Below the pieces are notes generated by a model. That model had not been told where the DNA came from. It ran no database searches and saw only the letters and a program-made list of their open reading frames with translations. The position numbers were made by a program, and so were the translations under genes. From contig JAUVYB010000011.1 of NCBI GenBank assembly GCA_030603275.1, positions 1-39,399 of the forward strand: 39,399 bases of DNA. The letters are read 5' to 3'. Positions 1-39,399 of this stretch are shown here, in pieces; position 1 is the stretch's first letter, and every line of letters starts with the position of its first letter. The stretch is from Deltaproteobacteria bacterium. GTDB lineage: Bacteria; Chloroflexota; Dehalococcoidia; Dehalococcoidales; BS750m-G39.

Positions 1-134
1 AACCGTACCCGCGATATTACTGCCGCAATTACATATATAGACACCAATTTTGGGTTCCAATTTAACCTCCGTCCTATCAGTTAAATACTAGCATAAACAT
101 GCTTGCACCAAAAAGTTGTTTTCACTTTATCCCA

Positions 135-166
135 CCCCCCCCCCTTTTTTTTGGGGGGGGGGGGGG
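135..166. repeat. homopolymer tract C10-T8-G14
   Basis: Ten C are followed by eight T and fourteen G without interruption. The C and G runs can pair across the T8 loop, and the G run could form a G-quadruplex. Homopolymers this long are also hard to sequence, so the run lengths may be wrong. Confidence 0.8.
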
Positions 167-180
167 CGACAAAAGAGTGT

Positions 181-249
181 TAAAAAAATTTCAGGAAACA
201 ATTCGAGGCTGGCTAGCTACGGGGATTTGTTTCAAACATTATGTTAAGC
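181..249 (+). repeat. dispersed repeat family E, copy 1
   Basis: About 68 bp that recurs with roughly 80 percent identity at 9514-9581. The shared core runs from TAAAAAAATTT through GGAAACAATTCG to GTTTCAA and ATGTYAAGC. No protein is supported here. Confidence 0.7.
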
Positions 250-258
250 GGAAGTTAA

Positions 259-330
259 CGGGGTGGGATCTGGTTTTTAGAGTGCGTTTAATTTCCCACC
301 TTCCCACTCATAGAGGTGTAACCTCTCTCG
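259..330 (+). repeat. dispersed repeat family D, copy 1
   Basis: It contains CGGGGTGGG, then TAGAGTGCG, TTCCCACC and the small hairpin AGAGGTGTAACCTCT. The same order is found at 18063-18138, where the hairpin reads AGAGGTTAGACCTCT. Confidence 0.6.
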
Positions 331-370
331 CATTCTTTTTTAGCCCCTCCCCCTGTTAGCAGGTGCCTTT

Positions 371-417
371 CTTCCCACCTTGACCCACCCTACAGAAGTG
401 ATACTTTTATAAGTTTT
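371..417 (+). repeat. dispersed repeat family D, copy 2 (short form)
   Basis: CTTCCCACC, CCCACCCTACAGAAGTG and ATACTT, closely matched by 29480-29524. The AGAAGT/ACTTCT pairing that is perfect in the 29.5-kb copy is partly lost here (ACTTTT). Confidence 0.6.
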
Positions 418-444
418 TGGGAGGCGGGGTTTAAGAGATGCAAA

Positions 445-500
445 GAGGCGGAGCCTTTTTGGACAGGTGGGTATGGGAAAATAGAGAACTGTTAAAAGAG
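445..500 (+). repeat. dispersed repeat family A, copy 1
   Basis: A short hairpin GAGGCGGAGCCTTTTT is followed by GGTGGGTATGGGAA and ATAGAGAACTGTTAAAA. The same two-part order occurs at 12920-12974, 18182-18236 and, more loosely, 12131-12175. The rest of 1-563 shows no gene I can support. Confidence 0.65.
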
Positions 501-509
501 GGGGGCAAT

Positions 510-539
510 TTGTCCTTACCACCCTCATCGTGATAAAAT
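510..539 (+). promoter_or_regulatory. putative promoter of surE
   Basis: TTGTCC, an 18-bp spacer and TAAAAT, about 25 bases before the surE start. Spacing is acceptable and the -35 match is moderate, so this is only a plausible call. Confidence 0.35.
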
Positions 540-563
540 TCGGGGTTAGAGAGGAAACCCCTT

Positions 564-1343
564 ATGAAGATACTGGTAACCAACGACGACGGCATATTTG
601 CCGACGGATTAATAGCACTGGTCAGGGAGCTAAAGAATATAGCTGAGGTAGTGGTGGTAGCCCCGGACAGGGAGCTGAGCGCCATGGGCACAACCGTCAG
701 CCTGCACCAGCCGGTAAGGGCAAGGAAAGCAACACCGGTGGCGGACGGGGTAGAAAGCTACGCTGTGGAGGGCACCCCGGCTGACTGCGTTATCCTTGCT
801 CTGGGTAAGCTGGCCAAGGATGAGATAGACCTGGTCTTTTCCGGCATAAACCGGGGGGCTAACCTGGGCGATGACGTATTAATATCGGGGACGGTGGGGG
901 CGGCTCTCCAGGGCAGCCTGCACGGGCTTCCCGCCCTGGCCATCTCGGCAGGCTGGGGAGATAAATTCTACTTTGATGATGCCGCCAAATTTGCTGCCTT
1001 GTTAGCCAGAAGAATTGAGTCGGGAGTTATACCGGCTGACATATGCCTTAATGTAAACCTGCCCAACCTGCCCCGGGAGGAAATCACCGGGGTGAAGATT
1101 ACCTGCCCCGCCCGTTACAGCCACACCGACATCATTGAAGAGAGGTATAATAACGGGCGCCAGTACTACTGGTTTGTTCGCAAGAGGGTAAACAAGGCGG
1201 TAGACGATAACACCGACACCTGGGCAATGGAGCAGGGCAGTATCTCCATCTCACCCCTGCTCACCAGCCACGCCAATAAACCCCTGTCTCCCCTACCCGA
1301 CGGCCTCTGCTCTGAACTCTTTAACGAGTTTAAACAAATATGA
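564..1343 (+). CDS. surE: 5'-nucleotidase SurE
   Basis: A metal-dependent 5'/3'-nucleotidase that removes phosphate from nucleoside monophosphates in the cytoplasm. The 259-residue protein begins MKILVTNDDG, containing the paired metal-binding aspartates (about residues 8-9). APDRELSAMG follows near residue 33 with the conserved serine. The SGINRGANLG segment near residue 93 carries the metal-binding asparagine, followed by SGTVGAA. Length is normal for the family. An AGAGG precedes the ATG. It stands alone on this strand and converges with mutL, eight bases apart, with only a five-base-pair hairpin (TGAGC-TTAG-GCTCA) between them. Upstream are repeats of families A, D and E. Identification is firm; the physiological substrate cannot be told from sequence. 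Confidence 0.97.
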   Translation: MKILVTNDDGIFADGLIALVRELKNIAEVVVVAPDRELSAMGTTVSLHQPVRARKATPVADGVESYAVEGTPADCVILALGKLAKDEIDLVFSGINRGANLGDDVLISGTVGAALQGSLHGLPALAISAGWGDKFYFDDAAKFAALLARRIESGVIPADICLNVNLPNLPREEITGVKITCPARYSHTDIIEERYNNGRQYYWFVRKRVNKAVDDNTDTWAMEQGSISISPLLTSHANKPLSPLPDGLCSELFNEFKQI

Positions 1344-1351
1344 GCTTAGGC

Positions 1352-3040
1352 TCAGGTCCGGCCAAACTCCTTTTTTAACTGACTGGAGCTAAGGTGAATC
1401 ATGGTCGGCCGGCCGTGGGGGCAGGTGTGGGGGGTGGCGCACCGCTCCATCTGCCGCACCAGTTCCCGCATTTCGGGCTCGGAGAGTGACTGCCCGGCCC
1501 TGACCGCGCCGTGGCAGGCCATAGTGCGGGTCACGCCTTCCGCCCAGTCATTCTTATCCCCCTGGGACAGCGAGTCCAGCAGTTCCCGCAACATGCCTGC
1601 CCAGTCCTTGTCATGAATCAGAGCGGGTAGAGCCCGGATGAGGAAGGTTCTATCGCCAAAAGGCTCGATGGCGAAACCGAACTCGGCCAGCTCCTGATAA
1701 CGCGATTTCAATATCGCCTCCTGCCGGGGACTGACCTCAAACGTCACCGGCTCAAGCAGTCCCTGAACCTCTATATCCCGCTGCGACCTCTGCTGAGCAA
1801 TCTTTTCAAAGAGGACGCGCTCGTGGGCGGCGTGCTGGTCAATAAGGTACAGCCCGTCGGGGCCTTCGGCGATGATATAGCTGTTGTCCAGCTGCCCCAG
1901 TACCCGCAGCACCGGCAGAGACATGGCCGGGGTCGGGGCGGAGGCAATTGAATCAGGAGTAGCCCCGGCATACGGCAGCAAGGTTGTCTCCCTTACTTCT
2001 GAGGGAAATACAGGCTGGGTAGATGCTAGCTCAACCCGGGGCACCGTGATTTGTTCCGTTAAAGCCCGGCGAACCGCCCGCTGGACCGCGCTGAAGATTG
2101 CCGAACCATTACGGAATTTCACCTCGCTCTTGGTGGGATGAATATTAACATCCAGCTCCTGAGGCGGCAGCAAGATGTTGATAACGGCCACCGGGTGCTT
2201 GCCCACCATTAAGAGCCCGTGATAGGCTTCCTCCACCGCACGGGCCAGCATACGGCTGTTTACCCAGCGGCGGTTGACAAAGAAGCTAAGGTAGCCCCGC
2301 CCCGAGCGGCTTACTTTAGGTGCACCGACTATGCCCGTAACCCGGGGAGATGAAGCCGCCGCTTTATCATTAAGCCCAATCATATTACCGGCGATCTCAG
2401 TCCCGTAAACTTCAGCTATGCTGTCTACGAGATGTCCGCTGCCCGGCGTTCTCAGTGCCACCCTGTCATCAATTAATAATGAAAATTTGACCTCGGGGAA
2501 GGCAAGGGCATACTGGCTGACCACGTTGGCGATATGGCTGTTTTCCGTGGCCACCGACTTGAGAAACTTCAACCTGGCCGGTATCTTGCGGAATAGATTG
2601 CGCGCCGTGACCGTGGTTCCCTGAGACCGCCCCCGTCTGCCCTGCCCGGAGATTATACCGTCCTGCAAGCTTAGATAGACGCCCGCTTTTTCACCAGTGG
2701 CGCAGCTAACCATATCCACCTGAGCCACCGCGGCGATACTGGGCAGCGCCTCCCCACGGAAACCGAGGCTCTGGATAGACTCCAGGTCTTCCAGATTGGC
2801 TACCTTGCTAGTGGCGTAGCGGTCAAAGGCAAGTCCCATTTCATCTGAGGGAATCCCGGTACCGTTATCGGTCACCCGGATTAAGCCCACCCCACCACCC
2901 CTTACCTCAACCGAAATTTGGGATGAGCCGGCATCCAGCGAATTCTCCACCAGCTCCTTGACCACCGAAGCCGGCCTATCCACCACCTCCCCGGCGGCAA
3001 TCTGGGCGACTACTTTAGGGTCTAAGGCTCTGATTGGCAT
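1352..3040 (-). CDS. mutL: DNA mismatch repair protein MutL (endonuclease type)
   Basis: The mismatch-repair coordinator: an N-terminal GHKL ATPase and a C-terminal dimerisation/nuclease domain. The ATPase motifs are clear: VKELVENSLDAG, DNGTGI and GFRGEALPSIA within the first 110 residues. Near residue 398 the DQHAAHERVLFE segment fits the DQHA(X)2E(X)4E metal-dependent endonuclease motif. Downstream ACHGAVRAGQ and CPHGRPT give the other conserved C-terminal motifs. It should therefore nick DNA itself, as in bacteria without MutH. At 562 residues it is complete. It lies two bases after the pcrA stop on the same strand, so the two are probably co-transcribed. No mutS is in the window. Confidence 0.96.
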   Translation of the reverse strand: MPIRALDPKVVAQIAAGEVVDRPASVVKELVENSLDAGSSQISVEVRGGGVGLIRVTDNGTGIPSDEMGLAFDRYATSKVANLEDLESIQSLGFRGEALPSIAAVAQVDMVSCATGEKAGVYLSLQDGIISGQGRRGRSQGTTVTARNLFRKIPARLKFLKSVATENSHIANVVSQYALAFPEVKFSLLIDDRVALRTPGSGHLVDSIAEVYGTEIAGNMIGLNDKAAASSPRVTGIVGAPKVSRSGRGYLSFFVNRRWVNSRMLARAVEEAYHGLLMVGKHPVAVINILLPPQELDVNIHPTKSEVKFRNGSAIFSAVQRAVRRALTEQITVPRVELASTQPVFPSEVRETTLLPYAGATPDSIASAPTPAMSLPVLRVLGQLDNSYIIAEGPDGLYLIDQHAAHERVLFEKIAQQRSQRDIEVQGLLEPVTFEVSPRQEAILKSRYQELAEFGFAIEPFGDRTFLIRALPALIHDKDWAGMLRELLDSLSQGDKNDWAEGVTRTMACHGAVRAGQSLSEPEMRELVRQMERCATPHTCPHGRPTMIHLSSSQLKKEFGRT

Positions 3041-3042
3041 AG

Positions 3043-5238
3043 TTACCTGGTCTTCTCCGTCTTCTCCAGATTAGCAAAGCTCAAGAGAAGCTTTTTGACC
3101 CCCACCCCGCTGGTAAAAGCCACCAGCACCTCTTTATCGTCCCTTACCGGCTTGCAGTTGACTACCACCCCGTCACCAAACTGTGCATGGCGGACATGGT
3201 CGCCGGGCTTAAGTTCGGGGATATCGGCAGGGGGAGCCGGAGCCTTATTCCAGGAATACGAAGACGGCATCACCTGGCTCTCCTCTCTCTGCCATAAGTC
3301 GCCCTTGTTTATCAGGTGCTGGGGTATGTCTTTTAAGAAACGTGACGGCGTGCTCACCATGTGAGAGCCCATCAGGCTGCGGCGGAAGGCATAGACCAGA
3401 TAGACCCGCTGCTTGGCCCGGGTTATACCCACATAGCAGAGCCGCCTTTCTTCCTCCATCTGCGCCGGGTCGGTCAGTGACTTGAAGTGGGGCAGGATGC
3501 CATCCTCCACGCCGACGATAAACACCACCGGAAACTCCAGCCCCTTGGCCTGGTGCAGTGTGACCAGGGTCACGGTGTCAACCGTCTCGTCAAGACCGTC
3601 CACATTGGATACCAGGGTCACCCCCTCAAGGAAGGCGGTCAGGCCCTCATCGGGCTTAAGGTAACGGTAGTCCTTGGCAACGGCGCGAAGCTCCAGTATG
3701 TTTTCCCAGCGCTCCTCACCGTCCTTTTCGCCCAGCAGGTATTCCTCATAGCCAGTCCGTTTTATAACCAGGTCGAACAAATCAACCAGGCTAAATTCCT
3801 GACTGCGGCTGGTAAGCTCCTGCATCAGCTCCAGAAAGCCAGCCAGCGCCTTAACTATGCGAGAGTTAAACGTAGGCCGCTGTTCCCCATCTTCCTTCGG
3901 TTCAGCGATACGCTTTAGCGCCTCATACCGGGAGATGCCCAGGGACTTTGCCCAGCTGGAAAGCTGGCTCTGGCTCTGCTGGCCGATACCCCGCCCCGGC
4001 ACATTGATGATTCGGAGCAGGCTGACGCTGTCCTGAGGGTTCTGGATAACCCTCAAATAGGCGATGATGTCCTTGACCTCCCGCCGCTCGTAGAAGCGTG
4101 TGCCGGCTATAAGTTTATAGGGCGTCCCGTAGCGGATAAAGGCTTCCTCCAGAGCCCTTGACTGGGCGTTGGTGCGGTACATCACGGCACAGTCGCTTAA
4201 GTGAGCCTTACCCCCCTCCACCAGACGCTCTATCTCACTGACGACGAACTGGGCTTCCTCCTGTTCGGTGTAGGTCTCGACGATATTTACCATCTCGCCC
4301 GGCTCGTTATCAGTCCACAGCTTCTTGGGCTTGCGCTGCAGATTGGCCGAGATTACGTGAGAGGCTGCCTCCAGAATAAGCTGGGTGGAGCGATAGTTCT
4401 GCTCCAGCAGCACCACTTTAGCCTCTGGGTAGTCCTTCTCAAAGCTGAGGATATTGCGCAGGTCGGCGAACCTCCAGGAGTAAATAGACTGGTCGGGGTC
4501 ACCAACCACACAGATATTGTGCCTATCACCGCCCAGTTGCTTTATCAACTCATACTGGACCAGGTTGGTATCCTGAAACTCGTCGACCAGGATATGCAAA
4601 TAGCGGGACTGGTATTTGGCCAGGGTCTCCGGGCTGCTTCTGAATAGCTGCACCGTTTTCATCAGCAGGTCGTCGAAGTCCAGGGCATTATTCTCCGTCA
4701 GTGTTGCCTGATAGCGCTCATAGACCCGCCCCACCACCTCCTCAAAGTAGCTGTGGGTACTCCTGGCGTATTCCTTGGGGGTTACGGTGCTGCTCTTGGC
4801 GGCGGAAATACCTGAGGCTATCGCTCGCGGGGCGTACTGCTTGGGGTCAAGCCCTATTTCCTGGATAGCCCGCTTGAGCAGGCTTAGCTGGTCTTCGTCA
4901 TCGTAGATGACGAACCTGGGGTCAACGTCTATAGCCCGGCCGGCCTGGCGCAGGATGCGGGCGCAGATGGCGTGAAAGGTGCCGATGGTCAGGTCCCCCG
5001 CCATCCTCTCCCCGATAAGGCGCTGAAGCCTCTCCACCATCTCCCTGGCGGCCTTATTGGTGAAGGTAACCGCCATAATGCGGTGGGGGCTGACCCCGCA
5101 GACCTTGATAAGGTAGGCCACCCGGTGGGCGATAACCCTGGTCTTGCCGCTGCCCGGCCCGGCCAGAATCAATACCGGCCCCTCTATTGCTTCTACCGCT
5201 TCCCTCTGCGCCGGGTTAAGCTCATCCAGAATATCCAT
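3043..5238 (-). CDS. pcrA: ATP-dependent DNA helicase PcrA/UvrD
   Basis: A superfamily 1A 3'-5' helicase of DNA repair and replication. Motifs in order: AGPGSGKT (Walker A, residues 26-33), VTFTNKAAREM (Ia), LVDEFQDTN (Walker B, near 220), GDPDQSIYSWR (III), a NYRS segment (IV), VTLHQAKGLEFPVVF (V) and CYVGITRAKQRVYL (VI). The C-terminus carries GDHVRHAQFGDGVV, the Tudor-like tail typical of PcrA. It is a normal-length 731 residues. It is upstream of mutL, with two bases between them, which makes a mismatch-repair pair. In Gram-positive-like lineages PcrA is the usual name for this architecture. Confidence 0.96.
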   Translation of the reverse strand: MDILDELNPAQREAVEAIEGPVLILAGPGSGKTRVIAHRVAYLIKVCGVSPHRIMAVTFTNKAAREMVERLQRLIGERMAGDLTIGTFHAICARILRQAGRAIDVDPRFVIYDDEDQLSLLKRAIQEIGLDPKQYAPRAIASGISAAKSSTVTPKEYARSTHSYFEEVVGRVYERYQATLTENNALDFDDLLMKTVQLFRSSPETLAKYQSRYLHILVDEFQDTNLVQYELIKQLGGDRHNICVVGDPDQSIYSWRFADLRNILSFEKDYPEAKVVLLEQNYRSTQLILEAASHVISANLQRKPKKLWTDNEPGEMVNIVETYTEQEEAQFVVSEIERLVEGGKAHLSDCAVMYRTNAQSRALEEAFIRYGTPYKLIAGTRFYERREVKDIIAYLRVIQNPQDSVSLLRIINVPGRGIGQQSQSQLSSWAKSLGISRYEALKRIAEPKEDGEQRPTFNSRIVKALAGFLELMQELTSRSQEFSLVDLFDLVIKRTGYEEYLLGEKDGEERWENILELRAVAKDYRYLKPDEGLTAFLEGVTLVSNVDGLDETVDTVTLVTLHQAKGLEFPVVFIVGVEDGILPHFKSLTDPAQMEEERRLCYVGITRAKQRVYLVYAFRRSLMGSHMVSTPSRFLKDIPQHLINKGDLWQREESQVMPSSYSWNKAPAPPADIPELKPGDHVRHAQFGDGVVVNCKPVRDDKEVLVAFTSGVGVKKLLLSFANLEKTEKTR

Positions 5239-5245
5239 CTAACTC

Positions 5246-5251
5246 ATTATA
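5246..5251 (-). promoter_or_regulatory. -10 element of pcrA, possible leaderless start
   Basis: On the minus strand a perfect TATAAT lies seven bases before the pcrA ATG, which would place the transcript start at or next to the ATG. No good Shine-Dalgarno sequence is seen there. A clear -35 element was not found. Confidence 0.4.
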
Positions 5252-5288
5252 ACATTGGCGGGGGACGGCTTGAAAGGCGGAAAGCCCT

Positions 5289-5337
5289 TTGACAAACGGA
5301 AGTTTAAACTATAGAATATATGTGGATATGCGCATAT
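5289..5337 (+). promoter_or_regulatory. arsR promoter with downstream ArsR operator
   Basis: TTGACA (5289-5294), a 17-bp spacer and TAGAAT (5312-5317) make a strong promoter. The perfect palindrome ATATGCGCATAT (5326-5337) begins about where transcription would start. A related palindrome lies before the permease, so both are candidate binding sites for the ArsR encoded just downstream. Confidence 0.7.
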
Positions 5338-5359
5338 GCTATTATAATGAGGAATAGTC

Positions 5360-5734
5360 ATGCAAGACCTGATTAAGGCAACCAAGGCTCTCTCCGATGA
5401 GACCAGGCTCAGGATTTTAAACATACTCTTGGAGAGAGAGTGCTGTGTCTGCGAGGTAATGCAGGCACTGGACATATCCCAGTCCCGGGCTTCACGCAAC
5501 CTCGGCATTCTGCAGGACGCCGGCTTTCTGACCGCTAAGAGAGACGGGACGTGGATAGTCTATTCCGTGGACTGGCAGACGGCTAACCACTATGCCGCCT
5601 CACTGGCGAAATTATTCAAAAGCTCCCCTGCCGGTGACGAGGTAACGGCACATGACAGGGAAAGGCTCAAGAAGGCGGAGCGGGTAGGCCCGAGCTGTGC
5701 CGGCAGGATAAGAACCGGAAGGGCTCAAGCCTAA
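5360..5734 (+). CDS. arsR: ArsR/SmtB-family arsenic-responsive repressor
   Basis: A winged-helix metalloregulator that leaves DNA when As(III) or a similar thiol-binding metalloid binds. The 124-residue protein has the ALSDETRLRILNIL start of the family. At about residues 31-35 is ECCVCEV, the counterpart of the ELCVCDL sensor helix, with the paired cysteines. The recognition helix follows in SQSRASRNLGILQDAG, then the wing (KRDGTWIVYSV). A further cysteine lies near the C-terminus (PSCAGR). GAGG precedes the ATG. It heads the arsenic cluster and has its own promoter with an overlapping palindrome. The exact inducer (arsenite versus an organoarsenical) is inferred from the neighbours. Confidence 0.9.
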   Translation: MQDLIKATKALSDETRLRILNILLERECCVCEVMQALDISQSRASRNLGILQDAGFLTAKRDGTWIVYSVDWQTANHYAASLAKLFKSSPAGDEVTAHDRERLKKAERVGPSCAGRIRTGRAQA

Positions 5735-5758
5735 TTTTTTTAGCTTCAATATATGCTT

Positions 5759-5770
5759 TAATGCGCATTA
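5759..5770 (+). promoter_or_regulatory. second ArsR-type operator before the permease gene
   Basis: TAATGCGCATTA is a perfect 12-bp palindrome with the same ATGCGCAT core as the site at 5326-5337. It lies 15 bases before the permease ATG. A promoter there is not clear. Confidence 0.55.
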
Positions 5771-5785
5771 TAGGATAGAATTATC

Positions 5786-6820
5786 ATGGCCGTTTTCCTG
5801 AACTTACTACAGGGTGGATGGGATGCGCTCCTTGCGTACCTCTCAGTGCATGTGCTCACCTGCCTCGTGCCGGCCTTCTTTATAGCCGGGGCTCTTGCTG
5901 TGTTCATCTCCCAAGCCTCAGTGATAAAATACTTCGGTCCAGGAGCTAAAAAGCTCTTGTCTTACAGTGTTGCTTCGGTTTCAGGAACTATACTGGCCGT
6001 CTGCTCCTGCACCGTGCTGCCGCTTTTCGGCGGTATCTATAAGCGGGGCGCTGGCATTGGCCCTGCGGTGGCATTCCTGTACTCAGGCCCGGCAATCAAT
6101 GTCTTGGCTATAGTCTACACTGCCCGTATCCTCGGCTATGACCTGGGTTTAGCCAGGGCTATTGGTGCTGTCGTCTTTGCTGTCGGCATTGGCCTGATTA
6201 TGGCTCTCATCTACCGTAAGGAAGAGTCGCTCAAGGATTCAGCCGCCTTCGATGCCCTGGAGGCCGACCCATCCGCCAAGCCCTGGTGGCAGCAGGTTGT
6301 CTTTTTCGCCGTAATGGTCGGTATACTGGTATTCGCCGCGTCACAGAACTGGATTGCCACCGGCATACTGCTGACATCCCTGGGAATAATCCTGTGGCGC
6401 TGGTTTACCAGGGGTGAAATCGGCATATGGATGAAGGAGACGCTGCGCTTTGCCCGCCTCATCGTGCCCTGGCTGCTAGTTGGCGTGTTTGCCGCGGGAA
6501 TCATCACCACCTTTGTACCTCAGGACGCTGTCACCAGCTGGGTAGGCGGTAATAGCCTCTTTGCCAACTTCATCGCTTCCTTCCTTGGGGCATTGATGTA
6601 CTTTGCCACCCTGACCGAGGTACCCATCGTCAGCGCCTTTATGAACCTGGGCATGGGGAAGGGGCCGACGCTGGCACTCTTACTGGCTGGACCAGCACTC
6701 TCACTGCCCAATATGCTGGTTATCCGCAGCATCATGGGCACCAAAAAGACACTTACGTATATCAGTCTGGTGGTGGTATTTGCCACTCTCTCCGGTTATA
6801 TTTTTGGGCTAATAGCTTAG
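5786..6820 (+). CDS. ArsP-type permease (DUF318 family)
   Basis: A multi-pass inner-membrane permease of the ArsP/DUF318 family, whose studied members export trivalent organoarsenicals or other thiol-binding metals. The 344 residues contain about ten hydrophobic segments. A conserved cysteine loop [18 protein letters not shown] sits near residue 75, followed by [18 protein letters not shown] second half repeats the permease pattern after a hydrophilic loop near residues 145-165 ([17 protein letters not shown] further on). It lies between arsR and an ArsE-like thioredoxin gene, which supports an arsenic role. The substrate is inferred; related permeases near other metal regulators exist. Confidence 0.8.
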
Positions 6821-6843
6821 TAAATTTAAGAGGAGGTAATAGG

Positions 6844-7092
6844 ATGAAAATTAAAGTACTGGGGCCGGGCTGCGCACGTTGTCACCAGCTTGAGAAGGCG
6901 ACAAGGGAAGTGGTTAAGGAACTGGGCATCGATGCCGAAGTCGAAGAAATAAAGGATATGAAAAAGATAATGGAATACCCCATCCTGACCACACCCGGAC
7001 TGGTTATCGATGAAAAGCTGGTATGCTCAGGGCGGGTGCCCACCAAGGCTGAGGTGACCACTTTTATCACCACGGCTCTGGCAAAAGAATAA
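6844..7092 (+). CDS. small thioredoxin-fold protein, ArsE-like
   Basis: An 82-residue thioredoxin-fold protein with a CARC redox motif at about residues 10-13 ([12 protein letters not shown]) and a [10 protein letters not shown] segment containing the cis-proline. It matches the redox-active disulfide protein family (thioredoxin_3). AGGAGG lies just before the ATG. It is followed by an ArsF-like lipoprotein and an ArsG-like permease. That order matches the arsEFG operon, known for reducing nitro-aromatic arsenicals and exporting the amino products. Calling it ArsE depends on this context; the protein family alone is broader. Confidence 0.75.
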
Positions 7093-7166
7093 ATCGGCTA
7101 AAATAGATCTTATTAATTCCTTGGGAGGGTGGAAGCACTGGCAAGGGTTGTAAGGGAGTAAGTATT

Positions 7167-7646
7167 ATGATTAAAGCATCAAGCCGTCTCCGAAAGCCTG
7201 TTATACTCTGGATGATACTGACTGTTTGCCTGATATTGCTATCGGGCTGCAGTCCCTCGCTGACAACCGGCGGACACCAAACGCCGGAAACACCCTCTGC
7301 GCCGGCTGATACGGTTGAAGTAGTTTACTTCCATCGCTCGCAGCGCTGCTCGGGGTGTTTATATGCCGAAGCCGGCACGCAATTCACGCTGGAAAATTAC
7401 TTCGCTAGTGAACTGGCGGAAGGCAAGATAGTATTTAAAGTTATTGACCTGGGAGATGAAGCCAATACCGCCATAGTCGAGCGCTACGGGGCTTATACCT
7501 CGTCCCTGTTCATAAATGGTATCAGAGATGGCAATGACTATATCGAAGAGGTAACGGATATCTGGCTTGTGCTCGGTAAAGATAGCGAATTTATTGCCAT
7601 AGTAAAGGACAAGATTGAAAGCTGTTTAGGGGAGAAACAATCGTGA
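7167..7646 (+). CDS. thioredoxin-fold lipoprotein, ArsF-like
   Basis: A 159-residue predicted lipoprotein. A positively charged start and a hydrophobic stretch end in LLSGC, a good lipobox with the lipidated cysteine near residue 28. A Thr/Pro-rich linker follows. The outer domain has VVYFHRSQRCSGC, a CxxC thioredoxin-type motif, and a downstream SSLFINGIRDG loop. The domain resembles the family annotated as nitrophenyl compound nitroreductase subunit ArsF. Its stop overlaps the next start by four bases (GTGA), so translation is coupled to the ArsG-like permease. It would act on the outer face of the membrane. The nitroreductase role is known for the family and not proved here. Confidence 0.72.
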   Translation: MIKASSRLRKPVILWMILTVCLILLSGCSPSLTTGGHQTPETPSAPADTVEVVYFHRSQRCSGCLYAEAGTQFTLENYFASELAEGKIVFKVIDLGDEANTAIVERYGAYTSSLFINGIRDGNDYIEEVTDIWLVLGKDSEFIAIVKDKIESCLGEKQS

Positions 7647-8365
7647 ATCTCGGTGAACTGGCGCTGGAGCTTGCCCGGGGTAGCAGTATTCCCCTCATAT
7701 CAGCTTTCCTGATAGGAATACTGGTCTCCGTTAGCCCCTGCCCGCTGGCGACCAATGTTACGGCAATAGCCTATATCGGCCGAAGGGCGGGAGAGAAGAA
7801 ATACGCTGTAACCGCGGCTTCCCTCTATACGCTGGGGCGGATGTTCACTTATTCTGTTATCGGGATTCTCATAATTGTGGTCGGGCTCGGCGTTGCCGGA
7901 ATCTCCTCCTTTCTTCAGGATATCGGGGAACAATGGCTGGGACCGCTGTTAATCGCTGTAGGCATACTGTTGCTTGTTATTGACAAGCTTCCGTTCGTAA
8001 GAGGAAGCGGTAGATTGCACGACCTGGGCAGCAAGGTTGCTGACTGGGGTATCATCGGTGGCTTCTTCCTGGGAGCGTTATTTGCCATGGCGTTCTGTCC
8101 GTTCAGCGCCGTACTGTTTTTCGGTGTGCTGATACCGATAGCATTGAAATCGACTGCCGGCGTTCTGCTGCCGCCGGCTTTTGCCATTGGCACCGGGCTG
8201 CCGGTCCTGCTCCTCGGTATATTACTTTCTTTCGGGGTCGGCAGGGTAACCTCCTGGATAAATGCCTTAAACCGGGCGCAGCCGGTAATTCGCATCGCGG
8301 TTTCCATAATCTTCATGGGAGTTGGAATATACTATATAGTGCTGTGGATTCAGAGTTGGGCATAA
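7643..8365 (+). CDS. CcdA/DsbD-like permease, ArsG-like
   Basis: A 240-residue polytopic membrane protein of the CcdA/DsbD transmembrane fold with about six helices. The two pseudo-symmetric cysteine segments are VSPCPLATNVTAIAY (near residue 32) and AMAFCPFSAVLFFG (near 150). This pattern fits the ArsG family of aromatic aminobenzylarsenical efflux permeases. A plain CcdA electron carrier is the main alternative. It starts with GTG inside the ArsF-like stop region (four-base overlap). With its two upstream partners it gives an ArsEFG-like set that probably reduces and exports aromatic arsenicals. Confidence 0.72.
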   Translation: MNLGELALELARGSSIPLISAFLIGILVSVSPCPLATNVTAIAYIGRRAGEKKYAVTAASLYTLGRMFTYSVIGILIIVVGLGVAGISSFLQDIGEQWLGPLLIAVGILLLVIDKLPFVRGSGRLHDLGSKVADWGIIGGFFLGALFAMAFCPFSAVLFFGVLIPIALKSTAGVLLPPAFAIGTGLPVLLLGILLSFGVGRVTSWINALNRAQPVIRIAVSIIFMGVGIYYIVLWIQSWA

Positions 8366-8411
8366 CAAATAGCTCCATCCGTTAAAGTAGAGGGGGCAAG
8401 GGGTAGACAAT

Positions 8412-9491
8412 ATGGCTGATAATAAATCGGGTACAGTAGCCGGCCGGCTCTCAACGCTGGACCGCTTCCTGACCCTCTGGATTTTTATGGCGATGGGGCT
8501 GGGGGTAGGCCTGGGCTATTTCGTCCCCGGAGTGGCCGATTTCATCACCTTCTTTCAGGTGGACACTACCTCTATCCCCATTGCCATAGGGCTCATCCTG
8601 ATGATGTACCCGCCTCTGGCCAAGGTGAGATACGAAGAACTGGGGCGGGTGTTCCGCAACTGGCGGGTGCTGGGATTATCGCTGATACAGAACTGGCTCA
8701 TAGGGCCGGTGCTCATGTTCTTCCTGGCCATTCTCTTCCTCGGCTTTATCTGGCCCTATCCTGAGTATATGGTGGGGCTGATTATGATCGGGCTGGCACG
8801 CTGTATCGCCATGGTCATCGTGTGGAATGAGCTGGCCAAGGGGGACACCGACTATGCCGCCGGCCTGGTGGCGCTCAACTCCATCTTTCAGATAGTCTTC
8901 TACTCGGTTTACGCCTATGTTTTCATCACCGTGCTGCCGGCATGGTTCGGGCTGGAGGGGGCGGCGGTACAGGTTACCATCGGGCAGATAGCCGAGAGCG
9001 TGCTTATCTACCTCGGCATCCCCTTCTTCGGGGGCATGATTACCCGATTTGCCCTCATTAAAGCTAAAGGGCGGGAGTGGTACGAGAACAAGTTCATCCC
9101 CAGGATAAGTCCAATCACGCTGGTTGCGCTCCTGTTTACCATCGTGGTGATGTTCTCACTAAAGGGCGAGATAATCGTTCAAGTACCACTGGATGTAGTT
9201 CGTATTGCCGTTCCCCTGCTCATCTACTTCGTGGTTATGTTCCTGGTAGCCTTCTACATGGGCAAGAAGATAGGGGCGGATTACCCCAAGACAACCTCCA
9301 TCGCCTTTACCGCTGCCAGCAACAACTTTGAGCTGGCTATTGCCGTGGCGGTGGCGGTATTCGGCATTGGCTCCGGGCAGGCCTTTGCCGCCGTTATCGG
9401 GCCGCTGGTGGAGGTGCCGGTGCTCCTCGGGCTGGTGAATGTGGCGCTGTACTTCCGGCGAAGGTTCTTTGTTCAGGGGAACGATTCATAG
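8412..9491 (+). CDS. acr3: ACR3-family arsenite efflux transporter
   Basis: An arsenite exporter of the ACR3 family (bile/arsenite/riboflavin transporter superfamily), 359 residues with ten hydrophobic segments. Signature stretches: [32 protein letters not shown] with the cysteine needed for As(III) transport, and [17 protein letters not shown] with the conserved glutamate near residue 303. It closes the arsenic cluster with the same orientation as arsR. The spacer before it is short (46 bases) with GGGGCAAGGGG upstream of the ATG. No arsC arsenate reductase or arsA ATPase is in the window, so this part of the cluster handles already reduced arsenic. Confidence 0.94.
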
Positions 9492-9513
9492 CTGGCTGGC
9501 TTCAAAAAAAGGC

Positions 9514-9581
9514 TAAAAAAATTTGGGGAAACAATTCGTAGGTAGGTAGCTTCGGGGATTGTTTCAAGTGTTATGTCAAGC
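9514..9581 (+). repeat. dispersed repeat family E, copy 2
   Basis: Second copy of the 181-249 element, sharing TAAAAAAATTT, GGAAACAATTCG, CGGGGATT and GTTTCAA. It lies between the acr3 stop and the stop of the convergent gene, and its last base touches that stop codon. Confidence 0.7.
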
Positions 9582-10600
9582 TACTCTAGGGCCAGCCCCT
9601 GCTCTACCGCTTTGAAGTCGAAGTGCTTTTCCATTATTTGCAGGAGGCGGGGCAGTTTCCTGGACTGGTTGAAGCGGGGTTTGCCCAGCGCTATTTCAAT
9701 GGTGTCGACCACGGAACCGGTATCGCCCCTGGCCAGGATGATGGGAATGCCCTTTTCCCTGGCGCTGGTTAGCACAGGGTAGGTCGGCGCCACGCCGCCG
9801 CTCAAGACCAGGCACCGGGTCGAGGTCTCCAGCGCCGCCAGCTGCATATCGGGGCGGTCGCCCCTGAGCACCGCCGCCTTGTTGGCCCTGCGTCCGAAAT
9901 AGTCCGGGCCGGAATCGACAACCATCGCCCCCAGCATAAAGCTCTCCACCACCCCCCCCGATTTAGCGGCGTCGTTAAGTATTTCGCCCTCGAGCCGCGA
10001 GGCAATCTCCCCTACCGTCAGCCCGAACAGTACCCTGTCTTCGGGGAGCACCCCCAGCACCGCCGCCCCGCCCGCCCGGGATGCCATCCATTCCGATACC
10101 ATCTCCAGCCGCCTTGCCGGCACCTTGTTGACCACGACGCCCAGCAGGCTTTCACCGAAACCCCTGTACTTGGCGGATAAACCGGTTGCGGTCAGCTCTT
10201 CGGAATACGGTTCGACAACAATAACTTTAGCATTCAGCGCCTCGACCACCTCGTAAGCAGCCTCCACCGGTTTGGCCCCCGGCCTCAGGCGCCAGACTCC
10301 CTCGACGATGACCACGTCCTTGTCTTTTGAGACCCTGTCATAGGCCTGCTTTATCCTGCCAGCCAGTCCATCGCCCCCGGCGATAACCGGGGACAGGTCA
10401 GCCGCCGTCTCCTTCAGCCTCAGCGCCTTCCGGATAAACACGGCGTCGCTATCCACCGCCGCCTTTTCCTTGATATCAGCCACCATCGGCTTGAAGTAGC
10501 CCACCTTCCTGCCTTCACCATCCAGGTGCTTTGCCAGCCCGGCGCAGACCGCCGTCTTGCCCACACCCGCCTGTAACGAGGTCACATATAAAGCCGCCAA
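9581..10600 (-). CDS. BioD-like P-loop / DRTGG-domain protein (phosphotransacetylase N-terminal type)
   Basis: A 339-residue cytoplasmic protein. The N-terminal domain is a BioD-like P-loop ATPase (SLQAGVGKTAV, about residues 8-18; VVIVEGVWRL near 97). The C-terminal part, about residues 215-320, looks like a DRTGG domain. This pair forms the front of long phosphotransacetylases, but the acyltransferase domain itself is absent, so it is probably regulatory. The start is TTG at 10600: GGAGG lies six bases upstream and no in-frame ATG fits the conserved N-terminus. It converges with acr3. A role sensing acetyl-phosphate or cofactor state is speculation. Confidence 0.8.
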   Translation of the reverse strand: MAALYVTSLQAGVGKTAVCAGLAKHLDGEGRKVGYFKPMVADIKEKAAVDSDAVFIRKALRLKETAADLSPVIAGGDGLAGRIKQAYDRVSKDKDVVIVEGVWRLRPGAKPVEAAYEVVEALNAKVIVVEPYSEELTATGLSAKYRGFGESLLGVVVNKVPARRLEMVSEWMASRAGGAAVLGVLPEDRVLFGLTVGEIASRLEGEILNDAAKSGGVVESFMLGAMVVDSGPDYFGRRANKAAVLRGDRPDMQLAALETSTRCLVLSGGVAPTYPVLTSAREKGIPIILARGDTGSVVDTIEIALGKPRFNQSRKLPRLLQIMEKHFDFKAVEQGLALE

Positions 10601-10734
10601 GTTGCACCTCCAGCTACCTTATTATATATAGTGGCTTGAAAGGGGTACCGCCCTATTATAACTGGTGGGGAGAGGATGGTAAAGATGGTGTTGGATATAT
10701 GGCAAAGGGTTAAAGGCAGTGGTAGAATAGGGGT

Positions 10735-11406
10735 ATGTGGCTTTTATTGGCTATCACCCTTATTGTATTAGGGCTTTTGGTATTCGCTCTTAGGGGTTTA
10801 TTTGGTATATTCCCCGACAGTTGGGAGTGGGTTGGGATTGTCCTTGCTGGGGTGGGATTAGTGATGGGGATTCCAAGCGTGTTCCAGATGACAATGGGTC
10901 GCCCCAAACTAATGATGGATTTTGACAGGGTGGTAGACGGGCAAAAAAGAGCTTTAGCGATATTTCTTAAAAATCCCCCATTGGGTGAAAAATCTATTTG
11001 GAGAAAACTAGGAATCAGACGAGACACAATAGCAAGCCTATCAGCATCATTCCGCATATCAGAAGTTGCTAAAGTAGTTATACCTATTATGCACGCAAGG
11101 ATTTTTACTCCTGACGACCCTACGACGATTGACCCTACAAAGATTGGTGCTTGGCGGATTGCCCTACCTCCTACACTTAGCTTTGAGACTTGTATCATGA
11201 TAGCCATGTGGGGTAATGAGAAAAAGAAAGCCATTGTGCTTGGTGATAAGTTGAGAAACTCAGTAGACCTCTCTGCTGGCATTTATCGCATAGAAGTCAT
11301 CTTCTTAGTAGAAGGTCAGTCGATTAAGGAATTCAGGGAATTTATCGTTGGAGATAAAGCTGATGAACTCGTTTGGATTACGCCTCAGTCAGTTTCTCGT
11401 AAGTGA
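10735..11406 (+). CDS. unrecognised membrane-anchored protein
   Basis: I do not recognise this 223-residue protein. Residues 2-19 and about 32-50 form two hydrophobic helices. The remainder is soluble, with alternating hydrophobic residues that suggest beta structure, and no clear catalytic motif. The likely topology is a hairpin anchor with a cytoplasmic C-terminal domain. TAGAAT lies six bases before the ATG, so the message may be almost leaderless. The gene is visibly more A/T-rich than acr3 and the pyr genes, as is its neighbour. That suggests a different origin. Confidence 0.65.
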   Translation: MWLLLAITLIVLGLLVFALRGLFGIFPDSWEWVGIVLAGVGLVMGIPSVFQMTMGRPKLMMDFDRVVDGQKRALAIFLKNPPLGEKSIWRKLGIRRDTIASLSASFRISEVAKVVIPIMHARIFTPDDPTTIDPTKIGAWRIALPPTLSFETCIMIAMWGNEKKKAIVLGDKLRNSVDLSAGIYRIEVIFLVEGQSIKEFREFIVGDKADELVWITPQSVSRK

Positions 11407-11478
11407 GGTTCTCAGACTTGATTAGCTTTAGAAGTGTATCCCTGAATATCACAGAAGGATATCAACTAGGAATACGAT

Positions 11479-12003
11479 ATGCAAAACTCCAGTAACCAAA
11501 AAGTAAAAGTGTCAAAGGAGCAATTTGCGGGGCTCTTGGACTATTGGCTATGGGGACAGTTGAGTGACAAGGCTGTTAAAAAAACTGCCAAAGATTTCGG
11601 TTTTAAGATAAGAAACAAAAAGGATTTCAATAAAATATTTGAAGAACTATTTATTTTTGATGTGTGGCTGATAGTTTACACTTGTGAAGGAGTATTTGAA
11701 GATGAAGATAAACGGAATGACGTTTTAGATATATTCCACCATTTGGAGTATGGCCGTATTCTTGGAAAAGAGGAGAGTTTTGGCGATTGGATGATGTCAC
11801 TTTTTCACAGATACGCTGAATACGGTAAGGCTATGGAAACGGAACACCCATCAACTCCATTATGGGTAGTGGCAGATGTGTTCAATAAGAGGTTATTTGG
11901 AGAAATCCAGAAAGACCTAACTTTTCAAACAAAGGTTATTACCTATAAAGGACTGTTTGTGAAATATCTAGGAGAAACGATAAAAAAATATGATATAGAG
12001 TGA
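11479..12003 (+). CDS. unrecognised soluble protein
   Basis: A 174-residue protein with no family I can name. It is predicted mostly helical, rich in aromatic and charged residues, and has no signal peptide or membrane segment. The central part (about 95-125, GDWMMSLFHRYAEYGKAME) is the most distinctive. It follows the previous unknown gene by 72 bases and shares its A/T-rich composition, so the two probably travel together. Confidence 0.6.
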   Translation: MQNSSNQKVKVSKEQFAGLLDYWLWGQLSDKAVKKTAKDFGFKIRNKKDFNKIFEELFIFDVWLIVYTCEGVFEDEDKRNDVLDIFHHLEYGRILGKEESFGDWMMSLFHRYAEYGKAMETEHPSTPLWVVADVFNKRLFGEIQKDLTFQTKVITYKGLFVKYLGETIKKYDIE

Positions 12004-12077
12004 ATAGCGTCCATGAAATTCCACAGTATAAAACCCCTTTCGGTGTAGGTTGTAGTCTAAGTATTAAGCTAGAATTC

Positions 12078-12097
12078 TGCTAACATTTTTGCTAACA
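12078..12097 (+). repeat. paired TGCTAACA direct repeat
   Basis: Two exact TGCTAACA copies (12078-12085 and 12090-12097) are separated by four T. They lie downstream of the two low-GC unknown genes and just before a C9 run. Such spaced repeats can be protein-binding sites, but nothing here identifies one. Confidence 0.4.
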
Positions 12098-12130
12098 AAC
12101 TTTCCCCCCCCCATATTCTCAGCAAGTGCT

Positions 12131-12175
12131 AGAAGCGCAGCTTATGAGGGCGGGTGGGTATGGGAATAAAAACAT
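12131..12175 (+). repeat. dispersed repeat family A, copy 2
   Basis: AGAAGCGCAGCTTATGAGGG followed by CGGGTGGGTATGGGAATAAA. It has the conserved GGGTGGGTATGGGAA core, with a weaker preceding hairpin than the other copies. It ends four bases before the stop codon of the ACT-domain gene. Confidence 0.55.
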
Positions 12176-12178
12176 ACT

Positions 12179-12607
12179 CTAAGAGATACCCAACGCTTTG
12201 GCAGCCTTATCTATATCGGGTTGCTTAACCCAGATGATTGCCCCATAATGCCAGTCGCCGGTGTCTATGGCCTGCATGGCTGTGACGTTGACCCCGGCCT
12301 GTTCCAGCTTGCCAAGTATGTCAGCGACAGCGCCCAGGTGCTCCCACTCCGTGATAAGGAAAGCAACCTTTGGTCCCACCAGCTTGATACCTGCTTTTTG
12401 TGCCGCCGCAACCAGGGCATCTCCGCTGGACGGCACGAGGTCTAGCTGACTACGCTGCGCGTCCAATGGGAAACCATTAAAAGCAAGCAGATTGATACCT
12501 TTTCCCTTGAGCTCATTGAAAACCTTGGCCCCCGCTCCAACCTTATTGGGAACCACAGTATAGTAGTACTCAATACGCTCAATACGCTGCACGAAGCTGC
12601 TTTCCAT
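12179..12607 (-). CDS. tandem ACT-domain protein
   Basis: A 142-residue protein with two ACT-like ligand-binding repeats, about residues 10-70 and 75-140 (the second contains EHLGAVADILGKLEQAGVNV). ACT domains usually bind amino acids and regulate a partner. No enzyme domain is present, so it is a stand-alone regulator of unknown target. GGAGG at 12616-12620 is eight bases before the ATG at 12607. A possible GTG start nine bases further upstream would overlap that ribosome-binding site, so the ATG was preferred. Confidence 0.8.
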   Translation of the reverse strand: MESSFVQRIERIEYYYTVVPNKVGAGAKVFNELKGKGINLLAFNGFPLDAQRSQLDLVPSSGDALVAAAQKAGIKLVGPKVAFLITEWEHLGAVADILGKLEQAGVNVTAMQAIDTGDWHYGAIIWVKQPDIDKAAKALGIS

Positions 12608-12713
12608 GGCATGCACCTCCTGTGAAAAAATTCCGCTTTATTTATCTTAGTTTATCATAGGGGGGTTCAGGTTGTGTAGTCAAGCAAAAGCGTCCAAAGA
12701 AAGTTTGGTTTGA

Positions 12714-12818
12714 CTATTTATTTTTCGAGTATAACGAAACAAACCAGAATAGACCGAAACTAAGAAGAAGGATACCCAGACCACCAAAAAAGATGCCTAT
12801 ACCACTCAGCGCTTCCAT
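12714..12818 (-). CDS. 34-residue single-span membrane peptide
   Basis: A small reading frame starting MEALSGIGIFFGGLGILLL and ending SLYSKNK. It has one glycine-rich hydrophobic helix (about residues 6-29) followed by a short positively charged tail. GGAGGTGAAAAC directly precedes the ATG, an excellent ribosome-binding site. Length, charge pattern and ribosome-binding site support a real small membrane protein. Function is unknown; it is in the same direction as the ACT-domain gene just downstream. Confidence 0.6.
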   Translation of the reverse strand: MEALSGIGIFFGGLGILLLSFGLFWFVSLYSKNK

Positions 12819-12919
12819 GTTTTCACCTCCGAAGTGATAGTTGTTTGACAATATCATATCCCTGCTGAAGATGCAATATAAGGGAAGCCTTTGAGGGCGG
12901 GCGGGGATTAATGATTTTT

Positions 12920-12974
12920 AAAGGCAAGGCCTTTTGGGTGGGTGGGTATGGGAAGATAGAGAACCGTTAAAAAC
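12920..12974 (+). repeat. dispersed repeat family A, copy 3
   Basis: AAAGGCAAGGCCTTTT hairpin, then GGGTGGGTATGGGAA and GATAGAGAACCGTTAAAA, matching 445-500 almost base for base in the second part. Confidence 0.65.
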
Positions 12975-12985
12975 GGGAGTTAAAG

Positions 12986-13005
12986 AGGGGCGAAGCCCCT
13001 TTTTT
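12986..13005 (+). terminator. GCGAAGC hairpin with T tract
   Basis: AGGGGC-GAA-GCCCCT followed by five more T. It has the shape of an intrinsic terminator but there is no nearby plus-strand gene to end, so it is more likely part of the repeat cluster. The core is the very stable GCGAAGC mini-hairpin. Confidence 0.5.
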
Positions 13006-13049
13006 CCTTAAAGGGCGGCGGGCGGGAAAAGATATAAAACGGGGTGGGG
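13006..13049 (+). repeat. dispersed repeat family B, copy 1
   Basis: CCTTAAAGGGCGGCGGGCGG then GAAAAGATATAAAACGGGG and TGGGG. It differs from 29596-29640 by only one G, and a shorter copy is at 26721-26758. Confidence 0.75.
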
Positions 13050-13085
13050 AAAAACAGGGGTTAATAACCCTCTAAACTCAAAAAC

Positions 13086-13114
13086 TTGCACCCACCAAAA
13101 AAACCTGCTATAAT
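13086..13114 (+). promoter_or_regulatory. promoter of the pyr operon
   Basis: TTGCAC, exactly 17 bp, then a perfect TATAAT. Transcription would start near 13121 and give a leader of about 110 bases before pyrR, enough to hold the attenuator described next. Confidence 0.8.
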
Positions 13115-13149
13115 GTTTAATTAAGAGCTAAAAAAATAATAACCTTTAA

Positions 13150-13800
<651 letters not shown>

Positions 13801-13821
13801 ACCAGTCAAAGAGGGCTAGCC

Positions 13822-15237
13822 ATGACTCTATCAAATAGAAATATGGTAACAATAGATGACCTGTCCAGGGGCGAGATAGAGGCCGTATTCTCCCTGGCCG
13901 ACCAGATGGCCGGCTCCAGGGACAAGCAGTTCGGGGTGTGCAAGGGCAAGATTATGGCCAGCCTGTTTTTTGAGCCCAGCACCAGGACAAGGCTTTCCTT
14001 TGAGACGGCGATGCACCGGCTGGGGGGGAGTGTCATTACCGCGTCCGACGTCGGGGCCACCTCCCTGTCCAAGGGTGAGAGCATCGCCGACATGGCCAGG
14101 GTAATCGGTTCTTACGCCGACATAATTGTCATCAGGCACCCCTGGGAGGGAGCCGCCAGGGTGGTTGCCGACTACGCCGGGGTACCTGTAATCAATGCCG
14201 GGGACGGGGGGCATGAGCACCCCACCCAGACCCTGTGCGACCTGTATACCATCAAGAAAGAACGGCAGACCATCAAGGGTTTAAGAATCGCCCTGTGGGG
14301 GGACCTTAAGTACGGGCGCACCGTGCCCTCGCTGGTCTACGCGCTGGCAAGATTCGGCGCCACCATTCTCTTCCGCCCCGGGCCGGGACTGGAGCTTCCC
14401 GAGCACGTCATGAATAAGCTGGGCAGCGAGTATACCGGACGGCTGGAAAGATACGCCAACCTGAACGAAAAAGTGAAACAGAGGCTCTTCCCGCTGGACG
14501 CCATATACATAACGCCGAGCAAGCCGCACCAGCTGGCCAATATCCCCAGCGTCAGCGCCCAGGTTGAGCTGGAAGAAGGAGTCGACGTGCTTTATGTTAC
14601 CCGGCTCCAGATGGAGAGGCTGGCCGCCGGCGAAGAGGGCGAGGAGTTAAAAAGGGACTACCCGGTGGTGGACAAGAAGCTGCTTAAAGAACGGGAATTT
14701 GAGAAGACCATGGTGCTGCACCCGCTTCCCCGCGTTAACGAAATGGCCCGCGAGATAGACGCCGACCCGAGGAGCACCTATTTCAAGCAGGCGGGGTTTG
14801 GGGTACCGATAAGGATGGCTCTGCTGGCCCTGTTGCTGGGGAGCAAAAAAACCGATATCACCGAAGACGAGGAGCCCTTCACCCGACCGGGAGAGCATCC
14901 GCCCTACCGGCGTGGATTCGGGGTAAGGTGCGCCAACCCGAGGTGTGTTTGCATGCAAAAAACCGAGGCCAACTACATCAAGCCTGAATTTAAGATAGTA
15001 GGCCGCCGTCCGCTGACCTTAAGGTGCGCCTACTGCGAGCATGAGCTTCACCCCCGGTACGTAGCCAGTACCGACTGGCATGAGGGTAGATTGGCTAGTA
15101 AAAAGTACCATAGCGCCGACAGCCACTGGTCGACTAAAATTAAGCCGGAGAATTTAATTATCTTTAATTCGGCCAGCGACGCCGAAGCCCAGGGGTTTAA
15201 GCCCGGCCATTACGCCAGTGCAGGTAAAGAGAAATAA
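13822..15237 (+). CDS. pyrB: aspartate carbamoyltransferase with fused PyrI-like zinc domain
   Basis: Catalyses carbamoyl phosphate plus aspartate to carbamoylaspartate. Residues 1 to about 345 are the catalytic chain: FFEPSTRTRLSFETA (carbamoyl-phosphate loop), SKGES (the 80s loop), GDGGHEHPTQTL and HPLPRVNE. At 471 residues the protein is about 160 longer than a usual catalytic chain. The extension has CANPRCVC and, about 30 residues later, LRCAYCEHEL, the four-cysteine pattern of the PyrI zinc domain that contacts the catalytic chain; the nucleotide-binding PyrI domain is absent. The last 40 residues (IKPENLIIFNSASDAEAQGF) weakly resemble the Ada metal-binding domain, without its cysteines. 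AAAGAGGG precedes the ATG. Confidence 0.94.
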   Translation: MTLSNRNMVTIDDLSRGEIEAVFSLADQMAGSRDKQFGVCKGKIMASLFFEPSTRTRLSFETAMHRLGGSVITASDVGATSLSKGESIADMARVIGSYADIIVIRHPWEGAARVVADYAGVPVINAGDGGHEHPTQTLCDLYTIKKERQTIKGLRIALWGDLKYGRTVPSLVYALARFGATILFRPGPGLELPEHVMNKLGSEYTGRLERYANLNEKVKQRLFPLDAIYITPSKPHQLANIPSVSAQVELEEGVDVLYVTRLQMERLAAGEEGEELKRDYPVVDKKLLKEREFEKTMVLHPLPRVNEMAREIDADPRSTYFKQAGFGVPIRMALLALLLGSKKTDITEDEEPFTRPGEHPPYRRGFGVRCANPRCVCMQKTEANYIKPEFKIVGRRPLTLRCAYCEHELHPRYVASTDWHEGRLASKKYHSADSHWSTKIKPENLIIFNSASDAEAQGFKPGHYASAGKEK

Positions 15238-15271
15238 CAGGTAACGAGAAATAACAGGTAAAGAGAAATAA
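15221..15271 (+). repeat. three tandem 17-bp units at the pyrB/pyrC junction
   Basis: CAGGTAAAGAGAAATAA occurs three times head to tail (15221, 15238, 15255), the middle one with a single A-to-C change. The first unit encodes the end of PyrB including its stop. The last supplies the pyrC upstream region just before its ATG at 15274. Confidence 0.9.
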
Positions 15272-15273
15272 TA

Positions 15274-16587
15274 ATGAAGTCTTTGCTTATTCAGGGTGGA
15301 CGGATAATCGACCCCGGCCGGAAGTTAGATGAGGCCGGCAGCCTGCTCATTGCCGGGGGTAAAATATCGTGGGTTGGCGGGGCAAAAGACACCCCGCCCG
15401 ACGCGGATTATGATGTCCTCGATGCTAAGGGGTTAATCGTCTGCCCCGGCTTTATCGACCTGCACTGTCACCTGAGGCAGCCCGGTTTCGAGGAAAAAGA
15501 AACCATTGCCAGCGGCACTACGGCCGCCGCCAGAGGCGGCTTTACCACCGTCTGCTGCATGCCCAATACCGAGCCGCCCCTTGATAATAAGACCACCGTT
15601 AACTACGTGAAAGCGACGGCGGCTGCCGAGGGCATAATTAGAGTTCTGCCCATAGGCTGTATCTCCCTTGGGCAGAGTGGGGAAGAGCCGGCTGATATGG
15701 GTGAACTGGCCGCGGCGGGGGTGGTTGCCTTTAGCGATGACGGTGAGCCGGCGCTGAATTCAAAACTGATGCGCCGGGCGCTGGAATACAGCCGCTCCTC
15801 CGGCCTGCCCATCATCGACCACTGCGAGGACAAGGCCCTAAGCGAGGGCGGGCAGATGAACGAGGGCGTAGTATCCGCCGAGTTGGGGCTCCGGGGCATA
15901 CCAAACGCCGCCGAGGATATTATAGTGGCCCGTGACCTGGAACTGGCGCAACTAACCGGAGGGTGGGTGCATATTGCCCATGTTACTACCGGGGGCGCGG
16001 TCGACCTCATCCGCCGGGCTAAAGAAAAGGGCATCCGTGTTACCGCCGAGGCTACTCCCCACCACCTGACCCTCACCGAGGAGAGGGTTAAAGGCCGTAA
16101 CACCAGCGCCAAGGTCAATCCGCCCTTAAGAACCGAACGGGACGTCAAAGCCCTGATTAATGGGCTTAACGATAACACCATCGATGTCATCGCCACCGAC
16201 CACGCCCCCCACACCGAGGCCGAGAAGCGCCAGCAGTTCGACCTCGCCCCCTCCGGCATCAGCGGCTTTGAAACCGCTTTGGGCAGCCTGATGGGGCTGG
16301 TGCACCGGGGAGATATAAGCCTGGTCAGCCTTATCAACAAGCTCACCGCCGTGCCCGCCGGGATTATCGGTAAAAAATACGGCCCGGGCACACTGGCTAC
16401 CGGTTCTTTAGCCGATGTCACCATCTTTGACCCCACTTTAGAGTGGACGGTGGATACTAAAGATTTTGCCTCAAAGGGCAAAAATACCCCCCTCGCCGGA
16501 GAGAGGCTAAAGGGTAGAGTGATGGCGACTATATACGGGGGGAAGGTGGTTTATAGGGACGAGGGGGTTACGATAGAGGGGAGTTAA
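15274..16587 (+). CDS. pyrC: dihydroorotase (class I)
   Basis: Cyclises carbamoylaspartate to dihydroorotate, a zinc amidohydrolase of 437 residues. HCHLRQPGFEEKE (HxH metal ligands plus substrate arginine) is near residue 60. CMPNTEPPLD, IDHCED, HVTTGGAVDLIRRAK, ATPHHLTLTEE and ATDHAPH follow in order, giving the remaining ligands and the catalytic aspartate. It follows pyrB in the operon, the substrate order of the pathway. The start is preceded by the 17-bp repeat array, whose AGGTAAAGAG is a modest ribosome-binding site. Confidence 0.95.
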   Translation: MKSLLIQGGRIIDPGRKLDEAGSLLIAGGKISWVGGAKDTPPDADYDVLDAKGLIVCPGFIDLHCHLRQPGFEEKETIASGTTAAARGGFTTVCCMPNTEPPLDNKTTVNYVKATAAAEGIIRVLPIGCISLGQSGEEPADMGELAAAGVVAFSDDGEPALNSKLMRRALEYSRSSGLPIIDHCEDKALSEGGQMNEGVVSAELGLRGIPNAAEDIIVARDLELAQLTGGWVHIAHVTTGGAVDLIRRAKEKGIRVTAEATPHHLTLTEERVKGRNTSAKVNPPLRTERDVKALINGLNDNTIDVIATDHAPHTEAEKRQQFDLAPSGISGFETALGSLMGLVHRGDISLVSLINKLTAVPAGIIGKKYGPGTLATGSLADVTIFDPTLEWTVDTKDFASKGKNTPLAGERLKGRVMATIYGGKVVYRDEGVTIEGS

Positions 16588-16610
16588 AAAGGGATGGAAG
16601 GAGGAAGAAA

Positions 16611-16877
16611 ATGGCTGAATTAAGAAGATGGCGGATTGAAAGTGATAAAAAAGAACTTGTGGTTGAGTATTCGCTTAAACTGGCTGGTGACGGAGAGGCA
16701 TTGGTTGATGGGAAGATAGTAACTGCTTGGGGTTCAAGCCTTTTAGGTTTACCGAAGGAAGTGCGGTTTGAAATCGGAGGTAAGCCTGCCACTCTACGTC
16801 GCACAGGAATGATATCTCAGCATTTCGACCTTATATACGAAGGTAAAGTATATACCGAAAAGCAGGGGAGAGCTTGA
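16611..16877 (+). CDS. unrecognised 88-residue protein in the pyr operon
   Basis: A soluble protein of 88 residues, probably beta-rich, with no family I can name. It has no cysteine, signal peptide or membrane helix. GAAGGAGGAAG lies just before the ATG, a strong ribosome-binding site. It sits 23 bases after pyrC, and its TGA is followed at once by a terminator-like hairpin. Less G/C-rich than pyrC. It may simply ride in the operon. Confidence 0.65.
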   Translation: MAELRRWRIESDKKELVVEYSLKLAGDGEALVDGKIVTAWGSSLLGLPKEVRFEIGGKPATLRRTGMISQHFDLIYEGKVYTEKQGRA

Positions 16878-16900
16878 GAGGGGGCGAAGCCCCCTCTTTT
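16878..16900 (+). terminator. terminator-like GCGAAGC hairpin
   Basis: GAGGGGGC-GAA-GCCCCCTC then TTTT, directly after the stop codon of the 88-residue gene. It would cut the pyr operon before carA if fully efficient. It also has the sequence style of the dispersed hairpin repeats, so it may be an inserted element. Confidence 0.7.
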
Positions 16901-16911
16901 AGAAAGTTCTT

Positions 16912-16957
16912 CCCCCTTCCCCTTGATAAGGGGAAGGGGGATACAGGGGGATAGGGT
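16912..16957 (+). repeat. dispersed hairpin repeat family C, copy 1
   Basis: CCCCCTTCCCCTT-GAT-AAGGGGAAGGGGG is a perfect 13-bp stem, followed by ATACAGGGGGATAGGGTT. With the GAA hairpin just upstream it gives the same two-hairpin layout as 23246-23323 and 29721-29794. It ends eight bases before carA. Confidence 0.75.
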
Positions 16958-16964
16958 TACAAAA

Positions 16965-18056
16965 ATGACTAAAAGAGCAATACTGGTCCTGGCCGACGGC
17001 TCGGTCTACGAAGGCAACTGCTTCGGCGCCGAGGCCGACACCTACGGCGAGGTCGTCTTCAACACCAGCATGGTAGGCTACCAGGAGATGCTCACCGACC
17101 CATCCTATGCCGGCCAGATCCTGGTGCCCACCTATCCCCTTATCGGCAACTACGGCGTAAACGAGCAGGACTTTGAATCGGCTAAAATCAGGGTCAACGG
17201 CTTTGTCGTCAGAGAGGAATGCCCTGTACCCAGCCACTATCTCAGCAGAAAGACGCTTCATCAATACCTGGCTGAATCCGGCACTCCCGGCATAAGCGGG
17301 GTGGATACGCGCGCCATCACCCGCAAACTCCGCTCACACGGCGTAATGATGGGTATGATAACCAGTGATAAGACCCCCCAACAGGCCCTGGAAAAACTGA
17401 ATAATCTGCCTGATTACGGGGCGGTTGATTTTGTCAAAGAGGTAACCACCGATGCTCCCTACCAGTGGGAAGCGAACGGCTCGGACTCAACGTACAATAT
17501 AGTGGTCCTGGACTGCGGCCTAAAGTACAGTATCCTCCGCATTCTGCGCCGGATGGACTGTGACGTAACCGCCGTCCCCTGCACCACATCAGCCGCCGAT
17601 ATATTAAAATTAAAGCCCGATGGTATCATCCTCTCTCCGGGGCCGGGCAACCCTGAGCTACTGGGTTACATCGTGGCTACAGTTAAAGAGCTCATCGGCA
17701 AGAAGCCGATTATGGGTATCTGCCTGGGCGGTCAGCTAATCTCTCTAGCCCTTGGCGCCAGGACCTTCAAGCTGAAGTTCGGCCACCGCGGCGGCAATCA
17801 CCCCGTGCGCGACCTGAGCACCGGCAAAATCCACATTACCGCCCAGAACCACGGCTATGCCACCGACCCCACCACCCTCCCCGATGGCTGGGAGCTTACC
17901 CATGTTAATCTGAACGACGGCACGGCGGAGGGCCTGCGCCATAAGGAACTGCCCGTCTTTTCCATCCAGTATCACTCCGAAGCCTCCCCCGGCCCCTGGG
18001 ACAGGATTTCCCACTTTGATGATTTTGTGAAGATGGTAAAGGGGGAGAAAAAATAG
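16965..18056 (+). CDS. carA: carbamoyl-phosphate synthase small subunit
   Basis: The glutaminase subunit that feeds ammonia to CarB. The 363-residue protein has the N-terminal CarA domain (FNTSMVGYQEMLTDPSY) and a C-terminal class I amidotransferase. GICLGGQ carries the nucleophilic cysteine and SIQYHSEASPGP the histidine/glutamate pair. SPGPGNP and GHRGGNHPV are also typical. The ATG at 16965 was chosen since MTKRAILVLADGS is the usual start; a 42-base upstream extension runs into the hairpin repeat. Two unrelated small genes separate it from carB, an unusual arrangement. Confidence 0.96.
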   Translation: MTKRAILVLADGSVYEGNCFGAEADTYGEVVFNTSMVGYQEMLTDPSYAGQILVPTYPLIGNYGVNEQDFESAKIRVNGFVVREECPVPSHYLSRKTLHQYLAESGTPGISGVDTRAITRKLRSHGVMMGMITSDKTPQQALEKLNNLPDYGAVDFVKEVTTDAPYQWEANGSDSTYNIVVLDCGLKYSILRILRRMDCDVTAVPCTTSAADILKLKPDGIILSPGPGNPELLGYIVATVKELIGKKPIMGICLGGQLISLALGARTFKLKFGHRGGNHPVRDLSTGKIHITAQNHGYATDPTTLPDGWELTHVNLNDGTAEGLRHKELPVFSIQYHSEASPGPWDRISHFDDFVKMVKGEKK

Positions 18057-18062
18057 AATAAT

Positions 18063-18138
18063 AGCGGGGTGGGGTAAAAAGGGTTGTAGAGTGCGCATTA
18101 CTTCCCACCCTGACCCACCCTACAGAGGTTAGACCTCT
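18063..18138 (+). repeat. dispersed repeat family D, copy 3
   Basis: GCGGGGTGGGG, TAGAGTGCG, CTTCCCACC, CCCACCCTACAGAGG, then hairpin AGAGGTTAGACCTCT. It is parallel to 259-330; arm bases differ from the AGAAGT version at 29.5 kb but still pair. Confidence 0.65.
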
Positions 18139-18181
18139 TTAACACCCCATAAGGTGGGGTAGGGTAAGGAAGGAAGTATAA

Positions 18182-18236
18182 GAAGGGCGAAGCCCGTTTT
18201 GGGCGGGTGGGTATGGGAAGGAAGACAAAAAGAGGG
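18182..18236 (+). repeat. dispersed repeat family A, copy 4
   Basis: GGGCGAAGCCC hairpin, GTTTT, then GGGCGGGTGGGTATGGGAAG and AAGACAAAAAGAGGGG. Same order as the copies at 445 and 12920. Just before it, CACCCCATAAGGTGGGG forms another hairpin. Confidence 0.6.
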
Positions 18237-18258
18237 GATAAAGGGGGTGAGTTAAGTG

Positions 18259-18522
18259 ATGAAGTTTTTTTATCGTCATCGTCATACAATTATTGCCATT
18301 TGTATTATTCTCGGACTCTTTTCAGTAGCCTTAAATGTGCAGTTTTATCAGCGGTGGCAAGCGGCACAGCAACAAATAGCTAGCCTTGAAGCTAGCTCCT
18401 TATATTATGCTCAATTAGCTGATGGCTACGAATGGATTTACAATCAAACCTACTCAAAATTAACTAATGAGGAACGCCAATCCTACGATGACTTCCTACA
18501 TTACCTAAAAGAGTCGCGTTGA
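18259..18522 (+). CDS. unrecognised membrane/coiled-coil protein
   Basis: About 87 residues. A basic start (KFFYRHRH) is followed by a hydrophobic helix (about residues 11-28), then a Q/A-rich helical stretch likely to form a coiled coil (WQAAQQQIASLEAS). The C-terminus is charged. A GTG three bases upstream could also start it; GGGGGTGAG is the likely ribosome-binding site. Low G/C compared with carA and carB on either side. No family recognised. Confidence 0.6.
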   Translation: MKFFYRHRHTIIAICIILGLFSVALNVQFYQRWQAAQQQIASLEASSLYYAQLADGYEWIYNQTYSKLTNEERQSYDDFLHYLKESR

Positions 18523-18545
18523 GTCAATCAAAGGGGGTGGGGTAG

Positions 18546-19082
18546 ATGGACAGAGAAGAAGTTTTATTAAAAGAATATGAGGTATGCCAACTAGACAACA
18601 ATTCTAGTGGTACTCGGTTCTGGATTGCTTTCGGGATTTTCTTCGGTATTAACACTGCACTTCTAGGTTGGATTGCCCCTAGCATCATATCTAAAAGTAT
18701 GAGTCTCAGCAAAAACAATCTTGAATGGTTAAGTTACATTACAGACAATGTTGGATGGCTGGTTTTTATTTTAGTGCTCGGTCTTGGAATAATAGGTATC
18801 CTCATATCTTTGTGGCTATGGCTTAATAGAGTAAATTATCTTATTCGTATGAACCATCACAGAATGCGTGAGATAGAGGAAGTGTTAGGGATGCTAAAGA
18901 ATTCTACAATTCACTGGCTTGATAATAGAAAGGAAGTACCAAATGAACAGAGAGAAAGGCTTGATGAAATAAGAAGACGCTACCCACCACCTAGAACAGG
19001 GTCTACCATTGTGCCATCGCTTTTTATAATAGTTATTCTCTTGTGGATTGCTGCTATTGTAATGTCATGGCTTCCAATATGA
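18546..19082 (+). CDS. unrecognised three-helix membrane protein
   Basis: A 178-residue protein with three predicted membrane helices, near residues 24-46, 66-92 and 155-176. A charged, helical loop of about 60 residues lies between the second and third ([15 protein letters not shown] and [13 protein letters not shown]). AAGGGGGTGGGG precedes the ATG. It follows the previous small gene closely, and both are A/T-rich compared with carA/carB. The two were probably inserted together into the car locus. No function can be assigned. Confidence 0.65.
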
Positions 19083-19098
19083 ACTAAGGAGTAAAAAC

Positions 19099-22000
19099 TT
19101 GACTCAAAAGCCATCTAAAGTCCTAATAATCGGCTCTGGGCCCATAGTTATCGGGCAGGCCGCCGAGTTCGACTACGCCGGCACCCAGGCCTGCAAGGCA
19201 ATGCGGGAGGAAGGGGTGACCTCGGTGCTGGTCAACTCCAACCCGGCCACTATAATGACCGATGAGGGCATAGCCGACACTATCTATATAGAACCCCTCA
19301 CCGTGGAAATGGTAGGCCGCATTATCGAACGTGAGCGCCCTGACGGGCTATTGCCGACACTGGGCGGGCAGACCGGGCTTAATCTGGCCGTAGACCTGGC
19401 CGACGCCGGCATCCTGGACAAATATAACGTTAAGAGCCTGGGCACTCCCATACAGACTATACGGGACGCCGAAGACCGCGAACTCTTTAAGCGGCTGCTG
19501 GCCAAAATCGGGGAGCCGGTGCCCCAAAGCGCTACCGTTAACAGCATAGAAGAAGCCAGAAAAGCGGCCAGGGAGATAGGCCTGCCGGTGATAATCCGCC
19601 CCGCCTACACGCTGGGGGGGACGGGGGGCGGCATGGCCTATACTAAAGATGAACTGGAAAATATAGCCGCCGCCGGACTGGCCGCCAGCCCTATTCACCA
19701 GGTGCTGGTGGAGAAATCGGTGGTGGGGTGGAAAGAGATAGAGTACGAGGTGATGCGGGACGCCGCCGATAACTGCATAACCGTCTGCAATATGGAGAAC
19801 TTCGACCCTATGGGGGTGCATACCGGCGACAGCATCGTGGTGGCGCCCAGCCAGACACTGACCAATAAAGAGTACCAGATGCTGCGGACGGCCAGCTTAA
19901 AGATTATCCGGGCACTGGGGATTGAGGGGGGTTGTAATGTACAATTCGCCCTTGACCCCAACAGCCAGAACTACTATGTCATCGAGGTCAACCCCCGGGT
20001 CAGCCGCAGCTCGGCACTGGCCAGCAAGGCCACAGGTTATCCTATAGCCCGGGTAGCCGCCAAGATAGCCGTGGGCAAGCGGCTGGATGAAATCCGCAAC
20101 CAGGTAACGGGCAAGACCATGGCCGCCTTTGAGCCGGCGCTGGACTACCTGGTGGTCAAGATTCCCCGCTGGCCCTTTGACAAGTTCGCCTTCGGCGACC
20201 GGATTATCGGCACCCAGATGAAAGCCACCGGCGAGGTAATGGCCATCGATCGCAGCTTTGAAGCCGCCCTGCAGAAGGCAGTCCGTTCCCTGGAGTTCGG
20301 CAAGAGGTCGCTGCTCTGGGAAGACCCGAGTTGGGAGCTGGGAAGCGATATCGATGCCTATCCGTTAAAGCCAAACGACCTGAGGATGTGGGCGCTGATG
20401 GCCGCACTGAGGCGGGGGATAACGCCTGAGGCGCTGTCCGAACATACCAAAATCGACCTGTGGTTTACCGCCAAGCTCCGGAATATCATCGACATGGAAA
20501 AGACGCTGTTGTCTCAGCCGCTGACGCCGGAGCTTATGCTGCAGGCCAAGCGGCTGGGATTTTCCGATGAGCAAATCGGCACACTGGCCGACCGCCTGCC
20601 GGAGCAGGTAAGGCAGCAGCGCCACAGCTGGAACATCCGCCCGGTCTACAAGATAGTGGATACCTGCGCCGCCGAGTTCGACGCCAGCACCCCCTATTTC
20701 TACAGCACCTACGAGCAGGAGAACGAGGCTCAGCCTCTCGAGAAAAATAAGTCCATAGTTATCGGCAGCGGGCCTATCCGCATCGGACAGGGGATTGAAT
20801 TTGACTACTGCAGCGTGCATTCCGCATGGGCGCTACAGGAATCGGGTTACAAAGCCATCATGGTAAACTCAAACCCGGAGACGGTTTCCACCGATTTCGA
20901 CACCAGCGACCGTCTCTACTTCGAAGCGCTGGACGAGGAGAGCCTGCGCGATATTCTGGAAAACGAAGGTGTAAACGGCCAGTCGCCGCCATCAATAGTC
21001 CAGTTCGGCGGTCAGACGGCGATAAACCTGGTTGAGCCCTTATCCCGCAGCGGTATGTCACTGCTTGGCTCCAGCGCCGAAGCCATCGACCTGGCCGAGG
21101 ACCGGCGCCGTTTTGAGCAGTTCCTGAGCGAGCTGGACATCCCCCAGCCGCCGGGAGCCGGAGTGACCTCCCTGGACGAGGCCATCGGCGTGGCCGAGCA
21201 CATCGGTTACCCTGTGCTGGTGCGCCCCAGCTATGTCCTCGGCGGGCGGGGCATGGAGATAGTCCACGACGCCAGAGAGCTGAACCGCTACATCAAGCTG
21301 GCACTGGAGCTGGATACCAAGCACCCCGTCCTCATCGACAAGTACCTGGAAGGCAAAGAGGTCGAGGCCGACGCCATCTGCGACGGTGAGGACGTGCTTA
21401 TCCCGGGAATAATGGAGCATATAGAGCGGGCCGGAGTCCACAGCGGCGATTCCATGGCCGTCTATCCCGGGATAAACCTGACCGAGGCCGAGGTAGCCAC
21501 CATCGTCGACTATACCGTCAGGGTAGGGCGGGGCTTAAGCATCAAGGGTTTGATGAACATCCAGTTCGTTATTATGCCCGGCAGTGATAAGCAGGGGTCT
21601 TCCGTCTATATATTAGAGCTGAACCCCAGGGCCAGCCGCACCGTCCCCTTCCTCTCTAAAGTAACCGGCGTGCCCATGGTTAACGTGGCCACTAAAGTTA
21701 TGCTGGGTAAGACCCTTAAGGAGCAGGGGTATAAGACCGGGCTGTGGCCAAGGCAGAAGCTGGTTGCCGTTAAAGCCCCGGTCTTTTCTATGTCCAAGCT
21801 GGTCGGTGTTGATACCTACCTCGGGCCGGAGATGAAGTCCACCGGTGAGGTAATGGGCATTGACTATACTTATGACGCCGCCCTGGCCAAGGCGCTCCAG
21901 GCCTCGGGGCTGATGCTGCTGCCCCGTGGAGCGTTGCTGCTGAGCATCGCCGATAGGGATAAGCCGGAGGCGCTGCCCATGATAAGGAAATTCTCCGAGG

Positions 22001-22335
22001 TAGGCTACAAGCTCTACGCCACCGAGGGCACGGCTGCCATGATTGAAGCGGCCGGACTGCCGGTAACCAGGATAACTAAAAAGCTGGGCGAGGGACATCC
22101 TAACGTTATTGATGTTATCAACGACCAGACCGTAGGCGGCATCGTCAATACCATTACCGGCGGGCGCATCCCCTTAAGGGACGGTTTCCATATACGCCGG
22201 GCGGCCACCGAAAAGCGCATCCCCTGCTTTACCTCTCTGGATACCGCCCAGGCCGCCCTGAAGGTGCTGCTGCGGGGGAGCCAGATTTACAGCGCCCGGC
22301 CGCTACCCGACTACAGGAGAAAGGGACCCGCTTGA
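19099..22335 (+). CDS. carB: carbamoyl-phosphate synthase large subunit
   Basis: Makes carbamoyl phosphate from bicarbonate, ammonia and two ATP. The 1078 residues are two homologous halves, each with a preATP-grasp segment ([17 protein letters not shown] and [17 protein letters not shown]) and an ATP-grasp domain ([22 protein letters not shown]). Then comes the C-terminal MGS-like allosteric domain ([23 protein letters not shown]). Length is normal. The start is TTG at 19099, with AAGGAG nine bases upstream. Its TGA overlaps the pyrK TTG start, so translation of the two is likely coupled. Confidence 0.97.
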
Positions 22336-23138
22336 AGCAAACCGAAGCCAGAGTTATCTCTAATAAAATGATCCTGCCGGGCGGGCCTCACCGCGCTGGC
22401 CAGGCGCTAGCCAGCAACCTCATGTGGTTGCACTGCCCGGAAATAGCCCGTAAAGTGAAACCAGGCCAGTTTGTTATGGTGCGCTGCGCCGATTTACCCT
22501 TGCCCCGCCCCTTTAGTATCCACCAGGTAAACGAAGATAACTTAGCCCTTTTCTTTGCTGTCCTCGAAGGTGGTAAAGGTAGTCAATGGATGGCTCAGTG
22601 CCAAGTTGGTCATACGCTGAAACTAATGGGGCCATTGGGTCACGGTTTTACTATTTATCCAGACTCTAAGAACCTGCTACTGGTGGCAGGGGGTATGGGT
22701 CTTGCTCCTTTATGTTTTCTTGCCCATCAAGCAGTAAGAGAAAGCCACTCGGTAACTCTGCTTCTAGGCGCTGCTGTTAGCCCCCTTTATAGCGAACAAC
22801 CCGGAAATCTCCTTCCACCAGAAATCAAGCTGGTCAACGTTACTGAAGATGGAAGTGTGGGCAGAAAGGGTATGATAACCGACCTGCTGCCAGATCTTAT
22901 CAACAGCGCCGACCAGGTCTTTGCCTGCGGGCCGCTGCCGATGTATAAGACAATAGCCCGGATGCCGGAGCTAAAAGATAAGCCGGTCCAGGTTTCCCTT
23001 GAGGTGAGGATGGGCTGCGGGCTGGGCATCTGCTACGGCTGCACGGTAAAGACCAGAAATGGCCTGAGGCAGGTCTGTAAGGACGGGCCTATATTTAATT
23101 TGGACGAGGTACTCTGGGAGGAGCTGGCTGATATTTGA
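22332..23138 (+). CDS. pyrK: dihydroorotate dehydrogenase electron-transfer subunit
   Basis: The flavin/iron-sulfur subunit that lets class 1B dihydroorotate dehydrogenase pass electrons to NAD. 268 residues. The FAD-binding RPFSIH motif is near residue 61, an NAD-binding [13 protein letters not shown] segment near 116, and a C-terminal 2Fe-2S cluster with CGLGICYGC and a fourth cysteine in LRQVC. It starts with TTG, overlapping the carB stop by four bases. Its partner pyrD is not in this window although usually adjacent. The middle third looks lower in G/C than either end, which may reflect recombination. Confidence 0.93.
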
Positions 23139-23245
23139 TGGAGGGGGGAATCCCCCTTTACGAAAGGGGGAGACAAAGTAGGGAGAAATAAAATGAAGGG
23201 GTGGGGGGATAAGGGGAGACAAAGCCATGGATTCAGGGGGTTTAA

Positions 23246-23323
23246 GGGGGACGAAGTCCCCCTTTTCTAAAAAACAATTCCCCTTCCCCTTGGTAAGGGG
23301 AAAGGGATAAAGGGGATAGGGTT
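23246..23323 (+). repeat. dispersed hairpin repeat family C, copy 2
   Basis: GGGGGACGAAGTCCCCC then TTTTCT, an A-rich linker, CCCCTTCCCCTT-GGT-AAGGGGAAAGGG, and ATAAAGGGGATAGGGTT. The first hairpin is identical to that at 29721, and the region before it (AAAGCCATGGATT, GGGGGTTTAAG) is shared too. The spacer 23139-23387 contains no gene. Confidence 0.8.
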
Positions 23324-23340
23324 TCCTTAAATTAAAATCA

Positions 23341-23372
23341 AAAAGGGTGGGTGGTGTGGGAAAAAGACAAAG
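23341..23372 (+). repeat. partial repeat of family A
   Basis: AAAAGGGTGGGTGGTGTGGG and AAAAAGACAAAG, a looser version of the GGGTGGGTATGGGAA core, immediately before the yjbQ ribosome-binding site. Confidence 0.4.
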
Positions 23373-23387
23373 TTGGGGAGGTGCCTT

Positions 23388-23804
23388 ATGGTAATCACCA
23401 AGAAAATCAGCCTGGAAAGCCAGGGAAACTGTGACATCATTGATATTACGCCCGAGGTGCAACAGCGGTTAGCCGAGGCGGACATTAGCGACGGCACGGT
23501 TACCCTGTTTATCTCCGGCTCCACAGCCGGGCTTACCACCATCGAGTTTGAGCCGGGGCTAATATCCGATTTCAAGGACATGTGGGAGCGGAATATCCCC
23601 CGGAATATCCCCTACGAACACGACCGCGCCTGGGGTGACGGCAACGGGCACTCCCATGTGCGCGCCTCGGTGCTGGGGGCATCGCTGGTAATCCCGTTTA
23701 GCGACAAGAGGCTGGCCCTGGGCACCTGGCAGCAGATAGTGGTGGTAGATTTCGACAATAGAGCCCGGTCGAGGCAAATCGTGGTGCAGGTTATGGGCGA
23801 ATAG
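23388..23804 (+). CDS. YjbQ/UPF0047 family protein
   Basis: A 138-residue member of the YjbQ family, often annotated as a secondary thiamine-phosphate synthase enzyme because some members show weak activity of that kind. Conserved parts: GSTAGLTTIEFEPGL, a histidine-rich WGDGNGHSHVRAS loop, and the end LGTWQQIVVVDFDNR. GGGGAGG is six bases before the ATG; an upstream TTG would overlap that site and is rejected. The true biological role of the family is unsettled. Confidence 0.9.
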   Translation: MVITKKISLESQGNCDIIDITPEVQQRLAEADISDGTVTLFISGSTAGLTTIEFEPGLISDFKDMWERNIPRNIPYEHDRAWGDGNGHSHVRASVLGASLVIPFSDKRLALGTWQQIVVVDFDNRARSRQIVVQVMGE

Positions 23805-23810
23805 CCGATT

Positions 23811-23840
23811 TTGACAGCGGTTTGAGCTAAAGCTTATAAT
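23811..23840 (+). promoter_or_regulatory. strong promoter of the desulforedoxin-like pair
   Basis: Consensus TTGACA, an 18-bp spacer and consensus TATAAT, starting seven bases after the yjbQ stop. It should drive the two small genes at 23869 and 23989. Confidence 0.8.
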
Positions 23841-23868
23841 AACTTAACCGGGGAAAGGCGACATTTAG

Positions 23869-23988
23869 ATGGCGAATCAAATCGGCAAGAGGTACTGCTG
23901 CACCAAGTGCGGCGCCGAGTTTATCGTGACGCGGGGTGGTGACGGCACCATCCACTGCTGCAATAAACCCATGGAGTTAAAGAAATAG
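23869..23988 (+). CDS. desulforedoxin-like metal-binding protein 1
   Basis: A 39-residue protein. A CTKCG pair near residue 11 and a CC pair (IHCCNKPM) near residue 30 make the CxxC...CC iron-binding pattern of desulforedoxin and of the N-terminal domain of desulfoferrodoxin. It probably holds one Fe(Cys)4 or zinc and acts in electron transfer or oxidative stress. GGGGAAAGG precedes the ATG. Its TAG is followed directly by the ATG of a second copy. Confidence 0.72.
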   Translation: MANQIGKRYCCTKCGAEFIVTRGGDGTIHCCNKPMELKK

Positions 23989-24132
23989 ATGGCCAGCCAG
24001 CTAGGTAAAAGATACCGCTGCCTTAAGTGCGGCACTGAAATACTCTGCACCAAGGCCGGTGAAGGCAAGATGACCTGCTGCGGCCAGGAGATGGAAGTCC
24101 AGGAACCCAGAACAATCCCCTCCTCGGACTAA
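23989..24132 (+). CDS. desulforedoxin-like metal-binding protein 2
   Basis: A 47-residue paralogue of the preceding protein: LGKRYRCLKCG near the start and MTCCGQEM near residue 30, with the same four-cysteine layout. It then has a hydrophilic tail ending IPSSD. It begins on the base after the upstream stop, so translation is probably coupled. It converges with folE five bases away. Tandem duplicates could form a heterodimer, since desulforedoxin is a dimer. Confidence 0.72.
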   Translation: MASQLGKRYRCLKCGTEILCTKAGEGKMTCCGQEMEVQEPRTIPSSD

Positions 24133-24137
24133 GCGGC

Positions 24138-24704
24138 CTACTTGCCCTGCAGCAGGGCGAAAAATTCCGCCCGTGATTCTTTGCGGTGGCGAAGGACGCC
24201 CCTGAGGGCCGAGGTCACAATAGTGCTTCCCGGTTTTTTGATGCCCCGCATAATCATGCACAGGTGCTCGGCCTGGACAATTACCCCCACCCCGTCGGGC
24301 TGGAGCCCGTCAACGATAGCATCGGCAATCTGGGTGGTCATCCTCTCCTGAATCTGGAGGCGCTTGGCAAAGATTTCCACCACCCGCGCCAGCTTGCTGG
24401 CGCCGACCACGCGCCCGCTGGCATTGGGCAGATAGCCGACATGAACCACCCCGTAGAAGGGCAAAAGGTGATGCTCGCACATGGAGTGGAAGGGAATATC
24501 CCGGAGGATTACCATCTCGCGGTGGCCTTCCTCAAAGCCGACGGTTAGCGCTTCCTTGGGGTTCATGTCCTGCCCCATAAAAAGCTCGGCGTACATCTCG
24601 GCTACCCGCCTGGGGGTATCCTTTAAGCCTTCCCGATTGGGGTCTTCGCCCACCGCCTTGATGATTGAGGTTACTGCCGATTTAATCTCTGCCTGGTTAA
24701 TCAC
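24138..24704 (-). CDS. folE: GTP cyclohydrolase I
   Basis: Converts GTP to dihydroneopterin triphosphate, the first step of tetrahydrofolate-type pterin synthesis. 188 residues, normal length. Zinc and active-site motifs are present: DIPFHSMCEHHLLPF with the zinc cysteine and histidines near residue 75, VGASKLARVVE, and AEHLCMIMRG with the second zinc cysteine. It starts with GTG at 24704, with GGAGG six bases upstream. It lies downstream of thrC on the same strand, 27 bases away. Confidence 0.96.
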   Translation of the reverse strand: MINQAEIKSAVTSIIKAVGEDPNREGLKDTPRRVAEMYAELFMGQDMNPKEALTVGFEEGHREMVILRDIPFHSMCEHHLLPFYGVVHVGYLPNASGRVVGASKLARVVEIFAKRLQIQERMTTQIADAIVDGLQPDGVGVIVQAEHLCMIMRGIKKPGSTIVTSALRGVLRHRKESRAEFFALLQGK

Positions 24705-24731
24705 TCTCGCCCTCCTTTGCTATGTCAAGTC

Positions 24732-25784
24732 CTAAGCCAAGCCTAAAGCCTTCTCCACGGCGTCCAGGTCTGCCGGCAGCTCCAGGAACGGTTCGGCGCC
24801 TTTTAAGGCCGTTTCCGTATCCTTGAGGCCGGTGCCGGTTACCACGCAGACCACCCGGCTCCGGGAAAAGTCCATCCCCTGCCGGCGGCGCTTGAGCAGG
24901 CCTGCCAGTGATGCCGCCGACGCCGGCTCGCCGAAGACGCCGGCTTTAGCTGCCATCAGCTTTTGCGCCGACAGAATCTCTTTATCGCTGACCATGCTGA
25001 TAATGCCGCCGGATTCGTCCCGGGCCGCCTCCGCCTTTTTCCAGCTGGCCGGGTTGCCGATTCTTATCGCCGAGGCTACCGTTTCCGGCTTCTCGACGAC
25101 ATGCCCCCGCACGATGGGGGCGGCCCCCTCCGCCTGAAAGCCCATCATCTTTGGCTTTACCTTTGCCTTGCCCGCCTCATGGTACTCCTTAAAGCCCTTC
25201 CAGTAGGCGGTTATGTTGCCGGCGTTGCCCACCGGTATAAAGAGATAGTCCGGGGCCTCACTTAAGCTATCTATAATCTCGAAGGCGGCCGTCTTCTGCC
25301 CCTCGATGCGGTTGGGGTTGAGTGAGTTGACCAGTGCAACGGGGTGCTTATCGGTCAGAGCGCGCACTATGGTCAGCGCCTGGTCGAAATTGCCGTCAAT
25401 GGTCACGATTTTAGCATGATAGATAATCGCCTGAGCTATCTTTCCCAGTGCAATCTTGCCCTTGGGGATGACGATAACGCAGTCAACGCCTTTAGCGGCG
25501 GCATAAGCGGCGGCGGAAGCGCTGGTATTGCCCGTAGAGGCGCACATCAGGGCCTTGCTGCCCTCCTCAAGCGCTTTGGCTACCGCCACCACCATCCCCC
25601 GGTCCTTAAACGAGCCGGTGGGGTTGCAGCCTTCCAGCTTGAAGTAAAGCTGGGCGATGTCCAGCTCTTTTTCCAGAGCCGGTGCCCTGACCAGCGGGGT
25701 GTCCCCTTCGCCCAGGGTGAAGAGGGGTGTTTTTGGGGTGACGGGGAGGAATTCTTTGTATTTAAATAGTACGCCGGGTTTCAT
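24732..25784 (-). CDS. thrC: threonine synthase
   Basis: A PLP enzyme that converts O-phosphohomoserine to threonine, 350 residues. The PLP lysine is in [13 protein letters not shown] near residue 60. [16 protein letters not shown] and the phosphate-binding [12 protein letters not shown] follow, and [12 protein letters not shown] lies near the end. GGAG precedes the ATG. It is downstream of hom in direction, with a broken TIR-like gene between them. No homoserine kinase (thrB) is visible here, so that step must be encoded elsewhere. Confidence 0.95.
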
Positions 25785-25825
25785 GGTTTTTTCTCCAAGC
25801 TACTTTGAGATTTACTTACCAACCC

Positions 25826-25897
25826 TCCCCCTTAATCCCCCTCCCTTACCAGGGAGGGGGAGGGGTTTTTTTCTTTAAGAGGGGCTAACGCCCCTCT
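25826..25897. repeat. dispersed hairpin repeat family C, copy 3 (inverted)
   Basis: CCCCTCCCTTACCAGGGAGG forms the core of a long G/C-run hairpin, followed by a T tract and a second hairpin AGAGGGGC-TAAC-GCCCCTCT. Read on the minus strand the order matches the other family C copies. The second hairpin overlaps the last codons of the TIR-like gene. Confidence 0.65.
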
Positions 25898-26672
25898 AAT
25901 ACACCCTGTTTTGCTTTCCCTGCTCTTATAAAGCCCCAGTTTTTCAACTCTCTGGCAATTTTGATAAACGCTTCCTGCATGTTTGTTGAAGTGAATTCCC
26001 CATATACGATTTCTTTTTTATTAGTGTGTACTTGCACGCCTTTTTGAACTAATAATATAATATGGTTCCCATAAATTTGCCGAGCACTTCCCAATTCATC
26101 TGCGACATTCAACCCCATATAATATCTGCCAGTGCTCTTATCTATAGCTTTACCTTTAGTAGCCAAGATTATTGCAAAATCACCTTGTTCTTCCACCCAG
26201 TTAACATGCTTTTCTACACTCTTCCCGCCGCTTGCTCAGATTCCGCGATAAAGTAGTTTATGCCAAGTGCTTCAAGGAATTTTTTAAGGCTACTTAGTGC
26301 TTGGGTTTCTCCTTCGTGGGCAATAAAGGCTTTTGGTGGCAACCCTGCTATATTCACTGGTTCTGCTTCAAATCCCAATGTCTCATATTTTTTTATTATC
26401 GAGAGGATTTCTATCTCGATACTTCTTAGATTCTCAATATAATCATCTTGGTGGATAATCTCCGACATTAGTAGCCCCCGCATGTGTGCGCGGTGGCCAG
26501 ACTTAGTAAATTTTCGGTACTCGTTGGACTCATGCCCAAATACTGCTTCTAAGACATCTTCAATCTGGTGACGCCATAATGGATATTCACTATTATTGTA
26601 GTTTAATTTTGCAAGAGTAGGTATTTCTCCTAGTCTTTCCTTAAGATACTCAATAGCCTCTTTCTTATCCAT
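25885..26672 (-). pseudogene. TIR-like nucleotide-binding protein, frameshifted
   Basis: Two minus-strand frames form one gene. The first (26672-26214, 152 codons) has a helical N-terminal region, then PKAFIAHEGETQALSSLKKF and GINYFIAESEQAAGRV and a stop. The second (from about 26214 to 25885) continues with VEKHVNWVEEQGDFAIILAT and MGLNVADELGSARQIYG. Joined, they read like the TIR-like domain of predicted nucleotide-binding proteins (CAP12/Pycsar effector TIR type), which often act in phage defence by NAD cleavage. One missing base near 26217-26224 would restore the frame. It could be a true pseudogene or a sequencing error. It sits between hom and thrC and is A/T-rich. Confidence 0.75.
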
Positions 26673-26720
26673 CTACCTTTCACTCCCTTCTTTAAGGGTG
26701 GGGCAAAACCCTTCCATATA

Positions 26721-26758
26721 AGGGTGGAGGGCGGGAATAGATATAAAACGGGGTGGGG
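26721..26758 (+). repeat. dispersed repeat family B, copy 2
   Basis: AGGGTGGAGGGCGGGAATAG then ATATAAAACGGGGTGGGG, directly beside the hom stop and before the TIR-like gene start. The GATATAAAACGGGGTGGGG part is shared with 13031 and 29621. Confidence 0.7.
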
Positions 26759-28060
26759 CTACTCCTCTACCCTTATAAAGTTCCCTATCTCCTTAACCGA
26801 ATCCATACGCTCCAGTTTCTTTAATGCCCGCTGCATTTCGGCCTCTTTGGCGGGGTGGGTCATAATGACAATCTCCGCCGTCTGCGCCACCGGGTCAACC
26901 GCCTTCTGGATAACCGAGGAGATGCTGATGCGGTGGTCGCCTAAGACCTTGGACACCTGAGCCAGCACGCCGGGCTGGTCAGCGGCATTGAGCCTCAAAT
27001 AATAGCCCGTCTCCAGCTGCGCCATCGGCCTGATGGCCTTACCCGGCTCCAACCTCCAGTTGGCCCGGGTGCCGCTGCCGATAACGATATCGCGTGCGGC
27101 CTTGACGACATCGGCGACCACGGCGCTGCTGGTTGGCGCTGCCCCGGCACCTTCACCGTAAAAGAGCACCCTGCCCACCAGGTCGCCCTCAACCAGGATG
27201 GCGTTATAGACGCCGTCAACCTCGGCCAGCAGTGAATCTTCGGGGATAAACACGGGGTGGACCCGCACCTCAACCAGGCTATTGCGCTCCTTGGCGATGG
27301 CCAGCAGCTTGATGGCATAGCCAAGCTCGCGGGCATATTTGAAGTCGCGGCTGCTCAGGCGGGAAATGCCCTCGCAGTGGATATCCCGGGGGCGCACCTG
27401 AATATGAAAAGCCAGTGAAGCCAGAATGGCCAGCTTATAGGTGGAATCTATCCCCTCTATATCGTTTTTGGGGTCGGCCTCGGCATAGCCCAGCTCCTGG
27501 GCAGACTTCAGCGCCAAGGGGAAATCTATGCCCTCGCTGGCCATGCGGGTGAGGATATAGTTGGTGGTGCCGTTGATTATGGCATAGATGCCGCTTATCT
27601 TGTTGGCCACCAGGTCCTGCTGGAAGGGGGCAATAAGAGGAATGCCGCCGCCGACACTGGCCTCATAGTGCAGGCCGACGCCGTGCTCCTGCGCCAGTGC
27701 AAACAGCTCCGCTCCGTGCTTGGCGATGACCTCCTTGTTGGAGGTAACCACGTGCCTCCCGCCGGCGAGCGCCCTCTTCAGGTAATCTAAAGCCGGCTCC
27801 TCACCACCGATAGCCTCGACCACGATTTCCATATCAGGCTGGGTAAAGAACTCCTCGTCGTTGGTGGTGAAAAGCTGGGAGCCAAGCTCTTTAGCCTGCG
27901 GACGGGACAGGTCTGATTCCAGGACCTTTATCTTCCTCAGGATAAGAGGGTAGCCGACCTGCTCCGATAAAGCCTTTGCCTTGCCGGTCAGAACCCTGGC
28001 CACGCCACCGGCGACCACCCCCAGCCCTATTAAACCAACTCCGATACTATCTTTATTCAC
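26759..28060 (-). CDS. hom: homoserine dehydrogenase with ACT domain
   Basis: Reduces aspartate semialdehyde to homoserine. 433 residues: N-terminal Rossmann motif (GVGLIGLGVVAGGVARVL), TSNKEVIA, ASVGGGIPLI, NGTTNYIL, and DSTYKLAILA with the catalytic lysine region. A C-terminal ACT domain (about residues 355-433) normally mediates threonine feedback. It starts with GTG at 28060, four bases after the stop of the SurA-like gene; GGGAGGG overlaps that gene's end. thrC is downstream in the same direction. Confidence 0.95.
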   Translation of the reverse strand: MNKDSIGVGLIGLGVVAGGVARVLTGKAKALSEQVGYPLILRKIKVLESDLSRPQAKELGSQLFTTNDEEFFTQPDMEIVVEAIGGEEPALDYLKRALAGGRHVVTSNKEVIAKHGAELFALAQEHGVGLHYEASVGGGIPLIAPFQQDLVANKISGIYAIINGTTNYILTRMASEGIDFPLALKSAQELGYAEADPKNDIEGIDSTYKLAILASLAFHIQVRPRDIHCEGISRLSSRDFKYARELGYAIKLLAIAKERNSLVEVRVHPVFIPEDSLLAEVDGVYNAILVEGDLVGRVLFYGEGAGAAPTSSAVVADVVKAARDIVIGSGTRANWRLEPGKAIRPMAQLETGYYLRLNAADQPGVLAQVSKVLGDHRISISSVIQKAVDPVAQTAEIVIMTHPAKEAEMQRALKKLERMDSVKEIGNFIRVEE

Positions 28061-28064
28061 CGCT

Positions 28065-29393
28065 TTAGCCCTCCCAGGCGCGCAAAACCGCCCAGTTTAT
28101 CTTCTCCTCGTCCATAAAACTTTCCACCGTGTAATCCGGGTCATCCGGCAGCCCCTCCACCCACTGGCTCAAGGCATCACTCTTCAGGATATCCCTGTCT
28201 TCCTCCTCAAGCGGCCGGTCATCGTCAGCATCGGCAACCTTAATAAGCCAGTAGCCGCCCTCGGTAACAACTGCCTCATCTTTTATCGGCTGGCTTAAGC
28301 TTCCCAATTCCAACTCGGGGTCAAAGATAAATTCGTCAAAGGCTTCGCCAAACCGCCCCCTGGCGTCTATCTCAAGCTCCCCGCCGTTTTCCCTGGACTC
28401 GCCGTGCTGTGAGAACTCCGCAGCCAGGGCGGCAAAGTCCTCGCCGCCTTCCAGCCTGGCCCTGATTTCGTTGGCCTCCTCTTCACTGCCCAGGAGTATT
28501 ACCTTGAGCTGGGCATGCTCTACCTCCTCATCAATAAACTCCGCCTTAACCAGCCAGTAGCCCAGAGCCTTAACCTTGATCTCTTCATATATCGGCTGGC
28601 CTAATACCCCTACCTCGGCGCCAAAGGCGCTATCCACCAGGACGGTGCTGCCTATAAGCCGGGACAGTATTTCCCGCGGATGCCAGCCAAGGTCACCTTC
28701 CTGTGATTTGCAGTAGTTATCCAGACAGAGCTCGGCGGTCAGCTCGCTAAATAGCTCGCCGCTTTCCAGCCGCTCTCTGACCTCGCTGGCCTGGCTCCGG
28801 CTTTCCAGGAACATGGCCATTATATGCCTCTGTTCGGCAGACTGCGGCACCTGCTGGTCAAAGTACTCGGCGAGCATTTTCTCCTGCAGCATCTGTGACA
28901 TGAACGTAGCTCTAATCACATTGCGATATTCCTTGAGCATTGAGGGGTCATAGTCGGCCAGCTCCTCGTCCATTCTGGCCTCAACCTCCTCGTCGCTGAC
29001 ACTGATGCCCAGCGCCAGAGCCTCCTGTCTTACCAGCTCGCTGGTCTGTATGGCCGTAACCGTCATTGGAGCCAGATAGGACACCTGCGATAGGTCCATC
29101 TCGATGCCATAACTTTCCAGTCCGAGCATCTGGTATTTGAGCGTCTTTACGTAGTAATCCATATTAAACTCGGTATCGTTGACCCTGATTACCGTTTCAT
29201 GCAGCGGTTTAACATCGGGGACATACCAGCCGAAATAAACCCCAGCGCCAATCACGACTAACACCGCCACGATGATTAAAATACCCGCGCCGAAGATAAT
29301 GCGTTGTCTTCTCTGATGCTTCTTAAAGCGTGAAAGCTGGCGTTTGGTTAATGCCCGCTTTGGTTTTTCTAGGTGCTTCTTTTTCTTGGCCAA
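28065..29393 (-). CDS. membrane-anchored SurA/PrsA-like peptidyl-prolyl isomerase
   Basis: A 442-residue extracytoplasmic foldase. A lysine/arginine-rich cytoplasmic start is followed by one membrane helix (about residues 32-56). Then comes a SurA_N-type helical chaperone region and two parvulin-like domains, about residues 185-280 and 285-390. Typical segments are EGDLGWHPREI in the first and ENGGELEIDARGRFGEAFD in the second, each ending in a GYWLVK/GYWLIK strand. It has no lipobox, unlike PrsA. It is just upstream of hom and probably shares its transcript, with no obvious functional link. Confidence 0.85.
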   Translation of the reverse strand: MAKKKKHLEKPKRALTKRQLSRFKKHQRRQRIIFGAGILIIVAVLVVIGAGVYFGWYVPDVKPLHETVIRVNDTEFNMDYYVKTLKYQMLGLESYGIEMDLSQVSYLAPMTVTAIQTSELVRQEALALGISVSDEEVEARMDEELADYDPSMLKEYRNVIRATFMSQMLQEKMLAEYFDQQVPQSAEQRHIMAMFLESRSQASEVRERLESGELFSELTAELCLDNYCKSQEGDLGWHPREILSRLIGSTVLVDSAFGAEVGVLGQPIYEEIKVKALGYWLVKAEFIDEEVEHAQLKVILLGSEEEANEIRARLEGGEDFAALAAEFSQHGESRENGGELEIDARGRFGEAFDEFIFDPELELGSLSQPIKDEAVVTEGGYWLIKVADADDDRPLEEEDRDILKSDALSQWVEGLPDDPDYTVESFMDEEKINWAVLRAWEG

Positions 29394-29479
29394 ATCTCCA
29401 CCTCTAAAATCTTAGTGCTTTATTATAGTGCTATATATTTATAACCTAAAAGCGCAATCTTTTCAATGAGGGGGGTCTT

Positions 29480-29524
29480 CTTCCCACCCTCCCACCCTAC
29501 AGAAGTGATACTTCTATCAGTTTT
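29480..29524 (+). repeat. dispersed repeat family D, copy 4
   Basis: CTTCCCACCCTCCCACCC, TACAGAAGTGATACTTCT and ATCAGTTTT. The hairpin AGAAGT-GAT-ACTTCT is perfect here and corresponds to AGAGGT...ACCTCT in other copies. Confidence 0.65.
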
Positions 29525-29595
29525 CTCTTGAGGGGGATAAGGGGAATCTACCTCTCCCCCTGGGGGATGGGGCAAGAAAGGGCTTTAGCCCGTTA

Positions 29596-29640
29596 CCTTA
29601 AAGGGCGGCGGGCGGGAAAAGATATAAAACGGGGGTGGGG
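29596..29640 (+). repeat. dispersed repeat family B, copy 3
   Basis: Identical to 13006-13049 except for one additional G in the GGGG run. The 457-bp spacer 29394-29850 has no gene; it is made mostly of repeats. Confidence 0.75.
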
Positions 29641-29690
29641 AGAAGGGGATAATTTTCCCACCAAAAAAGGGGTGGGGTAAGAGAGTATTA

Positions 29691-29794
29691 GAGGCGAAGC
29701 CATGAATTTAGGGGGTTTAAGGGGGACGAAGTCCCCCTTTTCTATATATAATTCCCCCTCTCCAAGAGTGGAGAGGGGGATAAAGGGGGTGAGG
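29691..29794 (+). repeat. dispersed hairpin repeat family C, copy 4
   Basis: GAGGCGAAGCCATGAATTTA, then GGGGGACGAAGTCCCCC with TTTTCT, an A/T linker, CCCCCTCTCC-AAGAGT-GGAGAGGGGG, and ATAAAGGGGGTGAGGTT. The arms of the second hairpin differ from the 23-kb copy but pair perfectly. Confidence 0.8.
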
Positions 29795-29813
29795 TTGATA
29801 AAATAAAATTTTA

Positions 29814-29843
29814 TTGCTAAAGAAAAACTAATTATGCTAGTAT
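29814..29843 (+). promoter_or_regulatory. putative promoter of tRNA-Pro
   Basis: TTGCTA, 18 bp and TAGTAT, placing the start point about at the first base of the tRNA. The match is fair rather than strong. Confidence 0.4.
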
Positions 29844-29850
29844 GTTGGGG

Positions 29851-29927
29851 CGGGGTGTAGCGCAGCCTGGTAGCGCACCTGAATGGGGTTCAGGTGGTCG
29901 CCGGTTCGAATCCGGCCACCCCGACCA
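29851..29927 (+). tRNA. tRNA-Pro (anticodon GGG)
   Basis: A complete 77-base cloverleaf. The acceptor CGGGGTG pairs with CACCCCG, the D stem is GCGC/GCGC, and the anticodon stem CCTGA/TCAGG encloses loop ATGGGGT (anticodon GGG). The variable loop is TGGTC, and the T arm is GCCGG-TTCGAAT-CCGGC. The CCA end is encoded. Bases are consistent at every stem position. Confidence 0.97.
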
Positions 29928-29941
29928 TAGAAATTACAGGG

Positions 29942-29976
29942 GGTACAGCTTAAAAATGCTGTGCCTTTTTTGTTTT
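29942..29976 (+). terminator. intrinsic terminator after tRNA-Pro
   Basis: GGTACAGC, an eight-base A/T loop and GCTGTGCC (one G-T pair), followed by TTTTTTGTTTT. Confidence 0.85.
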
Positions 29977-30014
29977 GCCCGCTGAGGCGGGGGAGGGGGC
30001 TAAGTTAGTTCCGG

Positions 30015-31187
30015 TCACTGAAAATTATGAGGAAAGGCAGACTCTTTTACAATTTCTGAAATATCTTTAATAATCAGCTTCTCTTCTATTCCCTCGTCCT
30101 TTATCGCTTCACCAAGCATTACGGCACATGTAGGGCAGGCTACCGCTAAGACGTTAGCGCCGGTCTTATAGGCTTCTCTCACTCTAATTCTTGACGGGCT
30201 ATTTTCGCCGCCACCAGAGAAATCGGTGTAGAAATTGCCGCTACCTCCACCGCAGCAGAAGGCATTCTCACGGTTCCTTTCCATTTCTACCAGATCAACC
30301 CCTGGGATTGCCTTTAGTATTTCACGCGGCGCTTCATATTCACCGGCGTGTCTCCCCAGAAAACAGGGGTCATGATAGGTTACCCTCATATTGAGCTTTG
30401 AGGTTGATTTTAGTTTTCCCTCTTTAATAAGGTCACGAAGCATCTTGGTGTAGTGAAATACTTCAAATCCAGCGGGGTATTCGTTTCGGAAAACATTATA
30501 TGAATGAGGGGAAAGCGTTATAATCTTCTTCACTCCAGCCTTTTCGAAAAGCCCGGCGTTCCTGTCTCTTAGCATCTGGAAGATACGGCTCTCGCCGAGT
30601 ATATGAATTTCATTGCCATCGCACTCTTCGGCAGAACCTAAGATGCCAAAAGAAATACCAGCTGTAAGCAATAGTTCGCCGAGTGCTTTGGCGGCTCTTT
30701 GTCCCTTCTCATCAAAAGAACCAACACAGCCAACATAAAAGAGGAATTCCTGCCCGGTGTAAGGCTCTATCTTCATGGCCTCAGCCCATCTACCCCGGTT
30801 TTCCCTGAGTTCCCGGTAGGGATTACCGTAAGCTTCAATATTGCGGAAAAAACGGGCTACCCCGGGCATAACCAGCCCGTTGGCCACCGCCTCTTCCCTG
30901 GCCGCTATTATTATATTGACAATATCATTGTTGAAGGGGAACTTGCAGCTCTGAACACAATTATTGCATGTCGTACAGGAATACAGTATTTTCCCCAGTG
31001 ATTCAGACCACTTGATTTCTCCCTCCATCCAGGCTCGTATGAGCCACATCAGACCGCCCGGTGAATAGGTTTTCAGGCGGAATCTATTGTAAATGGGGCA
31101 GTTAAACTCCGAGTAATCTACGGTTAGCTGGCAGTATCCGCAGCCAAAACATCTATGAATTATTTCCTTATAATCTTGCAGAGAAAT
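30015..31187 (-). CDS. GlcF-like iron-sulfur (CCG-domain) oxidoreductase subunit, apparent ATT start
   Basis: An electron-transfer subunit of the GlcF/HdrD type, about 390 residues. Two N-terminal clusters are seen: CFGCGYC with a later NCP, and CTTCNNCVQSC. Two CCG-type segments follow: GCVGSFD with DPCFLGRHAGEYE, and NAFCCGGGSGN with ACPTCAVML. The first ATG (31049) lies after the first cluster and would remove it. Reading back, the frame is open to the stop of the upstream gene with no ATG, GTG or TTG. The ATT at 31187, directly after that stop, has GGGAGG eight bases upstream, giving a start like (M)SLQDYKEIIHRC. It pairs with the FAD oxidase upstream. Confidence 0.85.
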   Translation of the reverse strand: MSLQDYKEIIHRCFGCGYCQLTVDYSEFNCPIYNRFRLKTYSPGGLMWLIRAWMEGEIKWSESLGKILYSCTTCNNCVQSCKFPFNNDIVNIIIAAREEAVANGLVMPGVARFFRNIEAYGNPYRELRENRGRWAEAMKIEPYTGQEFLFYVGCVGSFDEKGQRAAKALGELLLTAGISFGILGSAEECDGNEIHILGESRIFQMLRDRNAGLFEKAGVKKIITLSPHSYNVFRNEYPAGFEVFHYTKMLRDLIKEGKLKSTSKLNMRVTYHDPCFLGRHAGEYEAPREILKAIPGVDLVEMERNRENAFCCGGGSGNFYTDFSGGGENSPSRIRVREAYKTGANVLAVACPTCAVMLGEAIKDEGIEEKLIIKDISEIVKESAFPHNFQ

Positions 31188-32579
31188 TTAGGCCACCTCC
31201 CAGTTTCCTGGATTCATAATATCGTTTGGGTCCAGCATTTTCTTTATTCTGTCTATCAATTGACACGTGTTGGCGTCCATCTTTTCCAGAATTAGTTTCT
31301 GCGCCGACAGTTCCGGCTTCCAGACCACCCCACCCAGCTCCAGGGTTAGCCGGTTGGTATCATCCAGAGCCCCTCTGGCTCTCTCCGCTTCATCCTCGTA
31401 GGCGCGGTTAAAGGGGTAGGAGTAGGCGAGCATAACGCTATGGCCATTAGGCAGGAGTTGTATGCCGAGTTGATACATCAGGTCGTATTTATGGGCAATT
31501 TCAATCCCGCTCTGCCAGGCTTGCGGTATTACCTCTATGGGCAGTATGGCTCCGGTGTATTCAAAGCCGCCGCCTTTCCTGAAATCAGCGGCGGTGGCGG
31601 CAAACGGAGGCACACCCAGAAACCTTTCCCGCAGCTGGGTCAGCGCCGGTTCTTCGTTTACCGGCGACACCTTATCCCGGTGTTTCTGGAAAATCCGGTT
31701 GTGCAGTTCCTTTTTGGTTTCAAACTCCGCCTCCGATTCCCCGGAAACAACTATTATATAAAATATTTGCTGTGCCCACTTCGGCTTCTCCTGAGTGATA
31801 ATGAAACAGTTCTCCAGAAGATTAATCTGGCTGAGCTCAGCTATAATCCCCGGAATCAGTTCAGCGCTATCGGAAACGAACAGCAGGAGGTCCCTGAAGG
31901 CGGGCTTGGGGAAGAGCTGAATTGATATCTTGGTGACGATACCGGTCGTTCCCAGCCAGCCCAGAAAGAGACCCATAAGGTCAGGGAGGGGGTCCCGGCT
32001 GAACCAGTAGGGACTTACCGAGCAAGAGCCCAGTTTGCATACCTCGCCGGTGGGCAAAACTATCTCCATGCCGTTGACCATCTGCGAGTTAACACCGTAT
32101 CTCGGCGTGAGATGGCCGTGTCCGTGAATCAGTATGTTGCCAGCTACAGTGGCGGTGGGGGGTGACTCGGGGGTTGAGTGCTGGAGGTGGGAATGATTCT
32201 TCTCAAGGTAGGCTCTCAAGACCGCCTGGGTGACGCCGGCTTCAATTACGGCGTAACGGCTGGCTTCGTTTACCTCAATTATTCTGTTCATCCTTTTCAT
32301 ATCCATTACCATGCCACCCTTGAGCGGAACGGTCAGTGCCGACAAAGTCAGCCCTGCCCCCATTGGTGTAATGGCCAGCTTTTCCCGGTTGGCCAGCATA
32401 ATTATCTGCTGCACTTCTGTCACTGTTCCGGGCATGACAACGTAATCGGCTCTACGCGGCTTCTGTGCCCCCGGGTCGCGGGAATATAGATATAATTCTT
32501 CGGGGCGGTTTGACACGTAGTCTTCACCAACAATTTCAGCCAACTGGCTCAGGAGTTCTTCTTTCATAGATGCCTGCAT
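31188..32579 (-). CDS. GlcD-like FAD-binding oxidase
   Basis: An FAD-linked 2-hydroxyacid oxidase/dehydrogenase of the GlcD family, 463 residues. The FAD_binding_4 domain spans about residues 40-215 (VVMPGTVTEVQQI, PMGAGLTLSALTVPLKGGM, and a TATVAGNILIHGHGH turn in place of the usual glycine-rich loop). The C-terminal FAD-oxidase domain ends DPNDIMNPGNW, as is typical. Its stop abuts the iron-sulfur gene, which is in the same frame. An internal ATG four codons in is an alternative start. Substrate is unknown: glycolate, lactate, a sugar acid and aryl-hydroxyacids are all possible. The lysR and ABC-transporter genes lie upstream, facing away. Confidence 0.88.
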   Translation of the reverse strand: MQASMKEELLSQLAEIVGEDYVSNRPEELYLYSRDPGAQKPRRADYVVMPGTVTEVQQIIMLANREKLAITPMGAGLTLSALTVPLKGGMVMDMKRMNRIIEVNEASRYAVIEAGVTQAVLRAYLEKNHSHLQHSTPESPPTATVAGNILIHGHGHLTPRYGVNSQMVNGMEIVLPTGEVCKLGSCSVSPYWFSRDPLPDLMGLFLGWLGTTGIVTKISIQLFPKPAFRDLLLFVSDSAELIPGIIAELSQINLLENCFIITQEKPKWAQQIFYIIVVSGESEAEFETKKELHNRIFQKHRDKVSPVNEEPALTQLRERFLGVPPFAATAADFRKGGGFEYTGAILPIEVIPQAWQSGIEIAHKYDLMYQLGIQLLPNGHSVMLAYSYPFNRAYEDEAERARGALDDTNRLTLELGGVVWKPELSAQKLILEKMDANTCQLIDRIKKMLDPNDIMNPGNWEVA

Positions 32580-32730
32580 TCTATCACACTGCAGTCGGCT
32601 GTTACAGGATTTGGTTCATGAAAGCATATCTTTCCGAAATCCCAGAATCTCGTCGATAGGCTAACTTTGTTTTATCCTCTTCACATTGTGGGCAACTTGC
32701 TAAAAAGGAACACTCCAGCCCACTACCCAA

Positions 32731-32765
32731 AGGTCGTTGGTTCGAATCCAACCCCCGCTACCAAA
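32731..32765 (+). repeat. tRNA 3'-end fragment, direct repeat copy 1
   Basis: AGGTCGTTGGTTCGAATCCA plus the remaining acceptor strand and CCA: variable loop, T arm (GTTGG-TTCGAAT-CCAAC), acceptor strand CCCCGCT, A and CCA. No matching 5' half (AGCGGGG or a wobble form) is found upstream. The 35 bases recur exactly at 33167-33201, as expected for attachment-site remnants of an element that integrates in tRNA genes. Confidence 0.8.
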
Positions 32766-32773
32766 AGAAGATG

Positions 32774-32806
32774 AGGCAAGCTAAATAGGGCTTGCCTTTA
32801 GTTTTG
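32774..32806 (+). terminator. intrinsic terminator after tRNA fragment 1
   Basis: AGGCAAGC, an eight-base loop and GCTTGCCT, followed by TTAGTTTT. It sits where a tRNA terminator would. Confidence 0.75.
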
Positions 32807-32949
32807 CTTCTGAAGCAAGAATACCGGTAACTCTAACTTAAAAGGTGGTATCCCTTTTGAGGGCAGGTCAATTCACCTTCATATATTGATACTTCTAAAG
32901 ACTAAACTCAAAGTACAAATATGTTAAATAACACTGTAGGAGAAGGGGC

Positions 32950-33129
32950 ATGAAATACCGAGTTCACCGATTAGATGTCCGTATGACGAGGGACCAGGTC
33001 AGGCTAGAGCAATTCCTGAATAACTTGGATGGTGAGGTCATAGCGATAATCCCGAACATTACTGTTCAGGTTCCTACTTACTGGATCCACAAGGTGGATT
33101 TCCTCCTCATCGTAGAGAAAGTAAGCTAG
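32950..33129 (+). CDS. small unrecognised protein (59 residues)
   Basis: A 59-residue frame beginning MKYRVHRLDVRMTRDQ and ending DFLLIVEKVS. AGGAG lies eight bases before the ATG. Alternating hydrophobic residues suggest a small alpha/beta fold (strand, helix, strand, strand); there is no signal or membrane helix. It lies between the two tRNA 3'-end repeats and may be the only surviving cargo of a lost element. I recall similar short proteins in related metagenomic genomes but cannot name a family. Confidence 0.6.
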   Translation: MKYRVHRLDVRMTRDQVRLEQFLNNLDGEVIAIIPNITVQVPTYWIHKVDFLLIVEKVS

Positions 33130-33166
33130 TAAGTCCAAGGGATTTGAGCAAGAACTGATAAGACTG

Positions 33167-33201
33167 AGGTCGTTGGTTCGAATCCAACCCCCGCTACCAA
33201 A
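33167..33201 (+). repeat. tRNA 3'-end fragment, direct repeat copy 2
   Basis: Exact 35-base copy of 32731-32765, 436 bases downstream. The preceding bases (AACTGATAAGACTG) do not form an anticodon stem or D arm, so no whole tRNA is present. Confidence 0.8.
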
Positions 33202-33209
33202 TATAAAAT

Positions 33210-33240
33210 GGGGCGAGATAAAGTCTCGGCCCCTCTCTTC
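33210..33240 (+). terminator. intrinsic terminator after tRNA fragment 2
   Basis: GGGGC-GAGA, loop TAAAG, TCTC-G-GCCCC with one bulged base, followed by TCTCTTCTT. It differs in sequence from the terminator after copy 1. Confidence 0.6.
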
Positions 33241-33536
33241 TTGACCTCTATGGCTATACAAAAGCCTCTTTTGTGACCCAAGCAACAATTCAAGCTATTG
33301 TGCAAAGTAGAGAGGAAATATATCAAGCAAAAAGGCGGGATGCCACTTGCCCGATTACAGCTGAGGCTACCCACACGGGAGGGGGGAGAAATACATTTAA
33401 ACCAGTTGGAAAGAAGCTTAAAACCACTGGTACCTCAGTTTCCCCTGGCAGAGCCCGCCCACCACGAAATCTTAGTAACGCCCTACTGCCTCTTGAAGTT
33501 CCTTCAAGTAAGCGCAGGATATTTACTCCTTTTGTA
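33241..33536. other. spacer without a supported gene
   Basis: Overlapping open frames exist on both strands (about 60-95 codons), but none has a convincing ribosome-binding site, a recognisable motif or a plausible composition. It may be decayed sequence between the tRNA-end repeats and the lysR cassette. Confidence 0.5.
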
Positions 33537-33603
33537 TATTTATATACATCGTAGTACGGCAGGGGGCAAGTTTCAAGAGTAAATTTTCTATGATGTCATA
33601 GAT
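33537..33603 (+). repeat. lysR-flanking inverted repeat, left arm
   Basis: 67 bases matching the reverse complement of 34659-34725 at 60 positions. It includes the dyad CTATGATGTCATAG and TATACATCGTAGTAC. It ends one base before the lysR stop codon. Confidence 0.9.
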
Positions 33604-33604
33604 A

Positions 33605-34549
33605 TTAGTTAGAAAGCGGAGTTGTTTCACCTGCGGGGAAGGCATCGGTTGGCACCGAAAATGTTTCCTTGGCTAAAGCAATAAACTTATTAGCGACTGG
33701 GGGTAAAATAACATCCCTGCGGACAAGAACCTCTACTCCCACCTGTATATCATCAACAAGGTGCAGTATCTTCAGCCGGCCCTCAGAGACCTCTTTTTCT
33801 ACGTTCCTCATACAGTAGAAACTTATGCCATTCCCATCCTCCACCAGGCTCCTGCCCCATTCTATGCTATCCACTTCCACAGCTATAAGTGATGACGTTT
33901 TAAACCCCTCAGCCTTAAGCTTTTCAAAAATAATCTGCCGCGTAGCTGATGTTTCCGGCCCTAATATCAAAGGATAATCACAGAGGTCAGCCAACTCTAT
34001 TTGCTCCTTCTGAGAAATAGGGCTGGATGGGGAAGCAACAAGCGCCATCTTTTCCGCCTCCGAGAGAGCTATGCACCTCAATTCAGGATTGGCATAGCCC
34101 CGGCTTACCACAATACCAAGGTCAAGCTGGGAATTCAAAACATCCTCAATGATTTTGGCGGAAGGGGCGTTTTCAACGATGAGCTTTACATGGGGGTAGA
34201 TCTCTCTGAATTTAGCGGCTGTTGAGGAGAAGCTGGAGCTGAAGGTGAGGGATATGCCAACACGGAGGCGGGCCTCTTTCAGGTCCTCAACAAACCTTTC
34301 GGCGTTAATCAGCTGCTGGTAGATTTGCTTGGAGTATTCAAAGAAACCTTCCCCGGCGTGAGTAAGGAAAAGCTTTTTCCTCTTTACCTCTAAAAGCTTG
34401 GCGCCGACAGACTTCTCAAGGGACTTAATATGGTAGGTTACGGTTGGTTGGGACAGGAATAGCTTCTCGGCAGCGGCTGTTATGCTTTTTTCACTGGCAA
34501 CAAAATAGAAGACGACGAGGTTATAAACATCCAGCTTTGGGGTACGCAT
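33605..34549 (-). CDS. LysR-family transcriptional regulator
   Basis: A 314-residue LysR-type regulator. The N-terminal winged helix is clear (VFYFVASEKSITAAAEKLFL, SQPTVTYHIKSLEKSVGAKL, then KKLFLTHAGEGF). A linker helix and a periplasmic-binding-protein-like effector domain follow. ATG at 34549 was chosen: a TTG 51 bases upstream extends the frame but has no ribosome-binding site, and MRTPKLDVYNL fits the family start. It diverges from the livJ-like operon, and the shared spacer holds LysR-type dyads. The same operator-like block lies beyond its 3' end. The inducer is unknown. Confidence 0.92.
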   Translation of the reverse strand: MRTPKLDVYNLVVFYFVASEKSITAAAEKLFLSQPTVTYHIKSLEKSVGAKLLEVKRKKLFLTHAGEGFFEYSKQIYQQLINAERFVEDLKEARLRVGISLTFSSSFSSTAAKFREIYPHVKLIVENAPSAKIIEDVLNSQLDLGIVVSRGYANPELRCIALSEAEKMALVASPSSPISQKEQIELADLCDYPLILGPETSATRQIIFEKLKAEGFKTSSLIAVEVDSIEWGRSLVEDGNGISFYCMRNVEKEVSEGRLKILHLVDDIQVGVEVLVRRDVILPPVANKFIALAKETFSVPTDAFPAGETTPLSN

Positions 34550-34658
34550 TACGATTTCTCTACTCTGCTTTACTCCAAGTCTTTTTACCTGCTCTAGCAA
34601 GGTGCTAATTTTAGAATTTGGGGCCAGTACAAATTAGTCGCCCGTTTCACAGGGTAAA

Positions 34659-34725
34659 ATCTATAATATCATAGAAAACTTGCTCTTGCAACTCGCCCCC
34701 TGCAGTACTACGATGTATATAAATA
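34659..34725 (+). promoter_or_regulatory. lysR-flanking inverted repeat, right arm / probable LysR operator
   Basis: CTATAATATCATAG is a CTAT-N6-ATAG dyad of the T-N11-A type bound by LysR regulators, about 110 bases upstream of the lysR ATG. A second dyad (TAC-N6-GTA) lies 35 bases further toward the transporter gene. The whole 67-base block is repeated in inverted orientation beyond lysR. Confidence 0.7.
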
Positions 34726-34733
34726 ATCCAGCC

Positions 34734-34765
34734 TTGTAATTTCACCCTTGGGAGAGCAATTACAA
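34734..34765 (+). promoter_or_regulatory. TTGTAATT/AATTACAA inverted repeat before livJ
   Basis: Perfect eight-base arms separated by 16 bases. It lies just upstream of ATGTTATAAC, a possible -10 region, so it may be another regulator site of the transporter operon. Confidence 0.4.
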
Positions 34766-34794
34766 TGTTATAACGAAGAGGAGGGGTAAAATAT

Positions 34795-34821
34795 GTGAGA
34801 TTTTATGGTATCAAAATCTAA
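34795..34821 (+). CDS. possible eight-codon leader peptide before livJ
   Basis: GAGGAGGGG is followed after about eight bases by ATGTGA. Read from ATG it is a start-stop pair; read from the overlapping GTG (34795) it encodes MRFYGIKI with a TAA that runs into the livJ ribosome-binding site AAGGAG. Either could couple or stall translation. Evidence is only the very strong ribosome-binding site. Confidence 0.25.
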   Translation: MRFYGIKI

Positions 34822-34839
34822 AGAAGGAGTTTTTATACA

Positions 34840-36141
34840 ATGAACAAGAAGTTACTGTTAATCCCGTTAGCATTGTTGTTAGCCATCAGCCTGGTTGCTA
34901 TCGGCTGTCCGGCAACGCCAACGACACCGCCAACGACACCGCCAACGACAACGCCGCCAACAGAGCCAACCACACCACCCCCCGACGACATAGATACCAG
35001 AGATAGCATCGTTATTGGTCAGGCTGTCTCCCTCTCAGGTCCAAATTATGTTATTCACGCCTCGGGAGCTATGGTACCCCAGACGTTGTGGGTTGAGCAG
35101 GTCAATGCCGAAGGCGGGATATACGTGGAAGAGTATGGCAAGAAGTTACCCATAGAGTGGATCCAGTATGATGATAAAAGTGACCACGGCACCATGGTGA
35201 AACTACTGGAAAAATTGATTTTAGAAGACAAGGTTGACTTTATCTTCCCGCCCTGTAGCACCTCCTGGCTTTTTGCTGCTGCTCCTATAGCCAATAAGTA
35301 TGAGTATGTAATGTTGGGAGCCGAGGGTGGTGCGGAGAGCCTTGAGGAACTAGTTCAAGATCTGCCCTACGTCTTCTTAGTCTTGAATTATTCCAACACC
35401 CAGATACCAGTTTTGGCTGACCAGTTTGTGGAGTGGGGTGTGAAGACAGTGGCAATAAACTTCCTCGAGGACCTCCACGGCGTAGAGTACTCAAATAGGG
35501 CATTGTCAGAACTTACAAAGAGGGGAATTGAGGTACCTGTGATCAAGAGCCATCCCTTTGAGATTCAGGACATGTCGCCAATAATAAAGGCGGCTCAGGA
35601 TGCTAACGTCGATGCCTTTTGCAATATGACCTATCCCGGTCAGAACATCCTTGTTACCGCTCAGGCAATTGAGCTTGGCTATAACCCAAAGGTTTTCTTC
35701 GGGACCGTTGGGCCCTTTGCCCTCTGGTTTAGAGATATTTTCACCGCTCCTACGATAGAGGGACTGATTGGTGGTGGTGCCTGGAACAAGAAGTCTTCTC
35801 CCGCAGCCGCCGAGTTCTATGATGCCAGTATGGACCGCTTTGGTGAAGGCGGAATCGATATGTGGGGAAATCTATACTATTGGGCTTCGCTGCAGTTCTT
35901 CCAGCAGGCTATCGAGAAGGCAGGGACCCTTGACCAGAAAGTGATAAGGGATATAATAGCTACAGAAACATTCGATACCTGTCTGGGGCCAACCTGGTTT
36001 GATGAGAAACAACGCTTGGCAGAGGAATGTCATCCTGGAGAGATTGGTCAGTGGATAAACGGTGAGTGGGAGGTCATCTTACCTAAGGATAAGGCTACCG
36101 CAGAGCCTATCTATCCCAAGCCGCCGTGGCCAACACCATAG
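34840..36141 (+). CDS. LivJ-type ABC transporter substrate-binding lipoprotein
   Basis: An extracellular solute receptor of the branched-chain amino acid/amide family (Peripla_BP_6), 433 residues. The signal peptide ends VAIGC, a lipobox with the cysteine at about residue 23. A Thr/Pro linker (residues 25-49) is encoded by 12-base tandem repeats. The binding domain starts IVIGQAVSLSGPN and continues with NAEGGI, IEWIQYDDKSD and AAPIANKYEYVMLGAEGG. AAGGAG lies ten bases before the ATG. Members bind amino acids, amides, aromatic acids or urea; the ligand cannot be told. It heads an operon with DUF169, LivH and LivM genes. Confidence 0.92.
   Translation: MNKKLLLIPLALLLAISLVAIGCPATPTTPPTTPPTTTPPTEPTTPPPDDIDTRDSIVIGQAVSLSGPNYVIHASGAMVPQTLWVEQVNAEGGIYVEEYGKKLPIEWIQYDDKSDHGTMVKLLEKLILEDKVDFIFPPCSTSWLFAAAPIANKYEYVMLGAEGGAESLEELVQDLPYVFLVLNYSNTQIPVLADQFVEWGVKTVAINFLEDLHGVEYSNRALSELTKRGIEVPVIKSHPFEIQDMSPIIKAAQDANVDAFCNMTYPGQNILVTAQAIELGYNPKVFFGTVGPFALWFRDIFTAPTIEGLIGGGAWNKKSSPAAAEFYDASMDRFGEGGIDMWGNLYYWASLQFFQQAIEKAGTLDQKVIRDIIATETFDTCLGPTWFDEKQRLAEECHPGEIGQWINGEWEVILPKDKATAEPIYPKPPWPTP
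34918..34953 (+). repeat. three 12-bp tandem units in the lipoprotein linker
   Basis: CCAACGACACCG twice exactly and CCAACGACAACG once. They encode the Thr-Pro-Pro-Thr linker between lipid anchor and binding domain, so changes in copy number would change the linker length by four residues. Confidence 0.85.
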
Positions 36142-36174
36142 ACATTGAGTTTGGGAGTTTAGTGTTAATAGTAA

Positions 36175-36250
36175 GCAGGCTGTATAGAAAGGCTTATTTA
36201 CGAGAGAGATAACTGCTGATTATTGTGGTGTGCCTTTCTATACAGCCTGC
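36175..36250 (+). repeat. 19-bp perfect inverted repeat between livJ and the DUF169 gene
   Basis: GCAGGCTGTATAGAAAGGC (36175-36193) and its exact complement GCCTTTCTATACAGCCTGC (36232-36250), 38 bases apart, with no T tract after it. It may be an RNA hairpin that protects the livJ message, or a small mobile-element remnant. The rest of 36142-36375 holds nothing else I can see. Confidence 0.85.
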
Positions 36251-36375
36251 AGCCATAATTACCAAAGCTAGGAAGCTATCATTCTGATGGTGATAATTCT
36301 AAACATATCCCAACATAGTGATTGCTGGTTTAAACATCAAAGTAGAACTAATCCCATTTAATTCAGGAGGTTAAT

Positions 36376-37128
36376 GTGAATTCAATCAAGAGGGACCTAT
36401 CCATATTTGACAAGTTCAATTTTGAAAGGCAGCCGGTAGCAGTCAAGTATATGCTCAAGAAACCGGAGGGCATTGCGAGGTTAAAGAAGCCTATAGCCTT
36501 TTGCGAGATGCTGAGGGAAGCCCAAGCGGGGAGCCCTTTTTACGCCGGGAAAGAAGATTTCGAATGCGTCGGTCCGTTCCTGTTAGGTATGGTGGAGCCG
36601 GGTGCGCTTTTCGAGAGCGGGCAAGTGGGAGCCAGATTGGGAGTCTTTGAGGAACCGCGTACTAATGGAAGACTTTATCAGTACGTTCCAATGCTACATA
36701 AAAATACTGTCAATTATGCTGCCTTTTCTCCGTTAGACAAATTAACATTTAATCCGGATGTATTAGTTGTTAGCGCTAATTCTAACCAGGCAGAAATAAT
36801 ACTGAGAGCAGCGAGCTATGTGACCGGGAAAATGTGGCATAGTAAACTAACAGCAGTTATGGGATGTTCATGGATATTCATTCATCCATATGTAAGCGGC
36901 GAATTAAATTACCACGTCACCAATCTTGTTCATGGTATGAGAGGAAGACAAGTTCTACCTGATGGTGTGTTTGTTATATCCATCCCATTCAACTTGCTTG
37001 CCGAGATAACAGAAAATTTACGTCATATTGAGTGGGTACTTCCAGAGTTCACTAACGATAGAGACACAAATGCCCGCCATTTTGTCGAATTAATTCAAAC
37101 ATTAGAAAAGGAATCTCAGGACGCGTAA
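36376..37128 (+). CDS. DUF169 family protein
   Basis: A 250-residue cytoplasmic protein of the DUF169 family: PVAVKYMLKKPEGI near residue 20, a FCEMLREAQAG cysteine segment near 42, ECVGPFLLGM near 63, and MGCSWIFIHPYVSG near 165. The three conserved cysteines suggest a metal or cofactor, but the family has no established function. The start is GTG with AGGAGG five bases upstream. It lies inside the transporter operon, between the binding protein and the permeases, which hints at a role with the imported substrate. Confidence 0.82.
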   Translation: MNSIKRDLSIFDKFNFERQPVAVKYMLKKPEGIARLKKPIAFCEMLREAQAGSPFYAGKEDFECVGPFLLGMVEPGALFESGQVGARLGVFEEPRTNGRLYQYVPMLHKNTVNYAAFSPLDKLTFNPDVLVVSANSNQAEIILRAASYVTGKMWHSKLTAVMGCSWIFIHPYVSGELNYHVTNLVHGMRGRQVLPDGVFVISIPFNLLAEITENLRHIEWVLPEFTNDRDTNARHFVELIQTLEKESQDA

Positions 37129-37191
37129 AAAGCACGCGAAGTAAAGAAGTGCAAATAGAGGCAAAGTAGCCTATAAAAGGAAATTATCACC

Positions 37192-38061
37192 GTGATTAAG
37201 ATAATCCTGGACGTAGTGGTTGCCGGTTTGCTGATGGGCGGCATCTATGCCCTAATCGCTGTGGGGTTCAGCCTACAGTATGGTGTTGCCCGGGTGCTGA
37301 ACATAGCCCATGGCGAATTTATTATGATCGGGGCTTTCATCACCTGGACGATGTATACCGTCTTTGGCATTAACCCGCTGGTTTCCCTTGCCATTGTCGG
37401 TCCTATTATATTTATAATAGGTTTTCTACTTCATAAGGTTCTGTTCGCCCGTCTTAGAATCTCGTCACCCTCGCCAGCCGCCTACGAGGGTAAGTCCCTG
37501 TTAGCCGCTTTTGGTCTCCTATACATCATTCAAAACGTGGCCATATTAATATGGGGCGCCGAAGTAAAGGGGTACTCTTACCTAACCTCTTCGTTCAGTT
37601 TATGGGGAGCGGTATTTGCCACCAATCGCTTGGTAGCCACTTTGCTTGCTATAGGCATAGGTTTAGCCTTTTATCTCTTTTTAGCCCGTGCCCGCATTGG
37701 AAAAGCAATCCGGGCAGCGGCCCAGGACCCGGCAACTGCTAGCCTCATGGGGGTAAACATTAACCTGGTGCTGGCTTTATGCTTTGGCCTTGGTGCTTTG
37801 TTGGCTGGTTTTGGCGGCTCGCTTATAAGCATGATGTACAGTATTCAACCAGCTATGGGTTTCCAATATACCATAATTGCCATCATCGTAGTCGTCTTAG
37901 GTGGGTTGGGTAGTATCCTTGGCAGCTTTATCGGGGGTTTTATACTGGGTCTCGTTGGCAGCATAGTAGCTTATTGGCAGCCAGCCTTATCACTGGTTGC
38001 CTACTATGTGATCTTCATACTTCTGCTCCTGATAAGGCCAGCAGGCATTATGGGGAAGTAG
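37192..38061 (+). CDS. livH: LivH-type ABC transporter permease
   Basis: An inner-membrane permease of branched-chain-amino-acid-type importers, 289 residues with about eight hydrophobic segments. Hallmarks: GLLMGGIYALIAVGFSLQYG at the N-terminus, VLNIAHGEFIMIGAF near residue 36, and the cytoplasmic coupling loop AIRAAAQDPATASLMGVN near 175. IIVVVLGGLGSILGSFIGG and a LLIRPAGIMGK ending follow. The start is GTG at 37192 with AAAGG upstream. LivM follows after four bases. Confidence 0.93.
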   Translation: MIKIILDVVVAGLLMGGIYALIAVGFSLQYGVARVLNIAHGEFIMIGAFITWTMYTVFGINPLVSLAIVGPIIFIIGFLLHKVLFARLRISSPSPAAYEGKSLLAAFGLLYIIQNVAILIWGAEVKGYSYLTSSFSLWGAVFATNRLVATLLAIGIGLAFYLFLARARIGKAIRAAAQDPATASLMGVNINLVLALCFGLGALLAGFGGSLISMMYSIQPAMGFQYTIIAIIVVVLGGLGSILGSFIGGFILGLVGSIVAYWQPALSLVAYYVIFILLLLIRPAGIMGK

Positions 38062-38065
38062 AAAG

Positions 38066-39031
38066 ATGAATAGTTTAAGAGTTACTCCTAAAAGTTTCTT
38101 GTCGCCGGGGATATTTCTTTTAATCTTAGTCCTACTGGCTGCTTCACCTCTCTATGTTTCCCCTTATACCATCGTACTACTGACCACCATCTTCATGTTT
38201 GTTATCCTTACGGTAAGCTGGGCTATATTTTCCGGGCCTACCGGTTACATCTCACTGGCGCCGGCGGCATTCTTTGGGGTCGGCATATATATTACAGCTA
38301 TGCTGGGGAAAGAATTACCCCTGCTCGTCGTTGTCGGTATTGGGGGGCTTGCCAGTTTTGTGCTTGCCCTTATCATTGGCGCTTTGACTCTGAGGCTGAG
38401 GGGCATATATTTTGCTATATTGACCTTCGGACTCGTTGAGCTCATCAGGCATTTTCTCCTGTTTTGGGAGACTAATATAACCGGCACGCGTGGCAGAATA
38501 GTTGTCCTGGTAGAGAACGACGTTATTTTTTACATCATGCTGGCTATTCTTGTGTTGTTAATGCTTACTACCTATTTTCTCCGACGCTCTAAATTTGGTT
38601 TAGCCCTGCAGAGTATCGGTGAGAATGAGGAGGCTGCGGCCCACCGGGGCATTAATGTTACCATGGTCAAGGTTATCGTCTTTGCCATCAGCGCTATTTT
38701 CATGGGGGCAGCCGGGGCAATCATGGCGACAAAATGGACATATATCGACCCATATATAGCCTTTAATCCGCTCTTTTCCTTCCTGCCGGCTCTAATGGCT
38801 ATCTTCGGCGGTATGGGGCAGCTTTATGGTCCGGTAATAGGTGCCGTTATCTTTACCTACCTGGAGGAAGTGCTAACAACCAGGTTCCCCTATTACTATA
38901 TGCTCATTTTCGGGGTCGTACTGGTGGTAGCTATACTATACCTGCCCAACGGACTGGTAGGATTGCTACCAAGGTTGTGGAGACGAAGGTGGCGGAAAGG
39001 AGGTTCGGCGAAGCAAAATGCAAGTACTTGA
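38066..39031 (+). CDS. livM: LivM-type ABC transporter permease
   Basis: Second permease of the importer, 321 residues. SGPTGYISLAPAAFFGVGIY near residue 58, the coupling loop ALQSIGENEEAAAHRGINV near 185, and GGMGQLYGPVIGAVIFTYLE are family signatures. It ends in a basic tail (RLWRRRWRKGG). It overlaps the following ATPase start by 14 bases. Confidence 0.93.
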   Translation: MNSLRVTPKSFLSPGIFLLILVLLAASPLYVSPYTIVLLTTIFMFVILTVSWAIFSGPTGYISLAPAAFFGVGIYITAMLGKELPLLVVVGIGGLASFVLALIIGALTLRLRGIYFAILTFGLVELIRHFLLFWETNITGTRGRIVVLVENDVIFYIMLAILVLLMLTTYFLRRSKFGLALQSIGENEEAAAHRGINVTMVKVIVFAISAIFMGAAGAIMATKWTYIDPYIAFNPLFSFLPALMAIFGGMGQLYGPVIGAVIFTYLEEVLTTRFPYYYMLIFGVVLVVAILYLPNGLVGLLPRLWRRRWRKGGSAKQNAST

Positions 39032-39399
39032 AGGTGAAAAGGTAACCAAGTATTTCGGGGGTCTGGCCGCGGTATCAAATGTCGACTTCCAAGTTGACCA
39101 GGGCGAAATATTCGGTCTTATTGGCCCCAACCGGAGACAGCCGAGGCTATGGAGTTAATAACCAATATCAGGGCTAAGGGGATTACCATTTTTATGATTG
39201 AACACGTCATGAAAGCCATTATGGGCGTGTGTGACCGAATTATGGTACTCCATCACGGCGAGAAGATTTATCAAACATTCCCCATATTAAAAGAAAGAGC
39301 CGGGCAGTTAGCCAGAACATTAAGCGGTGGCGAACAGCAAATGCTGGCTATGGGTCGAGGTTTAATGTCCAAGCCCAAACTATGCATGTTTGATGAGCC
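39018..39399 (+). pseudogene. scrambled LivG/LivF ATPase region (internal deletions, runs off the window)
   Basis: The ATG at 39018 starts a normal LivG: GEKVTKYFGGLAAVSNVDFQ to [10 protein letters not shown]. It then breaks in the middle of Walker A and ends at 39158. From 39134, two bases out of frame, come the last parts of a LivG ([40 protein letters not shown]). This passes in frame at EKIY into LivF sequence ([42 protein letters not shown]) and leaves the window. Walker A, the Q-loop and the LivG signature are missing. Either two deletions made a non-functional chimera, or the assembly is wrong here. Confidence 0.8.

Follow-up and report, generated by a model that had tools for sequence, protein, structure and literature searches.

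How did two identical tRNA 3' ends come to lie within half a kilobase of each other on a contig that lacks the corresponding tRNA gene? The window, that is, the whole 39,399-nucleotide stretch of DNA analyzed, is contig C29 of the organism's own genome (G000; relatives are numbered from G001 onwards and loci carry L numbers). At exactly the coordinates given in an earlier note on this DNA, it contains an exact 35-bp direct repeat (32731-32765 and 33167-33201, + strand, start-to-start distance 436 bp) comprising a T arm, the acceptor strand and ACCA. A 35-bp exact repeat within 3 kb is far beyond what chance can account for. ARAGORN and Rfam predict no complete tRNA at either copy, the latter at its gathering threshold across the whole window and at E<=1 between 32500 and 34900, and the sole tRNA that both find in the window is a tRNA-Pro at 29851. 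Full tRNA genes at the two sites are thus rejected at the thresholds used, and the 5' half is missing from both copies, as the note had described.

A search of the full genome for an intact tRNA with this 3' end identified the parent as the initiator tRNA-fMet (CAT) on contig C15 (42315-42389, minus strand), outside the window as anticipated. A 33-mer of the repeat occurs in four exact copies in the genome, namely in the fMet gene, twice in the window and once on contig C33, whereas the fMet 5' half occurs only once. Copy 1 matches the parent tRNA region at 100% over 45 nt (query 146-190, window 32725-32769). The fragments therefore reproduce exactly the 3' end of a tRNA gene in their own genome and are devoid of its 5' part, as are scars of tRNA- or tmRNA-targeted islands. 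Named matches of the repeat are mostly Dehalococcoidia or Chloroflexi, and the genome itself appears to be one of the Dehalococcoidales.

Copy 1 sits upstream of a divergent gene. The genus-specific motif CTCCAGCCCACTACCCAAAGGTCG (32713..32736, +), a possible recombinase-side end sequence, runs into it, and a hairpin with T-run (32773..32806, +), called by the terminator rule and by alignment, follows it. This terminator, type T_A, is also found behind the intact fMet gene of G009 and behind displaced ends in G006 and on G000:C15. A different terminator had been proposed behind each copy, which holds for the clear hairpin and T-run of copy 1, but the hairpin 3' of copy 2 (33210..33233, +), recognized by sequence, has a weak, broken T-run and fails the terminator rule. 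The interval between the copies is a mosaic without a recognizable element. It contains the right-end remnant of an IS3-type element (32805..32870, +; last transposase codons and end sequence), identified by sequence matches and by a related frame at L226 that corresponds to rve_3, and a block (32900..33149, +) with 91% identity to G059:C1:70369-70611, a segment in which no fMet fragment was found. A 59-aa frame (32950..33129, +) without Pfam or PHROG family has a relative in one other of the 156 genomes of the order (G059), and is doubtful as a gene, since that relative is interrupted by a TAG stop. Viral contigs yielded 56 pattern matches to the 59-aa protein, none of them confirmed, and no match to the 32-base repeat. 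The frame had been described as the only gene between the copies; it is present, but it may not be a gene, it shares the interval with the transposase remnant, and longer antisense frames overlap copy 2. The latter (33004-33288 and 33126-33374, minus strand, 94 and 82 aa) span copy 2 and read GGWIRTNDLSL and VAGVGFEPTTSVL; we take them to be antisense-tRNA peptides, which are common spurious annotations.

Several dispersed repeats crowd positions 33258-33603. Repeat R2 (33258-33302) is a genus-level sequence with an inverted-repeat core, of which further copies lie on contigs C44 and C21, and another ~415 bp upstream of a decayed fMet end in G002:C61. Repeat R3 (33322-33459) is dispersed in many copies throughout Dehalococcoidales, with the ends GGCGGGATGCCACTTGCCC and CCCCTGGCAGAGCCCGCC and a variable middle. 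Only one of the 22 pairs in its predicted fold carries a change on both sides, so that a conserved RNA is unsupported; Rfam returned no family for R1 or R3, and R3 may be either a miniature transposable element or an RNA not yet described. A 67-bp inverted repeat, 90% identical, flanks lysR (33537-33603 and 34659-34725); its single match in the corresponding stretch of G033 is located between lysR and the ABC operon.

The neighborhood of the parent gene indicates how such 3' ends may arise. In G009, the intact fMet gene is followed by T_A and an isochorismatase gene. On G000:C15, the order is fMet, another terminator (T_C), a metallo-beta-lactamase-fold gene, GCCCCCGCTAGCA, T_A and isochorismatase, and the T_A and leader stretches of both genomes align from the acceptor end onward. 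Judged from this alignment, the two arrangements are the before and after of one insertion, matching the displacement of the old 3' end that integration at a tRNA gene is predicted to cause. An empty site is hence available for comparison at G000:C15; for the window site, the relatives compared offered none.

To place these loci in a wider frame, we surveyed 61 genomes (the own genome and 60 relatives) for the fMet 3' end and 5' half, each with at most two mismatches. This search recovered 76 3' ends and 46 5' halves. They form 41 pairs that make up genes; the orphans that remain are 35 3' ends, spread over 23 genomes, versus five 5' halves, two of the latter within 50 bases of a contig end where the 3' half would come next. 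The orphan count is a lower bound, since decayed ends (G006:C28:8648, G000:C15 and G000:C33:7815) were overlooked. In all 15 cases in which an orphan and an intact fMet gene occur on one contig, the orphan is downstream of the gene, on its strand, at distances of 0.65-45 kb. The other 20 are on other contigs or in a genome without detected intact fMet gene and hence yield no distance to it; the window copies, too, are on a contig other than that of fMet. ARAGORN, run on 20 loci, reported one tRNA-Met only, which is the intact gene of G019 and not an orphan. A separate tally of 74 named loci with a 25-mer (at most three mismatches) gave 83 matches, 69 in intact tRNA-Met genes and 14 in fragments, and is not added to the survey because some of its genomes overlap with the 61.

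The orphans are also alike in where their resemblance to fMet ends. Among 23 orphans compared with the fMet of their host, the acceptor 5' strand, D arm and anticodon 5' stem have identities of 0.24-0.31. Further 3', the values are 0.44 for the anticodon loop, 0.64 for the anticodon 3' stem, 0.74 for the variable loop and 0.82 for the T 5' stem; from T loop to CCA, the search pattern itself accounts for part of the conservation. Identity thus drops to chance 5' of the anticodon arm. All five T-stem pairs are formed in 15 of 15 intact genes and in 20 of 35 orphans, with fewer than five in the remaining 15, and a crossover in the T loop is indicated by hybrid T stems such as those of G004:C44 and G027. 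The ends in G022 and on G004:C12 retain the whole anticodon loop. A terminator follows within 75 nt in 16 of the 35 orphans, compared with 35 of 700 windows drawn at random from the same loci; in the other 19 it is absent or undetected. One gene, one tRNA end and one terminator stand clearly together in G006, and to some extent on G000:C15 and in G009. As an order-wide rule, codirectional units of one gene each were rejected: in only 20 of 35 orphans does the first frame upstream read in the same direction, although frames within 120 nt upstream are codirectional in ten cases and opposite in two. Among the relatives, G004 and G008 alone have homologous units (86% over 657 nt); the others have nothing in common but the tRNA end and short stretches. 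Eight similar VOC/glyoxalase-type frames, the first of which was checked in Pfam, follow one another in a single unit between fMet 3' ends at L052 (G028:C16, 4649-8621).

Recombinase genes accompany several of these ends. On G022:C151, the fMet gene is directly followed by a tyrosine integrase, cargo and a distal 3' end, forming what looks like a complete element with full anatomy, and on G004:C12 a tyrosine integrase lies 1.3 kb beyond an fMet fragment. In both G047 and L120, a large serine recombinase reads towards fMet, its frame running into the tRNA 3' end, and a similar hairpin stands behind the CCA. L143, a locus labelled Patescibacteria, harbors a tyrosine-integrase fragment between two fMet 3' ends; its contig is probably misbinned. 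No integrase was detected with PF00589 on C29 or C33, the nine tyrosine-integrase matches of the own genome all lying elsewhere, and the single PF00239 match is on C35. With no integrase on its contig and hence none within its bounds, the window unit is a relic rather than an intact island.

Taken together, copies 1 and 2 are probably displaced 3' ends of the initiator tRNA-fMet, left by site-specific integration at that gene, an origin for which relatives and the C15 locus of the own genome give good support. The suggestion that an integrase acting at a tRNA gene had produced the repeats is thereby strengthened: the parent has been found, fMet 3' ends that lack a 5' half have the properties of integration products throughout the order, and neither of the two findings that the earlier note named as refuting it, a complete tRNA at a copy or a fixed arrangement, was obtained. 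In the mechanism that we propose, an incoming circle with its own copy of a tRNA 3' end would recombine inside the tRNA, in the T loop or anticodon arm. The chromosome would retain a complete tRNA whose 3' end and terminator come from the circle, the former 3' end and its terminator would be pushed downstream, and repeated rounds would generate tandem 3' ends with short units between them. The window pair, whose contig now shows no linkage to the tRNA, would have the same origin; rearrangement, or else insertion at a secondary site, would then have relocated it, any recombinase would have been lost and the IS3-type element would have invaded. We regard the window copies as relics, two candidate scars that need not be the two ends of one element.

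The route to C29 is where a rival account has most force. Copying or movement of the C29 and C33 fragments by ordinary rearrangement or transposon activity (IS3-type or other dispersed repeats), with the tRNA ends as passengers of old pieces of an fMet array, is possible, albeit somewhat doubtful; it contests the route alone and is compatible with the remainder of our explanation. The IS3-type remnant between the copies and the crowd of dispersed repeats at 33258-33603 speak for it, as does synteny. The oxidase pair of the window is 85-88% identical in G006:C31, where LysR is absent and DNA homology ends at window position 32592, beside copy 1 on the oxidase side; in G033, the LysR and ABC genes are linked without the oxidase. 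The window fragments therefore lie in a region of broken synteny, and the break beside copy 1 counts for the integration origin as well; the arrangement is not fixed among relatives, a comparison that the earlier note had called for. As the note remarked, the repeats do stand between the lysR operator and the oxidase genes, but oxidase and LysR are unlinked in G006 and G033, so that an ancestral unit interrupted here is not in evidence. On C33, homology to G002:C35 likewise ends at 6294, 44 bases before the repeat. Neither C29 nor C33 is syntenic with fMet neighborhoods save for isolated genes, both sit at synteny breaks, and chromosomal linkage of C29 to the fMet neighborhood was not found by synteny. 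Moreover, a serpin gene that belongs to the fMet array in G006, G009 and G010 is found on C33 in G000, where it is flanked by fMet-like ends: a fragment with T_C precedes it and a decayed tRNA-like end follows. Against random breakage stands the motif CTCCAGCCC directly upstream, which is common to four loci whose further flanks differ and thus suggests a site-specific end. In the form CTCCAGCCCRCKACCC, the motif precedes four fMet ends and nothing else across 31 genomes, each of the four belonging to genus g1: copy 1 and the C33 copy in G000, and one decayed end each in G001 and G002. It may mark the recombinase-side end of one element family.

That the 3' ends and hairpins were instead kept as useful terminators or RNA 3' ends, and spread by use, not integration, is very unlikely: terminators follow 16 of 35 orphans and the ends stand directly behind gene stop codons in G006 and on G000:C15, but the upstream frame is codirectional in 20 of 35 only, copy 1 lies upstream of a divergent gene, and ends are decaying in several places. 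Degenerate complete tRNA or tRNA-like genes can practically be dismissed, as, despite an intact T arm and acceptor strand, ARAGORN and Rfam detect none at the thresholds used and the match to fMet in 23 orphans is at chance 5' of the anticodon arm.

Displaced fMet ends left by integration have close parallels in the same bacterial class. The ssrA-specific islands of Dehalococcoides show tandem direct repeats of a structural-RNA 3' end downstream of the gene, up to 100 kb from ssrA, with tmRNA as target and reductive dehalogenases often among the cargo; a large serine recombinase occupies the left edge, the repeat at or in its gene, 15 islands lack an integration module, and a 15-bp motif precedes the repeats (McMurdie 2011, PMC3146451). 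The tandem 3'-end repeats, islands without integration module, large serine recombinase and upstream motif, to which we liken the motif of genus g1, are shared with the loci described here; the differences are the initiator tRNA as target, units of 0.4-2.3 kb, and fragments in G000 on contigs not linked to the tRNA. According to further sources, ssrA islands also occur in Dehalogenimonas (PMC13390414), integration leaves partial tRNA genes (PMC9897764), and repeated 3' fragments of one tRNA gene, tRNA-Ala, populate high-plasticity regions of Dehalococcoides, some at inversion boundaries, in larger islands with dehalogenase and phage-related genes (PMC2764846). Cis-mobilizable elements and tandem accretion (terms from the sections of PMC3146451 that cite Pavlovic 2004) offer another parallel: the window unit, with possible att-like ends and no recombinase found, may be of this kind, and differs in its length of 436 bp. 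Initiator tRNA is unmentioned in the passages drawn on from PMC3146451, PMC2764846, PMC13390414 and PMC9897764. Literature searches turned up no work on such arrays at the initiator tRNA in Dehalococcoidia, which is not proof of absence.

A bolder reading, which we consider improbable at present, is that the initiator tRNA anchors a gene-capture array in Dehalococcoidales: very small, often single-gene units would be added behind fMet, each bounded by a tRNA 3' end and terminator, units such as the serpin would be re-inserted elsewhere by a recombinase acting in trans, and the window copies would represent one such unit. Isochorismatase, serpin, metallo-beta-lactamase-fold, acetyltransferase and tandem VOC genes would be examples. 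If true, the system would be integron-like, with an essential tRNA gene as attachment site. Integron cassette arrays consist of small units, often of one gene, with one repeat type, and new units enter beside the anchor, features that the fMet loci share. Here, however, the repeat is a tRNA end, codirectional single-gene units account for 20 of 35 cases and are thus not general, and the integrase scan covered the broad PF00589 family. The one-gene, integron-like reading fits one family and fails as a general rule.

Most likely, the window repeats reflect a known kind of event at an unusual target and in small pieces, namely scars of DNA inserted at the initiator tRNA gene. This explains the fMet 3' ends found away from the tRNA gene in these genomes, and extends the tandem structural-RNA-gene repeats of Dehalococcoides to the initiator tRNA and to many Dehalococcoidales families. 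Small acquired units can be traced in this way as well, among them integrase-less ones that recombinase-based island finders would miss.
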